Positions 1 through 64,000 of a DNA stretch of 64,000 nt are shown here, in pieces. A program made the position numbers and the translations under genes. Origin of the DNA: Alphaproteobacteria bacterium (lineage in GTDB: Bacteria; Pseudomonadota; Alphaproteobacteria; Micavibrionales; Micavibrionaceae); assembly GCA_024279035.1 (NCBI GenBank), contig JAJRSA010000016.1, positions 1 through 64,000 of the forward strand, written 5' to 3'. Under the pieces are notes generated by a model. That model was not told the origin of the DNA and searched no databases. It worked only from the letters and a program-made list of their open reading frames with translations. Position 1 is the first letter of the stretch, and every line of letters begins with the position of its first letter.

Positions 1-81
1 GGACTAACGCCAGCAGAAGTTTATAATCCCGTTTTAGATATTGAGGGGGTACCCCCTCAATATCTAAAACAAGCGGCATAA
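1..81 (+). pseudogene. C-terminal end of an IS3-type transposase (5' end outside the window)
   Basis: The first frame is open from the window edge and encodes 26 residues starting GLTPAEVYNP, then stops at TAA (79-81). A GLTPAE-like segment close to the C-terminus is typical of IS3-family (rve/DDE) transposases, so this is probably the tail of such an enzyme. Only the end is visible, so completeness cannot be judged. Bases 31-70 of this frame form a perfect palindrome, described separately. The following ~60 bases, up to about 140, resemble an IS terminal inverted repeat. Confidence 0.5.
31..70. repeat. Perfect 40-nt palindrome
   Basis: Each 20-base half is the exact reverse complement of the other, with GTAC (a KpnI-like GGTACC context) at the centre and no loop. 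It lies inside the end of the transposase frame. As RNA it would form a very stable hairpin just before the stop codon. Confidence 0.9.
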
Positions 82-173
82 CCCAAACAAAGGGAGCTTA
101 GCATTGCCGCAAAACTGTCCAACAAAGTAGGACCACCTCTAGCTTCGCATTCTAAAAATTGCGTATCTTCTTT
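82..173 (+). other. Probable right end of the IS3-type element plus short flank
   Basis: No gene is seen. The stretch around 113-143 (containing CTGTCCAACAAAGTAGGACC) resembles IS3-family terminal inverted repeats, which often contain TGTCC/GGACA blocks. The exact boundary cannot be set without the left end. Bases after about 145 are probably original sequence downstream of gapR, because they join the gapR side once the IS5 element is removed. Confidence 0.35.
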
Positions 174-176
174 TAA
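174..176. repeat. Left target-site duplication TAA
   Basis: TAA abuts the left inverted repeat and matches TAA at 1039-1041 next to the right repeat. A 3-bp TNA duplication is typical of IS427-group elements. Confidence 0.75.
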
Positions 177-1038
177 GAACCTGTTTAAAATCTTTTTAAT
201 ATTTGCTATCCTTCCTTAGGCAACTTTGGAGGTTTAAATGTCGCATACTTATCCTAGTGATATAACTCGCAATCAATTTGAAAACATAAGTCATATTTTA
301 GAGAGTTCACGTAAGAGTACTCGCCCTAGAAGCGTTGATTTATATGATATTTTCTGCGGTGTACTTTACGTTTTAAAAAGCGGATGCCAGTGGAGAATGT
401 TGCCAAAAGATTACCCTAATTGGTCTCTTTGTTACTATTATTTCAGCATTTGGAACGAGAAAAAAGACGATAATAAATTTAGCATAATTGAGCTAGTCTT
501 AAAAAAAATTGGTTGCAGAAGTTCGTATTTTAGATGGTCGGAAAGCGAAAACAAGCTTTCTTATTATCGATGCACAGAGTGTCAAAAACTCGGATACAGC
601 CGAGAAAAAGGGTTATGATGCAGGCAAAAATGTATCGGGAATTAAACGTCATATCGCCGTCGATACAAATGGTTTACCTCATGCAATAACAATCTCAACA
701 GCAAATATTGGCGATCGAGTGGGCGCTTTAGAAATGTTTGAATTGCATAAATGTGAATTATCCAAAGTGATGAATGTCCTTGCTGATGGCGGTTACACTG
801 GCGATAACTTTGCACAAGCAACTAAACAAATTTTGGGGTGTGGCGTTGAAATTGCAAAACGAAACGAGCTTCATAAATTTGCAGTAATTCCAAAAAGATG
901 GGTAGTTGAACGATCCTTTGCATGGCTAGAAAAATGCCGAAGACTTTGGAAAAATTGTGAAAGAAAACTTAATACATCTTTGCAAATGGTAACACTTGCT
1001 TTCGCTGTGTTAATACTAAAAAGATTTTAAACAGGTTC
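177..1038 (+). mobile_element. Complete IS5-family (IS427-like) insertion sequence, 862 bp
   Basis: The ends are perfect inverted repeats: 177-197 reads GAACCTGTTTAAAATCTTTTT, and its exact complement runs to 1038. The element is flanked by a 3-base direct repeat TAA at 174-176 and 1039-1041. The length, the TNA-type target duplication and a two-frame DDE transposase are all characteristic of the IS427 group of IS5. Perfect ends and an intact DDE triad suggest a recent, possibly still mobile copy. It inserted at the stop codon of gapR. Confidence 0.9.
238..1030 (+). CDS. IS5-family transposase, two overlapping frames (OrfA/OrfB)
   Basis: The first frame (238-618) encodes the N-terminal DUF4096-like region, including CQWRMLPKDYPNW. 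The second frame (509-1030) encodes the DDE domain: LIIDAQSVKN (first Asp), LADGGYTGDNF (second Asp) and RWVVERSFAWL (Glu). All three acidic residues are present. The frames overlap at a run of eight A (501-508). Full-length enzyme needs a +1-type shift there, by ribosomal frameshifting or transcriptional slippage. In the second frame a TAA lies at 500-502, so the shift must occur on the A run or after it. This arrangement is usual in the family, so it need not be damage. The gene lies wholly between the element's inverted repeats. Confidence 0.88.
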
Positions 1039-1343
1039 TAAGCCATTCCAATAGCTGATTTATAGATATCAAGAAGATCTTCCGCTTCGCGGCGTTTTTC
1101 GACGTCCATTTTGCGTAAGGCAATGACTTTGCGGATTGTCTTGGTGTCAAAGCCCGTTGATTTAGCCTCAGCATAAATTTCTTTGATATCTTCGGCAAGA
1201 GCTTTCTTTTCTTCTTCGAGACGTTCTATGCGCTCTATGAAGGTTTTTAAACGTTGTCCTCCTATACCTGCCACATCTTTAACTTCGGATGTTTCTTCTT
1301 TTGTTTCTGTGGGGAAGGGAGCTATCGTTGCAGTATTATCCAT
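1038..1343 (-). CDS. gapR: GapR-like nucleoid-associated protein (DUF2312)
   Basis: The 101-residue protein matches the DUF2312/GapR family over about residues 28-100: FIERIERLEEEK, an IYAEAKSTGFD turn, then KVIALRKMD and a C-terminal LDIYKSAIG. In Caulobacter GapR binds AT-rich or overtwisted DNA ahead of replication forks. An acidic N-terminal extension of about 25 residues precedes the domain. The start overlaps the end of the IcmL-like gene by 8 bases, so the two are probably co-transcribed. The stop codon TAG is made partly from the last base of the IS5 element. Before the insertion it would have been TAA, so the protein is unchanged. Confidence 0.88.
   Translation of the reverse strand: MDNTATIAPFPTETKEETSEVKDVAGIGGQRLKTFIERIERLEEEKKALAEDIKEIYAEAKSTGFDTKTIRKVIALRKMDVEKRREAEDLLDIYKSAIGMA
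1039..1041. repeat. Right target-site duplication TAA
   Basis: This is the second copy of the TAA duplication. On the minus strand its bases form the TA of the present gapR stop codon and the last base of the alanine codon before it. Confidence 0.75.
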
Positions 1344-2097
1344 GAGTTTTTCTTTCTGTGTGTTTAGTTTTTAACTTTTTAGCGGACCACGTATTAATGT
1401 AAAGATCTTCTTTGTATATGTTTGTATTAGGTGTGCGCATGATTTCTAAGTAAATATTATATTTTTTGATTATGGGGTCAATGTTTTTAGGAGGGGTGGA
1501 ATCATCTATATAGCTTATGAATGTAGGAACTTCAAAAACCCATGTGTAAACTCCATTGACAGACTCCTCTCGCTCAAGTGCTGGTTGATCACTAATATAG
1601 GACGATAATTTTTTCTTATGAGTCTTCATGATACCCATTACATTTATATCTATTAGAAAATTTTTAAATTCGTCCAATCCTTTTTGACTGTAATAGGGGG
1701 TTATGGTCTGGCCAAATGTTTTCATATCGGCCAGTTTAAAATTAAGAGAGGCTCCAATTACTTCTAAAATCCATTCGTCTATTTCTGTATGGCTTCTATG
1801 AGGCAGTGTCAGGTTTGAAATATAGTTTTCTGCATCTTTACGTTGTGCTCGGTCATATAGTTGTTCAAGCTCACTCTTATTTAAGGAGATGTTCTGATCC
1901 GCAAAAGGAGCTTGGAGTGTGTCTATTGGTCGTGCGCCTTCAACCTCTTTTTTAGGAAGAGCCCATGAAAAATACTCTTCCATAAATGTCTGTTCTCTAA
2001 GCAGAGACTCTGTTGCAGAGCAATACGAGGGATAAAGAAGAAAGACTGTGATGATGAGACAGAAAAGGGAATGAAAATGTGGCTTTGTGTTTGTCAT
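1336..2097 (-). CDS. IcmL/DotI-like exported protein
   Basis: The 253-residue protein begins with a signal peptide (hydrophobic stretch about residues 10-25; probable cut after SYCSA). Residues ~105-240 resemble the T4BSS_DotI_IcmL/TraM periplasmic domain: an EWILEVIGASLNF helix, TPYYSQKGLDEF, a basic MKTHKKK segment, VNGVYTWVFEVP and a strand ending in EIMRTP. In type IVB secretion DotI/IcmL is an inner-membrane core component; here only a cleavable signal is seen, and no other dot/icm gene lies in the window. The ATG overlaps the COQ9 stop as TAATG, which favours this start over an upstream TTG. It lies in an operon-like run COQ9, this gene, gapR. The family call rests on pattern recognition; function is unknown. 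Confidence 0.6.
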   Translation of the reverse strand: MTNTKPHFHSLFCLIITVFLLYPSYCSATESLLREQTFMEEYFSWALPKKEVEGARPIDTLQAPFADQNISLNKSELEQLYDRAQRKDAENYISNLTLPHRSHTEIDEWILEVIGASLNFKLADMKTFGQTITPYYSQKGLDEFKNFLIDINVMGIMKTHKKKLSSYISDQPALEREESVNGVYTWVFEVPTFISYIDDSTPPKNIDPIIKKYNIYLEIMRTPNTNIYKEDLYINTWSAKKLKTKHTERKTHG

Positions 2098-2705
2098 TAT
2101 ATGCAATTTTTTGTGAAAACATTAATTTTATTTTTTGTAGAGTGCATAAGCTTACCAAATTGAAGAACATTTTCAATTCTTCGTATCAAAAAAGATTCAG
2201 TTTTATCCAGAGTTTTATCTGTGTCCTGTATCCAGAAAAGATAGGTTGTGCCCAAAACAGCAGATAAGAGCGTTCGCTTGGTATAGTAATTATAATCTGT
2301 AGATGTATCTCCGACCCATGTCCAAATTGTATCCGCGGATCTCCAAATATTTTTTTTAGCCTGTAATCCGCGCAGTGGATTGGCCCAATACCCCATAATT
2401 TTACGAGAGGCCTCTTTGTGTGCAGACATAAGAGTGAGCCGTGTCATGGTGGCTGTTTTGACACGCTCTCGAATGGCCAGTGGCTTTATGTCTATAGACT
2501 CTAGTTTTTTAAGCATTGTTTGATCAAAAGAATGAGACAGATCAGATAAAGCTTGTGGTATCCTTTGAGGGAAAAGGTTTCTTACGAGTGCTTTATCATA
2601 TCCAATCTGTTCTGCAGAGTGGAGAAGAGACTCCCACCGTACGTCGTCAAAAGGAATATCTTCGAGCCATGCATATAATATTTTTAATTTTATCTCCTCA
2701 CTCAT
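2097..2705 (-). CDS. COQ9 family protein, ubiquinone biosynthesis
   Basis: The 202-residue protein shows COQ9 hallmarks: RERVKTATMTRL, a YWANPLRGL segment, SADTIWTWVGDTSTDYNYY followed by TKR, and C-terminal FLIRRIENVLQFGK. COQ9 proteins have a TetR-like fold and bind isoprenoid lipid, assisting ubiquinone ring modification (COQ7 partner in eukaryotes). The ATG at 2705 is chosen because the longer frame to 2756 would overlap the divergent kinase gene and adds 17 non-conserved residues. It is divergent from a UbiB-like kinase gene, another ubiquinone-linked family, and translationally coupled to the IcmL-like gene downstream. Confidence 0.85.
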   Translation of the reverse strand: MSEEIKLKILYAWLEDIPFDDVRWESLLHSAEQIGYDKALVRNLFPQRIPQALSDLSHSFDQTMLKKLESIDIKPLAIRERVKTATMTRLTLMSAHKEASRKIMGYWANPLRGLQAKKNIWRSADTIWTWVGDTSTDYNYYTKRTLLSAVLGTTYLFWIQDTDKTLDKTESFLIRRIENVLQFGKLMHSTKNKINVFTKNCI

Positions 2706-2776
2706 GAAATATATAATAACCTCTAAAACCAACTTCTTCCTAGACTTTTGTGTCATTTCATTCCAATTTAGAGTCC

Positions 2777-4132
2777 ATGAAAACTCTCAAAGAAGATAAA
2801 AGCCATATCGGGAAGCGCTTGTCTCGCTATACGCGTGTGTCGACAAGTGTGGCAGGGTTGGCTATAAAACTGGCGGGAGAAAAGTTTTTAGGAATCACTA
2901 TAGAGCAGGGTGCACATGCGGATCAACTCGCACAGGCGCTTGGGACTCTTAAAGGGCCTTTGATGAAAATTGGTCAGATTTTGTCTACGATTCCAGAGGC
3001 GCTTCCTCCTGAATATGCCGAGGCTTTTCAACAGCTCCAATCAAATGCGCCCTCCATGGGATGGATGTTTGTCAAGCGACGTATGAGGACAGAATTGGGG
3101 CAAGAGTGGCAGGCAAAGTTCAGCTCTTTTGATCAAGAGGCCAGCGCGGCGGCTAGCCTTGGGCAAGTGCATAAAGCGGTGAGCCTCGAGGGACATTCTC
3201 TGGCCTGTAAGCTCCAATATCCTGATATGTGCTCTACGATTGATGCGGATTTAAAGCAATTGAAACTGATTTTTTCCCTCTATGAAAAATATGATAGCTC
3301 TATCTCAACACAATTTATTCATGAGGAACTCTCTGCGCGTCTTTATGAAGAGTTGGATTACAAGCGAGAGGCTAAGCATACAAAGCTCTATGCTGATATT
3401 CTACAAAAGGAAAAGGGCGTGCATGTCCCTTATATTATAGACACGCTCTCTACGGATCGTTTGCTGACAAGTGAATGGTTAGAGGGAAAAAAGATTCTGG
3501 ATTTTAAAGACTCGGATCTTGAAACGCGTAATCAAATTGCGATGAACATGTTTCGCGCATGGTATGTGCCTTTTTATCATTACGGAATGATTCACGGAGA
3601 CCCTCATTTAGGAAATTACTCTGTCCGAGACGATCTCTCTCTGAATTTGATGGATTTTGGATGTATGCGGGGCTTTAGACCAGAATTTATTAAAGGTGTC
3701 ATTGATTTGTACCATGCTCTGATGAACAATGACGATGCACAAGCACTACATGCCTATGAAACATGGGGGTTTAAGAACTTAAGCAAAGAACAATTAGACA
3801 CCCTCAATATCTGGGCACGTTTCCTCTATGCCCCTGTGATGGATGATAAAGTCCGTAAAATCGGAGATGTCACAAACGGTGTCTTTGGGCGAGACATCGC
3901 CAAAGACGTCCATGCCAAACTCAAAGAACATGGAGGGATTACCGTCCCTCGTGAATTTGTCTTTATGGATCGTGCGGCCTTAGGGCTAGGGTCTGTCTTC
4001 CTCCATCTTAAAGCAGAAATCAATTGGTATCAGGTGTTTAATGAGCTGATTGAAGGGTTTGATGTTGAAAAGATGAGGTTGGAACAAGGTAGGGTTCTTA
4101 AAAAACAGGGTTTGAATGGTGAGGTTTTATAA
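2777..4132 (+). CDS. ABC1/UbiB-family atypical kinase
   Basis: The 451-residue protein has the ABC1/ADCK motifs in order: the KxGQ motif (LMKIGQILST), an Ala-rich loop (EASAAASLGQVH), the lysine of LACKLQYP, catalytic HGDPHLGNY and metal-binding LMDFGCM. Members support ubiquinone biosynthesis or lipid handling. It lacks an obvious C-terminal membrane pair, so it resembles the soluble AarF/ABC1 type more than classical UbiB. A GTG start at 2750 is possible but would overlap COQ9 frame space; the ATG at 2777 leaves 71 bases between the divergent genes for promoters. Pairing with COQ9 supports a ubiquinone role. Confidence 0.88.
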   Translation: MKTLKEDKSHIGKRLSRYTRVSTSVAGLAIKLAGEKFLGITIEQGAHADQLAQALGTLKGPLMKIGQILSTIPEALPPEYAEAFQQLQSNAPSMGWMFVKRRMRTELGQEWQAKFSSFDQEASAAASLGQVHKAVSLEGHSLACKLQYPDMCSTIDADLKQLKLIFSLYEKYDSSISTQFIHEELSARLYEELDYKREAKHTKLYADILQKEKGVHVPYIIDTLSTDRLLTSEWLEGKKILDFKDSDLETRNQIAMNMFRAWYVPFYHYGMIHGDPHLGNYSVRDDLSLNLMDFGCMRGFRPEFIKGVIDLYHALMNNDDAQALHAYETWGFKNLSKEQLDTLNIWARFLYAPVMDDKVRKIGDVTNGVFGRDIAKDVHAKLKEHGGITVPREFVFMDRAALGLGSVFLHLKAEINWYQVFNELIEGFDVEKMRLEQGRVLKKQGLNGEVL

Positions 4133-4204
4133 TTATCTTGCTTTTTTATAGGTAAAGTATTATGGATTATGCTGTTTGAATAGCTAAAATGAAAAGGTTT
4201 AATA

Positions 4205-4441
4205 ATGGTAGAAACAACGTTAGATATGTTTCAAATGCTTACAACACAGGCGCATATTGATGGTATCCCTAATACTCTTCTCTCAAATAATGGTGGAACA
4301 TATGGAGTCCTCCTTGATGATAGGCTTCTTCCTGCTTTCAAAGCTGTTGTGTCTACTCTAGGAGCAGAGCATGGATTTAATGTAGAGAGTCAACGTCAGG
4401 GCGATTGCCATGTTGCAGTTTTCTCTAAAAAATACGTATAA
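4205..4441 (+). CDS. Small hypothetical protein, 78 residues
   Basis: I do not recognise this protein. It is soluble and mixed in composition, with no signal or membrane segment. It starts MVETTLDMFQ and has a glycine-rich middle (NNGGTYGVLLDD) followed by a strand-like C-terminus (CHVAVFSKKYV). It lies 72 bases after the ABC1-family gene on the same strand and 39 bases before the convergent end of gltA. The stable frame and its position in an otherwise gene-free gap make it a likely but unproven gene. Confidence 0.5.
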   Translation: MVETTLDMFQMLTTQAHIDGIPNTLLSNNGGTYGVLLDDRLLPAFKAVVSTLGAEHGFNVESQRQGDCHVAVFSKKYV

Positions 4442-4480
4442 AATTTAGAATCTGATGTGAAGGAATAGGATCTTCTATTT

Positions 4481-5785
4481 TTACCGCTTCCCAATCCCCA
4501 CATACTTCCGCTCTGTCTCTCCCGTATAAAGCTGACGGGGGCGTCCTATACGAAGAGAAGGTTCTTCTATCATTTCTTTCCATTGGGAGATCCAGCCGAC
4601 TGTGCGTGAAACGGCGAAGAGGACGGTAAACATTTCTGTAGGGAATCCCATGGCGCGCAGAATGATTCCTGAATAGAAATCAACATTAGGGAAGAGTTTT
4701 CTGTCGATGAAGTAAGGGTCTGTAAGAGCAATACGCTCAAGCTCCATAGCCAGTTCAAATGTTGGGTCACTCTCGACGCCCATTTCTTTTAAAACATCGT
4801 GGCAGGAATCTTTTAAGACGGTGGCACGAGGATCTATGTTCTTATAGACCCGATGCCCAAAACCCATGAGGCGGAAGGGATCTTCTTTGTCTTTGGCGCG
4901 GGCTATGAATTCAGGGATACGGTCTTTTGTGCCTATTTCGGCCAGCATTTCAAGAACGGCCTGGTTGGCGCCTCCATGTGCAGGCCCCCAGAGAGACGCT
5001 ATCCCTGAAGAAATGCAGGTAAAGGGATTGGCTTGGGAGGAGCCTGCAATACGTACAGTTGAGGTCGAGGCATTTTGTTCGTGATCCGCATGAAGAATCA
5101 TAATACGATCCATGGCTTCGGCCAAAACGGGACTGACTTTATAGTCTTCAACAGGCAAAGAAAAACACATATGGAGGAAGTTCTCCGCATAGCCCAGATC
5201 ATTTTTAGGGTAAACAAAAGGCTGACCTTGGGAATATTTATAAGTCATGGCTGCAATAGTTGGAATCTTAGCAATGAGCCTATGTGCCGATATTTCCCGT
5301 TGTCGGACATCCCAAATATCAAGAGAATCATGATAGAAGGCCGCCAATGCACCGACGACTGCAACCATAATGGCCATGGGGTGGGCGTCTCGTCGAAAGC
5401 CTCTGAAAAAGTGATGAACCTGTTCATGCACCAATGTATGTGTGGTGATGTTGTGATCAAACTCTTTCATTTCTTCTTTGCTGGGGAGTTCTCCATAGAG
5501 CAACAAATAGGCAACTTCGAGGGCATTGCTTTTCTCGGTCAGTTCTTCAATCGAATAGCCTCGGTGGAGGAGAACGCCTTCTTCGCCATCAATATAAGTG
5601 ATCCGAGATTTACAACTTCCTGTGGCGGTGAAGCTTGGGTCGAGGGTGAAATGTCCTGTTTGTGCATAGAGCGTACGGATATCAATGGTTGCAGGCCCCA
5701 TTGTTCCTTCTTCGACAGGAAGTTTAATGCTCTCGCCTGTTTGATCATTAGTTAGCGTAAAGGTTTTCTTAGGCTGGTCGGTCAT
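4481..5785 (-). CDS. gltA: Citrate synthase
   Basis: The 434-residue enzyme condenses acetyl-CoA and oxaloacetate, the entry step of the TCA cycle. Its length fits the hexameric proteobacterial type. Visible motifs are [13 protein letters not shown] (active-site His), the [19 protein letters not shown] block containing a second catalytic His, [15 protein letters not shown], and the C-terminal [11 protein letters not shown] with substrate-binding arginines. An N-terminal beta region (about residues 1-60) precedes the helical core, as in Gram-negative enzymes. It is divergent from comEC, which matches alphaproteobacterial gene order. Confidence 0.97.
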
Positions 5786-5862
5786 GGCCGTCTCATTTCA
5801 TTTGGATGTTTTCATTCGCGTGGGGATTATATAGTGTCTATAGAGAGCAGGAAAGAGATGAA

Positions 5863-7971
5863 GTGATAAATCTACAAAAAAATAAAATAGAACGCACCCG
5901 TCTCTTTTTAATAGAAGCGTTTGCACACCAAAAAGAGCATGCCATCTTATGGTGGCCGATCTGTTTAGGGACAGGAGTTTCTCTTTATTTTTCTTTTCAG
6001 AGTGAACCTGCGTATCTGCTCTGGATCATTTTAAGCCTTCTTTTGGGCGCCCTTTCTCTCTTTTTAAAACAGAGATCAAATTGGGGGTTTATTCCTTTTT
6101 TTGCGCTGTGCCTTGTGACTTTAGGGATAGGGGCAGGGGCGTTAAGAGCATCTGTTGTGGATGCCCCACAGCTTCAAAAGAAATATAATATTGTGCGTGT
6201 GGAGGGGACATTGCAAGATATAGAACACAGAGAGAAGGGCGCAAGACGCCTTCTTCTTGGAAATTTAAAAATAGAGAGGCTAGATCCGTCTCAAACGCCT
6301 CACTTTATACGTGTAACCATGCGTCAAAAAGAGGAATTGGAGGTGGGACAACATATTTCTCTTTTGGCGTCTTTGCGCCCTCCATCGTCTCCTATTTTAC
6401 CTCATGGATTTGATTTTCAGAGATTTTTTTATTTTAAACGCATTGGAGGGACAGGCTTTACACTCTCCCATCCTGAGATTTTGGAAACAGGGATTGCCGT
6501 CCATAAATCAAAGATAGGGGAGACTCTCTTTCAAATTGCCGAGGAGATGAAAAAAGAAGTTCATCACGCCGACTCAAAAGGAAATGCAATTACACAAGCA
6601 CTTCTGACAGGAGACCGTGCCTTAATCAAGGAAGAGACATGGGCGCATTTGCGCGACTCTGGGCTGTCTCATATGCTCGCAATCTCAGGGCTTCATGTGG
6701 GCTTATTTTCAGCAACAGTTTTCTTCATCATCCGCCTTTGTCTCTCTTTCTTTCCTGCACTCAGCCTCCGTTTTCCCATTAAAAAAATAGCGGCAGTTGT
6801 CGCCTTTTGTGCGGCCTTATTTTATACGCTCCTCGTTGGTGCGTCTGTACCAACGGCCCGAGCGTGTGTCATGACAGGTATGTTTTTTCTTGCAATTATT
6901 CTCGATCGCTCTCCGTTCTCGGTTCATTTGCTTGCTTTTGCGGCGTTTGTGATTTTATTAATCCGCCCAGAAAGCCTTATGAGTGCCAGCTTTCAGATGT
7001 CTTTTGCTGCTGTTATGGGCTTGATTATTTTTTATAGCTCAACACGCTCTTTTTGGGTCAAGCATTACAGCCATGCAGGTATAGTAAGGAAATTGACGCT
7101 CTACTTTATCAGCGTGTGTGCCACCACGGTGATTGCAACACTCGTGACGACTCCCTTCACACTCTATCATTTTCAGCATTTAGCCGTATATGGTGTGTTG
7201 GGAAATCTTTTGGCTGTTCCTGTTATGGCCTTTGTGGTGATGCCAATGGCGGTGTTTAGTTTCTTTCTTCTCCCCGTTAACATGGCAGAATACCCTCTCT
7301 TTCTAATGAGATTAGGCGTTGAAATCATTATGGAGGTTTCAAGCTGGGTGAGTTCTTTAGAGGGGGCGTCTGTTTCGTTTTCTACTCTCCCTTTTTCAAG
7401 CTTTTGTCTTTTTGTTGTGGCAGGAATATGGTGCTTATCTGTTCGAGGTAGATTAAAGTGTCTGTGCGTTTTTCCACTGTTAATCGGACTTTGTGTCGTG
7501 CTTTTAACACGCCCCGCAGACATTCTTCTCTCTGAAGATGGAAAATTATGGGGGATTTATAAAAAAGATCACCTCTATGTGAACAATGCGCGGAAGGGAA
7601 AATTCACTCAAAAACAGTGGAAATCATATATTGGTACACATGAAGAGAAAGCCACTTCCTTTCCTGTGTCAGGATGTAGAGAAGACATTTGTTGTGATGA
7701 AGATGGATGTCGGACGGATATAAATAATATTCAGATCTCTTTCCTAAAAAACAAATATGCCATTCAAAAAGAGTGTCAAAGCGCAGATTTTGTTATTGCG
7801 CGATTCCATGTCTCACAAAAATTATGTGAGGGCCCGTCTGTTATTGATTGGAGTTCTTTTAAAAATAAAGGGGCACATCTTTTATGGTTTACAGATGAAG
7901 GAGCCATTGTGAACAATGTGGAAGAGAGCAGGGGGGTGCGTCCTTGGAATAGAAAAGATATAATAAGATAA
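5863..7971 (+). CDS. comEC: ComEC/Rec2-family DNA uptake channel protein
   Basis: This integral membrane protein (702 residues from this start) has an N-terminal membrane pair and DUF4131-like beta region, then the Competence domain with the diagnostic ISGLHVGLFSA and many membrane segments (TLLVGASVPTARA, SFQMSFAAVMGL). ComEC forms the inner-membrane channel for transforming DNA. The C-terminal ~130 residues are cysteine-rich in part (CREDICCDEDGC) and show no intact metallo-beta-lactamase HxHxDH motif, so the nuclease-like domain is missing or degenerate. An ATG at 5806 is in frame but only 20 bases from the gltA start; the GTG at 5863 has AGGA upstream and leaves promoter space. Confidence 0.88.
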   Translation: MINLQKNKIERTRLFLIEAFAHQKEHAILWWPICLGTGVSLYFSFQSEPAYLLWIILSLLLGALSLFLKQRSNWGFIPFFALCLVTLGIGAGALRASVVDAPQLQKKYNIVRVEGTLQDIEHREKGARRLLLGNLKIERLDPSQTPHFIRVTMRQKEELEVGQHISLLASLRPPSSPILPHGFDFQRFFYFKRIGGTGFTLSHPEILETGIAVHKSKIGETLFQIAEEMKKEVHHADSKGNAITQALLTGDRALIKEETWAHLRDSGLSHMLAISGLHVGLFSATVFFIIRLCLSFFPALSLRFPIKKIAAVVAFCAALFYTLLVGASVPTARACVMTGMFFLAIILDRSPFSVHLLAFAAFVILLIRPESLMSASFQMSFAAVMGLIIFYSSTRSFWVKHYSHAGIVRKLTLYFISVCATTVIATLVTTPFTLYHFQHLAVYGVLGNLLAVPVMAFVVMPMAVFSFFLLPVNMAEYPLFLMRLGVEIIMEVSSWVSSLEGASVSFSTLPFSSFCLFVVAGIWCLSVRGRLKCLCVFPLLIGLCVVLLTRPADILLSEDGKLWGIYKKDHLYVNNARKGKFTQKQWKSYIGTHEEKATSFPVSGCREDICCDEDGCRTDINNIQISFLKNKYAIQKECQSADFVIARFHVSQKLCEGPSVIDWSSFKNKGAHLLWFTDEGAIVNNVEESRGVRPWNRKDIIR

Positions 7972-8012
7972 AGCCAGTCTCACGTTCTACTGTCCAAAAC
8001 ACAAAGTAACAT

Positions 8013-8112
8013 TGTCATCGCCTGAATGTGTTTACACATTCTCGGGTGATCTATACCATGAGGTCTCGCTGGATTCCCCTAGAATTGTCTAACGACAATT
8101 CAGGGAATGACG
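8013..8112. repeat. TGTCAT-type palindromic repeat between comEC and lexA
   Basis: The ends are TGTCAT (8013-8018) and ATGACG (8107-8112). Inside are two hairpins: GAATGTG/CACATTC (8024-8041) and GAATTGTC/GACAATTC (8082-8101), the latter extended by ATTCCC/GGGAAT. The right half resembles the common bacterial intergenic repeat TGTCATTCCC...GGGAATCCAG. It sits exactly between the convergent 3' ends of comEC and lexA, so it may also act as a bidirectional terminator. Confidence 0.65.
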
Positions 8113-8115
8113 ATC

Positions 8116-8784
8116 TCAATATTTTCGAATGATAGAGGCTAAAACGCCTTGAATGATGACTTGGTTTTGATCGTAATATTGAGGATCAAAGGCGTCGTTT
8201 TCAGGTTGAAGGACGATTTTATCTTTGTCTTTTGCAAGTGTTTTGAGGGTGACTTCCTCTCCATCCACTAAGGCAACAACGATATTACCCAGAGAGGCGC
8301 GATCTGTACGGCGGATAATAGCAGTGTCTCCATCGTGAATACCTGCATTGAGCATTGATTCTCCATCAACTTCTAGGGCGTAATATTCTCCTGATCCCAG
8401 AAGGCTCAAGGGCGCATCAAAATAATTCCCTTCGTGACGAATGGCCTCGATAGGTGTGCCTGCTGAAATTTTCCCATACATGGGAAGCGGACGCACCCCT
8501 TCAAGATCACTTTTGAAGATGTCGTTTGAAGGACTCTCTTCTTGAGCAACAGCTCCTTTCTCTTTAAAACTCCCAGGAAGTTTTTTAATAGAAATTGCAC
8601 GTGCACGATTGGGAAGGCGTTCAAGATAACCCCGTTCAACCAAGGCTGTAATAAGGCGGTGAATCCCTGATTTTGATTTTAAGTTGAGGGCATCCTTCAT
8701 TTCATCAAAAGAGGGGGCTAGATCACTCTCTTTCATGTGGGTATGAATGTATGAAAGCAGGTCGTGTTGTTTTTTTGTTAACAT
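8116..8784 (-). CDS. lexA: LexA repressor, SOS regulator
   Basis: The 222-residue repressor has an N-terminal winged helix (about 1-65, MLTKKQHDLLSYIH, SGIHRLITALVERGYLERLP) and a C-terminal S24 peptidase domain. The autocleavage bond is Ala108-Gly109 in GKISAGTP, with catalytic Ser143 (VDGESM) and Lys181 (VTLKTL). The linker is slightly longer than in E. coli, as usual in Alphaproteobacteria. The ATG at 8784 is preceded by GAGG at good spacing; five extra upstream residues in the longer frame are unlikely. An alphaproteobacterial SOS box precedes it, indicating autorepression. Confidence 0.96.
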   Translation of the reverse strand: MLTKKQHDLLSYIHTHMKESDLAPSFDEMKDALNLKSKSGIHRLITALVERGYLERLPNRARAISIKKLPGSFKEKGAVAQEESPSNDIFKSDLEGVRPLPMYGKISAGTPIEAIRHEGNYFDAPLSLLGSGEYYALEVDGESMLNAGIHDGDTAIIRRTDRASLGNIVVALVDGEEVTLKTLAKDKDKIVLQPENDAFDPQYYDQNQVIIQGVLASIIRKY

Positions 8785-8826
8785 GATAATTATCCTCAAT
8801 TATGTGATCACCGTTTGTCCCTTTAT

Positions 8827-8841
8827 GTTCTATATAAGTTC
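8827..8841 (-). promoter_or_regulatory. LexA operator (SOS box) upstream of lexA
   Basis: The plus strand reads GTTC-TATATAA-GTTC (minus strand GAAC-N7-GAAC), an exact match to the direct-repeat SOS box known in Alphaproteobacteria. It lies 43-57 bases before the lexA ATG and overlaps the putative -10/spacer of the lexA promoter, as expected for autorepression. Confidence 0.85.
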
Positions 8842-8855
8842 TTCTTTACTGTCAA
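8829..8855 (-). promoter_or_regulatory. Putative lexA promoter
   Basis: On the minus strand TTGACA (8855-8850) is followed, after a 15-17 base spacer, by TATAGA/TAGAAC (around 8834-8827). The -35 is a consensus match; the spacing is slightly short for TATAGA. The LexA box covers the -10. Confidence 0.5.
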
Positions 8856-8871
8856 GAAGATTTAGAACTTA

Positions 8872-9666
8872 TTAAGTTGTGGCATTCTTGAGTATGCGCA
8901 AAGCATCTGATTCGTCTTGGGTTTTCATGAGGGTTTCTCCAATTAAAAAGCCATCAAAGCCCGTGTGTGAAAGAGATTGAATGTCTTGGGCAGAGGTGAT
9001 CCCACTTTCAGATATTTTGAGAATATCTTCTGGAATAAGGGGGGCTAAATCGAAAGAAACATCTAAAGAGACTTCCATTGTTTTGAGATTTCTATTGTTA
9101 ACGCCTATGAGTCGGGGATTAAGAGTAAGGGCGCGGTTAAGTTCTTCCAGAGTATGAACTTCAAACAACGCGCTCATTCCTAACTGCGTGGCGAGGGCAT
9201 ACATCTCTTGGGCAACATTATCTTCTAAAACCGCCATGATAAGTAAAACAGCATCTGCCCCAAGCGCACGGCTTTCATATATTTGATAGAGATCCACCAT
9301 GAAATCTTTACGAAGGACAGGAAGCGTGCTCACCGCTTTAACATCCTTCAAATAGTGATCTCGCCCTTGGAAATAGGGTTCATCTGTGAGACAAGAAATG
9401 CAGGTTGCTCCAGCCTCTTCATAATTCTTTGCAATCTCTTTGGGATCAAAAGAGTCTCTAATGACCCCTTTACTCGGGGAGGCTTTTTTTATTTCAGCAA
9501 TAATGGAAGGCGTTCCGTTCTCTTTTTCAGCACGGAGAGCTTCTTCAAAAATAAAACGAGAGCCTTTTTCATTGATGAGAGCCTTTATATCCCGAATACC
9601 GCATTTTTGTTTCATTTTTGAAACATGACTCATCTTTTTGGCGCATATTTCTTCAAGAATACTCAT
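8872..9666 (-). CDS. trpC: Indole-3-glycerol phosphate synthase
   Basis: The 264-residue TIM-barrel enzyme converts CdRP to indole-3-glycerol phosphate in tryptophan synthesis. Visible motifs are IIAEIKKASPSKG (catalytic Lys), LPVLRKDFMVD, the FEVHTLEELNRAL helix, IGVNNRNLKTMEV and SESGITSAQDI, with the phosphate-binding GFDGFLIGETLM. It is monofunctional, with no TrpF domain. Its ATG overlaps the trpD stop by four bases, so translation is coupled. The usual alphaproteobacterial moaC/moeA genes are not found between trpC and lexA. Confidence 0.97.
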   Translation of the reverse strand: MSILEEICAKKMSHVSKMKQKCGIRDIKALINEKGSRFIFEEALRAEKENGTPSIIAEIKKASPSKGVIRDSFDPKEIAKNYEEAGATCISCLTDEPYFQGRDHYLKDVKAVSTLPVLRKDFMVDLYQIYESRALGADAVLLIMAVLEDNVAQEMYALATQLGMSALFEVHTLEELNRALTLNPRLIGVNNRNLKTMEVSLDVSFDLAPLIPEDILKISESGITSAQDIQSLSHTGFDGFLIGETLMKTQDESDALRILKNATT

Positions 9667-10685
9667 GGTTTTTTGTATGATTTATAGGTGGTTAGGGTTT
9701 CAAGGGCATGCCCTGTGTCAATGGCCTGCGCCGCAAGAATGACACCTTCTTTTAGTGTCTTTGATAGGTCAGATAGGGTCGTTATGGCAGCGACATTGGC
9801 CAAAACAATATCTCGATAGGCATTCTTTTCTCCTTTTAAAAGAGACTTAAGTGCTTGTGCGTTTGTATGCGGATCTCCGCCTTTAAAATCTTCTAAGGAA
9901 TGGTGAGGAAGCCCAAAATCATCAGGTGTGAGCGTTTTTTCTGTGATTCTTCCATTCTCTAGGATGGCGACATATGTTTCTCCTGTCAGGGTGATTTCAT
10001 CCATTCCATCTGATCCATGTACAATCCAAGCACGTTGAGAGCCTAACGCGTTGAGGGCTTGTGCGAGGGGGAGAAGATAGTGGCGGTCAAAAACACCAAT
10101 GAGCTGTATTTTCGTGCCTGCAGGATTGGCAAGAGGGCCAAGAAGGTTGAAAATTGTCCTAAAGCCTAATTCTTTGCGCACGGGGGCGACGTGCTTAAGG
10201 GCTTGATGATGACGAGGGGCCATTAAAAAGGCAAAGCCTGTTTCTTTTAAAGCGCGTTCAATAATCTCTTGTGAATAATCAAGAGGCACCCCAAGTGCTT
10301 CAAGCGTATCTGCTGTCCCTGACTTTGATGTAGCTGCCCGATTCCCATGTTTGGCAATAGGGACTCCACAGGCAGAGGCGACCAGTGCCACGGCTGTAGA
10401 AATACTATACGTCGAAAGCCCTGTCCCACCAGTTCCACAACAATCAACGGCTGTTTTGGGGGCTTTAAGTGTAAGGGCATTTTCTCTTAAGGCGAGCGTT
10501 GCTCCAACAATTTCCTCAACGCTTTCTCTACGCGCCGCAATAAAAGATAAAAAAGAGGCAATTTGAACATCTGGTACACCGCCGCTCATAATCGTTAAAA
10601 CAACGGATTTCATTTGTTCACGGGTAAGGCTTTGCCCTGACTGAAGCTGTTTTAAGGTTATTTTGATGTCAATTGTAAAGGTCAT
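9663..10685 (-). CDS. trpD: Anthranilate phosphoribosyltransferase
   Basis: The 340-residue enzyme transfers phosphoribose from PRPP to anthranilate. It has the glycine-rich CGTGGTGLSTYSIST PRPP motif, AKHGNRAATSKSGTAD, a MAPRHHQALKHVAPVRKELG anthranilate-site segment and FNLLGPLANPA. There is no fused TrpG domain. It overlaps trpG by four bases upstream and trpC by four downstream, forming a compact trpG-trpD-trpC operon on the minus strand. Confidence 0.97.
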   Translation of the reverse strand: MTFTIDIKITLKQLQSGQSLTREQMKSVVLTIMSGGVPDVQIASFLSFIAARRESVEEIVGATLALRENALTLKAPKTAVDCCGTGGTGLSTYSISTAVALVASACGVPIAKHGNRAATSKSGTADTLEALGVPLDYSQEIIERALKETGFAFLMAPRHHQALKHVAPVRKELGFRTIFNLLGPLANPAGTKIQLIGVFDRHYLLPLAQALNALGSQRAWIVHGSDGMDEITLTGETYVAILENGRITEKTLTPDDFGLPHHSLEDFKGGDPHTNAQALKSLLKGEKNAYRDIVLANVAAITTLSDLSKTLKEGVILAAQAIDTGHALETLTTYKSYKKP

Positions 10686-11257
10686 TTTCGTGTCATATGT
10701 GCAAAATTTTTGATAAGAGTTTTACCGTGCTCAGTGGCAATGCTTTCTGGATGGTATTGTACACCAAAAATAGGTTTTGTCTTATGTTGAATGCTCATAA
10801 TCATAGCCTTATTGAGTGTTGCGGTTATATCAAGACATTCTGGAAGCGTGTGGTCTTCAATGATAAGAGAATGATAGCGTGTAACACTCAAGGGAGAAGG
10901 TATATCTTGATAAAGGTTTTTCTGTGTGTGTTCAATGAGAGATGTTTTCCCATGAATAGGTGCAGGCGCTTTTATCACACATCCTCCAAAGGCTTGTCCA
11001 ATCGCTTGATGTCCAAGACACACGCCTAAAAGAGGAATATTAGTCTGTGCTGTCTTTTGAATAAGCTCTACACATATCCCCGCTTCATCTGGAGAACAGG
11101 GCCCAGGAGAAATAAGAATACCGTCAGGGTTTTGGGCAAGAATATCTTCTGCGGAACAGACATCATTACGGCTAATTTGAATATCGTTTTCAAAAGCGCC
11201 AAGATATTGAACAAGATTATAGGTAAAGCTATCATAGTTATCGATGAGAATGATCAT
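10682..11257 (-). CDS. trpG: Anthranilate synthase component II (glutamine amidotransferase)
   Basis: The 191-residue class I amidotransferase supplies ammonia from glutamine to TrpE. The catalytic Cys80 lies in GVCLGHQAIG and the His-Glu pair in QYHPES near the C-terminus; the N-terminus MIILIDNYDSFTYN is typical. The motif set also fits PabA, and one protein may serve both folate and tryptophan routes. It is first in the trpGDC run and divergent from a polysaccharide deacetylase gene that separates it from trpE. Confidence 0.94.
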   Translation of the reverse strand: MIILIDNYDSFTYNLVQYLGAFENDIQISRNDVCSAEDILAQNPDGILISPGPCSPDEAGICVELIQKTAQTNIPLLGVCLGHQAIGQAFGGCVIKAPAPIHGKTSLIEHTQKNLYQDIPSPLSVTRYHSLIIEDHTLPECLDITATLNKAMIMSIQHKTKPIFGVQYHPESIATEHGKTLIKNFAHMTRK

Positions 11258-11277
11258 GATAAAACTTATGGCTTATC

Positions 11278-11299
11278 TTGTGAGGTCATTGCAAGTCAA
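11278..11299 (-). promoter_or_regulatory. Putative promoter for trpGDC
   Basis: On the minus strand TTGACT (11299-11294) is followed after about 16 bases by GATAAG-like sequence. It lies 20-40 bases upstream of the trpG start, where a promoter is needed because trpE is cut off by an inverted gene. No leader peptide or attenuator was seen. Confidence 0.3.
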
Positions 11300-11306
11300 A
11301 ACAAAC

Positions 11307-12284
11307 ATGCGTATGCTCGCCGACATGAAATTTCTTCGTTTTATCTTCAAACCTCACCGTTTTCTGGCTCTTTTTTTAGGGGTTTCTTTTTTGATGTTTA
11401 CTCAATTTGTCGTCTTTAAATCTTTTGATCCACTTAAAACAAAAGAAGCACTCTATTCTACAGAAAAAGGAACGCCTGTCATCAAGAAAGCAGAGCAAAA
11501 AGGAGACTCAGACTTCTTTGAAATTCAAGATGTCTATTTTGGGGATTTGATAGACGCGTTGGAAGAGATGACAGAAGACAATTTCTCTGGCTTAAAAAAT
11601 ATTGAGGTTCATTTAGAATCTCCCCCAAAGATTGCTATTGTTATCGATGATGTTGGGATGAACAAAATCCAATCATGGAATGCCGTGAATTTAGACTTTC
11701 CTGTGACCCTCTCTTTTCTCCCTTATGCCACAGACATTCAAGAGATGGCAGATCACGCCACAGAAAAAGGCCATGACATTATGCTTCATATCCCGATGCA
11801 ACCTTTGGGTCAGGATGTAAATGCAGGAGAGAATGCTTTAGAAATTGATCTTTCAGAGACTCTTCTAAAAGAGCGTTTGGATAAAAATTTATCTGCTCTA
11901 GACTCTTATGTGGGGATTAATAATCATATGGGGAGTGCCTTTACCCAAGATGAAAAAGGTATGAATGTGTTAATGGCCTCTCTCAAAGGAAAAGGGGTTT
12001 TCTTTTTGGATTCTCGGACAACAGCAGAAAGTGTGGGGAAAGAAACAGCCTCACGATATAATGTCCCTTTCTTGGAACGCCATGTCTTTTTAGATCATGA
12101 AGAAACATATGAGTTTACAGCTACATCTTTAGAAAAGCTAGAATCTATAGCGCAAGAGGGTGGAGTTGCGATTGCAATTGGTCACCCCAAAGACATTACG
12201 CTTAAATCTTTGACGGCATGGGCTAAAAAAGCGCAAGAAAAAGGGTTTGAGCTTGTGCCTCTCTCTGATCTAATTGCCCGATAG
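11307..12284 (+). CDS. Divergent polysaccharide deacetylase (YibQ-like), first copy
   Basis: An N-terminal membrane anchor (LALFLGVSFLMFTQFVVF) is followed by a linker and the PF04748 domain in the C-terminal two thirds. Key motifs are intact: IAIVIDDVGMN (Asp-Asp), a DIMLHIPMQP segment (His), VGINNHMGSAFT (His) and AIAIGHPK. The family is envelope-located; its substrate is not firmly known. Several in-frame ATGs exist from 11244 on; 11307 or 11325 avoids most overlap with the divergent trpG start, but no strong ribosome site decides. The gene sits inverted between trpG and trpE, and its 3' end overlaps the end of trpE by 15 bases. Confidence 0.85.
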   Translation: MRMLADMKFLRFIFKPHRFLALFLGVSFLMFTQFVVFKSFDPLKTKEALYSTEKGTPVIKKAEQKGDSDFFEIQDVYFGDLIDALEEMTEDNFSGLKNIEVHLESPPKIAIVIDDVGMNKIQSWNAVNLDFPVTLSFLPYATDIQEMADHATEKGHDIMLHIPMQPLGQDVNAGENALEIDLSETLLKERLDKNLSALDSYVGINNHMGSAFTQDEKGMNVLMASLKGKGVFFLDSRTTAESVGKETASRYNVPFLERHVFLDHEETYEFTATSLEKLESIAQEGGVAIAIGHPKDITLKSLTAWAKKAQEKGFELVPLSDLIAR

Positions 12285-13790
12285 GCTTTGTTTTGCAATC
12301 TCTATGGCCTCTTTTGCTGCGACAATGAGGGCATTAGCTTTATCTAATGTTTCTTGGTATTCAGCCTGTGGATCACTATCCGCAACAATTCCGGCACCAG
12401 ATTGAATGATGATTTGTCCGTCTTTGATAAGAGCTGTGCGCAAAACGATACAATTATCAACATTTCCTGTGGCATCAATATATCCGATACATCCCGCATA
12501 ATGATTGCGTGCTTCTGGCTCTAATTCATTGATGATTTCCATGGCTCGAATTTTAGGGGCTCCACTGACTGTTCCTGCTGGAAAGCCAGAGAGGAGGGCA
12601 TCTAGAGGGTGAAGCTCTTTTTTAAGAGTCCCTTCGACATTGGAAACGATATGCATAACATGTGAGTAAAGCTCTATATCATATTGATGTGTGACATTGA
12701 CAGAGCCTATTTCAGAGACTTTTCCGACGTCATTGCGCCCAAGATCCAACAACATAAGATGTTCCGCGCATTCTTTTTCATCGGCTAAAAGCTCTTTTTT
12801 AAGTCTTTCATCTTCGGCCTCATCTTTACCTCGTTTACGAGTCCCCGCAATGGGGCGAATTGTAACTGTATTGTCTCTGACGCGTACCATGAGTTCTGGA
12901 CTGGAACCTGCCAGAGAAAAGTCACCCATTTTCACATAGAAAAGGAAAGGCGAGGGGTTGATACGCCTCAAGGATCTATAGAATGAAAAAGCAGGAAGAG
13001 GGAAGGGAGATGTAAAGCGTTGAGAGAGGACCACTTGAAAAACATCACCGTCTAAAATATATTTTTTTGCTTTTTTAACTATATTTTTAAAAGCGCTTTC
13101 TTTCATATTTGGTTTAAAATCCAGAGATTTTTCAAGGGTCTCTTTCGAGATCATTTGATCATGAGGACGTCCATTACGAAGCTTAAGTAAGACATCGTGA
13201 ATACGCTTTTCACACGCCTCGTAAATGCTCTCTGGATTTCCTGTGTATGTTTTATAGGCAGGGGCAGAAATCCATAATTTATGATAGATATTGTCGAAAA
13301 CCAGAATGGTTCTTGGTCGGATCATTATTGCATCATCTATGTCCAGAGTGTTTCTTGCGTGAGGCGGTATATTTTCGATCAATCGAATGGTCTCATATCC
13401 CAAATATCCAAATAGACCAGATGTTAACATAGGGGGGAGGCCTGCGTCATCTGGTGTTTCTACGCGACTTTCTTCTAGGCGCATTTTAAGGTCACTTAGT
13501 GGGTCACTGGATGTTTCATCTCCATCTGCACTCACTCTATTTTTATAATGGCTTTGCAGGCCTTCAAGAGTCCATATCATGTCAGGATCAAACCCAATGG
13601 CTGAATATCGTCCAATAGTTTTTGCTTTTTCAACGGACTCATACAAAAAAGCATATTTTTGATCTTCACAGAGCTTAAGAAAGGCAGACACTGGCGTGTC
13701 CGTATCAATAGGAATACAAGTATAGAGAAGAGGTTGTTGTCCTCTTTCCAGTGTTTTAATAAAAAAATCTTTCGGAGGAAAACACTCCAT
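12270..13790 (-). CDS. trpE: Anthranilate synthase component I
   Basis: The 506-residue enzyme makes anthranilate from chorismate. The N-terminal domain (about 1-160) contains GRYSAIGFDPD; the chorismate-binding domain carries DGDVFQVVLSQRF, AGSSPELMVRV, RPIAGTRKRGKDEAEDE, LLDLGRNDVGKV, and FPAGTVSGAPKIRAMEII. An IVLRTALI and SGAGIVADSDP end is typical. It follows ppiD by two bases and is likely transcribed with it. It is separated from trpGDC by one gene in the opposite direction. Confidence 0.97.
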   Translation of the reverse strand: MECFPPKDFFIKTLERGQQPLLYTCIPIDTDTPVSAFLKLCEDQKYAFLYESVEKAKTIGRYSAIGFDPDMIWTLEGLQSHYKNRVSADGDETSSDPLSDLKMRLEESRVETPDDAGLPPMLTSGLFGYLGYETIRLIENIPPHARNTLDIDDAIMIRPRTILVFDNIYHKLWISAPAYKTYTGNPESIYEACEKRIHDVLLKLRNGRPHDQMISKETLEKSLDFKPNMKESAFKNIVKKAKKYILDGDVFQVVLSQRFTSPFPLPAFSFYRSLRRINPSPFLFYVKMGDFSLAGSSPELMVRVRDNTVTIRPIAGTRKRGKDEAEDERLKKELLADEKECAEHLMLLDLGRNDVGKVSEIGSVNVTHQYDIELYSHVMHIVSNVEGTLKKELHPLDALLSGFPAGTVSGAPKIRAMEIINELEPEARNHYAGCIGYIDATGNVDNCIVLRTALIKDGQIIIQSGAGIVADSDPQAEYQETLDKANALIVAAKEAIEIAKQSLSGN

Positions 13791-13792
13791 AT

Positions 13793-15646
13793 TTATTCCC
13801 TTCGTGGGGCGTAATATTGTGTGAGAAGTGCATCATTAATCTGGGCGTCTCTCACCTTTTGAAGATGAGCCACATAAGAGGACATCAATTCTTGTTCCAA
13901 TTGGCGTGTCAAAAAGGTTTTGATTTGAGTTACTTTTGTAGAGTTAAGGGACTCGGGTTTTGGAATGTTAATGCTTTTCACGCGCCCAAGGACAATCCCT
14001 TCTTCTGTGCGCGCCAGTTTGACGTCTCCTTGTTCGGCAGAAAAGAAAATATCAAGCCCTTGTCGAGACAGATTGAAGGGAAGGTCATCTGTTGTCGAAA
14101 GTGTCTTAGAGAGAGGATTTAATGTTTCAAAATCTATTTTTTGAGACTCTATATCAGAGATGAGCGCTTGTGTGTCTGCAAAGTTCTTCGCTTGTTTTTG
14201 TTGTGTTATCCATGTGGACAGAAGCTCTTCACGCACATCCTTTAAAGGAGGAATGGTAGATGGATATATTTTATGCACATAGACGGTAAAAAAGCGCCCA
14301 TCCGAAAATTCTTCTATTGGGGTGTTTTCTTCTTCATAGAGTTGGAAAGAGTCCCGAAAGACAAGCTCTTGGTCTTCAGGAGTAAGTTTTGAAATTCTCT
14401 CTCCTTCAAGAGAAGAAATTTGAGAAAGTTCAACATGTTTAATTGGAAGTTCGTTCACTAATGTTTCAATTGTGTCTCCAGCAACCAAACGATCATCTAA
14501 TTCCTCCCCAAGGGCATACAACTCATCAGCCATTTTTTCTTGAAAGAGGATATCTTTAATCTCTTGAGAGACGCTTTCTATAGGCTTTACATTTTCTGAG
14601 AGAATGGCGGTGACTTGAAAAACATGCCAGCCAAGCGCCGTTTTCAAAGGTCCAACAATAGAGTCATTGTCTGCCGAAAAAATGTCTTCCGAGAGTGCGT
14701 TCAGAAGCGAGTCTTTTTCAAAAGATTGCACGCCAAGAAAAGCCTTTGTCTCTCCTGTTATTTTTTCAACGGTCTCTTCAAGAGTGTTTTCAAAGGTCTC
14801 TACAACAGAGAGCGCTGTGGCTTCATCTTCAAAAACAGCTTGGTGGAGTTCTCTTTTTTCAGGAGACGTAAATTGATCTATATTTTCTTTATAGAAAGCC
14901 TGAAGAGTGCTTTCTGAAATATCGACACGCTCTTTTAAACGCTGGGTATCTACAATCAAAAGAGAGAGATCTCGTCGTTCTGGGCGCGCATATATGGATT
15001 TCACAGTGTTATAGTATTTCGAGAGTTTCTCGTCTGAGGGGGAGTCCACACCAGATGTTTTCTCATGAGGAAAATCTAAAAATTCAATCGTTCGTGTCTG
15101 AGCTTGTAATTGGGCAAGTGTATTGATCAGGGTCTCAGAGAGAGGAAGTGTGTTTTTCTCTATGGCTTGATAAAGGACTTTAGATGCGGCATCTTCTCTA
15201 AATTCTTGTAATAAATCCTTTTCACTCATGTTACTTGTTTGTAGAACAAGGTCAAAGGCTTCCTCTTTCGTTGTTCCAATATTAACAACGGGGTCAATGA
15301 GAGCGCCAATCAATTTCGCCACTTCTTTTTGAGAGATCACGATGCCGAGATCGTTGGCCTCTTGTCTCACGGCGGCGCGGTTGATCTCTTGGGCTAAAAA
15401 CTGATGAACAAGACCTGCTTCAAAGCCTTTTTGAGGGGAAATACCTTGCTGTCTTAGAATGAGGCGCAAAGAGCGATCAAAATCAGCTACATGAAAGGTT
15501 TTGTCTCCAATTTTTGCGATGTCAGTGCCTTTGACTCCGCTTCTAAAAAAACCGCCTCCATCAGACACCACCAAGCCAATGCCTCCCAAGAGAAGAATGA
15601 CAAGAAAAAATCCAGAAAAAACACCATTACGCATGGATTGTAGCAT
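13793..15646 (-). CDS. ppiD: PpiD-like periplasmic folding factor (peptidyl-prolyl isomerase family)
   Basis: The 617-residue protein has one N-terminal membrane anchor (about 8-28), a SurA-N/PpiD-like helical region with IGDKTFHVADFDRSLR and EINRAAVRQEANDLGI, and a parvulin-like domain near 240-350 starting around PEKRELHQAVF with GWHVFQV at its end. PpiD-type proteins assist folding of exported proteins at the Sec exit. The parvulin core is divergent, so isomerase activity is uncertain. It is followed by trpE, a linkage known in other Alphaproteobacteria, and is divergent from tpiA. Confidence 0.88.
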   Translation of the reverse strand: MLQSMRNGVFSGFFLVILLLGGIGLVVSDGGGFFRSGVKGTDIAKIGDKTFHVADFDRSLRLILRQQGISPQKGFEAGLVHQFLAQEINRAAVRQEANDLGIVISQKEVAKLIGALIDPVVNIGTTKEEAFDLVLQTSNMSEKDLLQEFREDAASKVLYQAIEKNTLPLSETLINTLAQLQAQTRTIEFLDFPHEKTSGVDSPSDEKLSKYYNTVKSIYARPERRDLSLLIVDTQRLKERVDISESTLQAFYKENIDQFTSPEKRELHQAVFEDEATALSVVETFENTLEETVEKITGETKAFLGVQSFEKDSLLNALSEDIFSADNDSIVGPLKTALGWHVFQVTAILSENVKPIESVSQEIKDILFQEKMADELYALGEELDDRLVAGDTIETLVNELPIKHVELSQISSLEGERISKLTPEDQELVFRDSFQLYEEENTPIEEFSDGRFFTVYVHKIYPSTIPPLKDVREELLSTWITQQKQAKNFADTQALISDIESQKIDFETLNPLSKTLSTTDDLPFNLSRQGLDIFFSAEQGDVKLARTEEGIVLGRVKSINIPKPESLNSTKVTQIKTFLTRQLEQELMSSYVAHLQKVRDAQINDALLTQYYAPRRE

Positions 15647-15744
15647 AGTTAAAACTCCTTATAATTTGAGGCACTATAGAAGGAGTCAAAAAACAGAGCA
15701 ATAGTGTTTGCAAAATCATCCAATAAAAGATAGAACAGGCTTCC

Positions 15745-16518
15745 ATGAGCAACATTGATAAAAAATTACTTGTGGTCGGGAATTGGAAGATGAATAAAAG
15801 CCTGAAAGAGGCTGTTTCTCTTGCCCATGATCTTAAAGCCATTCTCCATGACGCGCCTGAGCTTCTTATGAAGGCGGAACTGTCTGTTTGCCCGTCCTTT
15901 CTTCATCTTTCGGACGTTTCCAAAGAGCTAGACTCCGTGCCTATTTTAGTGGGCGCGCAAGATTGTGCAGACAATGAGAATGGCGCACATACGGGAGAGA
16001 TCTCGGCAGAGATGATTTCTGATGTGGGAGCTGTCCACGTTATTCTTGGGCATTCAGAGCGTCGTCAAAACCAAGGGGAAACGAGCGAGCAGGTCGCACA
16101 AAAAGTACAAAAAGCACAGGCACAAGGGTTAATAACACTTGTATGTGTAGGGGAAACGCTCAAAGAGCGCGAGGCTGGAGAGGCCTATGAAATTGTAGAA
16201 TCTCAACTTGAGAAAAGTATTCCTGAGAACGTAGAAAGTAATAAACTTGTCATTGCTTATGAGCCTGTTTGGGCGATCGGAACAGGAAAAGTAGCTTCTG
16301 AGGAAGATGTGCGGGCGATGCATGAAGTGATTGCCCTCTTTATGAAGGAAAAGCTGGACAAGACTATTTCAATCCGTATCTTATATGGCGGTTCGGTGAA
16401 GCCTGATAATGCAGGAAATTTATCGCGTATCCAACATGTCGATGGGTTTTTAGTGGGGGGCGCAAGTTTAAATGCCGAGTCCTTTATAGGCATAGCCCAC
16501 GCCATAGAAGGGCAATAG
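15745..16518 (+). CDS. tpiA: Triosephosphate isomerase
   Basis: The 257-residue TIM barrel interconverts DHAP and glyceraldehyde-3-phosphate. Motifs are VVGNWKMNKS (catalytic Lys), VILGHSERR (His), AYEPVWAIGTGK (catalytic Glu and start of loop 6) and LYGGSVKPDNA (phosphate loop). It heads a plus-strand run tpiA-secG-pyrG-kdsA-eno and lies 15 bases before secG. Confidence 0.97.
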   Translation: MSNIDKKLLVVGNWKMNKSLKEAVSLAHDLKAILHDAPELLMKAELSVCPSFLHLSDVSKELDSVPILVGAQDCADNENGAHTGEISAEMISDVGAVHVILGHSERRQNQGETSEQVAQKVQKAQAQGLITLVCVGETLKEREAGEAYEIVESQLEKSIPENVESNKLVIAYEPVWAIGTGKVASEEDVRAMHEVIALFMKEKLDKTISIRILYGGSVKPDNAGNLSRIQHVDGFLVGGASLNAESFIGIAHAIEGQ

Positions 16519-16533
16519 AGAAAGAATAAAAAA

Positions 16534-18521
<1,988 letters not shown>

Positions 18522-18604
18522 AAGTAGGCTCTTTCTATTTTCCTACTTGAATAACTGATACGTGTATCTATAGTGTTTTTTTGTCTAAAAAAGAAAGATC
18601 ATAG

Positions 18605-20754
<2,150 letters not shown>

Positions 20755-20852
20755 ATCGTTTGAATCGCTTAGTGCTTTTTCTTTGACTTAAACACCTGAC
20801 TCAAAACAAAAAACATCTTGCATGAGTGAATCATTTGTGATTCTATGAGTCT

Positions 20853-21161
20853 ATGAGTTCACTTCTTCACCCCCCGCATGGAAATAAAAAGCATCTCCTC
20901 TTTATGGTGATGCTGTGCATTTGTCTGTATTTTTCTTTTCATTTGCTCTTTGGGGAGCGGGGCTATTTGAAACTTGTTACCCTCTCTCATCACTATGAGA
21001 TAACCAAGATTGAACATCAGGCATTAAAAGAGGAGCGTGAAGGGTTAGAAAAAAACGTTATTGGAATGCGCTCAGACTCGATTGACATCGATCTCTTCGA
21101 AGAACGTGTGCAGGTTATGCTGGGTGTTCTTCCAGAAAATGCTTTTGTTTTGAAGGATTAG
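20853..21161 (+). CDS. ftsB: FtsB/DivIC-like cell division protein
   Basis: The 102-residue protein has a short cytoplasmic N-terminus, one membrane segment (about 15-34), then a periplasmic coiled coil with LSHHYEITKIEHQALKEERE. This is the FtsB/septum formation initiator layout. FtsB bridges FtsL and FtsQ in the divisome. Position between eno and pdhA is the usual one in Proteobacteria, which supports the call more than sequence alone. A short hairpin GAATCA/TGATTC lies just upstream at 20828-20843. Confidence 0.85.
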   Translation: MSSLLHPPHGNKKHLLFMVMLCICLYFSFHLLFGERGYLKLVTLSHHYEITKIEHQALKEEREGLEKNVIGMRSDSIDIDLFEERVQVMLGVLPENAFVLKD

Positions 21162-21282
21162 AGTTATTTTTTGTGTACTCTTTCCCGTATCTCTTCCATT
21201 TTTTTCTAGCGACTCTTTCTAAAATGATGTAGCTACTATCCCTGCCGATTATCTTTAAAGGAGACCAGTAAAGGAGAACTGT

Positions 21283-22305
21283 GTGGCGAAAGCAAAAAAA
21301 GTAACTAAAAGCGACATCTCAGTGAGAGAGGCCTTAAAGCTCTATCGTGAAATGCTCTTAATTAGGCGTTTTGAAGAAAAAGCAGGACAGCTCTATGGAA
21401 TGGGAAAAATAGGGGGGTTTTGTCATCTCTATATTGGACAAGAAGCTGTGGCAACTGCTGTTAAATCTGTGCAAGAACCTCAAGATACAGTTATTACGGC
21501 CTATCGGAATCATGGGCATGTTTTACTCTATGGTGTTGCCCCTAAAGCTGTGATGGCAGAAATGACAGGACGTGTGACGGGCTGTTCAAAAGGAAAGGGG
21601 GGCTCGATGCATATGTTTTCTCTGGCTCAAAACTTCTATGGAGGACATGGCATTGTGGGCGCTCAGGTTTCTTTAGGGACGGGGCTTGGCTTTGCGCATC
21701 GCTATAAAAAAGATAATGGCGTGTGTATTGCTTATATGGGCGACGGGGCCGCTGATCAAGGGCAAGTGGCAGAGAGCTACAATATGGCGGCTCTGTGGGC
21801 ACTCCCTGTGCTCTATATCGTCGAAAATAATCGCTATAGTATGGGGACAAGTACCCAACGTCACGCAGCGGGAGAGTTCTATCGTCGAGGAGAAGGCTTT
21901 GGCATTCCTGGGGAGCAAGTGGATGGTCAAGATATAGTACCTCTTCGTAAAGTTGTTAAGCAAGCTCTTGACTATGTGCGTTCGGGAGAAGGGCCTTATA
22001 TTCTGGAAGTGATGACCTATCGCTATCGAGGGCATTCGATGTCTGACCCTGCGAAATATAGAACAAAGGACGAAGTCTCTGCCTATAAAGATGGAAAAGA
22101 CCCTATTGCGCAGATTAAAAAGCTCATGCTTGGGGCGCTTAAAATTAAAGAGACTGACATTAAAGAGATAGATAAAGAGATAAAAGCCATTGTGACGGAA
22201 GCGGCTGAGTTTGCGCAAGCCTCTCCTGAGCCTGATCCGTCTGAGCTCTGGACGGACATTTTTATTCCTGTTGAACAGAGCAAGGAGACAGAGCATGCCA
22301 GTTGA
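21283..22305 (+). CDS. pdhA: Pyruvate dehydrogenase E1 component, alpha subunit
   Basis: The 340-residue subunit binds thiamine diphosphate through [20 protein letters not shown]...IVENN. Other motifs are [40 protein letters not shown] and [16 protein letters not shown] with the phosphorylation-loop-like segment. It starts at GTG with AAGGAG about 7 bases upstream. It overlaps pdhB by 11 bases. With PdhB, PdhC and Lpd it forms the complex converting pyruvate to acetyl-CoA, feeding the citrate synthase also encoded here. Confidence 0.97.
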
Positions 22306-23701
22306 AATCTTAATGCCTGCCTTGAGCCCAACAATGACAGAGGGCACACTCGCCAAATGGATGAAAGCAGAAGGCGATTCTGTTGAGTCTGGTGATATTC
22401 TCGCCGAGATTGAAACCGATAAAGCCACCATGGAAGTCGAAGCTGTGGATGAGGGCATTATAGGAAAGATCCTGATTGAAGCAGGGACAGAAAATGTTGC
22501 TGTGAATACGACTATTGCTGTTTTACTGGAAGAAGGAGAGAGTATAGAAGATATAGAGAAACAAGTCTCCCCCCCCTCTCTCCCTGAGCAAGAAGGTGAC
22601 GATTCTTCTCCTGAAGTTTTAACTTCAGAAGCAAGAAAAGTGGAGGAGGAAAACCCTGATATTCTCTATGCTCAAAATATTCTCTTTGAACCTCCTGCCT
22701 TTGATGAAGAGCTATTTATGAACGATACCGCGTCATTCACAGGCCGTGAGGCTCTGCGTGCAGGTATGTCCGAAGAAATGCGCAAGGATGAGTCTGTTTT
22801 TCTCCTCGGAGAAGAAGTCGCCGAATATCAAGGTGCCTATAAAGTCTCTCAAGGCATGTTAGAAGAATTCGGAGAAAAGCGCGTTATAGATTCTCCAATT
22901 ACAGAACATGCTTTTACTGGCCTTGGGGTAGGGGCTGCTATGGCAGGTTTAAAGCCTATCATTGAATTCATGAGTATGGATTTTGCTTTGCAAGCTATGG
23001 ATCAGATTATTAATTCTGCTGCAAAAACGCTCTATATGGCAGGAGGAGAGCTCGGGTGCCCTATTGTTTTTCGAGGACAAAATGGAGCTCCTGGAAAAGT
23101 AGGCGCGCAACATTCCCAGTGCTTTGCGTCATGGTTTGGGCATATCCCCGGCTTAAAAGTCGTGGCCCCATGGTCAGGTGCGGATGCAAAAGGCTTAATG
23201 AAAGCTGCTATCCGTGATCCTAATCCTGTTGTCGTGTTAGAACACGAACTTCTCTACGGGCAAAGCTTTGACGTTCCTGTCAGTGAGGACTTCGTTCTCC
23301 CAATCGGAAAAGCTAAAATTGAACGAGCAGGCACCGATGTTACAATTGTGGCTTTCTCCATTATGGTAGGAAAAGCACTTGACGCCGCTGAAATTCTTGC
23401 AGAGCAGGGTATTAATGCGGAAATTATTAATCTACGTACCATTCGCCCTCTGGATCGCTGGACACTCATCGAGAGCGTCAAAAAGACCAATCGTCTTGTC
23501 ACGGCGGAAGAAGGTTGGCCTTACGCAGGTATTGGATCAGAGATAGCCGCCTTAGTCCAAGAGCACGCCTTTGACTATCTGGACGCCCCTGTTTTGCGTG
23601 TCTGCGCAAAAGACGTCCCTATGCCCTACGCGACAAACCTTGAGACTCTTGCTACACCACAGGCCAGCGATATTGTTACTAAAGTGAAGGAGATGTTTTA
23701 A
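22295..23701 (+). CDS. pdhB: Pyruvate dehydrogenase E1 beta subunit with N-terminal lipoyl domain
   Basis: The 468-residue protein starts with a lipoyl domain (residues ~1-78) bearing the lipoylated Lys in [12 protein letters not shown], then an acidic linker, then the E1-beta domain beginning near [15 protein letters not shown]1-beta motifs include [46 protein letters not shown] and [10 protein letters not shown] lipoyl domain fused to E1-beta is typical of Alphaproteobacteria. The true ATG (22295) has CAAGGAGA upstream. Its stop overlaps the pdhC start as TAATG. Confidence 0.96.
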
Positions 23702-24972
23702 TGCCTATTAACATTACAATGCCCGCCTTAAGCCCCACAATGGAAGAGGGGACTCTTTCTAAATGGTTTAAATCAGAAGGAGATAGTGTTGAGGCTGGTG
23801 ATGTCCTTGCCGAGATTGAAACCGATAAAGCCACGATGGAAGTTGAGGCCGTGGATGAGGGTATTCTTGGAAAAATCGTTGTTAAGGATGGCACTGAGCA
23901 TGTCAAAGTGAATGCTGTGATCGCTGTTTTGTTAGAAGAGGGGGAGAAGACAGAGGATATTGATGTGTCTGCACTTGATACACCCTCACCCACCTCCCTC
24001 CCTGAGGAGGAGGACAATTTTGATTCTTCTGAAGTCGTTATTTCAGAGGCTAGAAGGGTGAAACCACAAGAAAAGACCTCCCGCATCTTCGCGACCCCTC
24101 TTGCGCGTCGTTTAGCCAAAGATAAAAACATAGATCTTGTCCATATCACAGGAACAGGTCCGAAGGGACGTATTGTAAAAGCAGACATCCTTGGCTTCAA
24201 ACAAAAGACACTCCCTGTTTCTAAACCTTCTTCTCAAGCTGTCTCTTCAGGCCCAGATGCAAAAAAGCTCTCTGATCTATTGGGGATGGAGTATACAGAA
24301 ATTCCTAATAATAATATGCGTAAAATTGTGGCCAAACGCCTTGTTGAGTCAAAACAGACTGTGCCCCATTTTTATCTTACGGTTGAGTGCCAGATTGACA
24401 CTCTTATGAGGGCTCGAAAAGAGATCAATGAGGCTGCAAATGGTGTCTATAAAATCTCTGTCAATGATTTCGTCATTAAGGCCGTCGCTCAAGCCCTAAA
24501 AGCTTACCCTGCCGCCAACGTTGCATGGACAGATGAGGCCATATTACAATACGATTGTGCCGATATTTCTGTCGCCGTGGCTACGCCCAACGGCTTAATC
24601 ACACCGATTGTAAAATCCGCAGAAAAAAAAGGATTAAAAGAAATCTCTGTAGAAGTAAAAGACCTTGCGGGCCGTGCCCGTGAAGGAAAACTCAAACCTG
24701 AAGAATTCCAAGGAGGCACATTTTCTGTCTCTAACCTCGGGATGTTTGGTGTGAAATCTTTCGATGCCATTATAAACCCCCCTCAAGCGTGTATCTTGGC
24801 TGTCGGCGCAGGAGAAAAAAAGCCTCATGTTGAGGGCAATGATATAAAAATAGGCACATTCATGAACTGCACCCTCTCTGTTGACCACCGCGCTGTTGAC
24901 GGTGCTGTCGGTGCAGAGTTCTTACAATATTTCAAACGCTATATTGAAAACCCAGTGGGGATGTTGGTTTAG
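23701..24972 (+). CDS. pdhC: Dihydrolipoamide acetyltransferase, E2 of pyruvate dehydrogenase
   Basis: The 423-residue E2 has one lipoyl domain (1-78, [12 protein letters not shown]), a peripheral subunit-binding domain (about 127-165, [16 protein letters not shown] and [11 protein letters not shown]) and the catalytic acyltransferase domain with [10 protein letters not shown]-type segments, [13 protein letters not shown] and catalytic [13 protein letters not shown]. It carries the acetyl group to CoA and forms the complex core. The first ~80 codons are a close relative of those of pdhB, pointing to domain duplication. Confidence 0.97.
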
Positions 24973-25022
24973 ATATTTTTACTGTAAAAATATAATGAGT
25001 GCAGAAAGAAAAAGGAACAAAA

Positions 25023-26423
25023 ATGCCCAATAAAAACTTTGATTGTGTTGTGATAGGTGGAGGGCCTGGAGGGTATGTTGCGGCAATTCGTGGAGCTCAA
25101 CTGGGACTAAAGGTTGCCGTTGTTGAGGCCAATCATTTGGGCGGCATATGTCTCAATTGGGGATGTATTCCGACAAAGGCGCTTTTACGGTCGAGCGAGA
25201 TTTTTCATTTGGCACAAAATGCAGAGGTATATGGGATTAAAATCAAAGGGCTGGAGTTTGATTTAAAAAAGATTGTTGAGCGCTCTCGTGGGATTTCAAA
25301 ACAGCTCTCAGGAGGGATAGCCCATCTTTTAAAGAAGAATGAAATAACTGTCTTTGATGCGTATGGGCGTTTGGCAGGGAAAGGCGCTATCACACTTGAA
25401 AAAGATGGACAATCGCAAGGGACACTTCACGCCAAACATATTATTTTAGCAACAGGGGCGCGTGCACGCGTTCTTTCAGGCCTTGAACCTGATGGAAAAT
25501 TTATATGGTCGTACAAAGAGGCCATGATCCCAGACACCATGCCTAAAAAGCTCTTGGTCGTGGGCTCTGGTGCCATCGGCATTGAGTTTGCGAGTTTCTA
25601 CAAAACTATGGGCGCAGAGGTCACTGTTGTGGAGATGATGGAAAATGTACTGCCTGTGGAAGATGAAGAAATTTCCGCTCTTGCACGTACAGCCTTTGAA
25701 AAACAAGGCATGAAAATCATCACAAATGCCAAAGTCACTAAAATTGATAAACACACACAGGACGTGACAGCGCATATTGAAATTAAAGGGAAAATTGAAA
25801 AACATAAATTTGATCGTGTGATTTCTGCTGTTGGGATTGTTGGAAATACAGAAGATTTAGGCCTTGAAAAAACAAAAGTAAAACTGGATCGCGGGCATAT
25901 TGTCGTGGATTCTTATCTCAAGACAGATGAACCTAATGTCTATGCCATCGGAGATGTTGTCTCTCCTCCATGGTTAGCCCATAAAGCTTCACATGAAGGT
26001 ATTATTTGCATTGAAAAAATTATGGGACACAAAGATGTTCATCCTCTTAAAGTTGAAAATATCCCGGGATGCACCTATTGTCATCCGCAAGTGGCCTCTG
26101 TCGGTCTCACAGAATCCAAAGCGAAAGAATTGGGATACAAAGTCAAAGTGGGTCGTTTTCCGTTCATGGGGAATGGAAAAGCCATTGCGCTCGGAGAGCC
26201 AGAAGGCCTTGTAAAAACAATCTTTGATGAAAAGACAGGTGAGCTCCTCGGGGCGCATATGATTGGTGCAGAAGTTACAGAATTGATTCAAGGTTTTGTC
26301 ATCGGAAAAGCGTTAGAAGCGACTGAAACAGAATTTATGCACACAGTCTTTCCACACCCCACACTCTCAGAAATGATGCATGAGAGTGTATTGGATGCCT
26401 ATGGGAAGGCTATTCATTTTTAG
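25023..26423 (+). CDS. lpd: Dihydrolipoamide dehydrogenase, E3
   Basis: The 466-residue flavoprotein reoxidises dihydrolipoamide with NAD. It has an N-terminal FAD motif (VVIGGGPGGYVAA), redox cysteines in GGICLNWGCIPTKALL, an NAD-binding GSGAIGIEFASF, AIGDVVSPPWLAHKA and the C-terminal HTVFPHPTLSEMMHE with the active-site His-Glu pair. The ATG at 25023 follows AAAGGAAC; eight extra upstream residues in the longer frame are not conserved. It closes the pdhABC-lpd cluster. Confidence 0.97.
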   Translation: MPNKNFDCVVIGGGPGGYVAAIRGAQLGLKVAVVEANHLGGICLNWGCIPTKALLRSSEIFHLAQNAEVYGIKIKGLEFDLKKIVERSRGISKQLSGGIAHLLKKNEITVFDAYGRLAGKGAITLEKDGQSQGTLHAKHIILATGARARVLSGLEPDGKFIWSYKEAMIPDTMPKKLLVVGSGAIGIEFASFYKTMGAEVTVVEMMENVLPVEDEEISALARTAFEKQGMKIITNAKVTKIDKHTQDVTAHIEIKGKIEKHKFDRVISAVGIVGNTEDLGLEKTKVKLDRGHIVVDSYLKTDEPNVYAIGDVVSPPWLAHKASHEGIICIEKIMGHKDVHPLKVENIPGCTYCHPQVASVGLTESKAKELGYKVKVGRFPFMGNGKAIALGEPEGLVKTIFDEKTGELLGAHMIGAEVTELIQGFVIGKALEATETEFMHTVFPHPTLSEMMHESVLDAYGKAIHF

Positions 26424-26436
26424 AGAGAGGGGGGGG

Positions 26437-26490
26437 TTGACATTTGCGCTGTTATCATGATAACGTTATCATATATAACCTATAGGAGGC
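26437..26490 (+). promoter_or_regulatory. Promoter, palindromic operator and ribosome site of the toxin-antitoxin pair
   Basis: A consensus -35 TTGACA (26437-26442) is followed by a perfect 14-base palindrome GTTATCATGATAAC (26451-26464) and an adjoining near-copy GTTATCATATATAAC (26465-26479) covering the likely -10. A full AGGAGG (26484-26489) precedes the ATG at 26495. The tandem palindromes are placed as an autoregulatory operator for a ribbon-helix-helix antitoxin. Confidence 0.7.
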
Positions 26491-26494
26491 AGAG

Positions 26495-26821
26495 ATGCGT
26501 ACGATTGTTGATATACCACAGGAGCACATACAAGCTCTGGATGTGATTGCACAAAAAAAAGATGTATCTCGTGCGGAATTGATGCGTCGGGCGGTGCGGT
26601 TGTATTTGTCTGAAGATAAGCAAAAGAAATCTGATGACTCCCTTGATAAATACTATGGTTTTCTTAAAAACTCTCCCGAGGCTTTCAATGGTTTAAAGGG
26701 GATGGACTATCAGAATAAAATGCGAGGGGAATGGGATCAAAGAGATGAAATGTATGGGAAATGGGGTCTCCATGACTCGCCTCAATCTGGTTTTAAACCA
26801 CAAGATGATAACGGAGCATGA
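26495..26821 (+). CDS. Ribbon-helix-helix antitoxin
   Basis: The 108-residue protein has an N-terminal ribbon-helix-helix fold: strand MRTIVDIPQEH, helix IQALDVIAQKK, then VSRAELMRRAVRLYLSE (residues ~1-43). The charged C-terminal half (KMRGEWDQRDEMYGKWGLHD) is a likely toxin-binding tail. It overlaps the PIN toxin gene by ATGA. It should repress its own promoter at the palindromes just upstream. The RHH-PIN pairing is a VapBC/FitAB-like type II module. Confidence 0.88.
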   Translation: MRTIVDIPQEHIQALDVIAQKKDVSRAELMRRAVRLYLSEDKQKKSDDSLDKYYGFLKNSPEAFNGLKGMDYQNKMRGEWDQRDEMYGKWGLHDSPQSGFKPQDDNGA

Positions 26822-27192
26822 TAACAGTGGAAAGGGCTGTCTTTGATACCAATATTCTCATTGATTTTTCTCATGGAGATCCGCGTGCAGCAGATGTTTT
26901 GCGCTCGTGTCGAGAGCGTTTTATCAGCGTTGTCACATGGATAGAATTTCTCACAGGCATTCCCGATAACCAGATGGAGTCTGCGCGCGCTTTCCTTAAT
27001 GATATGTTTCAGATCATCTATCCTGAAGAGCTAGACTACGAAACTATTTTGGAGATCAGGCGAGAAAAGCGTATCAAATTGCCTGATGCTATGATCTATG
27101 CCTCGGCACAGCTTCAGGAGTCTCAACTTGTCACGCGCAATACAAAAGATTTTGACGAAACAATGGAAAATGTATATGTTCCGTACGTGTGA
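26818..27192 (+). CDS. vapC: PIN-domain toxin (VapC-like)
   Basis: The 124-residue PIN domain has acidic residues at the expected sites: Asp10 (VFDTNILIDF), Glu43 (TWIEFLTG), Asp90 (KLPDAMIYA) and Asp111 (VTRNTKDFD). It is therefore predicted to be an active RNase, with VapC relatives cleaving tRNA or rRNA. It is coupled to the antitoxin by a four-base overlap. The module lies between lpd and a transport gene, a usual place for a mobile addiction or stress cassette. Confidence 0.9.
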   Translation: MITVERAVFDTNILIDFSHGDPRAADVLRSCRERFISVVTWIEFLTGIPDNQMESARAFLNDMFQIIYPEELDYETILEIRREKRIKLPDAMIYASAQLQESQLVTRNTKDFDETMENVYVPYV

Positions 27193-27216
27193 TATTATAT
27201 TTTTTGGGCACAAATC

Positions 27217-28044
27217 ATGAAATACATCCTTATCATTCTATTTTTTCTCCTTTCTTCCCCTGTTTATGCAGGAGAGATTTTTGAGGCGGTGAAAAAGGCA
27301 GGGAAACTGAGGTGCGCCTATGTCACGTTTGATCCTGCATTAGTTAAAGATCCGAATACGGGGGCGTTGAGTGGCTATGATTTTGATATTATGAACGCTG
27401 TGGCGGATCGTTTACAATTGGAGGTTGAGTTTTCTACTCCAACGGGGTGGGCAACGTTTGCAACGGATTTAGAGACGGGTAAAGCGGATATGCTCTGTAA
27501 CTCCTATTGGATTAACCCTAAAACAGCTAAATTTTCACTCTTTGCACGGCCTCATTACTATCAGCCTGTATTTATTGTCGCACGCGCAGAGGATACACGC
27601 TTCGATCACTCATTACAGGCTATTAATAGCCCAGAGATCAGCATTGTTGCTTTAGATGGTGACAATCCTGTCTTTATTTCCAAATCAGATTTTCCAAACG
27701 CAGAGATAAAAACACTTCCTAATCTCACCGCCTTTACACAAGTTTTGGTTGAAGTGGCAACAGGGAAAGCAGATGTCACAATGGTTGATGCCAACACTTT
27801 TGGCGCTTACAATGCCTCAAACCCTGACAAACTTAAAATTGTTCAAATCAATAACCCTGTCAGAATTTATCAATCTGGCTTTGCCTTTAAATCAGATGAA
27901 TTTCAAATGCGAGATGCTGTGAGTTTAGCATTAGATGAATTGATATTAGATGGAACGATCGATCGTATTTTGGATCAATATGAGCAGTATGATCATGCCT
28001 TATATCGAGTAGAAATTCCCTATAGAAATCCGTATGTAGAGTGA
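27217..28044 (+). CDS. Periplasmic solute-binding protein, family 3
   Basis: The 275-residue protein has a signal peptide (cut after SSPVYA) and an SBP_bac_3 fold: KAGKLRCAYVTFDPAL, LSGYDFDIMNAVADRLQLEVEF, LETGKADMLCNSYWINPKTAK and VEVATGKADVTMVDA. Family members bind amino acids or similar small polar ligands for ABC transporters, or act as sensors. No permease or ATPase gene is adjacent, so it is either an orphan binding protein or serves a transporter elsewhere. The ligand cannot be told from sequence. Confidence 0.83.
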   Translation: MKYILIILFFLLSSPVYAGEIFEAVKKAGKLRCAYVTFDPALVKDPNTGALSGYDFDIMNAVADRLQLEVEFSTPTGWATFATDLETGKADMLCNSYWINPKTAKFSLFARPHYYQPVFIVARAEDTRFDHSLQAINSPEISIVALDGDNPVFISKSDFPNAEIKTLPNLTAFTQVLVEVATGKADVTMVDANTFGAYNASNPDKLKIVQINNPVRIYQSGFAFKSDEFQMRDAVSLALDELILDGTIDRILDQYEQYDHALYRVEIPYRNPYVE

Positions 28045-28047
28045 CCT

Positions 28048-28413
28048 ATGAATTCATTTAAAAGTTTATGTAACTTATCAAAAGGTGAATATCTTGGGGT
28101 GTCTTGGATTATAAGCTTCTTTCTCCTTCTCTTTCATTTGATTTTTTTGGAAGATATAAACGTTGTTGAATCTATAAGTCTAGCATTATTAGCTACTCTG
28201 AGTGGTATCATTACTGCTCCATATATATTTTCTTATATCATACATGATGTTTTGAATATTTCTATGTGGATTTCATTTGTTGTTTTGTTTTTACTTCCGT
28301 TTTTCTTCTTATATATTGGAGTACTCCATAGGAAAAAAATATGGAGTTATTTTATAACACTTTTAACCTTTATGTTTTGGATGGAGGGCGGAATGCTTCT
28401 GTTTATGCAATGA
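28048..28413 (+). CDS. Small hypothetical membrane protein
   Basis: The 121-residue protein has four hydrophobic segments (about 16-34, 40-62, 70-92 and 97-119) with short polar loops; I do not recognise its family. It starts three bases after the solute-binding protein gene and its stop overlaps the lipA ATG as ATGA. That tight spacing suggests co-transcription of the three genes. It could be a minimal membrane partner of the binding protein, but nothing in the sequence proves it. Confidence 0.6.
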
Positions 28414-29369
28414 CCTATAACTCAGATTTAAAAATCAAAGAAAAGCGCCATCCTGAGAAGCGGAAAAATCCTGATCGTCCGATGGGGCGTAAGCCTGAGT
28501 GGATTCGGGTGAAGGCGCCCGTGGGGAAAGTTTATAAAGAGACAAAAGCCCTTGTGAACAAAATGAAGCTCACAACTGTGTGTGAAGAGGCGGGATGTCC
28601 AAATGTAGGGGAGTGTTGGGAGAAAAAACATGCCACTTTTATGATTATGGGAGAAATTTGTACGCGCGCCTGTTCTTTTTGTAATGTCGCAACGGGAAAG
28701 CCTTCGGCTCTTGATCAGTATGAGCCTCTGCGTATCGGGGTGGCTGTGGAGCAGATGGGGCTAGAACATGTTGTGATCACCTCGGTTGATCGAGATGATT
28801 TAGAAGATTCTGGGGCGCGCCACTGGGTAAAGACGATTGAAGCTCTGCGCTTTAAAGTCCCGAAGACAACTATAGAGATTCTCCCCGGAGATTTTAAAGG
28901 AGATCTTAAGGCTGTAGATCTTGTGACACAGGCAAAACCTGATGTTTTCAATCATAATGTAGAGACTGTCCCTCGTTTGTATCCGACTATTCGCCCTGGT
29001 GCACGCTTTTTTCGCTCTCTGCGCTTGTTAGAACGTGTGAAAGATCTTGATCCATCTATCTTTACAAAATCAGGCATGATGGTGGGGTTTGGAGAAACAA
29101 AGGAAGAAGTGGGGCAGGTGATGGATGATCTGCGCGCGGCCAATGTTGATTTCATTACAATTGGACAATATCTCCAGCCGACCCCAAAACATGCCCCTGT
29201 GGATCGATTTTGGACTCCTGAGGAGTTTCAATCTCTAGAAAAAATGGCTCGATCCAAAGGATTTCTCATGGTTTCTGCCACTCCTTTGACCCGTTCCTCC
29301 TATCATGCAGGGGATGATTTTAAGAAGCTTAAAGAGGCGCGTGAGAAGAAAATTGTATCAGCATATTGA
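28410..29369 (+). CDS. lipA: Lipoyl synthase
   Basis: The 319-residue radical SAM enzyme inserts sulfur into octanoyl groups to make lipoate. Both iron-sulfur clusters are visible: auxiliary cluster cysteines in [12 protein letters not shown] and radical SAM cysteines in [23 protein letters not shown], a GFGETKEEV segment and [11 protein letters not shown] are typical, as is the final RSSYHAGD. Its products are the lipoyl domains of PdhB and PdhC encoded just upstream. The longer frame from 28341 overlaps the membrane-protein gene; ATG at 28410 is the natural start. Confidence 0.97.
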
Positions 29370-29799
29370 GCAAAAAAGACTGCCCTATACCCAACAAGAG
29401 ATGTTTGATCTTGTGTCTGCGGTGGATGAGTATAAAGACTTTGCGCCATGGTGTCTGGCGAGTCGCATTAATCGATGGGAAGGAGAAACTATTTTTTATG
29501 CAGATCTTGTGATTGGGTATCACATGTTTCGAGAACGATTTTCGTCTAAAGTTGTTTTAGAAAATCCTGAGCGTTTAACTATAGAATATCAGAATGGACC
29601 TCTCAAACACCTCACCAATGAATGGCGCTTTACGGATAATGGAGATGGGAGCTGTACCATTGATTTTACTGTTGCATTTGAGTTTAAGAATGTTTTTCTA
29701 CAATCTCTGTCCAAGCGGTTTTTCAATGAAGTTGTGAAAAGGATGGTGTCTTCCTTTGAGAGTCGCGCTGCGCATCTTTACGCTCCACCTGTTCAATAG
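29341..29799 (+). CDS. RatA/Coq10-type START-domain protein
   Basis: The protein (152 residues from GTG 29341) is a polyketide cyclase/START fold of the RatA/COQ10 group: [25 protein letters not shown] at its start (split here by a helix), a [16 protein letters not shown] strand pair and the C-terminal helix [17 protein letters not shown]. Relatives bind ubiquinone (COQ10) or, as reported for E. coli RatA, inhibit 70S formation. It overlaps the lipA end by 29 bases, the usual alphaproteobacterial lipA-ratA pairing. Its 3' end overlaps a convergent membrane gene by 77 bases. Confidence 0.85.
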
Positions 29800-31012
29800 C
29801 AAGGTTTGCTAATCCCAAGATAAAAAAGAGGGTTCCAATCCACCAACTTTGCCAGAGCCCATAAGAGACGCAGGCAATCAAAAGAATCCCTGCATAAAAA
29901 CTATATCCCCAGACCCGTCTCGAAAATCGAACTGTCTTGAGGTAATAGAAAGGGGCGAGGAGGATGGGAATTATCAGAAAAACACCAAAAAGTCCAAATT
30001 CATACCATATTTGTAAAAGAGCATTATGTGGATGAGGGGTATGCGCTGTTTTAAAATACAAATTGCCCATATCAAAGGCATGTCGGCGAATTGTGTCTAT
30101 TCCATGCCCAAAGAGGAAGTTTTCTCGGACAGTCAAACTGACAGCATTCCATAATTCAAGGCGTTGCATGGGGTAGCCTTCTTCTAAAAATAGAAGGAGA
30201 AATTCTGGGTTTTGATTGAAAATATAGGGGAACAGAAAAGGAAGAGATAAAAACAAACAGGCTAATCCAGGGTAAATGACTTTTCTAAAATCATGGCGTG
30301 TGAGTTTAGACAGGGCAAAAGAAATCAAGAAAAGGAGTATACCAAGTTGAATGGCCTGACTTTCACTTACGAAGATTGTAAACAATAAAATGGCAGAAAG
30401 CCCATAGCCCCATATATGTAAGCGTTCTTTAAAAATAAGCAAGAGAAGAGGGACAGAGGAAAGGGAGAGGAGGGTAATGGCTCTATTAAAGGCGCTATAT
30501 GAAAATGAATAAGGATCTTCTGTGAGGCTTTTAATGTGGGTCAAATGATATATTTTTGCGCCCCATAAGAGTTCAAAAAGAAGATAAACACATCCTAATC
30601 CAATAATTAAAGATAGTATTTTAAGGTCTTGTTTTGAAAATAAGAAATGTTCTCTTTTTCCTATTTTAATGGCTAAAAAGAAAAAATTTCCTCCTAAAAA
30701 GACCCCAAAGACTTTGAGCGCACGTTCAAGGCTAGCATACACATCTTGTGACCAAATTAAGCTCAAAAAACAAAGCGTAACAACGAACAAAGAGAGAAGG
30801 GGAAGGGGCTTATGTTTTAGGGTTTCTTTGAAGTTGCCTGCATAGATAAACAGCCCCAATGATAGCACAGGGAAAATTGTACCCATAGATTTAGGAACAA
30901 GCATACCGAGAATTATAATGAACGTGCAAAAAAGAGTGATGGGTGTACAGGATTTTAATTTCATAGATATGTGTTTTGCCATAGGTAAATTGAGAGACAT
31001 CTTTCTATCCAA
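29723..31012 (-). CDS. O-antigen ligase/polymerase-like membrane protein
   Basis: The 429-residue protein has about ten to twelve membrane segments and a Wzy_C-type region: a large periplasmic loop containing RLELWNAVSLTVRENFLFGHG, then TAHTPHPHNALLQIWYEFGLFG. The HPHN-x-ALLQ-type motif is typical of WaaL/O-antigen ligases and polymerases, which join or extend surface polysaccharide in the periplasm. It overlaps pgpA by 8 bases and probably shares its transcript. Ligase and polymerase cannot be separated from sequence. Confidence 0.8.
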   Translation of the reverse strand: MDRKMSLNLPMAKHISMKLKSCTPITLFCTFIIILGMLVPKSMGTIFPVLSLGLFIYAGNFKETLKHKPLPLLSLFVVTLCFLSLIWSQDVYASLERALKVFGVFLGGNFFFLAIKIGKREHFLFSKQDLKILSLIIGLGCVYLLFELLWGAKIYHLTHIKSLTEDPYSFSYSAFNRAITLLSLSSVPLLLLIFKERLHIWGYGLSAILLFTIFVSESQAIQLGILLFLISFALSKLTRHDFRKVIYPGLACLFLSLPFLFPYIFNQNPEFLLLFLEEGYPMQRLELWNAVSLTVRENFLFGHGIDTIRRHAFDMGNLYFKTAHTPHPHNALLQIWYEFGLFGVFLIIPILLAPFYYLKTVRFSRRVWGYSFYAGILLIACVSYGLWQSWWIGTLFFILGLANLAIEQVERKDAQRDSQRKTPSFSQLH

Positions 31013-31535
31013 TGCCTGTATAGGCTCTCAGAGCCCAGAGGGTGATGCCTGCAAAAAGGGCGGCGAGAATATCATCAATCATCACCCCAAAAGCGCCTTT
31101 AATTTTTTTGTCCAATAAGAAAATAGGCCAAGGCTTTACGCTATCAAAGAAACGAAACAGAAGGAAGGCTAAAAGAATAGAAAGGGCATTCGGAAATGCA
31201 AAAAGAAGAGTGAACAGAATACCTGCACTTTCGTCAATTACAATCATACTCGAATCATGGGATTTAGATTGTTTTTCAAATTGGGCAGACGCCCATAACC
31301 CAATCAAAAAGATAAAGAGAGTCACGAGTCCAAGCGTTATTTTTGAGGTAAAGGCCAAAAGAACAATCCCAAGAGGTAATGTCCCTAATGTTCCCCAAAA
31401 CCCAGGGGCAGGAAAGATATACCCACATCCAAACCATGTTGCGAGAAGGGTTGATGGATCTTTTCTGTTAATACGACCAAGGACGATCTGTCGCTCTTGA
31501 GCTTTGTGTATGAGTATTTTTTTGATTTTGTGCAT
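31005..31535 (-). CDS. pgpA: Phosphatidylglycerophosphatase A
   Basis: The 176-residue protein has PgpA features: DPSTLLATWFGCGYIFPAPG with GFWGTLGTLPLG, DESAGILFTLL, RFFDSVKPWP and GVMIDDILAALFAGI. It removes phosphate from phosphatidylglycerophosphate to give phosphatidylglycerol in the inner membrane. The reading frame stays open for 109 more codons upstream, but this extension is basic, unlike the family, and overlaps ntrY; ATG 31535 is the credible start. Confidence 0.93.
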   Translation of the reverse strand: MHKIKKILIHKAQERQIVLGRINRKDPSTLLATWFGCGYIFPAPGFWGTLGTLPLGIVLLAFTSKITLGLVTLFIFLIGLWASAQFEKQSKSHDSSMIVIDESAGILFTLLFAFPNALSILLAFLLFRFFDSVKPWPIFLLDKKIKGAFGVMIDDILAALFAGITLWALRAYTGIG

Positions 31536-31605
31536 TGTCTGGAATACAGGTAAAGGCTTTGAAAAACTTTCTTTTTGAAAAAATATGATGTATCGATAAA
31601 CTATT

Positions 31606-33852
31606 ATGGAGCAGGCTTCAATAGGACAAAACCCGTTTACACTTATAACACGAAAATCTCTCGATGGTTTTCTTGTCACACTCCTCTTTTTTGTAGGGTT
31701 TGTCTCTGTTGTTTTCACATATCTTTCTTTTGTAGGGATTATAGAGAGCCCAACAACAGGGCAGCTTCTGAAATGTGATTTGGTTATATTTGTCTGCCTC
31801 TTATTGTTGCTTGGGCGACGTATATTTTTAATCTTTTTTGCACAAAAAAAGAATATATCCACCTCAGGGCTTCATATGAAGCTTGTTTTTCTCTTTAGCT
31901 TTGTAAGTCTTATCCCTGCGGCCTTCATGGCCTTTTTTTCGATTTTCTTTTTTCATTACGGTGTCCAGACATGGTTTAGTGAACAAATCAAAACGGCGGT
32001 TGTCGAGTCTAATACCATTGCAGAATCTTATTTAGCAGAGCATCAAAACACTATTCGTGCGGATATTCTTGCGATGGCAAACGATTTAGATCGTCAATAT
32101 AAAGTTTTTGTGGATAATGATACGGCGCTTAAACAAATGATCAACACACAAGCTTTTTATAGAAACTTATCCGATGCCTTGGTGTTTAGAGAGGATGGGG
32201 TCATTTTGGTTCATTCTGGTTCAGATAAGGAGGGTGTTTTAAATGTCTCTGATGAGTCTCTTGAGCAGGCAAAGAGTGGAAAAGTAATTGTTTTGAACAG
32301 TCATGAAGATGAGCGTGTGCGTGCTCTTGTTAAACTCAAAGCGTTTGAAAACAGTTTTTTATTGGTAGGACGTCCTGTAGATGCAACGGTTTTATCGCGC
32401 GTGCGCCGAACACGGATTGCCTCTGAAAAATATACATCTCTAGAGGATGAATCGACGCAGATAAGATTCACCTTGATTCTTATGTATGTGGCGCTCTCTA
32501 TTTTCCTTGTTTTTGTTTCTATTTGGTTTGCCTTAAAAATTGCCCAAAAATTTATTCGTCCGATTGAGAGCTTGATTGATGCCTCAAATCGTGTGCGTGC
32601 AGGAGATCTTAATATTGAGTTGAAAGAAAAGACCGGAGTGGCCGAGTTAGACCATCTTACAAAAGCCTATAACAGGATGACCATACAGCTCTCCAAGCAA
32701 AGGAATGATCTTGTCTCTGCGAATAGACAGCTTGATGAGCGTCGTTTATTTACCGAAACTGTTCTGGCAGGTGTCTCTTCAGGTATTTTGAGTGTCGATC
32801 ATGAAGGTGTTGTTAAACTACATAATGCGTCGGCACATTCTATTTTGAAAGGAAAAGAAGGCCCTACTCTGATGGGCGCGCATATTTCAGAAATCATGCC
32901 TGAAATAGAAATATCTCTAGAGAAGATTTTGTCTGCAGAGTCAAAAAGTGATTACAGCTTTCAGATTGAAATCCCTTATCTCAATAGCAATGGATCTAAA
33001 AAGGATCTCCTTTTACGTGCTGTTCCTGAAATGAGAGGAGAAAAAAACATAGGGGCAATTATTACATTTGATGATATTACAAATCTTAAATCGGCTCAAA
33101 GAAGTGCGGCATGGTCAGATGTGGCTCGACGTATTGCTCATGAAATTAAAAACCCTCTCACGCCGATTCAGCTTTCGGCGGAGCGTATTCGCAAGAAATT
33201 TTCTAAAAACATTCCCGAGAAAGAAAGAGAGACGTTTGAAACCTGTATTGAAACGATCTCTCGTCATGTAGAAGACATTGGTGCGATGGTTTCAGAATTT
33301 TCTTCTTTTGCACGGATGCCAGAGGCTAAAATAAGAAAAACTGATATCTCTACATTGATAAAGCAATGTGTTGTTTTTCACCAAGAGGGACACCCTGACA
33401 TCAAAATAAAACTCCAAGGATTGTTGGAAAATAAAAAGAAAATATCTCTTCATTGTGATGAACAACTTGTTCGTCAGGCGTTTGTGAATATCCTTCAAAA
33501 TGCGCTTGATGCTGTTACACTCAAGGAGGAAACGAAGATAAAGGAAATTTCTGTCTGGCTTCATAAAAGAGAGGATGATCTCTGCCTGATTGTTCAAGAT
33601 TCAGGAGAAGGATTTATGATGGACGAGAATGTTGAAAAGCTACTGGATCCTTATGTGACGCATAAAAAAAATGGCACAGGGTTAGGGTTAGCGATTGTTA
33701 AAAAAATTATGGCAGATCATTCTGGTGAAATTACCTTGGGTGCTTTACCATGGATGTCCGAGATAAAAGGGTGGAGAGAGATGGATGGCGCGGTTGTTAG
33801 TTTGATATTCCCCTCTCTGTACACTAAGAATGGTAAGAATAAAGATGCATAA
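31606..33852 (+). CDS. ntrY: NtrY-type sensor histidine kinase
   Basis: The 748-residue kinase has three N-terminal membrane segments, a periplasmic sensor region (~120-275), another membrane helix (~288-312), HAMP (ending ~370), a PAS domain and the HisKA/HATPase core. The phosphorylated His512 is in RRIAHEIKNPLTPIQLSAER; the N box QNALDAV and G boxes (DSGEGF, NGTGLGLAIV) are intact. NtrY senses redox or nitrogen-linked signals in Alphaproteobacteria. It overlaps ntrX. No ntrB or ntrC lies next to it. Confidence 0.95.
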   Translation: MEQASIGQNPFTLITRKSLDGFLVTLLFFVGFVSVVFTYLSFVGIIESPTTGQLLKCDLVIFVCLLLLLGRRIFLIFFAQKKNISTSGLHMKLVFLFSFVSLIPAAFMAFFSIFFFHYGVQTWFSEQIKTAVVESNTIAESYLAEHQNTIRADILAMANDLDRQYKVFVDNDTALKQMINTQAFYRNLSDALVFREDGVILVHSGSDKEGVLNVSDESLEQAKSGKVIVLNSHEDERVRALVKLKAFENSFLLVGRPVDATVLSRVRRTRIASEKYTSLEDESTQIRFTLILMYVALSIFLVFVSIWFALKIAQKFIRPIESLIDASNRVRAGDLNIELKEKTGVAELDHLTKAYNRMTIQLSKQRNDLVSANRQLDERRLFTETVLAGVSSGILSVDHEGVVKLHNASAHSILKGKEGPTLMGAHISEIMPEIEISLEKILSAESKSDYSFQIEIPYLNSNGSKKDLLLRAVPEMRGEKNIGAIITFDDITNLKSAQRSAAWSDVARRIAHEIKNPLTPIQLSAERIRKKFSKNIPEKERETFETCIETISRHVEDIGAMVSEFSSFARMPEAKIRKTDISTLIKQCVVFHQEGHPDIKIKLQGLLENKKKISLHCDEQLVRQAFVNILQNALDAVTLKEETKIKEISVWLHKREDDLCLIVQDSGEGFMMDENVEKLLDPYVTHKKNGTGLGLAIVKKIMADHSGEITLGALPWMSEIKGWREMDGAVVSLIFPSLYTKNGKNKDA

Positions 33853-35221
33853 GAGTGAACAAAAAATACTGGTTGTCGATGACGAAGAAGATATATGTAA
33901 GCTGATTCAAAATATTCTTCAAGACGAAGGTTATAGCGTTGAATATGCAACGACGATGGAGTCGGCACTCAAGATCTTTAAAGAAACTATCTTTAATTTA
34001 TGTATTCTTGATGTTTGGCTCCATGACAGTGCGGATGACGGTATTGAGCTTATGTCCCAATGTCTCAAAACACGCCCCTCTACCTCAATTATTATGATGA
34101 GTGGGCATAGTACAGTCGAAACAGCCGTTCAAGCGATCAAAAAGGGAGCGTATGACTTTATAGAGAAACCTTTTAAGACAGACCGATTATTGGTCATGGT
34201 TCAACGCGCGATAGAATTTCATAGACTTAAAAGTGAAAACAAGACCCTGAAAGGGAAGGGGACTGAGGAGAAAGAGATTGCTCTCTTGGGAGACTCCTCT
34301 GTGTTTAAAAGCTTTAAAAGCACACTTCTAAAGGCTGCAAAATCAAATAATACGGTGCTGATCTATGGAGACTCTGGAGCAGGAAAAAAAACGGTGGCGC
34401 GCTTTATTCATCAAAATTCCGAACGCAAGAAGCATCCATGCCTTACGTTGCAATGTGCACATGGAGCAGCTGAGGAGTTGGACGCTCAATTATTTGGAAC
34501 AGAAAACACTATTGGATTACTAGAGCGGGCTCATAATGGGACGTTGATTTTAAATTCCATTTCAAATCTTCCTTTGTCTGTACAAAAGAAACTTCTGAGA
34601 TATTTAGAACATGGGGCGCATAAGAAAAAAAGTGATCTGCGCCTCATTGGAACGTATGACATTGATATTCTGGAAGCTATTGAAAAAAAACTATTTTTAA
34701 AAGATTTTTTTTATATGTTGAATGTCATTCCTATCAAGATTCCTCTCTTAAAAGAAAGAGGGGAAGATATACCCCTCCTTATCAATTATTTTTATAAGGA
34801 GTTGAGCGGTGGGTCTTATGATATTTCTCAAAAATTTACGGAGTCCGCTTTTTCGGTTCTCAAAAAATACACTTGGCCAGGAAATATAAAACAATTAAAA
34901 AACTTTGTGGAGTGGTTAAATATTATTGGTCTGGAAAAAAAAGAGATGATTGATATTTACAACCTCCCTCCCTATCTCTCCGAAGAAGACCACTCTTCTT
35001 TCCATCTTCAAAACAACAATTTTTTAGAAGAGTGTTTGGTTTTTTCTCTTAAGGACGCTCGAGAAAAGTTTGAAAAAAACTATTTAGAGGGACAATTAAT
35101 TAGATTCGATTATAATATATCTAAAGCCTCCCATTTTATAGGGATGGAGCGCTCTGCTCTCCATAGGAAGCTTAAATCTCTGGGTGTTCATGCTCCCGTA
35201 AAACTGAAGGATGATATTTAG
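33845..35221 (+). CDS. ntrX: NtrX-type response regulator with degenerate AAA+ domain
   Basis: The 458-residue regulator has a receiver domain (1-120, phospho-acceptor Asp56 in CILDVWL), a sigma-54-type AAA+ region (~145-375) and a Fis-type helix-turn-helix (ISKASHFIGMERSALHRKL). Walker A remains (GDSGAGKK, 175-182), but GAFTGA is absent, as often in alphaproteobacterial NtrX. In addition Walker B reads LILNSI (234-239) without Asp-Glu, and the usual FREDLYYRLNV segment is FLKDFFYMLNV (~284-293), losing both arginines. It is thus predicted to bind DNA and respond to NtrY without ATP-driven sigma-54 activation. An in-frame ATG at 33830 is an alternative start. Confidence 0.92.
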   Translation: MHKSEQKILVVDDEEDICKLIQNILQDEGYSVEYATTMESALKIFKETIFNLCILDVWLHDSADDGIELMSQCLKTRPSTSIIMMSGHSTVETAVQAIKKGAYDFIEKPFKTDRLLVMVQRAIEFHRLKSENKTLKGKGTEEKEIALLGDSSVFKSFKSTLLKAAKSNNTVLIYGDSGAGKKTVARFIHQNSERKKHPCLTLQCAHGAAEELDAQLFGTENTIGLLERAHNGTLILNSISNLPLSVQKKLLRYLEHGAHKKKSDLRLIGTYDIDILEAIEKKLFLKDFFYMLNVIPIKIPLLKERGEDIPLLINYFYKELSGGSYDISQKFTESAFSVLKKYTWPGNIKQLKNFVEWLNIIGLEKKEMIDIYNLPPYLSEEDHSSFHLQNNNFLEECLVFSLKDAREKFEKNYLEGQLIRFDYNISKASHFIGMERSALHRKLKSLGVHAPVKLKDDI

Positions 35222-36598
35222 ATGCGCGTTGTGATTTGTGGAGCAGGGGAAGTGGGGTATAACGTGGCGTCATATCTTTCAAGAGATGCAAATGATGTGA
35301 CGCTTGTGGATATAAACTCTCAACTCATTGAACATGCAACGCGTGAATTGGATGTGAATGGAGTTGTTGGCTATTTTTCTAATCCAGAAGCTCTTTCAAA
35401 GGCAGGCCTTGCAGACGCAGATATGATTATTGCTGTTAGCCCCAATGATGAAGCCAATATGGTGGCTTGTCAGGTTGCACATTCTCTCTTTGACACACCC
35501 AAAAAAATTGCACGTATCCGTAATCAGGATTATCTCGACCCCGCATGGAATAATTTATTTAGTCGAGATCATATGCCTATTGATATGATCATTTCTCCAG
35601 AAATTGAGGTGGCAAAATCTATTTATGAAAGGCTGGCCATTACAGGCGCAACGGAAGCGATCCCCGTGTGTAACAATGATTTGTATTTTGTGGGCGCATT
35701 GTGTACAGACTCTTGCTCTATCGTACATACGCCCTTGAGGCAATTGAGAACATTGTTTTCACATTTCTTTGTGAATGTTGTTTCAATATTGCGAGAGGGG
35801 GCTTTTGTCCCTCTGGATGGAGACAGTCAGATCATAGAAGGGGACGAAATCTTTTTTCTTGTCGAATCCAAAAAAATCCCAACTCTGATGTCCTATCTTG
35901 GGATTGAGTGCGTTGATAGTCGGAAAATTATTATTTTAGGAGGAGGGCGTGTTGGAGCGTCTCTTTCCTCTCTTATCTCACACTCGATGCCCAAGGCGCA
36001 TGTGACCATTATTGAAGCCTATGCTGAACGTGCACAGTATCTTGCCCAACATTTGGACAAAGAACTCATCATTCATGGAGATGGCCTACACCCTTCTATT
36101 TTAAAGGAAGCAGAAGTTGCTCAGGCCGATACTTTGGTGGCTGTGACGAATGAAGATGAAACCAATGCTCTTTGTGCGTTACAAGCTAAGTATATGGGGT
36201 GTAAACGTTCGATTGCGCTTGTAAAAAGAGCTATTTATACCCCCCTTCTTCTTTCAACGAATGTTGATGCTACAATCTCTCCTCAAGATATTACGGCGTC
36301 TCGGATTATGCATCATGTAAGACGTGGAAGAGTCAAAGCCGTTCACAAATTGAGAGGAGGGGACTCGGAATTAATTGAAGCGATTACCTCTGAAACCTGT
36401 AAAATCATCAACCAACCAATCAGAGATCTTCATCTTCCAGAGGGCGTGCGTATTGCATCAATCAAGCGGGGAGAAGAGTTTATTTTCCCAGACCCTGATA
36501 CCGTTATAAAATCAGGAGATTTTGTTACAATTTTTTCATTAAGTGAATTTGCTCACAAGGTTGATGCCTATTTCAGTACAGATGTAGAGCTCTTTTAA
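35222..36598 (+). CDS. trkA: Trk potassium uptake protein TrkA
   Basis: The 458-residue cytoplasmic protein contains two RCK modules: Rossmann VVICGAGEVGYNVASYL at 1 and IIILGGGRVGASLSSLI near 235, each followed by a TrkA-C ligand domain. It gates Trk/Ktr potassium transporters in response to nucleotides. It begins directly after the ntrX stop codon and lies two bases before a HAD phosphatase gene, within the conserved ntrYX-trkA-hfq-hflX block. Confidence 0.96.
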   Translation: MRVVICGAGEVGYNVASYLSRDANDVTLVDINSQLIEHATRELDVNGVVGYFSNPEALSKAGLADADMIIAVSPNDEANMVACQVAHSLFDTPKKIARIRNQDYLDPAWNNLFSRDHMPIDMIISPEIEVAKSIYERLAITGATEAIPVCNNDLYFVGALCTDSCSIVHTPLRQLRTLFSHFFVNVVSILREGAFVPLDGDSQIIEGDEIFFLVESKKIPTLMSYLGIECVDSRKIIILGGGRVGASLSSLISHSMPKAHVTIIEAYAERAQYLAQHLDKELIIHGDGLHPSILKEAEVAQADTLVAVTNEDETNALCALQAKYMGCKRSIALVKRAIYTPLLLSTNVDATISPQDITASRIMHHVRRGRVKAVHKLRGGDSELIEAITSETCKIINQPIRDLHLPEGVRIASIKRGEEFIFPDPDTVIKSGDFVTIFSLSEFAHKVDAYFSTDVELF

Positions 36599-36600
36599 AG

Positions 36601-37257
36601 ATGTTTAAAAAACCAGATCTACTCATTTGGGATTGGGATGGAACCTTGGTTGACTCTCTTTCATTGATTTATGAGGCACATAACCATGTCCGCACCTCTT
36701 TTGGAGAGAAAAAATGGAGCTTTGGAGGATTTCAAAAAGTCGCGCATTATTCAACACAAGATATTTATCCCTCTTTATATGGTGAAAAAGCAGAGGAGGC
36801 GACCTCTCTTCTTTATCGTTTTTTTGAAGAAAAACATCTTGAACACACAAAGGTCATTGAAGGTGCAAAAGAGTGTCTTGATATATTCATGACACTTTCA
36901 GTTCCTATGATTCTTGTCAGTAATAAAAAACATGAATATCTTCTCAAAGAAGTTAAGCATTTTGTTTTTTCTCCCTACTTTCTCTCTGTTGTTGGAGCAG
37001 GGTACGCTGCAAAAGATAAGCCTGACAAGGCCCCCGTGATGAAAGCTCTTTTAGAAGCCAATATTCCTCCCGACTCTCTAAAAACGGCCTATTACATAGG
37101 AGACTCTCAAACAGACATAGACTCCTCTAAAAACCTCCCTTTTAAAACGCTTACCTACATTATAGGGCAAAATAAAACAGTCGGAGAAGACATAAGATTC
37201 CCAACGCTTGCGGATTTTATAAAAACAGTTGATCCAGAGCATAAACTCGATTATTGA
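36601..37257 (+). CDS. HAD-superfamily phosphatase (phosphoglycolate phosphatase-like)
   Basis: The 218-residue protein has the four HAD motifs: LLIWDWDGTLVDS (nucleophile and acid Asp), MILVSNKK, a Lys in KDKPDKAPV and YIGDSQTDIDSSK. The helical cap after motif 1 (C1 type) resembles Gph/PGP enzymes. The substrate cannot be assigned. It sits between trkA and hfq, where the alphaproteobacterial order usually has trkA directly followed by hfq or a transferase gene; spacing of two bases suggests one transcript. Confidence 0.85.
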   Translation: MFKKPDLLIWDWDGTLVDSLSLIYEAHNHVRTSFGEKKWSFGGFQKVAHYSTQDIYPSLYGEKAEEATSLLYRFFEEKHLEHTKVIEGAKECLDIFMTLSVPMILVSNKKHEYLLKEVKHFVFSPYFLSVVGAGYAAKDKPDKAPVMKALLEANIPPDSLKTAYYIGDSQTDIDSSKNLPFKTLTYIIGQNKTVGEDIRFPTLADFIKTVDPEHKLDY

Positions 37258-37289
37258 CTATAGAGTAGAAACAATAAAAAGAGATAAAA

Positions 37290-37532
37290 ATGAGTGAAAA
37301 GAACCAAAATGTCCAAGATGTTTTTCTAAACACAATTCGAAAAGACAAAGCCTCTGTCACCGTTTTCCTTGTGAATGGCGTTAAATTACAAGGCATTGTC
37401 ACATGGTTTGATAATTTTTCTGTTCTCCTGAAAAGAGATAATACGTGTCAGCTTGTCTATAAACACGCTATCTCAACCATTATGCCAGCAGAGCCGTTGT
37501 CTCTCTATGATGAAGAAAAGAAAGAAGACTAG
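37290..37532 (+). CDS. hfq: RNA chaperone Hfq
   Basis: The 80-residue Sm-like protein has [20 protein letters not shown] and [15 protein letters not shown] (Sm1) and the YKHAISTI Sm2 motif with the Lys-His pair of the proximal RNA site. It forms hexamers that pair small RNAs with mRNAs. The short acidic C-terminus is normal for the class. It lies 7 bases before hflX, the classical hfq-hflX pair. Confidence 0.97.
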
Positions 37533-37539
37533 TTCCTGA

Positions 37540-38781
37540 ATGTCTTCTTCAGCGCTGATTATTCAACCTCACTCGTCTGATTTTAAATTAGCTAAAACTT
37601 TACAGCTTACGGATAATACTCAAGAAACGGAAGGTCTTGCACGTGCAATAAATCTTGATGTTGTGTACACCCATGTGCAAAAACTCTCAAAAGCCCTGCC
37701 TGCGCATCTTTTTGGAAAAGGCATGTGTGAGCTCATATTTACCCTTATCGAAGAATATGAGCCTGATATTGTGATCGTCAATGCTGCGCTCTCTCCCATC
37801 CAACAAAGAAACTTGGAGAAGACATGGGGCTGTAAAGTCATTGATCGCACCGCCCTTATTCTTGAGATATTTGGTGCGCGCGCTCAAACCAAAGAAGGGC
37901 GCATTCAGGTTGATCTTGCTGCTCTCTCCTATCAACGTTCTCGTTTGGTCAGATCTTGGACACATCTTGAGCGCCAACGGGGAGGGGCTGGATTTATGGG
38001 AGGGCCGGGAGAGACTCAAATTGAGATTGACCGTCGTTTGATTGCAGACAAAATTTCTAAGCTCAAGAAAGATCTTAAAAAAATCCGTCAAAATCGTGAG
38101 CTACAACGGAAGAGTAGAGATCAAGTCCCTTTCCCAATTATCGCTCTTGTTGGCTATACAAATGCAGGAAAATCAACGCTCTTTAATCTCCTAACAGGCG
38201 CCAATGTCTTTGTCGAAGATCTTCCTTTTGCGACATTAGACCCGACGCTCCGTGCGCTCAAACTCCCAACAGAAGATAAAATCATTCTCTCAGACACTGT
38301 GGGCTTCATTTCCAATCTTCCCACACAGCTCATAGAAGCGTTTCGCGCCACATTAGAGCAAGTGAACCATGCTGACATTATTTTGCATGTCCGTGACATC
38401 GCAAGTGAACACACAGAACAGCAAAAACAAGATGTTATAGATGTTTTAAAAGAGATGAATATCAATTATCAAGATGATTCTCGTATCATTGAAGTCTGGA
38501 ACAAAATTGACTGTCTCGATACACAAAGCTTTCCTCCTCATATCTGCCCCGTCTCTGCCATCACAGGGCAGGGGACTGAAAGACTTCTCCAAGAGATTGG
38601 AGAGCATCTCGCCCGTGAGAAACAAAACATCACTCTAAAACTCTCTCCCTCCAACGGGAAAGCTATCGCATGGCTTCATGAACATGCGCAGATCATGAAG
38701 GAAGAGTATCTAGATGAGAAAATTTGTTTGAATGTACGAATTAACAACAGACATTTAGGACAATTTAAAAGTTTATTCTAA
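37540..38781 (+). CDS. hflX: GTPase HflX
   Basis: The 413-residue GTPase has the HflX N-terminal domain (with RTALILEIFGARAQTKEGRI and GGAGFMGGPGETQIEID) and a G domain: LVGYTNAGKSTLFN (G1), DPTLRAL (G2), LSDTVGFI (G3) and WNKIDCLD (G4). HflX splits stalled or hibernating 70S ribosomes in stress. It is complete. A 353-base gene-poor stretch follows. Confidence 0.96.
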   Translation: MSSSALIIQPHSSDFKLAKTLQLTDNTQETEGLARAINLDVVYTHVQKLSKALPAHLFGKGMCELIFTLIEEYEPDIVIVNAALSPIQQRNLEKTWGCKVIDRTALILEIFGARAQTKEGRIQVDLAALSYQRSRLVRSWTHLERQRGGAGFMGGPGETQIEIDRRLIADKISKLKKDLKKIRQNRELQRKSRDQVPFPIIALVGYTNAGKSTLFNLLTGANVFVEDLPFATLDPTLRALKLPTEDKIILSDTVGFISNLPTQLIEAFRATLEQVNHADIILHVRDIASEHTEQQKQDVIDVLKEMNINYQDDSRIIEVWNKIDCLDTQSFPPHICPVSAITGQGTERLLQEIGEHLAREKQNITLKLSPSNGKAIAWLHEHAQIMKEEYLDEKICLNVRINNRHLGQFKSLF

Positions 38782-39134
38782 GTTGATTATTCTTGATACG
38801 GCGTCGTAAGCCTGTAGCGGTAAAGTAGAGCGTCGCTGTCATGTGTCCCTCTCAAGTCGTAAGCGCAACACTTTAATGAAAGAAACAGCCGATGACACAA
38901 GGATACAGGTATTTAGAAAAGACCAAGCGTTATTTGGTCATAAGCGCACCAATGAGGAGTGCACATCTATAAATTACTCAAAAAGACAAAGAGACTAGAT
39001 CGTAATTCCCATGTCGCGTTTCGTACCTCTGTTAGGTAAAACCCAAGATACAGAGATAAATCTTACTTTAAGAGGCTTTCATTATACTTAAAACTCTCCG
39101 TGACTTTTTTTCTCTCTCCCGTTAAAACACCCCT
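38782..39134. other. 353-base intergenic stretch, possible RNA gene
   Basis: No protein family is recognised. GTCGTAAGC occurs twice in direct orientation (38803-38811 and 38856-38864), and TGTCAT and ATGACA could pair in a long hairpin. A plus-strand frame encodes 40 residues (38876-38998) without a ribosome site. In many Proteobacteria the 6S RNA gene ssrS lies beside ygfA, which in Alphaproteobacteria often precedes ymdB, the next gene here; ygfA itself is absent. A structured RNA is therefore possible, but I could not align a 6S structure by eye. Confidence 0.3.
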
Positions 39135-39959
39135 ATGAAGATTTTATTTATAGGGGATGTGTCTGGGCAGGTTGGACGAAAAATGCTTCAAGAGCATTTG
39201 CCAGTTTTAAGAGAAAAACTCTCTTTGGATGTGGTGATTGTCGATGGAGATAATTGTGCCAATGGGTATGGAATTACAGAAAAAATATGTAAAGAGTTCT
39301 ATGCACTTGGTGTGGATTGCATCACCACAGGAGATCATGTCTGGAATCAAAGAGAGATTCTCTCTTATATCACCCGAGATCCAAGCCTTTTGCGTGCCGC
39401 CAACTTTCCGGATAAAACTCCAGGGCAGGGGGCGTGCCTTAAAACGTTGCCTGATGGACGCAAGATTCTTATTCTTCATCTTATGGGACGAGTATTTATG
39501 CCTGAGGCTTTAGAGTGTCCCTTTATTGTTGCCGATAAAATCCTGTCCACCTACCAACTAGGAACAAATGTAGCCGCTATTTTTGTGGATATTCATGCCG
39601 AGGCGACCAGTGAGAAAATGGCCATGGCTCATTACCTTGATGGACGAGTTTCGGCTGTGGTGGGCACACATACACATATCCCCACCGCAGACTCCCATAT
39701 TTTACCAGAAGGCACAGCCTTTCAAAGCGATGCAGGCATGACAGGCTGTTACGACAGTATTATTGGAATGGACAAAGAGACTCCTTTATTACGTTTCACA
39801 AAAAAAATACCAGGGAAACAACGGATGTTTCCTGCTAAAGGAGAGGGAACATTATGCGGGACATATGTTCAGACAGATGATAAAACAGGTAAAACCTTAA
39901 AGATAGAGCCAATTGTGATAGGAGCCTATCTAAAAAACACTCTTATTGAGTCTCTCTAG
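39135..39959 (+). CDS. ymdB: YmdB-family metallophosphoesterase
   Basis: The 274-residue protein matches the YmdB/TIGR00282 family: MKILFIGDVSGQVGRKML, DGDNCANGYGIT, TTGDHVWNQREI, VDIHAEATSEKMA and GTHTHIPTADSHIL. The acidic and His residues form a dinuclear metal site. Relatives hydrolyse 2',3'-cyclic nucleotides or act as phosphodiesterases affecting RNA turnover and biofilms. Its stop overlaps that of a convergent unknown gene by four bases. Confidence 0.93.
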   Translation: MKILFIGDVSGQVGRKMLQEHLPVLREKLSLDVVIVDGDNCANGYGITEKICKEFYALGVDCITTGDHVWNQREILSYITRDPSLLRAANFPDKTPGQGACLKTLPDGRKILILHLMGRVFMPEALECPFIVADKILSTYQLGTNVAAIFVDIHAEATSEKMAMAHYLDGRVSAVVGTHTHIPTADSHILPEGTAFQSDAGMTGCYDSIIGMDKETPLLRFTKKIPGKQRMFPAKGEGTLCGTYVQTDDKTGKTLKIEPIVIGAYLKNTLIESL

Positions 39960-40486
39960 GTCTGGTTTTTAAAACGAGGATGAAGATTATTCGGATATTT
40001 TTCAAAAAAACGATCACAGGCTAAATTCAGCTCGTTCATAATATCTTCTCCATCTTGTGTAATTTCTCCCTTGAGTTCTCTTTTGAAAATAAGATCTATA
40101 GCCAATGCAAAGGCATGCACAATATCTAAGGCATGTTCATTAAGATGCTCTATACGTTCAAGAAACCACAGAAGCTTTGTTGCCACATGCGTTATGATAG
40201 GATAATGAAAGAGAGCACCATTTGCTTTAAGTTGTACGGTAGGAAAAATAATGTTTTCGATAACATTTCTGCTATTTTTGAGGTTGTTCTTTTTAGCCAG
40301 AGCCATGCCCTCCTCAAAAATGGTCATATAAGGGGCGGCAACATCAATAAAATCGGTATCATTTAAGTCAATAACCTTCTGAGCCTTTGCTATAATGCTT
40401 TTACTTAAACCTCCTTGACCCACTTTTTGTTTAAGGTCGTGTATAGGGGGATAAAATTGGGGCAGGTCTTCTCGTGTATCAGTCAT
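39956..40486 (-). CDS. Uncharacterised partner of a response regulator
   Basis: The 176-residue protein is soluble and mainly helical, with no signal peptide; I do not recognise a family. A conserved-looking N-terminus (EDLPQFYPPIHDLKQKVG) precedes helices including HVATKLLWFLERIEHLNEHALDIVHAFALAIDLI. Helical content and pairing with a receiver protein resemble a phosphotransfer or phosphatase partner such as CheZ, but no His-box or CheZ motif is clear. The ATG at 40486 overlaps the response-regulator end by 8 bases, so the two are co-expressed. Confidence 0.6.
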   Translation of the reverse strand: MTDTREDLPQFYPPIHDLKQKVGQGGLSKSIIAKAQKVIDLNDTDFIDVAAPYMTIFEEGMALAKKNNLKNSRNVIENIIFPTVQLKANGALFHYPIITHVATKLLWFLERIEHLNEHALDIVHAFALAIDLIFKRELKGEITQDGEDIMNELNLACDRFFEKYPNNLHPRFKNQT

Positions 40487-41114
40487 CTTCTCTATCCACC
40501 ATTTCAACATCCACAACAATATCCTCTAACAAAATATCCTCAGAATTTTTTATCCCTTGTTCTTTTTGTACTTCAGCAATACGAGCCTTAGCATCTTTCA
40601 TTTCAGATTTAGTCACGCGTTGAGCAACATCATCTTTTCTTTTCCAATTCCCCTCAAAATCACTAGAGCGACGTCTCCGTCTATCTGGGCCAAAAAAATC
40701 TTCAGAGCGTACAAATTGCCTCGGTGTTTCTATGAGGGTTGCAATTCTTTTATATAGATCTGTTGCGCTGAAAGGTTTGAGAAGAAATTCAGTAATACCA
40801 ACATCTCTTGCTTTAACAACGCGATGTTCTTCACTAAATCCTGTCATAAGGATGAAAGGAACATATGGATTAGGGGTGCCTTTATTATTTCTGATCATTT
40901 TAGCCAGATCAACACCATCTTTTGGCTCCATCATCCAGTCTGATATAACAATATCTGGCCTATATTTACAAAATTTATTAAAAGCAACGTGTCCGTCGGA
41001 AGCTGTAATAATTGTTCCAACGCCAAACTTTGTTAACATTGCTTTCAGCAATGTTAACATCGGGTGATTATCATCGACAATCAACACAGTTACATTTTTA
41101 AAATTGTACGCCAT
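40479..41114 (-). CDS. CheY-like response regulator with basic C-terminal tail
   Basis: The 211-residue protein has a receiver domain (1-~125) with DD at 14-15, phospho-acceptor Asp59 (VISDWMMEP), Thr in ILMTGFSE and Lys in EFLLKPFSA. After it comes the motif FFGPDRRRRR (~residue 142) and a charged tail with coiled-coil tendency (KSEMKDAKARIAEVQKEQ). No DNA-binding or enzyme domain is seen. The PDRRRR segment is common in alphaproteobacterial CheY-like proteins. The cognate kinase is not nearby. Confidence 0.88.
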   Translation of the reverse strand: MAYNFKNVTVLIVDDNHPMLTLLKAMLTKFGVGTIITASDGHVAFNKFCKYRPDIVISDWMMEPKDGVDLAKMIRNNKGTPNPYVPFILMTGFSEEHRVVKARDVGITEFLLKPFSATDLYKRIATLIETPRQFVRSEDFFGPDRRRRRSSDFEGNWKRKDDVAQRVTKSEMKDAKARIAEVQKEQGIKNSEDILLEDIVVDVEMVDREDD

Positions 41115-41315
41115 AACTTTATTTTTCTTTTTGTTATATATAAAACTATCACAAGATACCTTAATTATAGACTAAATATAGATCAAATTTTATGTATTTT
41201 ATAAGAGTATTGTAAACGCAGAAAAAAAAGAGATACAAGTTTTTCTTGTAAAAAGAAATTTATTTTATACTCTCGTTAGTATACCGAGTATTTAAATTAG
41301 AAGAAAGGCCATACG

Positions 41316-42068
41316 ATGGCAGGGCATAGTAAATGGGCAAATATCCAGCATCGCAAAGGCGCGCAGGATAAAAAACGGGCTAAAGTATTTTCAAAATTGG
41401 GGAAGGAAGTCCAAGTTGCGGCTAAAATGGGGGGAGATGATCCTGATGGGAATCCACGTTTGAGACTAGCAATTCAAACGGCCAAAAGTAATTCTATGCC
41501 TAAAGACCGTATTGAGCGCGCCATTAAAGCAGGGGCAGGGACGGCCAATGACGGTCAGGATTTCACGGAGATGCGTTATGAAGGCTATGGTCCAGGTGGT
41601 GTTGCCATCATTGTGGATGCATTGACAGATAATAAAAATCGTACGGCTTCAGAAGTCCGTTCTGGATTTACAAAATATGGAGGAAACTTAGGGGAAACAA
41701 ATTCTGTTGGCTTTATGTTTGACCGTGTGGGGCAGATTATTTTTGTAGTGGACAAAGCGGATGGAGACACAATGTTTGAAGCCGCCGTTGAGGCCGGCGC
41801 AGAAGAGTGTGAAAGCGATGAGGCTATTCATATCATAACATGTGCGCCTAATGAATTCGCACTTGTCCAAGATGCTTTGATTGGACAATTTGGAGACGCA
41901 GAGGAGAGTGGCTTGATTTGGAAACCAAACGTCATGGCAGAAGTCACAGAAGATCAAGCGTCAACCCTTCTGAAACTCATAGATGCCCTTGAAGAAAGTG
42001 ACGATGTGCAGTCCGTCACAACAAATTTCGAAGCCTCGGAAGAAATCATGGAAAAACTTTTGTCTTAA
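41316..42068 (+). CDS. yebC: YebC/TACO1-family protein
   Basis: The 250-residue protein begins [18 protein letters not shown] and has [47 protein letters not shown] and a C-terminal [20 protein letters not shown], all hallmarks of YebC. The family is now linked to translation of difficult peptide stretches and earlier to transcription control. It leads the yebC-ruvCAB group, with 201 AT-rich bases upstream that probably contain the promoter. Confidence 0.96.
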
Positions 42069-42083
42069 GGGTACACTCTTTTT

Positions 42084-42587
42084 ATGAGAATACTCGGCAT
42101 AGATCCAGGACTAAAAAACACAGGATGGGGAATTATATCTTATAACCACAATACGCTCTCTTATATCTCTTCTGGTGTGATCTCGACAAATGCCAAAGAC
42201 ACGGATTCCTATCGCCTTGCCTATATCGACAAGCATTTACATTTTATCATGCAAAAATGGGCGATTGATCACGCGGTAGTGGAAGAGACTTTTGTCAATA
42301 AAAACCCAAAATCAACGCTAAAGCTTGGACAAGCAAGAGGGGTTGCTCTTGTCGCCCCTGCGCGAGAAGGTATTCCCGTCTCAGAATATGCGGCAACTCT
42401 GGTGAAGAAAACAATTGTGGGGACAGGGCACGCCTCGAAAGATCAAATAAATTTAATGGTGAAAACGCTCCTCCCAAAAGCAGGAACTCTAAAATCAGAT
42501 GAAGCCGATGCTCTTGCCATTGCGATCACACATGCGCATCATGGACATCTTGAAAATATGATACAAAAAGTGGTGAAGAGCGTATGA
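42084..42587 (+). CDS. ruvC: Holliday junction endonuclease RuvC
   Basis: The 167-residue resolvase has the acidic catalytic residues in RILGIDPGLKNTGWG, VVEETFVNKNP and SDEADALAIAITHAHH, with GTGHASKDQ between. It cuts Holliday junctions made by RuvAB. It overlaps ruvA by four bases (ATGA). No LexA box was seen ahead of the cluster. Confidence 0.96.
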   Translation: MRILGIDPGLKNTGWGIISYNHNTLSYISSGVISTNAKDTDSYRLAYIDKHLHFIMQKWAIDHAVVEETFVNKNPKSTLKLGQARGVALVAPAREGIPVSEYAATLVKKTIVGTGHASKDQINLMVKTLLPKAGTLKSDEADALAIAITHAHHGHLENMIQKVVKSV

Positions 42588-43195
42588 TTGGAAAATTATC
42601 GGGAATTATTGATACAATAGAAGAAGGCCATGTCCTTTTAGATGTGGGCGGAGTCGGTTACCTTGTCTTTGCAAGTGCCAGAACACTCCGTCTCCTTGGT
42701 CAAAAAGGGGACGCGGCCTCTCTGTTTATTGACACCCATGTACGGGAAGATCATATTCATCTTTATGGCTTTGTTGATCAGGCTGAGCAATCATGGTTTA
42801 AACTTTTAACGTCTGTACAAGGCGTGGGGGCAAAAGTGGGATTAGCACTTTTGGGCTCGAGTTCTCCTGAAGAACTACAAATTGCCATTATGGCACAAGA
42901 CAAAGCCATGATCACACGCGCAGATGGCGTAGGCCCTAAGCTTGGTGTTAGAATTTTAACGGAACTCAAGGACAAAGCAGGGGGGCTCGAGATTGGGTCA
43001 TCTGCCCTTAAAATGACGCCTCAAAACACCCCTACTAATACAGATCAAGATGCTCTCTCTGCCCTTGTGAATTTAGGCTATGCAAAAGGAGATGCCTTTT
43101 CAGCAATTATGCGTGTGAAGGCAAGCGCGGACAATGATAACGATTATAATGTTCAAGATCTCATTCGTTTAGCCCTCAAAGAATTAAGCGCATGA
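42584..43195 (+). CDS. ruvA: Holliday junction-binding protein RuvA
   Basis: The 203-residue protein has the OB-fold N-terminus ([28 protein letters not shown], seen in parts), the helix-hairpin-helix region ([16 protein letters not shown] and [16 protein letters not shown]) and a C-terminal RuvB-binding domain ([19 protein letters not shown]). It loads RuvB on four-way junctions. Four-base overlaps join it to ruvC and ruvB. Confidence 0.96.
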
Positions 43196-44232
43196 GTGAA
43201 ACAGCCCTCAAAAATACTGAGTTAGAAAGGGAAGTCCATCAAGAGGAACAGGGAGATGAACTCTCTATACGTCCTTTAAAACTCGATGATTTCTTTGGGC
43301 AAGAGCCTCTGAAGGAAAATCTAAAAGTCTTTGTGGAGGCCGCCAAATCACGTAATGAAGCCATGGATCATGTCCTGTTCTTTGGGCCTCCGGGCTTAGG
43401 AAAGACGACATTGGCACAGATTGTAGCCAAAGAGCTCGGTGTTGGCTTTCGGGCAACCTCTGGCCCTGTGATTGCAAAATCTGGAGATTTGGCCGCGATT
43501 TTAACCAATCTTCAGCCTCATGATGTGCTCTTTATTGATGAAATTCACCGTTTAAATCCTGCTGTCGAAGAAATTCTCTATCCTGCCATGGAAGACAACA
43601 AGCTAGATTTGATTATCGGAGAAGGCCCTGCGGCGCGCTCTGTTCAAATTGAACTCTCTCCTTTTACACTCGTAGGTGCCACCACACGCAGTGGCCTTTT
43701 AACAAACCCTCTCAGAGATCGATTTGGCATCCCCTTACGCTTAGAATTCTATAGCCCTGATGAGCTCACAGTCATTGTAAAACGCACAGCAAATCTGTTA
43801 AATTGCCCCATAAGTGATGATGGCGCGTATGAAATAGCCAAACGCTCCCGAGGCACCCCAAGGATAGCAGGCCGCCTCACACGCCGTGTTCGAGATTTTG
43901 CCCATAGCGCAGGACAAAAAAACATAGATGCACAAGCCGCCGATCAAGCCCTCAAAAAGCTCGATGTTGACCATATGGGTTTGGACGGAATGGATCACCA
44001 TTATTTAAACTGTATCCTCAAAAACTATGACGGAGGCCCCGTTGGCATTGACACGATCGCAGCAGCCCTCTCGGAGCAAAGAGATGTCATTGAAGATGTC
44101 ATTGAGCCTTATTTGCTTCAGAAGGGTATTCTCCAACGTACCCCAAGAGGCCGGTGTATCTCGGCCTTGGGGTATAAAATCTTAGGTTTGGAGCAAAAAA
44201 AGGATCAATCAGAGCAAATAAGTTTGTTATAA
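43192..44232 (+). CDS. ruvB: Holliday junction helicase RuvB
   Basis: The 346-residue AAA+ motor has [14 protein letters not shown], Walker [13 protein letters not shown], Walker [32 protein letters not shown] (sensor 1 and arginine finger) and sensor 2 [18 protein letters not shown], then a winged helix ending in [13 protein letters not shown]. It pumps DNA in branch migration. Complete. Confidence 0.98.
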
Positions 44233-44550
44233 AAACCTACGGTGGAGAGAAATGTTTTGCGCTGGATCTCTCATTTTTTTGTAATGATCCGCAGTAAATG
44301 ACATATCCTTCACCATCATATTTAATCGTCTGACATGATAGAGAGAAAGAGATTCTAGAACCTTATCTAAGACTGGTATTTGAGTCCAGCGGACTCCTTC
44401 TTTTCTTGTATCGCTTGTATAGCGTCTATAAAAGCATTCTGCGCAAAATTGTAATTAGACATACTCTGTAAACCCTTTATTATGTATTCATATGTCAATA
44501 AAACATATGTTTTTGGTTATTGCAATAAAAAACTATGCTATTTTGTCTCC
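44233..44550. other. 318-base gap between ruvB and ybgC with a possible minus-strand remnant
   Basis: On the minus strand one frame is open for about 75 codons, ending at TAA (44229-44227) next to the ruvB stop. It reads protein-like (segments VRWTQIPVLDKVLESLSLYH and MMVKDMSFTADHYKKM), but no good start codon precedes most of it; only Met-Met near the middle is available. It could be a decayed small gene. The ybgC promoter is expected in the last 100 bases. Confidence 0.3.
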
Positions 44551-44949
44551 ATGATCCACACGCTCCCCATTCGCATTTACTACGAGGACACCGATGCAGG
44601 CGGTATTCTCTATCATGCGAGTCATATTCGATTTTGTGAGCGAGGGCGTACGGAGTTTTTACGGGATTTAGGATGGACGAATAGTGGAATTGAGAAAGAG
44701 CTGGGAATCCTCTTTGTTGTGCGTCATATGGATGTTGATTATTTGAAGCCTGCGGGGCTTGATGATGAGCTGACATTACAGACATCTGTCGCCAGAGTGA
44801 AAAAAACCTCGTTTATTATGAAACAAGAGCTATATCTTTCAAAAGACCTTATTTTTTCTATGAATGTTGTTTTGGCCTGTATTGATAGAGATAAAAAACT
44901 GGTAAAAATTCCAGAAAATATAAGGAACGCCTTGCAAACAGGGGGCTAG
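44551..44949 (+). CDS. ybgC: YbgC-type acyl-CoA thioesterase
   Basis: The 132-residue hot-dog-fold protein shows PIRIYYEDTDAGGILYHASH, with the catalytic Asp in the EDTDAGG motif, and RGRTEFLRDLG. YbgC-type enzymes hydrolyse acyl-CoA or acyl-ACP and are linked to the Tol-Pal system and phospholipid metabolism. The ATG at 44551 fits family length; the frame extends upstream to 44482 with a non-conserved sequence. It lies 51 bases before tolQ, the usual order. Confidence 0.93.
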   Translation: MIHTLPIRIYYEDTDAGGILYHASHIRFCERGRTEFLRDLGWTNSGIEKELGILFVVRHMDVDYLKPAGLDDELTLQTSVARVKKTSFIMKQELYLSKDLIFSMNVVLACIDRDKKLVKIPENIRNALQTGG

Positions 44950-45000
44950 AATGCTCAAATACGGGCGATATAAACGCATTTTTTTAAAGAGGATTCTTAA

Positions 45001-45765
45001 ATGGACTCATCGACGGCTCTTTCAACAGTTCAAAACGTTGCCTTAGAAGGCACACATAATATAGATTTTAGTATTCTTGGCATGTTTATGCAGGCGGATT
45101 TGGTGGTCAAGATCGTGATGGCGATGCTTGTTTTTGCCTCTATCTGGTCATGGACAATTATTTTAGCAAAAAAGATGACCCTGACACGTCTCAACCGTCG
45201 AGCTCAGAGATTTGAGGATGCCTTTTGGTCAGGAGAGCCTTTGGATAAGCTTTATGAGCGCGTGAAGAAAAGTGCCTCTGATCCATTGTTGAATATCTTT
45301 ATTGCGGGCATGGATGAATGGAAAACGGCCACGGCCGTAGGCCTTCCTGCCTCAGAATCACTGCAAGCGGGACTCCAGCAACGTGTAGAACGCGCAATGA
45401 GCATTTCTATTGGACGAGAAATGCATGTGATGGAGCGTGGTATGACCTTTTTGGCAAGCACAGGCTCTACCGCAACCTTTGTGGGGTTATTCGGAACGGT
45501 GTGGGGAATCATGAACAGTTTTACAGCCATTGCGGGCGCGAATAATACGTCTCTTGCGGTTGTCGCTCCGGGGATTGCAGAGGCGTTATTTGCCACCGCC
45601 CTTGGTTTGGTGGCAGCTATTCCTGCAATGATTGCCTTTAATGTCTTTTCAACCTCTATCAATCGCTACGCGGATCGTTTAGATGCCTTTACTTCCGAGT
45701 TCATGACAATTTTATCTCGTCATCTAGAAAACAGAGATAGCAAAGCACGGAAAGTAGCTGCGTAA
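45001..45765 (+). CDS. tolQ: Tol-Pal system proton channel subunit TolQ
   Basis: The 254-residue inner-membrane protein has three membrane segments (about 25-50, 150-172 and 185-207) with the conserved GLFGTVWGIMNSF and ALFATALGLVAAIPAMIAFN, as in MotA/TolQ/ExbB proteins. With TolR it uses the proton gradient to energise TolA. AGAGGATT precedes the ATG. It heads tolQ-tolR-tolA-tolB. Confidence 0.97.
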   Translation: MDSSTALSTVQNVALEGTHNIDFSILGMFMQADLVVKIVMAMLVFASIWSWTIILAKKMTLTRLNRRAQRFEDAFWSGEPLDKLYERVKKSASDPLLNIFIAGMDEWKTATAVGLPASESLQAGLQQRVERAMSISIGREMHVMERGMTFLASTGSTATFVGLFGTVWGIMNSFTAIAGANNTSLAVVAPGIAEALFATALGLVAAIPAMIAFNVFSTSINRYADRLDAFTSEFMTILSRHLENRDSKARKVAA

Positions 45766-45766
45766 C

Positions 45767-46207
45767 ATGGGACTATCTCTTCAAAGCTCTGGACGTTCAA
45801 GACGTGGAAATGATAGATATCGTCAAATGTCTGAGATCAATGTGACCCCTTTTGTGGATGTCATGCTGGTTCTTTTGATTGTCTTTATGGTAACAGCCCC
45901 TTTATTAACCGCAGGTGTAGAGGTTAATCTTCCCAATGCAGATGCACCTGCCATATCAGAAACAAATAATAGACCTATTGAAGTCACTCTCAACGCAAAA
46001 GGAGAAATTTTTGTGGGAGAAACCCAAGTGAGTGTAAAAAAACTGCCCTCTCTTTTAAAGTCCGTCGCAAGCGAAAACATCAAAGACCAAAAGATTTTTG
46101 TGCGTGGGGATCAAGGCATAGAATACGGGCAAGTCATGGGAATAATTTCTATTATTAACAAGGCTGGATTTTCAAAGATTGCCTTATTATCCGATCCTAC
46201 ACGGTGA
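45767..46207 (+). CDS. tolR: Tol-Pal system protein TolR
   Basis: The 146-residue protein has a cytoplasmic start (SEINVTPFVDVMLVLLIVFMV) with the conserved membrane Asp in FVDVMLV, one membrane helix and a periplasmic ExbD/TolR domain ending GFSKIALLSDP. It forms the ion path together with TolQ. One base separates it from tolQ. Confidence 0.96.
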   Translation: MGLSLQSSGRSRRGNDRYRQMSEINVTPFVDVMLVLLIVFMVTAPLLTAGVEVNLPNADAPAISETNNRPIEVTLNAKGEIFVGETQVSVKKLPSLLKSVASENIKDQKIFVRGDQGIEYGQVMGIISIINKAGFSKIALLSDPTR

Positions 46208-46211
46208 TTCC

Positions 46212-47087
46212 ATGACGGACGCAATTCAAAATAATTATCAAATCAGTATGGGGAAAACATTTTTTTATGCTCTTTTCTTCCACATTCTCATTCTCATTTT
46301 AGGGGTTGTCGGCTTGCCACACATGAAAACTCGAGAGTTTCAGGCACCTCAGCCTATTTCTATTGAGTTTGCGGTGATTGAAGAAATTGTTAAAGTTACT
46401 AAAGCCCCCAAAGACATTGATAAGCCTACGCCAGAGGCTTTGGAAAAACCTGTGGAAAAACCTCCCAAAGCAGATGTCCCTCAACCTGCGCCGATTGTAA
46501 AAGCAGAGGTTGCCCCTAAAGAGATTAAAAAAGAAATCAAACCAGTAGAAAAAAAGATCACACCTCCGCCCCCAGAAATCAAATTAAAAAAGCCCAAACC
46601 TCCTGAACCTAAAAAAGTAAAAGAGGTTAAAAAGGAAGAGCCTAAAAAAGAGATCGAGAAAGAACAAGCTAAAGAGGAAGAAAATACGAATGCCTTCGCC
46701 TCGATTCTTAAAAACCTCTCTCCAGAAGAAGCTCAGCCTAAAAAAGACTCTTCTCAGAGAGGTGAAATTTCTCAAACCATTACAGCTGATGAACTCAGTG
46801 CTGTGCGTCAACAACTCGCAGGGTGTTGGAGTCTTCTTCCTGGCGCAAGAGATGCGGATAAGCTGGCGGTAGAGCTGCGTATTAAAATATTTCCAGATCG
46901 TACGGTGAAGACCGTTGACATTATGGACCATGCACGGACCAAGATTGATCCCTTTTTTCGGGCTGCCGCAGACAATGCTATACGAGCGGTGCGCCATCCT
47001 GCATGTAGTCCTTTAAATCTTCCGCCAAACAAGTATGATCTGTGGAAAGACATTATTCTTAACTTTGACCCGCGAGGAATGTTCTAA
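46212..47087 (+). CDS. tolA: TolA-like envelope-spanning protein
   Basis: The 291-residue protein has one N-terminal membrane anchor (FFYALFFHILILILGVVG), a long Pro/Lys/Glu-rich stalk (~55-165; PKEIKKEIKPVEKK, PPEPKKVKEVKKEE) and a C-terminal globular domain (~195-291; VRQQLAGCWSLLPGARD and VRHPACSPLNLP). This is the TolA/TonB-like layout linking the inner-membrane motor to outer-membrane Pal/TolB. ATG 46212 begins 5 bases after tolR; the longer frame overlaps tolR. Confidence 0.93.
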   Translation: MTDAIQNNYQISMGKTFFYALFFHILILILGVVGLPHMKTREFQAPQPISIEFAVIEEIVKVTKAPKDIDKPTPEALEKPVEKPPKADVPQPAPIVKAEVAPKEIKKEIKPVEKKITPPPPEIKLKKPKPPEPKKVKEVKKEEPKKEIEKEQAKEEENTNAFASILKNLSPEEAQPKKDSSQRGEISQTITADELSAVRQQLAGCWSLLPGARDADKLAVELRIKIFPDRTVKTVDIMDHARTKIDPFFRAAADNAIRAVRHPACSPLNLPPNKYDLWKDIILNFDPRGMF

Positions 47088-48395
47088 ATGCGACATATTT
47101 TTATAGCGATACTGCTTTTTGTTTTTACATCTTCTGCGCACGCACAAATGCGCTTAGATATCACAAAGGGCACGGTCGAGCCGATTTCCATTGCCATTCC
47201 AGAATTTGCTGCAACCACACCTGCACAACGGAAATTAGCACGCGATCTGCCTGATATTATTTCAAAAGACTTGATCTCTTCTGGCCTTTTTAGAAAAATT
47301 GATCCCAATAGCTATATCCAAGATCCTGTCTCTACAGCGACTAAGCCTCGTTTTTCAGAATGGCGTTCGATTGATGCCAAAGCCCTTGTCTCTGCAAAGC
47401 TTGTCGCAGAGGGACAGGGGAATACACGCGTAGAATATCGCTTGTGGGATGTGTTCTCCCAAAGACAGCTCAATGGGATGGTCTATGTCGCTAATGATGG
47501 AAATTGGCGACGTATTGCCCATTTAATTGCAGATGATATTTATAAGCGCATGACAGGAGAAAATGGCTATTTTGACTCTCGTATTGTCTATATCGCCGAA
47601 AGTGGCACGATGGGACAACGGGTTAAACGTCTGGCTATTATGGATTTTGATGGGGCGAATCATAAATATTTGACCAATGGGCGTGACCTTGTTTTGACCC
47701 CCCGTTTTTCTCCGAATGAACAAATGATTGCTTACATGTCCTATAAGGGAGGAAAGCCACGTGTCTATCTTTATAATTTAGAGTCTGGACAGCAAACCAT
47801 CTTAGGAGATTTCCCAGGCATGACCTTTTCCCCTCGTTTTTCTCCAAGTGGAAAACACGTTATTATGAGCCTTGCCAAGAACGGGAATACAGATATTTAT
47901 GAACTGGAACTGAATACACGGCGCGCACGTCAAATTACCTTTAACTCTGGCATTGATACCAGCCCCAGCTATTCGCCCGATGGTTCTCGGATTGTATTTG
48001 AATCCGATCGAGGAGGCTCTCAACAGCTCTATGTCGTAGATACACACGGAGACAAAGCCAAACGTATCAGTTTTGGAAAAGGACGCTATGCTAACCCTGT
48101 CTGGTCTCCCCGTGGAGACATCATCGCCTTCACTAAAATGCAAAAAGGGAAATTCTATATTGGTGTGATGAAGCCTGACGGATCGGGCGAGCGCCTCATC
48201 ACCACCGCCTACCACGTCGAAGGCCCCACATGGGCTCCGAATGGGCGCTATTTAGCGTACTTCAAAGAAGTTCCACAAGGAAAACGTCGCTCTGCAAAGC
48301 TTTATGCGATAGATCTTACTGGCTATAATGAGTGGCCTTTAAAAACCCCTAAGGATGGCTCTGACCCCGCGTGGTCACCGTTGCATGAGGAATAG
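47088..48395 (+). CDS. tolB: Periplasmic beta-propeller protein TolB
   Basis: The 435-residue protein has a signal peptide (cut after SSAHA), an N-terminal alpha/beta domain and a WD40-like PD40 propeller with repeats such as [49 protein letters not shown] and [14 protein letters not shown]. TolB binds Pal and TolA. It follows tolA without a gap. The usual next gene, pal, is not present; mazG on the other strand follows. Confidence 0.97.
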
Positions 48396-48476
48396 CCCAT
48401 ATTTTCATTAAATGGGTTTAATGAAGAGAGTGAAGGCCCTGATTCTGTATGGCGCAGTTAAAAAAATGGCACAAAC

Positions 48477-48866
48477 TTATAATGATGCTCGTTCTTTTTG
48501 TTTTTGCATGCCCCATAACACATCCCATTGCTCAAGCGTAAGTGCATGAGAGTCTGTGCTGGGGTAATGCTCTTTAAAGAGTTCAAACATACCGCTATAG
48601 CGTCGTTCAAATTTATCATTTGCTTTCATAAGAGCGGTCTCAGCCTCAAGATTTAAATTCTTGGCTACATTCGCCACAACAAACAAAACATCTCCAAGCT
48701 CTTCTTCAATATTATTTTGATCATTGTTATTGATTCCGCAACGCAACTCCTCAATTTCTTCAGTTAATTTTTCAAAGATTTGATCTATATGCTCCCATTC
48801 AAAACCCGTTTTAGACGCCTTGACCTGAAAATGCTGTGCTTTTTGGAGGGCTGTTTTTATGGACAT
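48477..48866 (-). CDS. mazG: Single-domain MazG-like nucleotide pyrophosphohydrolase
   Basis: The 129-residue protein corresponds to one MazG unit, most like the C-terminal half of full-length MazG: KASKTGFEWEHIDQIFEKL, acidic EEIEEL and EELGDVLFVVANVAKN. The magnesium-binding EExxE and ExxD residues are present. MazG removes pyrophosphate from NTPs and also affects ppGpp. E. coli MazG has two such domains in ~263 residues; here one seems to have been lost, or this is a naturally short form. Confidence 0.88.
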   Translation of the reverse strand: MSIKTALQKAQHFQVKASKTGFEWEHIDQIFEKLTEEIEELRCGINNNDQNNIEEELGDVLFVVANVAKNLNLEAETALMKANDKFERRYSGMFELFKEHYPSTDSHALTLEQWDVLWGMQKQKERASL

Positions 48867-48935
48867 GGTACAGACAAACCCTTTCTTTTTTTAATAACAT
48901 ATATGATTTTTATTCTATATCTACATTCTAATACA

Positions 48936-49394
48936 TCATGAATACCGAGTAAAAACCTTTATCACATCTTTATAAATTTCCTTCTTAAAAGGAACAATCA
49001 GATCCAAGATAGTCTCTAAGCTTTTCCATGTCCATTCTGAGAATTCAGGCGGATCAAAGGCTTTAATATTAATATCGGAGTTTTCTCCCGTGAAACGCCC
49101 TGCCACCCATGTTTGTTCTTGCCCTGCATAAAGGCTATCGAAAAAATTATGGCGGAGGGTGTTGGGGAAATCATAGCGGAGAGGGGTATCTAAAATCTCT
49201 AAAATATCAGCTTTATCTGTTCCTATTTCTTCTTTCATTTCTCGATAGAAGGCTGTTTTTATATCTTCGCCTTCATCAATGCCCCCTTGAGGCATTTGCC
49301 ATGCATTCTCCATATCCATGCGTTTTCCAACAAAGACTTTTCCCTCTTGATTAAAAAGAGCAATCCCTACACAGGGCCGATAGAGCTTCGTCAT
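48936..49394 (-). CDS. rppH: RNA pyrophosphohydrolase (Nudix)
   Basis: The 152-residue Nudix protein has the box GGIDEGEDIKTAFYREMKEEIG, seen in two parts (GGIDEGE and REMKEEIG), preceded by AWQMPQG. YRPCVGIALFNQEGKVFVG and a YDFP segment are typical of RppH/NudH, which converts 5'-triphosphate RNA to monophosphate to start decay. Its start overlaps the stop of the upstream deacetylase-like gene by four bases. Confidence 0.95.
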   Translation of the reverse strand: MTKLYRPCVGIALFNQEGKVFVGKRMDMENAWQMPQGGIDEGEDIKTAFYREMKEEIGTDKADILEILDTPLRYDFPNTLRHNFFDSLYAGQEQTWVAGRFTGENSDINIKAFDPPEFSEWTWKSLETILDLIVPFKKEIYKDVIKVFTRYS

Positions 49395-50260
49395 AAGATA
49401 TAATCCTGTAAGGCAGAGAGCGGAACAATTTGAATAGAGTCTTGCGCCAGTGTTTTAACCCATGATTTAAGGTTTTTCAAAACAAGAGGGTGAGGGGGCA
49501 GGGCGCCAAAGGCCACACCTGTTTTTAAAGCTCTTTTCTTGAGGGTCTCTAGAAAAGAAAGGATGTCTTTGGGCGTTTTATTATGCTCTAAAATGGAAGA
49601 AGAATGAAGAACCCCATGGTCTGAAAAAGGAGTCACAGGAGAAATAAAAGCCATAGAGATATTTTTTTCTTGAAGGGTTTTATAAATATGAGTGATCTCT
49701 TTAATTGATTTATTCCCTTCATAATAGCCTATAAAGCCTTGTGTACCTGTCGCATGGTTAATAGAAATATCTAAACGTTTGGCATTGAGATCCTTCTTTT
49801 GCCCTTTCAAGAGCGCCAAAGGGCCATAATCTTTATATTGATCTGCGGAGACATAGACACTCCCCCATGGTTCTCCTGCAAAGCGATAGGCGGTTTCAAT
49901 CCAATAAGAGGGGTTTTCACTATAAGGAGAAAGAGACACTGTTAAATTTTCAATTTTTTGCTCGAAAATCTGCTCACTTCTTTGAGGGGAGAGCCCGTAA
50001 TCATAGATAATAATGGCAATCACTGCCTTGGGTTTATCTATAATGAGAGGAATGTCTTCTATAATTTCTTCTTGTATATGCTCTTGTGTACCCTCGATAG
50101 GCACATCCACCATCACTTTTTCTTCCGTAAAGAAGAGAGGAATGGTAACAGAATGTAAGGAAGAAGAGGGGAGAGATTTAGAAGAGATAAAGCCAAATAA
50201 AGCCAAGCATAAGAGGCAAAAGGTTGCTACACAGGCTTTGAGTGAAAATTTAGTCATCAT
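49391..50260 (-). CDS. Divergent polysaccharide deacetylase-like protein, degenerate second copy
   Basis: The 289-residue protein has an N-terminal anchor or signal (ACVATFCLLCLALFGFIS) and a PF04748-like domain. Compared with the copy at 11.3 kb, the first motif is IAIIIYDYGLS (Asp-Asp replaced by Tyr-Asp), the His segment DIMLHIPMQP is replaced by GSVYVSADQYKD, while SINHATGTQGF keeps one His. Two of the expected metal ligands therefore appear lost, suggesting a non-catalytic role. Genomic position between rppH and ctpA is the usual place for this family in Alphaproteobacteria. Confidence 0.82.
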   Translation of the reverse strand: MMTKFSLKACVATFCLLCLALFGFISSKSLPSSSLHSVTIPLFFTEEKVMVDVPIEGTQEHIQEEIIEDIPLIIDKPKAVIAIIIYDYGLSPQRSEQIFEQKIENLTVSLSPYSENPSYWIETAYRFAGEPWGSVYVSADQYKDYGPLALLKGQKKDLNAKRLDISINHATGTQGFIGYYEGNKSIKEITHIYKTLQEKNISMAFISPVTPFSDHGVLHSSSILEHNKTPKDILSFLETLKKRALKTGVAFGALPPHPLVLKNLKSWVKTLAQDSIQIVPLSALQDYIL

Positions 50261-50328
50261 ACTAGAGTCCGCCCAACAGACGGTCAGGATGAGCTATTTG
50301 GTATCGCAAAAAAGAGATATTCATATAG

Positions 50329-51726
50329 TCACTCCGAAGAGGTCGCTTGTGCTTGAACTTCAGGCGCCTCTTTTTTCTCCATAACAGGGCTATTATCATT
50401 AGAGTACAAAGACAATCCCTTTAAAAGATCAATGGCGCGTGCAAGTTGATAATCTTCTTTTTTCTTCTCTTTGGCGTCTTCCTTCTTATCGTCTGTCTTC
50501 TTTTTATTCTTCTTGTTAGGGTTTTTGAGGGCCCCTTTAAGGTCAGACTCTCGTAAACGGCCTGTTTCTTTCGAGATTTCAATTTTAGCTTGTTCTACAA
50601 GAATGTCAGGCGTAATGCCTTTGGCCTGAATCGATTGGCCAGAGGGCGTGAAATAACGCGCCGTCGTGATCCGCATTGCTGCATCATGTTGAGGCAGAGG
50701 AATAACGGTTTGAACAGAGCCTTTTCCGAATGACTGTGTTCCCATAATGATCGCACGACGATGATCTTGCAGAGCACCTGCTACAATCTCAGACGCAGAG
50801 GCCGAGCCTCCATTGATTAATACAACAAGGGGAAGGCCTTCGGCAAGATCCCCAGGCGTTGCATTATCACGCTTAGAACTTCTGAGTTTTCGCCCTCGTG
50901 TTGAAACGATTTCACCTTTTTCAAGGAACGCATCAGAAACAGAAATGGCTTGAGTGAGCAATCCCCCTGGATTATTTCTCAAATCCACAACATATCCCAA
51001 AAGAGAAATATCTTTTGTCTCCTTTTTGATCTCTTTAAAGGCTTTTTCTAGTCCTTCATAGGTATTTTGATTAAACGTTGTGACCCTAATATATCCAATA
51101 TTGCCCTCTTCAACCCGATGACGGACAGAGCGAATACGGATCACAGCGCGTACAATTTTGATCTCCAACTCCTCTGAAACATCTTCACGGCGCACTGTAA
51201 GGTTTATTTCTGTACCAACTTTTCCCCGCATAATATCAACTGCGTCACTCAGTGTGAGGCCTAAAACAGAGTCTCCATTCAAATGTGTGATGTAGTCTCC
51301 CGCTTCAATTCCTGCTTTATAGGCGGGGGTTTCATCAATAGGGGACACGACTTTGACAAAGCCATTTTCCATGGTGACTTCTATCCCTAAACCTCCAAAT
51401 TCTCCACGCGTTTGAACACGCATATCTGCAAAATCGTCTTCATCAAGAAAAGAAGAGTGTGGGTCAAGGCTACTGAGCATGCCATTGAGGGCGTTTTTAA
51501 TCAGCTCTTTGTCTTCAACCTCTTCCACATACTCATTACGCGTGCGTTCAAAAACTTCTCCAAATAAATCCAGCTGGCGATAGGTCTCGCTTTTATCGAC
51601 AGAGTTATGCTTGCTCCCTGCCATACGATCATTTTGGGCACAGGCCGTAAATGGAGCAAGGCATAAAGAGAGAGCAAAAAACGCATTCAAAGTAATTTTT
51701 TTCAACATAGTAATATCAACTTTCAT
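50329..51726 (-). CDS. ctpA: C-terminal processing protease, S41 family
   Basis: The 465-residue protease has a signal sequence ending near FTAC (possible lipobox, C about 22-28 depending on start), an N-terminal helical region, a PDZ domain (GLGIEVTMENGFVKVVSPI in part, AGDYITHLNG) and the S41 catalytic core with Ser in NGGSASASEIVAGAL and Lys in GTQSFGKGSVQT. The C-terminal tail is very Lys-rich (NKKNKKKTDDKKEDAKEK). It trims periplasmic proteins. It follows envC by four bases. ATG 51708 is an alternative start. Confidence 0.95.
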   Translation of the reverse strand: MKVDITMLKKITLNAFFALSLCLAPFTACAQNDRMAGSKHNSVDKSETYRQLDLFGEVFERTRNEYVEEVEDKELIKNALNGMLSSLDPHSSFLDEDDFADMRVQTRGEFGGLGIEVTMENGFVKVVSPIDETPAYKAGIEAGDYITHLNGDSVLGLTLSDAVDIMRGKVGTEINLTVRREDVSEELEIKIVRAVIRIRSVRHRVEEGNIGYIRVTTFNQNTYEGLEKAFKEIKKETKDISLLGYVVDLRNNPGGLLTQAISVSDAFLEKGEIVSTRGRKLRSSKRDNATPGDLAEGLPLVVLINGGSASASEIVAGALQDHRRAIIMGTQSFGKGSVQTVIPLPQHDAAMRITTARYFTPSGQSIQAKGITPDILVEQAKIEISKETGRLRESDLKGALKNPNKKNKKKTDDKKEDAKEKKKEDYQLARAIDLLKGLSLYSNDNSPVMEKKEAPEVQAQATSSE

Positions 51727-51730
51727 TTTA

Positions 51731-52945
51731 TCAGAGGCGACTTAAATGGGTGAGGGGGTTCACGGGTTTTCCGTTTAAGCGTAATTCATAGTACACAGAG
51801 TGTTTCACATTTGCACGGTTTTGAATAGAGCCAATAGGCTCTCCCTCCGAAACTTTTTGCCCAACAACAGTATCAACAGTCTCTAAACCTGCAATAAAGC
51901 TATGATAATTTTTCCCGTGTTCAAGAAGAATAATACGCCCGTACTTTTTAAACTCTCCTGAATATTTAACAATCCCAGCCTTTGGTGAGACAACAAGTGC
52001 CCCAGACACAGCTTGAATTGTGAGCCCCTGACTTTTTGCTCCTATACGATCAATGCCTCCATAGCGGGTCAAAATAGACCCACTCACAGGCAGTCTTTTT
52101 GTTTTAGAGGCTTTAAAGACAGGCTTAGATGCTTTCTTTGTTCTCTTTTTAGGAGAATCAGGAACTTTCAACAGATTTGTATTTTTCTTTTGAACATTAC
52201 GAATTAAATCCTCAAGGTTTTTCGAGGCTTTTGATGCTTCCAGAGCTCTGGTTTGGGCGTCCTTATAAGCATACGCTGTAGCAATGTGATCCTTTTGTCT
52301 CTTTTTAATTAATCCCGAGATATCTTTCCGTTTTTCTTTTAAAGCCTCTGTTTGTTTCTTTTTTGTTTCTTTTTGGGAGTCTAATGCCTTTTTTTTCTCT
52401 TCTAAACGTGTAATTTGGGTTTCAAGCGCGTTAATCTGTTTGTTAATTTCTGGATGGAGGGCGCGTAACATGTGATAAGATATCATTAAATCTTCTGATT
52501 TTTCATGGGGCAGAAGCATTAATGTATCAACAGGAATAGAATTCATTTTCACCAAAGACACAATTAATGACGCGATTTTACTCTTTTTTTGATCCAGATC
52601 TTTCTTCTGATCTTCAATGCTGTTTTGGTTTCCCGTGATCCCTTTTTGAAGATCTTTAAGGTCTTGCTCTGCCTTTTGAATATCAAGGGCTTTCTTGCTT
52701 AAATCTTTTTTCAAACGACTTAAATGCGCTTCAATTTTTTTCTCTTTTTGAGACAGAGCAGAAGCATTTTCTTTGAGTGCTTTAGGTTTTTCCGTCCAGT
52801 CTTTCATCTCTGTAATCTTTTGAGGTGGAAAGGGAGGAGGGGAGGCTAGAGTAGAGAGAGAAAAGAGGAGAAGAAAAAAAAATCCTGCTATTCCAGAAAA
52901 AGATTGGATCTTGGTAACATGTAAAGAGGAGGGTAAATACAGCAT
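51731..52945 (-). CDS. envC: EnvC-like murein hydrolase activator
   Basis: The 404-residue protein has an N-terminal signal/anchor (IAGFFFLLLFSLSTLASP), a long coiled coil (~45-250, Lys/Glu/Gln-rich) and a C-terminal LytM/M23-like domain (~290-400: RYGGIDRIGAKSQGLTIQA, VKYSGEFKKYGRIILLEHG and YYELRLNGKPVNP). The HxxxD and HxH zinc ligands are not retained, as in EnvC, which activates amidases at division rather than cutting itself. It lies between rlmH and ctpA, the standard neighbours. Confidence 0.9.
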   Translation of the reverse strand: MLYLPSSLHVTKIQSFSGIAGFFFLLLFSLSTLASPPPFPPQKITEMKDWTEKPKALKENASALSQKEKKIEAHLSRLKKDLSKKALDIQKAEQDLKDLQKGITGNQNSIEDQKKDLDQKKSKIASLIVSLVKMNSIPVDTLMLLPHEKSEDLMISYHMLRALHPEINKQINALETQITRLEEKKKALDSQKETKKKQTEALKEKRKDISGLIKKRQKDHIATAYAYKDAQTRALEASKASKNLEDLIRNVQKKNTNLLKVPDSPKKRTKKASKPVFKASKTKRLPVSGSILTRYGGIDRIGAKSQGLTIQAVSGALVVSPKAGIVKYSGEFKKYGRIILLEHGKNYHSFIAGLETVDTVVGQKVSEGEPIGSIQNRANVKHSVYYELRLNGKPVNPLTHLSRL

Positions 52946-52949
52946 ATAT

Positions 52950-53405
52950 CTAATCTCGATGGTAGGGATGACTATCCAATATGGATTGTACCCGATAAAG
53001 TTGTTCGTAGAGCATTACCCGCACAAGCTTATGGGGCCAAGTTTGTTGCCCAAAACGTAAAGTCACATGCGCCTTATTAAGGGTCTCAGGGTTTAAACCG
53101 TCCACGCCTCCAATAATAATCTGAATATGTTTTGTAGAGCTTTGTTGCTGTTGATCTATAAGCCCTGCAATCTCTCGACTTTTAAAGTCTTTCCCTGTCT
53201 CATCAAGCGCAATGACATAGGCTTCAGGAAGAAGGGAGCCTTTAATCTCTTTATTTTCTTTATGGTTTTTTGTCACAGGATCAGACTCCGAGATGTTTAT
53301 CTCTTTGATCTTCACTGACCAATGAATTTGCTTATGATAATGAGAAATAAGCTCAGACAGAGCTCCTTTCTTCATTTTACCACAGGCGAGAATCATAATA
53401 TTCAT
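52950..53405 (-). CDS. rlmH: 23S rRNA pseudouridine-1915 methyltransferase RlmH
   Basis: The 151-residue SPOUT-fold enzyme shows YVIALDETGKDFKS, IQIIIGGVDGLNPETLN (knot and SAM site) and LVRVMLYEQLYRVQSILDSHPYHRD at its C-terminus in parts, the signature of RlmH. It methylates pseudouridine in helix 69. The ATG at 53405 is preferred to an upstream TTG. It is four bases ahead of envC. Confidence 0.95.
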   Translation of the reverse strand: MNIMILACGKMKKGALSELISHYHKQIHWSVKIKEINISESDPVTKNHKENKEIKGSLLPEAYVIALDETGKDFKSREIAGLIDQQQQSSTKHIQIIIGGVDGLNPETLNKAHVTLRFGQQTWPHKLVRVMLYEQLYRVQSILDSHPYHRD

Positions 53406-53461
53406 ACGCAAAGATTAGCATATTCAAAAAGAGATTAAAGAAAGGAGAAATAAAATACTTG

Positions 53462-53475
53462 TTTTTACGTAAAAA
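53462..53475. promoter_or_regulatory. Perfect AT-rich palindrome TTTTTACGTAAAAA
   Basis: A 14-base perfect palindrome lies 18 bases before the start of an orphan hypothetical gene, close to a TATATAT segment that could be its -10. It could be an operator; no known regulator site is recognised. Confidence 0.3.
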
Positions 53476-53492
53476 TACATTATATATGCTAT

Positions 53493-53927
53493 ATGAAAAA
53501 TATATACGCTAAGTTTTTATTATCTTACGAAGATTTTGTTGATACTTCTTTTAGAAAGGTTTTGGACATAGATACATTTCAAATGAGTTGGGTTCCTGAA
53601 AATGCGTTTGCTTTTGAGTTTATAGAGGGGATTCCGCAAACAAAAAAGGACGATGTATCATTCACACCAAGATTCTTTCTTCTAGATGAACGGTGTGACA
53701 TTTTAACTCTGGAAGAGGCAAAGAGAGCTGTTCAAGAAAAGAAAATCCATTTCGTTATTCCAGAAGAAATGAAAAAAAATAATGCAGTTTCTTTATTTAA
53801 AACATCTTTTGGTAATTATTTTCCCTTGCAGGAGAAAGATATCATCCTAGATAGAAAGACTGGGTTACCAATAAATTCAAGAGAAAAAGAAACTCCAAAA
53901 ATCAAATTTCTTGAATTAAAACTATAA
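53493..53927 (+). CDS. Hypothetical protein, 144 residues
   Basis: I do not recognise this protein. It lacks a signal peptide and membrane segments. It is rich in Lys, Glu and Phe, with strand-like FAFEFIEGIPQ, FTPRFFLLDERCDILTLEEAKRA (in parts) and FVIPEEMKKNN. The only plus-strand gene in a minus-strand neighbourhood, it splits rlmH from rsfS, which are normally adjacent, and its end lies two bases from the rsfS stop. AT-rich codons and this position suggest a later insertion. Confidence 0.6.
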   Translation: MKNIYAKFLLSYEDFVDTSFRKVLDIDTFQMSWVPENAFAFEFIEGIPQTKKDDVSFTPRFFLLDERCDILTLEEAKRAVQEKKIHFVIPEEMKKNNAVSLFKTSFGNYFPLQEKDIILDRKTGLPINSREKETPKIKFLELKL

Positions 53928-53929
53928 AT

Positions 53930-54301
53930 CTATGCTTGCGTCGTTAAAGGCATCGGTGCGGCATTCCACATTTTTTCTATATCGTAAAATACGCGAACTT
54001 CAGGTTTGAAGAGGTGGAGTATAATGTCTCCTGTATCCAGAATAACCCAATCCCCTGTAGAAAACCCTTCTTTTTTAACCTCTTTAATGTCAAGAGAGGA
54101 GAGTTTGTCTAAAATATTTTCAGCCAATCCAATCACCTGACGTCCTGAACGCCCTGAGGCAATAATCATGTAATCTGCTGGAAACCCCGTTCCTTTTAAG
54201 TTAATGCTCTGAATATCCTCTGCTTTGTGCATATCGAGTGTCTCTATCAGAGTATTTTTAAGATCCTCTATAGTGGGATCAGCTCTATTATTTGTGCTCA
54301 A
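53930..54301 (-). CDS. rsfS: Ribosomal silencing factor RsfS
   Basis: The 123-residue protein has the Iojap/RsfS domain: LNTLIETLDMHKAEDIQSINL (in parts), ADYMIIASGRSGRQVIGLAENI, GDWVILDTGDIILHLF and the final VRVFYDIEKMW. It binds uL14 and blocks subunit joining in starvation. A TTG start at 54301 is preceded by AAGGAG about ten bases away; no later Met keeps the conserved region. The usual upstream nadD is absent here. Confidence 0.92.
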   Translation of the reverse strand: MSTNNRADPTIEDLKNTLIETLDMHKAEDIQSINLKGTGFPADYMIIASGRSGRQVIGLAENILDKLSSLDIKEVKKEGFSTGDWVILDTGDIILHLFKPEVRVFYDIEKMWNAAPMPLTTQA

Positions 54302-54331
54302 GTTTTATCGTCTCCTTCTTTTAAAACCAAC

Positions 54332-54362
54332 AAAAAACCCTCATCGCACTATACGATCAGGG
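54332..54362 (-). terminator. Rho-independent terminator for the atp operon
   Basis: On the minus strand CCCTGATCG (54362-54354) pairs with CGATGAGGG (54346-54338), with one mismatch and a 7-base loop, followed by six T (54337-54332). It lies downstream of atpF and upstream of rsfS, so it probably ends the atp transcript. Confidence 0.65.
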
Positions 54363-54580
54363 CTAAAAAAATCTATATCCATTTCACTGTGTGTGAAGTG
54401 GAGTTTGGGAAAAGGGGAAGTGTGACTATCTCTAACCAATCCAGCCCCTCATCAAGATATCATTTAAGTTTAAATGCATCATTATTCTTATTATATAGGA
54501 GAAGAGGGGTAAAGATCAAGTCTTGTAAATTATAACTCAGAATATAAGATTTTTAGTAATGTTCAAATGAACATCTTAAA
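54363..54580. other. Non-coding stretch downstream of atpF
   Basis: No gene is seen. Small inverted repeats occur, including ATGTTC/GAACAT (54559-54574) directly after the atpF stop. With the terminator to its left it appears to be the 3' untranslated region of the atp transcript. Confidence 0.4.
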
Positions 54581-55075
54581 TTAATGCACACTCTTTGATA
54601 AAGATTGAATCGTTGTTTCCAACATTTCATCATGTGTTTTTTGATCAATTTCGGCGAGGAGAAATTCTTGTGTGGCTTTTGTGGCTAGATCTGTGATCTG
54701 GGCTTGGATTTCGGCGATGGTGTCTTCTTCCATGCGTTTGACACGTTGTTTGAGCCACGCTTCACGGTTTTTAAGTGTGTCCTTGAATTCAAGTTCTGTC
54801 TTTTCTTTGATCAAGGTGGCTTGCTTTTGGGCAGAGTCGACAAGAGCCTTGGCTTCTTGTCCTGCATCCCGCTGTTGACGTTGGTATTTGGCAAGAATTT
54901 CTTGAGCGTCTACCCGAAGATTTTCTGCGGTTTCAAGATCTGTTTTGATTTTATCAATCTTGCCATCAAGGCTTGTTAAAATACTTTCTTTTCCTTTTTT
55001 ATAAGAGAGTACAACAAAAAGAATAAAAGAAATAAGAACCCATATTCCTGTATCTTGGAGTAATTCATTTATCAT
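54581..55075 (-). CDS. atpF: ATP synthase F0 subunit b
   Basis: The 164-residue protein has one N-terminal membrane helix (GIWVLISFILFVVLSYKK) and a long amphipathic helix (IDKIKTDLETAENLRVDAQEI, seen in parts; ILAKYQRQQRDAGQEAKALV), the layout of the peripheral stalk subunit. ATG overlaps the stop of the b'-type gene as TAATG. It is last of atpI-atpB-atpE-atpF'-atpF, an order typical of Alphaproteobacteria, whose F1 genes lie elsewhere. Confidence 0.95.
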   Translation of the reverse strand: MINELLQDTGIWVLISFILFVVLSYKKGKESILTSLDGKIDKIKTDLETAENLRVDAQEILAKYQRQQRDAGQEAKALVDSAQKQATLIKEKTELEFKDTLKNREAWLKQRVKRMEEDTIAEIQAQITDLATKATQEFLLAEIDQKTHDEMLETTIQSLSKSVH

Positions 55076-55737
55076 TAAGCGGCCTTTTTAGAAGGTTTCT
55101 TTTTTGTCTCTGGGGTCTTCACCAAAGAACTTACAATTGACTCTACGTTTTTACTGTCAATCTTGTGCCCTATTAATTTTTTGACTGTTTCTGAGGCAAT
55201 CTCCGAGGCAATCGCTTGAATGTCTTTTAAGGCGGTCACTTTTGCGGCTTCAATGGAGATTTCTGTTTTCAGAATTGTTTCTTCTGCCTTGTCTCTAAAT
55301 TTTTTATGATCGGCATCCGCTTGAGCTTTGAGATCATTTTCCATGTTGATAACCACAGCCCGTGCTTTTAATTGTGCGTCTTTAAGATTTTCTTCATAGG
55401 CCTCATAAATAGCCTCGGCTTCTTTTGTGAGCTTTTGCGTTGTTTCAACATCACTTTCGATTTGCTTACGACGACGGTCAATCGTGGAGGAGAGATTAGG
55501 AAGTGTCTTTTTTGCAAAAATAACATAGAGGAGGAGAAAAGAAACCAACAACCAAAAAACTTGGCTAGCAAACCATGTTGGATCAAATTGAGGAAGACCA
55601 GAGGAGGTGGCATGTTCAACTTCATGTGCCACGGAATCGTGCCCGATCTCATCTAGTACAACAGAATCACTCGCAAAGGAAGGCGTTGTGGGTAGGCTCA
55701 AAAGAACACCCATAACGCCTAAATTTATTGTTTTCAT
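55075..55737 (-). CDS. atpF': ATP synthase F0 subunit b'
   Basis: The protein (220 residues from ATG 55737) has an N-terminal hydrophobic segment resembling a signal peptide (LGVMGVLLSLPTTPSFA), an acidic linker, a membrane helix (WFASQVFWLLVSFLLLYVIF) and a long charged helix. The FDPTWFASQVFWLLVSF motif is typical of alphaproteobacterial b' subunits. It pairs with b in the stator stalk. The C-terminus is Lys-rich. An upstream in-frame start at 55746 is possible. Confidence 0.92.
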   Translation of the reverse strand: MKTINLGVMGVLLSLPTTPSFASDSVVLDEIGHDSVAHEVEHATSSGLPQFDPTWFASQVFWLLVSFLLLYVIFAKKTLPNLSSTIDRRRKQIESDVETTQKLTKEAEAIYEAYEENLKDAQLKARAVVINMENDLKAQADADHKKFRDKAEETILKTEISIEAAKVTALKDIQAIASEIASETVKKLIGHKIDSKNVESIVSSLVKTPETKKKPSKKAA

Positions 55738-55773
55738 CACATACATAGGATGTAAATTTCTTTATACTCTGAT

Positions 55774-55998
55774 TTAAACAAAAACGAGGTACAAAGAAAT
55801 CAAAAGAGCAAAAATAGCAAGAGCTTCTGTCAAAGCGAAGGTCAAGAAGAATTTTTTCTCAAGAATTTCTGCTGCGCCTGGGTTTCTTCCGATAGCTTCG
55901 TTGTAAGAGGCAAAGATATTACCAAGAGCAATTCCAACACCAAAGAGAGGGAAAAGAGCAATGGCACCAGCCAGAAGTTTTACAGATTCAAGTTCCAT
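55774..55998 (-). CDS. atpE: ATP synthase F0 subunit c
   Basis: The 74-residue proteolipid has two membrane helices joined by the polar loop EAIGRNPGAAE. The ion-binding Glu58 lies in FALTEALAIFALL. No full sodium-type Gln/Ser set is evident, so proton coupling is assumed. It forms the rotor ring. Confidence 0.96.
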   Translation of the reverse strand: MELESVKLLAGAIALFPLFGVGIALGNIFASYNEAIGRNPGAAEILEKKFFLTFALTEALAIFALLISLYLVFV

Positions 55999-56114
55999 AG
56001 TTTTTAGTCCTTTTACTTTAATAGATTAAAAAAATTCAGTTCATTTTGCGGTCATCCTACATATTTTAATCATCAATGCAACCGCAAAACAAAGATGATT
56101 ATGTTCTTTTAGCG

Positions 56115-56864
56115 CTAGTGATCTATATGGATAGTGTCTTTGAGGTAGATGCAACTTAAAACCGTAAAGACGTAGGCCTGTAAGAATGCAATCAACAATT
56201 CAAATCCAATTAAAACCGTATTGAAAAACATGGGAAAAATAGCTGCTAAATAACCCCAACCGCCCATCGCAGCCACCATCCCTACACTAAATCCTGCAAA
56301 CACTTTGAGCATGATATGCCCCGCAATCATATTGGCAAATAAACGCACAGATAATGTGATAGGACGGACAATAAAAGAAAGGATTTCTATGGGAAGAATT
56401 AAAGGAATGAGCCATACAGGTAACCCTGGAGGTAAAAATAGACTAAAGAAATGAAAGCCGTGACGCGCAATTCCAATCACTAAAACTGTGATAAAAATGA
56501 TGAGTGCCAAAGCAAGAGTGACAATAAGGTGACTTGTGTACGTAAAGGAATAGGGGATAAGTCCCAAAGAATTTCCCAACATTACCACGACAAAAAGAGT
56601 GAAAACCAAAGGAAAATAGCGTCGCCCTTCCGAGCCTATATTATCTCGAATAGCATTGGCTATAAATTCATAAAGCGTTTCAGCAAACATCTGAAGACGT
56701 CCTGGAACAAGAGCCCTTTTCTTGGAGGCCAAGCTTAAAACAGACACAGAGAGAAAGACTCCAATCATCATCCAAAGAGAGGAATTTGTAAAAGAGACAT
56801 CAAGTCCACCTATATGGAGAGGGATATAGGGTGTAATTTCAAATTGATGGATTGGATTTGACAT
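56115..56864 (-). CDS. atpB: ATP synthase F0 subunit a
   Basis: The 249-residue membrane protein has five to six helices and the essential Arg in PITLSVRLFANMIAGH, plus FPLVFTLFVVVMLGNSLGLIPY and the C-terminal ELLIAFLQAYVFTVLSCIYL. It forms the proton half-channels against the c ring. Confidence 0.96.
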   Translation of the reverse strand: MSNPIHQFEITPYIPLHIGGLDVSFTNSSLWMMIGVFLSVSVLSLASKKRALVPGRLQMFAETLYEFIANAIRDNIGSEGRRYFPLVFTLFVVVMLGNSLGLIPYSFTYTSHLIVTLALALIIFITVLVIGIARHGFHFFSLFLPPGLPVWLIPLILPIEILSFIVRPITLSVRLFANMIAGHIMLKVFAGFSVGMVAAMGGWGYLAAIFPMFFNTVLIGFELLIAFLQAYVFTVLSCIYLKDTIHIDH

Positions 56865-56890
56865 TCTGTATTATACCCTTATCTCACGCG

Positions 56891-57220
56891 TTATTTATGG
56901 TCATTATCAGCATCTTTTTTCTTATGTAACTCTGCAAAACCAACAGATGTTCCTATGTTCTGGCTCAGTTTATATATATTTAAAAAGCCTACGCCAACCC
57001 CTAAAATGAGAAAAAGAAGAAAAAAGAGAGGTTTTGTGCTCAGCCAGTGATCAAGCCCATAGCCAATTAGACCTCCAGAGCCCATGCTAATCAAAAGTTC
57101 ACTTCCTGCACGCAGACCATTATTTCTTGACTCTCTCTCCTCTGATAGAGCAGAAGGTTTAGGTTTTAAAGTGTCTAAGCGTTCTTTCAATGCAGACAGC
57201 TCTGCGTTCTTTTCATCCAT
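56891..57220 (-). CDS. atpI: ATP synthase-associated protein AtpI
   Basis: The 109-residue protein has a charged N-terminus (~1-45) and two membrane helices (GLIGYGLDHW context and FFLLFLILGVGVGFLNIYKL), as in the AtpI/AtpQ family that helps c-ring assembly or magnesium uptake. It begins directly at the end of smc and leads the F0 genes. Confidence 0.85.
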   Translation of the reverse strand: MDEKNAELSALKERLDTLKPKPSALSEERESRNNGLRAGSELLISMGSGGLIGYGLDHWLSTKPLFFLLFLILGVGVGFLNIYKLSQNIGTSVGFAELHKKKDADNDHK

Positions 57221-60200
57221 TTAGGCCTCCTCAATATCAAAAAAACTCATCTGCTTATCAAGATCGACTGAAACCAGTTGAGAAATACCACGCTCAGCCA
57301 TTGTGACCCCATAGAGACGATCCATACGCGCCATGGTTAAACGATGATGTGTGATCACTAAAAACCGTGTGTTTCCACGGCTTGAAACATCTTCTAAAAG
57401 GTCGCAGACTCGATCCACATTGGCGTCATCTAGGGGCGCATCTATTTCATCCAAGACACAAATAGGAGAGGGGTTTGTCAAAAACATTGCAAAGATAAGC
57501 GCAATGGAGGTCAGCGTTTGCTCTCCTCCTGAGAGAAGAGAGAGAGATTGCAACGATTTACCGGGGGGCTGTGCAAAAATTTCTAGCCCTGCGTCAAGAG
57601 GATCATCAGAGTCAATGAGCTTTAAATAGGCCTCTCCTCCTCCAAATAAATTGATAAAAAGAGATTGAAAATAGGCGTTTATTTTTTCAAAGGCTTGAGA
57701 GAGAAGGAGTCTGGCTTCACTGTTGAGCTTTTCAATCCCTGCGCGTAGCTCTGTAATTGCTTGAATTAATTCATCTATTTCTGTAAGAAGCTCTACAAGC
57801 TGGCCTCCAATTTCCTCTGCTTCAATTGCAGCACGCAAATTCACAGGCCCAATCTTTTCACGCTCAACTGTAAGGCTATCCCGTTGTTTCCGAAGTTGAT
57901 CTAAAGAAGAGATTTCCTTTGTTATAGAGGCTTTATGCTCTCGTAAAAGAGCCTCTATAGAGAGATCAAATTGGTCTTCGATTGATGTTTTTAGAGTCCG
58001 CATTTGATGGTCTGTGGCCTCTAATGTAGCATGGGCCCGCGCACGAGATTCCTTACCGGTCGTCAATGAATTTTCTGCTTCTTTCAAGGCATTCGTTGTG
58101 TCTCTTAGATCTTTCTCTGCTTTGTTTAGGGTGTTTTGGACATCTTCTTTACGATTTTTTAGCTCTGTAATGCTGTTCAAGACTGTCTCTTGCTCGTTTT
58201 TGATTTCAGAGGGACGATTTTGGAGTGCTATAAATTTGTCTTTGGTTTCTTGTCCTCGATTTTCAAATTTTTTGATTTGATCTGTGGCGCGGATGAGCTT
58301 GTTTTTTACATTCAAACGCTCATCAACAATAGCGTGGAGGCGGGTTTCACGGCGCTTATTGTCTGATTGGATTTGCTCATATCTAATCTTTAAATCATTT
58401 AACTGTTCTTGGCTTTTATCTAGGCGTGACTTGAGCTGTTCAATATTTTGAGCCTTCTTTCCCTCCTCACGATCCATTTTTTCAAAGGCGTTTAGATCTC
58501 TTTTGTAGGTCTCTAGAGTCTGTGTAAGTTCCTCTTGACGTGCGGAGGAAAAAGATAAGAGCTCAGAAGATTTTAAAAGAGTTTCTTTGCTTTTAGATGC
58601 GGCTTCTCTCTGGTCTTCAAGGGCCTTTGTTTTTGTTTTCAGCTGTTCCTCTAGCTCTTCTTTTTTGCTTTGTAATATATTTAGTTTTTGACGGCAAGTG
58701 ACTCTCTTGACCTCTATTTCACTTTCTTTTTTAGAAATAGTTTCTTTTTTGAGTTTCTTTTTTGGTAAATCACTTTCCAAATTAGACAGTAAACTTTTCT
58801 GTTTTAGAAACTCAGATTGAGGATCTTTGGCTTCCGCCTTCATGTAATATCCATCCCATCGCAAATATTCTCCTTCAAGTGTGACGATAGATTGACCCGT
58901 TTTTAAACTCTTAAACGCCTCTTTTGCCTCTTCATAAGTTTGCGCGACCCCCACCATATGAAGGGCTAGATCTAATTCTTTGGGCGCTTTGACCTGTTTT
59001 GAAAGGGGAGTAAGACCAGAAGGGAGAGAGGGAAGTGCTTCGATATCTAGCGATCCATTACCCCAAATTTTCATGGAATTCCCCTCTAAAGAGGCTTGTA
59101 ACGTATCTCCCAAAGCACGCGAGAGTGCGAGCTCCATTCCTCGCCCTGCTTGAATAGTATCGATGATAGGCGTTGAATTACTGTCTCCGAAATTAGTGAG
59201 AAAGGACTTTAAAGTTCTTATTTCTGTTTCTAAGGAGGTTAACTCTTGATTAGAGAGTGTTTTTTGAGTGTGGACCTCTTCTTTTTGTATCTCTAAAGTC
59301 TCTCGCGCTTCCCTTAATGATTTTTCTTCTTTGTTCAGATCAGAGAGGGTCTCCTCAATATTGTCTATCTCTTGACTATACTGAACATCAACATTTTCAG
59401 TTATATGCGTCTGCTTTATAACACTAATTTCTAATTTTAAGCGTGTTATCTGCGTTTCACACGCCTCCCATTGTTGCTGATGTTTTTCAATGTCTCGGAG
59501 AAGTGTTGATTTTTGAGCCTCTTGTTGCGCCTGTGTTTTAAGGGAGGCTTTGTATTCGCTCTCTAGTGTTTGTACCTTCAAAGACTGGGTTTCTTTTTCA
59601 CTTAGGAGTTTTTCTGAGTTTTCTTTGTATTGACTTTGATTGCCGTGATGACGTTCTTCTTCTCGTTTCAAACGCTCAAGAAGAGCTTGATTTTCAACGC
59701 GCATTTCTTTTTCGTGTTTTTGATCATTAATCAAGTTATCAATGTTTTCTTGGAGAGTCTTTAATGTTTCTCCAAGCTGTTTCTCTTCATCTTCCAAACG
59801 TTGAAGGGTAAGGTTTTGAACCTGCCATGCGGCAGAGACTTTATTTGTTTTCTCTCGTAACTCAGGAAGTCCCTCCGATTGAGTCAGATGTGTTTTGGTC
59901 AGTTGTATCACTGTGAGCATTTTTGACGCCACAAGGGTTTCTGTTTCTTGCAGAATTGTTTGACTTGTTTCGTAAGAAATCTGTGCTTGGGTGAATTCTA
60001 CACAGGCCAGATCTGTTTCTGTTTTTCTTATACCTTCGCTTAAACTCTTATATTTTCGAGCCTGACGCGCTTGTCGTTGTAAATTTTGAAGCGTGGCCTC
60101 TTGTGTGCTCGTTATATCTTGAAGACGCGCAAGATTACTATCTGTTGATTTTAGACGGAGTTCTGCTTCATGGCGTCGCGCGTAAAGCCCTGAAATTCCT

Positions 60201-60709
60201 GCGGATTCTTCTAAAATCTTACGGCGCTCCGTGGGCTTAGCTAGAATCATTTGCGTGACCCGTCCTTGAGAGACAAGGGCAGGGGAGTTCGCACCCACAA
60301 CAATATCGGCAAACAACATCTGAACATCACGTGCCCGTACAGTGTTACTATTTATTTTATAGACGGATCCCTTATCTCTTTCAATACGACGAATAACTTC
60401 AATCTCATCAGACGTATTAAAGGCCGCAGGGGCTGAGCGCCCTCGATTGTTGAGGACAAGAGAGACCTCTGCAAAGTTACGAGACGATCTCGAAGATGTG
60501 CCATTAAAGATGACATCTTCCATTGTAGACCCTCCACGCATGCGTCGAGAAGAGCTTTCTCCCATCACCCAGCGAAGGGCTTCTACAAGGTTAGATTTAC
60601 CACACCCATTTGGCCCAACAATACCTGTCAACCCTTCTCCTATATCAATTTCCGTCCGACCAGAGAAAGATTTAAAGCCATTGAGGCGGAGTGTATTGAA
60701 TTGTACCAT
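57221..60709 (-). CDS. smc: Chromosome segregation ATPase SMC
   Basis: The 1162-residue protein has an N-terminal head (LRLNGFKSF, Walker A VGPNGCGKSNLVEAL), two long coiled coils, a hinge (~residues 500-640, including AGRGMELALSRALGDTLQAS) and a C-terminal head with the signature LSLLSGGEQTLTSIAL and Walker B ICVLDEIDAPLDDANV. It compacts and segregates chromosomes with ScpAB. Its stop directly adjoins the atpI ATG and it follows the DsbA-like gene by 17 bases, so a shared transcript is likely. Confidence 0.97.
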   Translation of the reverse strand: MVQFNTLRLNGFKSFSGRTEIDIGEGLTGIVGPNGCGKSNLVEALRWVMGESSSRRMRGGSTMEDVIFNGTSSRSSRNFAEVSLVLNNRGRSAPAAFNTSDEIEVIRRIERDKGSVYKINSNTVRARDVQMLFADIVVGANSPALVSQGRVTQMILAKPTERRKILEESAGISGLYARRHEAELRLKSTDSNLARLQDITSTQEATLQNLQRQARQARKYKSLSEGIRKTETDLACVEFTQAQISYETSQTILQETETLVASKMLTVIQLTKTHLTQSEGLPELREKTNKVSAAWQVQNLTLQRLEDEEKQLGETLKTLQENIDNLINDQKHEKEMRVENQALLERLKREEERHHGNQSQYKENSEKLLSEKETQSLKVQTLESEYKASLKTQAQQEAQKSTLLRDIEKHQQQWEACETQITRLKLEISVIKQTHITENVDVQYSQEIDNIEETLSDLNKEEKSLREARETLEIQKEEVHTQKTLSNQELTSLETEIRTLKSFLTNFGDSNSTPIIDTIQAGRGMELALSRALGDTLQASLEGNSMKIWGNGSLDIEALPSLPSGLTPLSKQVKAPKELDLALHMVGVAQTYEEAKEAFKSLKTGQSIVTLEGEYLRWDGYYMKAEAKDPQSEFLKQKSLLSNLESDLPKKKLKKETISKKESEIEVKRVTCRQKLNILQSKKEELEEQLKTKTKALEDQREAASKSKETLLKSSELLSFSSARQEELTQTLETYKRDLNAFEKMDREEGKKAQNIEQLKSRLDKSQEQLNDLKIRYEQIQSDNKRRETRLHAIVDERLNVKNKLIRATDQIKKFENRGQETKDKFIALQNRPSEIKNEQETVLNSITELKNRKEDVQNTLNKAEKDLRDTTNALKEAENSLTTGKESRARAHATLEATDHQMRTLKTSIEDQFDLSIEALLREHKASITKEISSLDQLRKQRDSLTVEREKIGPVNLRAAIEAEEIGGQLVELLTEIDELIQAITELRAGIEKLNSEARLLLSQAFEKINAYFQSLFINLFGGGEAYLKLIDSDDPLDAGLEIFAQPPGKSLQSLSLLSGGEQTLTSIALIFAMFLTNPSPICVLDEIDAPLDDANVDRVCDLLEDVSSRGNTRFLVITHHRLTMARMDRLYGVTMAERGISQLVSVDLDKQMSFFDIEEA

Positions 60710-60726
60710 TCAGACTAAATTGTCTC

Positions 60727-61563
60727 TTAGTTGGCCTGAGAGAGAAGATCATCAATGATCTTCTCAAAAAAACTTACTTTTTGATTTCCAGAAATAAGGC
60801 GTGCGCCGTTATTGATGACAAAAGACGGTGTTGAGCGAACATTATAAGCATCACTTCCGATCTTTAAAGACTCAGTAAGTGCCTTTTCAAGTGCTTCATC
60901 TGCGAGACATGTCTCAATTTGCGTGTCACTCAATCCCGCCAATTTTGCATTTTGCTTAACTTTGGTCAGAGGATCTTTTGTAAACGCCCACTGCTCTTGT
61001 GTTTCAAATAAAAGGGTCATGAAGCTATAATGCTTATCTTCTGACATGCATCTTAAAACTTGGCTAGCCTCAATGGCTGTTTTGTTGAGAGGGAATTCTC
61101 TAAAAATCATATAGACTTTGCCTGTATCAATATATTTTTTCTTTAGGGCAGGGAGTGTGTTCTTGTGAAAATCTGCACAATGGCTACACGTCAAAGAGGC
61201 ATATTCTACAATTTGAATAGGGGCATCAGGATCACCAATGGCGCGTAGAGGAAGAGATGTCCCATCTTTTGTAACCGCGGACTTATCAAAACGAGGGGCA
61301 GACATTTCTTTCATCTCTTTTTGTGGTTCTGGAGTATCCATCTGAGACTGATGAGCATGATCCTTCGAAGAAGGCGCTATGTTTTCTATTGTTTCAGGCT
61401 GAGGGAGACCTCCACTTAAGACTTTAGGAGAAGGAGGGGGTGATTCTGTCATGCCTTCTGGAGAGGGTGTGAACGATGAAAATTGCCACAGCGCTACTGC
61501 CAAAACAACGAAAACAACAAAGACAAGAATAATACCAGTATTCCCACTATTATTTTTAGACAT
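60727..61563 (-). CDS. DsbA-like thioredoxin-fold protein
   Basis: The 278-residue protein has one N-terminal membrane anchor (IILVFVVFVVLAVALWQF), a Pro/Glu-rich linker (~30-95) and a DSBA-type thioredoxin domain (~100-275). The redox motif is CSHC in YASLTCSHCADFH; the cis-Pro is in RSTPSFVINNG. KNTLPALKKKYIDTGKVYMIFREFP (in parts) matches the DsbA/ScsC-like group. It probably handles disulfides in the periplasm. It is directly upstream of smc, an alphaproteobacterial neighbour pair. Confidence 0.93.
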   Translation of the reverse strand: MSKNNSGNTGIILVFVVFVVLAVALWQFSSFTPSPEGMTESPPPSPKVLSGGLPQPETIENIAPSSKDHAHQSQMDTPEPQKEMKEMSAPRFDKSAVTKDGTSLPLRAIGDPDAPIQIVEYASLTCSHCADFHKNTLPALKKKYIDTGKVYMIFREFPLNKTAIEASQVLRCMSEDKHYSFMTLLFETQEQWAFTKDPLTKVKQNAKLAGLSDTQIETCLADEALEKALTESLKIGSDAYNVRSTPSFVINNGARLISGNQKVSFFEKIIDDLLSQAN

Positions 61564-61672
61564 ACTATGAACTCCCTTTTTTGAGTTAGAAAATACCTGA
61601 ATGGACGGTATAGTGCACTATTCAAGGGGTAAAGTCCAAGTTTTTTAACGTGTGTGTGTCATCTTTATCCAC

Positions 61673-61814
61673 ACATATGGAGATTTTCTTTCCCTCTACC
61701 ATGTCATACCCGCGAAGGCAGGTACCCAGTCCACTATAAAGACAGTGGTTTTGCCACTAATATAACCAGATCCTCGACGTTTAAGACATGCTCCATATGT
61801 CCTCGGGGATGACT
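61673..61814. repeat. TGTCAT-type palindromic repeat, second copy
   Basis: The left end reads TGTCATACCCGCGAAGG (61702-) and the right end CGGGGATGACT (to 61814), the arms of a common intergenic palindrome. Inside is a stem AGTGG/CCACT (61744-61758). A 10-base exact inverted pair ACATATGGAG (61673-61682) and CTCCATATGT (61791-61800) is also present. It lies between two minus-strand genes and resembles a small MITE-like element related to the one at 8.0 kb. Confidence 0.65.
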
Positions 61815-61816
61815 TT

Positions 61817-62467
61817 TTAATACACAATTTGAATATCAGCACGGTCTGGAAGGTTTTTATCGTTTGAATGGCCGATGGCTTTTAGGGTGATTTGGTCTGG
61901 TTTTATGTTCAAGCTTAAAAGCCAGTCTCTTATGCTCAGCCCACGTGCAAGAGCTTTTCTTTTGGCGCTGTGTTTTATTTTAGATTCAGAAGAAGGACTT
62001 GCGTAGACTTTGATGAGAATGGAACGTGCGTCTCTTTCTATAAAATATTTTTTTATCATGTCCTTGAATGTTTTTTTTTGAACTTTTGTAAGGTCTATTC
62101 CAGAGGGTAAAAAGGCAATTGTTGTTTCTATTTTCTGGCGTTCTTCTTCAACAGCATGCGGGGTTGAAGGTGCAGGAGAAGGCATTAAAGAACGAGCTTT
62201 TACTTTGGGGCGATCAATAATTTCTGCTTTTTCTACAGTCTTTGACAGGCCAATGGCCTGTGCTTTAACAGGCGTAAGCTTTACTTTAGGTTTTTGAGAG
62301 GGGGTGATGATATCCAGCTTAGGAGATATTTCTTCTGGGGCTATTTTAGAAACAGGGTCAGAAAAATACATCTGAGGAGGCGTGTAATTTTCTTCAGCTT
62401 TTATGGTATGAGGCAAAGAGAACCACACGATGCTTAAGAGAAAGAGGAGTCTTTTATTCTTTAACAT
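61817..62467 (-). CDS. OmpA-like C-terminal domain protein
   Basis: The 216-residue protein has a signal peptide (cut after PHTIKA), a Pro/Lys-rich linker (~25-110) and an OmpA/MotB-like alpha/beta domain (~115-216; IAFLPSGIDLTKVQKKTF, SILIKVYASPSS, SAKRKALARGLSIRDWLLS, ADIQIVY). The NxxLSxxRA motif is altered, so peptidoglycan binding is uncertain. No lipobox is seen, so it is not an evident Pal. It overlaps suhB by 14 bases and ends just beside the palindromic repeat. Confidence 0.75.
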   Translation of the reverse strand: MLKNKRLLFLLSIVWFSLPHTIKAEENYTPPQMYFSDPVSKIAPEEISPKLDIITPSQKPKVKLTPVKAQAIGLSKTVEKAEIIDRPKVKARSLMPSPAPSTPHAVEEERQKIETTIAFLPSGIDLTKVQKKTFKDMIKKYFIERDARSILIKVYASPSSESKIKHSAKRKALARGLSIRDWLLSLNIKPDQITLKAIGHSNDKNLPDRADIQIVY

Positions 62468-63254
62468 GACTCAAAAGAGCGTCTAAATCTTTATGAAGGT
62501 ATCCGTTACTCACAAGAATGGCTGGGCTGGTTAAGGGATCAGGTTTATTCGGATCCAAACTTGAAATAGATCCCTTCGCCTCTTCAACAATAAGAAGCCC
62601 TGCGGCGATGTCCCAAATGGATATACCTCCCGTCCAGAGTCCATCTAGGCGTCCAGCTGCCACATAAGATAAATCTAAGGCGACAGCCCCTAAACATCTA
62701 AAATCAGCGCGAGCTTTTAATAAAATTTCAACTTGTCGAAGATCTTTTTTGGTTGTCCGTCTTGGGCTTGTGACAGAACTTCCTCCGATCATAGAACCTT
62801 CTAAATTATTTCGCCCAGATACGCGGAGACGTTTTTTTCCAATAAACGCACCTTCTCCTCGTTCTGCATGAAAGAGTTCATCGAGTAGGGGGGCGTAAAC
62901 AATCCCTGCCTTTGGTTTTCCATGCTCAACAATGGCAATGGAAATACACCAATGGGGCAGACCATGAAGAAAATTATGTGTGCCATCTAAAGGATCAATA
63001 ACAAAAATAGGAGCCTCTTTATCACCTTTGATTGATCCAGATTCTTCCATGATAAATCCATAATCAGGGCGTGCTTTTGAAAGCTCTGCATGGAGAATAT
63101 CTTCCGCGCGACGATCTGCAGCAGAGACAAAATCGGCAGGTCCTTTTTTAGAGACTTGAAGCTGTTCAACTTCTCCGAAATCACGCAAGAGCGTGCGCGA
63201 GGCTTTTTCAGCCGCCGCAACCATAATATTAATATCGGGGGACATTGTAACCAT
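62454..63254 (-). CDS. suhB: Inositol-1-monophosphatase family protein
   Basis: The 266-residue magnesium phosphatase has IMEESGSIKGD (metal Glu), FVIDPLDGTHNFLHGLP (metal Asp residues) and GLWTGGISIWDIAAGLLIVEEA, with the final Asp in IWDIAAG. Members dephosphorylate inositol-1-phosphate or assist rRNA transcription antitermination (SuhB). ATG overlaps the efp stop as TAATG. efp-suhB adjacency is common in Alphaproteobacteria. Confidence 0.94.
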   Translation of the reverse strand: MVTMSPDINIMVAAAEKASRTLLRDFGEVEQLQVSKKGPADFVSAADRRAEDILHAELSKARPDYGFIMEESGSIKGDKEAPIFVIDPLDGTHNFLHGLPHWCISIAIVEHGKPKAGIVYAPLLDELFHAERGEGAFIGKKRLRVSGRNNLEGSMIGGSSVTSPRRTTKKDLRQVEILLKARADFRCLGAVALDLSYVAAGRLDGLWTGGISIWDIAAGLLIVEEAKGSISSLDPNKPDPLTSPAILVSNGYLHKDLDALLSHVKE

Positions 63255-63820
63255 TAGTCTTTTGCCTTTTCTACATAGCTTGAATCTTCTGTGCGGACCA
63301 CAATCTTTGTTTCAGACCCGATGTGAGGAGGCACCATAACGCGCACCCCGTTTTCGAGAACCGCAGGTTTAAAAGATGTTGTGGCGGTTTGTCCTTTTAC
63401 GACGGGTTCAGACTCTACGATCATACAAATAACAGTATCAGGAAGACGAAGGCTTAGAGGTTTTTCCTCATAGCTTTCAATCACAACAACCATTCCGTCT
63501 TGTAAAAATTTTGCAGGTTCACCAATCAAGCTTGCCTCAATATTGACCTGTTCATAGGTTTCTAAATGCATGAAGGTATATTGATCTCCTTCAGGATAGA
63601 GATATTGATAATCATCTTGTTCTAGGCGAACTTTTTCAAGACTCTCTTGGGTTCTAAATCTTTGAACATCTTTATTTCCGTTTTGGATGTCACGCATGGT
63701 CATGTTGACGTACGCGCCACCCTTACCCGGCTGAGAGATATCTCCCTTGATAATGCTAAAGAGCTTTCCATTATGCTCAATAACATTTCCAGGTTTGAGG
63801 GTATTGGCGTTGACTTTCAT
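63254..63820 (-). CDS. efp: Translation elongation factor P
   Basis: The 188-residue factor has the three beta domains of EF-P: KOW-like N-terminus with GDISQPGKGGAYVNM, OB domains with YQYLYPEGDQYTFMHLETYEQ (in parts) and the C-terminal ENGVRVMVPPHIGSETKI. The tip residue is Lys33 in QPGKGGA, as in EpmA-modified or unmodified Lys types. It rescues ribosomes at polyproline stretches, such as those in TolA encoded here. No epmA or epmB is visible in the window. Confidence 0.96.
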   Translation of the reverse strand: MKVNANTLKPGNVIEHNGKLFSIIKGDISQPGKGGAYVNMTMRDIQNGNKDVQRFRTQESLEKVRLEQDDYQYLYPEGDQYTFMHLETYEQVNIEASLIGEPAKFLQDGMVVVIESYEEKPLSLRLPDTVICMIVESEPVVKGQTATTSFKPAVLENGVRVMVPPHIGSETKIVVRTEDSSYVEKAKD

Positions 63821-63835
63821 TGTGTCATGTCTTTC

Positions 63836-64000
63836 TTAATCGTCTCTATGGAACATGGATTGTCCCATTGAATGTAATCTCTGTTTAATTTCGTCGTCTT
63901 CCATATCATTTAGAAGAGAAGAAAGATAGTTTTTTTCCTCTTCCGACATGATTTTCTCTCTTTTTGGAGTTTGTTTTTCTATGATACGCGTAGAAGAAAC
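63836..64000 (-). CDS. 3' end of an unidentified gene running off the window
   Basis: A minus-strand frame is open from the window edge to TAA at 63838-63836, giving 54 residues with segments PKREKIMSEEEKNYLSSLL and NDMEDDEIKQRL. It is acidic and helical; I do not recognise it. It ends 15 bases before the efp start, so it is probably the preceding gene of the same operon. An internal ATG preceded by weak purines could alternatively start a 37-residue protein. Confidence 0.5.
   Translation of the reverse strand, partial: VSSTRIIEKQTPKREKIMSEEEKNYLSSLLNDMEDDEIKQRLHSMGQSMFHRDD

Follow-up and report, generated by a model that had tools for sequence, protein, structure and literature searches.

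Can an NtrX response regulator still act on transcription when its AAA+ domain has lost almost all residues presumed to hydrolyze ATP? The question is raised by a gene in the window, i.e., the whole 64,000-nucleotide stretch of DNA analyzed here, in which a stop-free reading frame at positions 33845-35221 (with a second in-frame ATG at 33830) has its start overlapped by the 3' end of ntrY. The locus is organized as follows.

31606..33852, + strand: ntrY, sensor kinase and presumed NtrX partner (domains NtrY_N, HAMP, HisKA, and HATPase_c)
33845..35221, + strand: ntrX ortholog, 458 aa, REC-AAA+-Fis-type HTH (reading-frame, domain, and family-profile evidence)
35222..38781, + strand: genes located 3' of ntrX (open reading frames)

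The gene lies directly behind ntrY and ahead of trkA/hfq/hflX, which is the synteny expected for ntrX; judging from their sequences, we take the genes at 35222..38781 to be a trkA-like gene, a HAD gene, hfq, and hflX. At 15 loci examined for neighbors (the genus, rows with decayed NtrX, and a few others), NtrY and Hfq matches are found near NtrX in 14 cases and TrkA in 11. The encoded protein has the REC-AAA+-Fis HTH architecture of NtrX, and its top family is the NCBIfam NtrX model NF051870 (452.8 bits, E = 1.3e-135). This score is below the curated equivalog cut-off of 600 bits, which is exceeded by 6 of 6 intact NtrX proteins used as a control (646.7 to 710.8 bits); two congeners (450.6 and 386.1 bits) and L014 (426.4 bits) are below it too. 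Because position and best match fit and the cut-off is missed, we consider the window protein an ntrX ortholog that is not a member of the equivalog, and its function may therefore differ from that of NtrX.

Three parts of the protein are retained.

34010..34012, + strand: receiver phosphorylation site Asp56 (alignment of order rows)
34367..34390, + strand: Walker A, GDSGAGKK, with Lys181 (alignment of order rows)
35111..35182, + strand: Fis-type HTH with the NtrX signature GMERSALHRKLKSL (domain match and alignment)

The receiver pocket (Asp12, Asp13, Asp56, Ser86, and Lys108) is invariant in all 109 NtrX rows of the order. The HTH core is unaltered in the alignment with these rows and carries the signature (G)MERSALHRKLKSL, as in NtrX of Brucella and its relatives. 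The preliminary description had listed the receiver Asp56, Walker A, and HTH as intact, and the alignment bears this out for each of them. The remainder of the AAA+ domain differs at the following places.

34451..34453, + strand: position 203, the switch Asn, here Gln (Asn in 76 of 82 intact rows)
34493..34516, + strand: loop L1, FGTENTIG, 8 aa, without GAFTGA (alignment and string search)
34538..34564, + strand: Walker B column GTLILNSIS, Asp237 to Asn and Glu238 to Ser (alignment)
34604..34642, + strand: shortened loop L2 (pre-sensor I), 13 aa (alignment)
34640..34660, + strand: sensor I segment RLIGTYD (alignment)
34694..34726, + strand: arginine-finger segment FLKDFFYMLNV, Arg285 to Leu and Arg291 to Met (alignment)
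34880..34903, + strand: sensor II, GNIKQLKN, Arg349 to Lys (alignment)

Among the features that define a sigma-54 activator, Walker A is thus present, and the GAFTGA-bearing L1, the Walker B Asp-Glu pair, and the finger and sensor II arginines are all absent. As had been described, Asn237 and Ser238 (in LILNSI) replace the Walker B pair, both arginines of FRxDLxxRL are missing (Leu285 and Met291), and GAFTGA is lost, its absence extending in a string search to all 109 order NtrX rows. The observation is even slightly stronger than first described, as the sensor II Arg, switch Asn, sensor I, and L2 are also altered. A census of the order, in which the 109 NtrX rows were scored at seven key sites, finds all seven kept in 82 rows and at least one deviant in 27. 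L2 comprises 20 residues in 79 of the 82 intact rows, versus 13 in the window protein, and the sensor I segment ends in TYD, with STN or TTN being the commonest endings elsewhere. The length of L1 alone is unremarkable, because intact NtrX rows have anywhere from 6 to 21 aa there.

Sequencing or assembly error as the source of these odd residues was considered and rejected. The assembly is a 40-contig draft; however, the ntrX frame is open, and four of the five catalytic losses are also found in two congeners from separate assemblies, whose NtrX proteins have just 63% and 56% identity with that of the window. The losses of Glu238, Arg285, Arg291, and Arg349 are not errors, because they are common to both congeners and thus to all three members of the genus, and only the Asp237-to-Asn replacement, seen within the genus just in the window's genome, comes from a single assembly. 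Intact close relatives, which the preliminary description had named as a sign of error, were not found for these four sites, and the probability of an error is negligible.

It might also be that ntrX is drifting as a near-pseudogene on its way to loss. Identity with the window protein, averaged over 13 others and compared with the average among those 13, is 0.51 versus 0.65 in the receiver, 0.38 versus 0.56 in the AAA+ core, 0.37 versus 0.41 in the lid, and 0.58 versus 0.71 in the HTH. Receiver, AAA+ core, and HTH are each more divergent than their counterparts in relatives, the AAA+ core most strongly, so that general relaxation contributes; the scores of all three genus members under the NtrX model cut-off could be read in the same way. 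Nevertheless, the frame has no stops, the neighbors are retained, the receiver pocket and HTH core are unaltered, the same losses are found in congeners of such low identity, and codon position 3 is more variable than positions 1 and 2 in each domain, all of which makes drift toward loss very unlikely. The sequence comparisons indicate that the gene is under purifying selection; between the window and its nearest congener, the AAA+ core has a dN of 0.32 and a dS of 2.4, with dS being incomputable in 9 of 12 comparisons. The 82 intact rows conserve 50 AAA+ and lid positions at a level of 95% or more, and the three genus members have all lost 4 of the 5 catalytic positions among them versus 4 of the 45 others (P = 0.0014; 9.5e-5 to 1.6e-3 with a 117-row reference and other cut-offs), in a test that is post hoc, the genus having been chosen for these very losses.

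The AAA+ fold of the NtrC family is predicted to be intact in the window protein. Its structural model has a mean pLDDT of 85.5, with blocks of residues 151-310 at 84 to 94, except for a value of 73 at residues 251-260, around L2, and it matches the AAA+ domain of FleQ (5exs) with a Z score of 28.2 and an rmsd of 2.2 over 235 residues. The top solved structure is that of Brucella abortus NtrX (Z score of 30.8, 423 aligned residues, 41% identity), and its rmsd of 19.8 is taken to mean that the domains are placed differently.

The reading that we favor, with a probability of about 0.72, is that this NtrX is a non-hydrolyzing DNA-binding regulator of sigma-70 promoters that is phosphorylated by NtrY and uses its AAA+ domain as a scaffold or sensor that probably holds a nucleotide. 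ATP hydrolysis and the sigma-54 motor drive would be gone from the AAA+ domain. NtrY would phosphorylate Asp56, and the phosphorylated receiver would alter the NtrX dimer, upon which the unchanged HTH would bind NtrX sites at sigma-70 promoters and the protein might activate or repress by contact or occlusion. The fold of the AAA+ domain would persist as a scaffold and probably still hold a nucleotide, either static or serving for sensing. We infer the absence of hydrolysis, the action at sigma-70 promoters, and the control by phosphorylation; the binding of nucleotide is a guess. The preliminary description had likewise proposed a structural or nucleotide-sensing AAA+ part in a sigma-70 regulator or repressor, which fits the losses common to the genus, the predicted fold, and the retained Walker A, receiver, and HTH.

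The part of this reading that concerns nucleotide competes with a pure scaffold, in which the AAA+ domain binds none and the P-loop is retained for the fold only. The altered sensor II Arg, switch Asn, sensor I, and Walker B Asp agree with such a scaffold, as these elements assist in nucleotide and Mg binding or sensing. So does the Lys right after the Walker A Lys, a place usually taken by Asp or Glu in activators, according to the portion of PMC7175178 consulted. The Arg that stands in place of the Walker A Lys in two relatives also speaks for a scaffold. On the other hand, Gly175, Gly178, and Gly180 are found in 109 of 109 rows of the order and Lys181 in 107. All four P-loop residues are the same in the three genus members, and because this motif survives throughout the genus, the AAA+ domain probably still holds nucleotide. 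In the 11 rows without both Walker B residues, the P-loop glycines are retained in 11 and the Lys in 9, compared with 69% on average for other conserved AAA+ and lid positions, a signal that is suggestive only, as 5 of 41 non-P-loop positions are likewise retained in all 11. On balance, the nucleotide-free scaffold is possible but rather unlikely.

Brucella abortus NtrX (PDB entries 5m7n, 5m7o, and 5m7p; receiver, 4d6y), crystals of which exist with ATP and with ADP according to the entry titles, is the best sequence and fold match (41 to 42% identity by structural alignment) and resembles the window protein in domain order, length, and lack of GAFTGA. In contrast to the latter, it keeps the Walker B Asp-Glu, FREDLFHRL, and GNLRQLRN. 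VspR, VpsR, and FleQ are AAA+ proteins of a similar kind, the structures of VpsR and FleQ match the fold, and these two also work independently of sigma-54 at some promoters. They differ in belonging to other families, with c-di-GMP as the ligand (entry titles). As stated in excerpts of PMC10274813, some GAFTGA-less proteins regulate sigma-70 promoters, and among these VspR does not require ATP, and Rhodobacter capsulatus NtrC requires ATP binding but not hydrolysis. The same excerpts describe Caulobacter NtrC as needing both its Walker A and its Walker B residues; hence, it seems still to use its ATPase, and lacking GAFTGA is not in itself enough to render hydrolysis unnecessary. The Rhodobacter and Caulobacter proteins share the lack of GAFTGA with the window protein, are reported to regulate sigma-70 promoters (PMC10274813), and differ in being NtrC rather than NtrX. 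Phosphorylated Sinorhizobium NtrX binds CAAN2-5TTG, according to an excerpt of PMC9223101. The window NtrX adds a variant to the GAFTGA-less regulators already known from the NtrC family. In open-licence titles and abstract beginnings, a sample that mostly leaves aside subscription journals and is weak evidence of absence, we found no description of an NtrX lacking Walker B or arginine fingers, and in the open-licence literature no paper on NtrX together with Micavibrio, which NCBI taxonomy places in Bdellovibrionota.

Judging from the alignment, decay of the NtrX ATPase seems to recur within the order, with some relatives having lost motor parts separately. Both Walker B residues are lost in 11 of 109 rows, in at least five changes on the tree. 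The decayed NtrX of g4 (G005), g27, g30, and family f7 are like that of the window in lacking the Walker B pair, having short L1 and L2, and keeping the receiver Asp, but they retain the second arginine finger, Arg291, whose loss is confined to 3 of the 109 order rows, all from the window's genus, and is seen in none of the 80 named rows. A second g4 species (G104) retains Walker B. The association of Walker B Glu loss with L2/L1 loss in the table is unproved, because well-supported branches offer 4 usable independent pairs, too few to reach significance; L010 lacks the Glu but has a 20-residue L2, and L029 and L194 combine a short L2 with an intact Walker B. It is conceivable, and we suggest it tentatively, that the order has repeatedly turned the NtrX motor into a non-hydrolyzing nucleotide-binding domain by losing Walker B, fingers, and loops and keeping the P-loop. 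If so, NtrX would be an ATP- or ADP-occupied allosteric switch coupling the energy or phosphorylation state of the cell to DNA binding, and the window's genus would be the case with both arginine fingers gone. Since 82 rows keep all seven sites, hydrolysis may matter for ordinary NtrX, most of which retain a full ATPase without the sigma-54 contact loop. Natural NtrX with differing ATPase losses and retained receiver and DNA-binding parts provide a ready test series, which could show the roles of ATP binding and hydrolysis in a presumed sigma-70 regulator.

Loss of sigma-54 was rejected as the cause of the ATPase decay. The check for rpoN proposed in the preliminary description finds the gene in the window's genome and altogether in 55 of 57 genomes (all but G018 and G056), including all three genus members; therefore, sigma-54 loss does not explain the change in NtrX. 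The window's genome also encodes two other activators with intact GAFTGA, DE, and FRxDLxxRL, so that sigma-54 has other activators. The presence of rpoN and of these full-motif proteins would allow NtrX to take part in sigma-54 activation as a hetero-oligomer with one of them, but given the lack of GAFTGA in NtrX across the order, the short L2, and the missing finger and sensor II residues, this is extremely improbable. Upstream of ntrY, a sigma-70-like promoter pattern has 2 matches versus 0.8 expected, an uninformative difference.

The gene at issue, a preliminary description of which had proposed an NtrX with lost Walker B and arginine fingers, is placed as follows:

33845-35221, forward strand: ntrX ortholog, an open frame of 458 codons
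Immediately 5' of ntrX: ntrY, named from Pfam
3' of ntrX: genes that we take to be trkA-like, HAD, hfq, and hflX

Its product combines the receiver, sigma-54 activator AAA+, AAA+ lid, and Fis-type HTH domains of Pfam. The top NCBIfam family is the NtrX equivalog, with a score of 452.8 bits that falls under the curated cut-off of 600, as do those of two congeners (450.6 and 386.1) and of L014, a species from another genus of the order, g4 (426.4); all six intact NtrX proteins used as controls, taken from order or named records, score above it (646.7 to 710.8). Position and best match therefore mark the window gene as an ntrX ortholog, one that has diverged past the curated equivalog. Its closest relative with a solved structure is Brucella NtrX. 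The start of ntrX lies inside the end of ntrY (33830-33852), with both candidate ATGs, 33830 and 33845, preceding the last base of the ntrY stop codon, an overlap that suggests translational coupling.

Alignments bear out the residue-level description: Asp56 of the receiver and the Walker A motif GDSGAGKK are retained, whereas Asn-Ser replaces the Walker B Asp-Glu, and Leu285 and Met291 replace the two arginines of the FRxDLxxRL segment. In addition, the sensor II Arg is Lys349, the switch-Asn position is Gln203, the sensor I segment carries TYD, and loop L2 has 13 residues instead of 20. According to the portion of PMC7175178 available to us, the Walker B Glu is the gamma-phosphate sensor, R299 of NtrC1 (R168 of PspF) is the finger that reaches the gamma phosphate in trans, and contacts with sigma-54 are made through L1 and L2. 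We read the alignment as making Arg291 the likely counterpart of R299, and Arg285 the other finger. The AAA+ domain has lost its hydrolytic and intersubunit residues. The domain itself is predicted to fold: the AlphaFold2 model has a mean pLDDT of 85.5, with values of 84 to 94 across blocks 151-310 apart from 73 around L2, and its AAA+ part best matches FleQ (Z 28.2, rmsd 2.2). The best match of the full-length model is Brucella NtrX (Z 30.8, 423 residues), at an rmsd of 19.8, taken to mean that the modeled domains sit differently.

The genus sample comprises the window genome and two congeners, which read LILDRIS / FLKDLFYLLNV / GNIKQLKN (L010) and LIFDRVS / FLKDLYYLMNV / GNLKQLKN (L011) at these sites. 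Sequencing error in a protein whose close relatives are intact, one outcome that could have undone the original claim, is ruled out for four of the five sites because both congeners share those losses. Most simply, the Glu, both fingers, and the sensor II Arg would have been lost before the three species diverged, the Walker B Asp-to-Asn change being later or private to the window genome. In a post hoc comparison, 4 of 5 catalytic versus 4 of 45 other conserved AAA+/lid positions are lost in all three (P = 0.0014; 9.5e-5 to 1.6e-3 with a 117-row reference and other cut-offs). The receiver, AAA+ core, and HTH are all more diverged in this genus than in relatives. The AAA+ core is still under purifying selection, with dN of 0.32 and dS of 2.4 (near saturation) between the window and L010; third codon positions differ most in every domain.

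The proposed check for rpoN found it in the window genome and, counting that genome, in 55 of the 57 that make up the relatives set. Two further activators in the genome retain GAFTGA, Asp-Glu, and FREDLY(F/Y)RL (top NCBIfam models FlbD and LuxO, both under cut-off with partial proteins scored); thus, sigma-54 is served by others than NtrX. Most likely, NtrY would phosphorylate the NtrX dimer, which would then bind NtrX sites and act on sigma-70 RNA polymerase without hydrolysis. NtrC-family regulators that lack GAFTGA, the sigma-54-contacting motif of L1, are already known to act on sigma-70 promoters; in the parts of PMC10274813 consulted, one such relative requires ATP binding only and one no ATP, while Caulobacter NtrC requires both Walker motifs. 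Excerpts of two other papers describe phosphorylated Sinorhizobium NtrX binding CAAN2-5TTG, with some targets down-regulated (PMC9223101), and Ehrlichia, where NtrX is present, yet sigma-70 and sigma-32 are the only identified sigma factors (PMC9937504). Going by its P-loop, the window NtrX perhaps binds nucleotide; going by the switch Asn, sensor I, sensor II, and Walker B Asp, all of them changed, perhaps it does not. The titles and abstract openings listed in searches of the open-licence literature yielded no description of an NtrX with Walker B, both arginine fingers, and the sensor II Arg lost. The order provides a natural series of ATPase loss in NtrX, which makes the case moderately interesting.

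This series was surveyed in 109 full-length NtrX rows, one per genome (49 and 60 from two sets; 16 genomes were left out). The seven key sites (receiver Asp, Walker A Lys, Walker B Asp and Glu, two fingers, and sensor II Arg) are intact in 82 rows and deviate in 27, some at a single site. Both Walker B residues are missing in 11 rows, which requires a minimum of 5 changes on a quick maximum-likelihood tree built without the Walker B columns, L1, and most of L2; Arg291 is missing in 3, all from the window's genus (one change). Receiver Asp12, Asp13, Asp56, Ser86, and Lys108, the Walker A glycines, and HTH Met434, Arg436, Ala438, Arg441, and Lys442 are present in all 109 rows, and the Walker A Lys in 107. 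The 11 double-loss rows retain 93% (receiver) and 84% (HTH) of the positions conserved in intact rows, versus 69% of other AAA+ and lid positions. Among named database records, the best 80 of 592 confirmed matches and hence biased to close ones, some probably from the same genomes as order rows, 4 lack the Walker B Asp, 3 the Glu, 2 the sensor II Arg, and 1 each the Walker A Lys and the first finger; all 80 keep the second finger.

On the quick tree, where branches are long, the window's genus clusters with g4 (5 rows, SH-aLRT 99). In g4, L014 has lost L1, L2, and both residues of Walker B, whereas L194 (genome G104, ntrX at 4820-6127) has lost L1 and L2, both now short, yet keeps the Walker B Asp-Glu and Arg291; the losses therefore occur in different combinations, and L194 looks like an intermediate state of decay. 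Walker B has changed in a different way, Asp to Lys (LKEV) with the Glu, fingers, and sensor II kept, in records titled Enhydrobacter aerosaccus (L107), Rhodospirillales bacterium (L109 and L147), and uncultured Reyranella sp. (L134). The only two order rows without the Walker A Lys, L056 and L057 (genomes G042 and G054), have Arg there and also lack the Walker B Asp and Glu, the first finger, and the sensor II Arg. The decayed NtrX of L217 (genome G028, ntrX at 6313-5060) is perhaps an orphan response regulator, ntrY, trkA, hfq, and hflX being unmatched within the surrounding 11.5 kb. In L029 (genome G036), L2 is shortened despite all seven key sites being intact.
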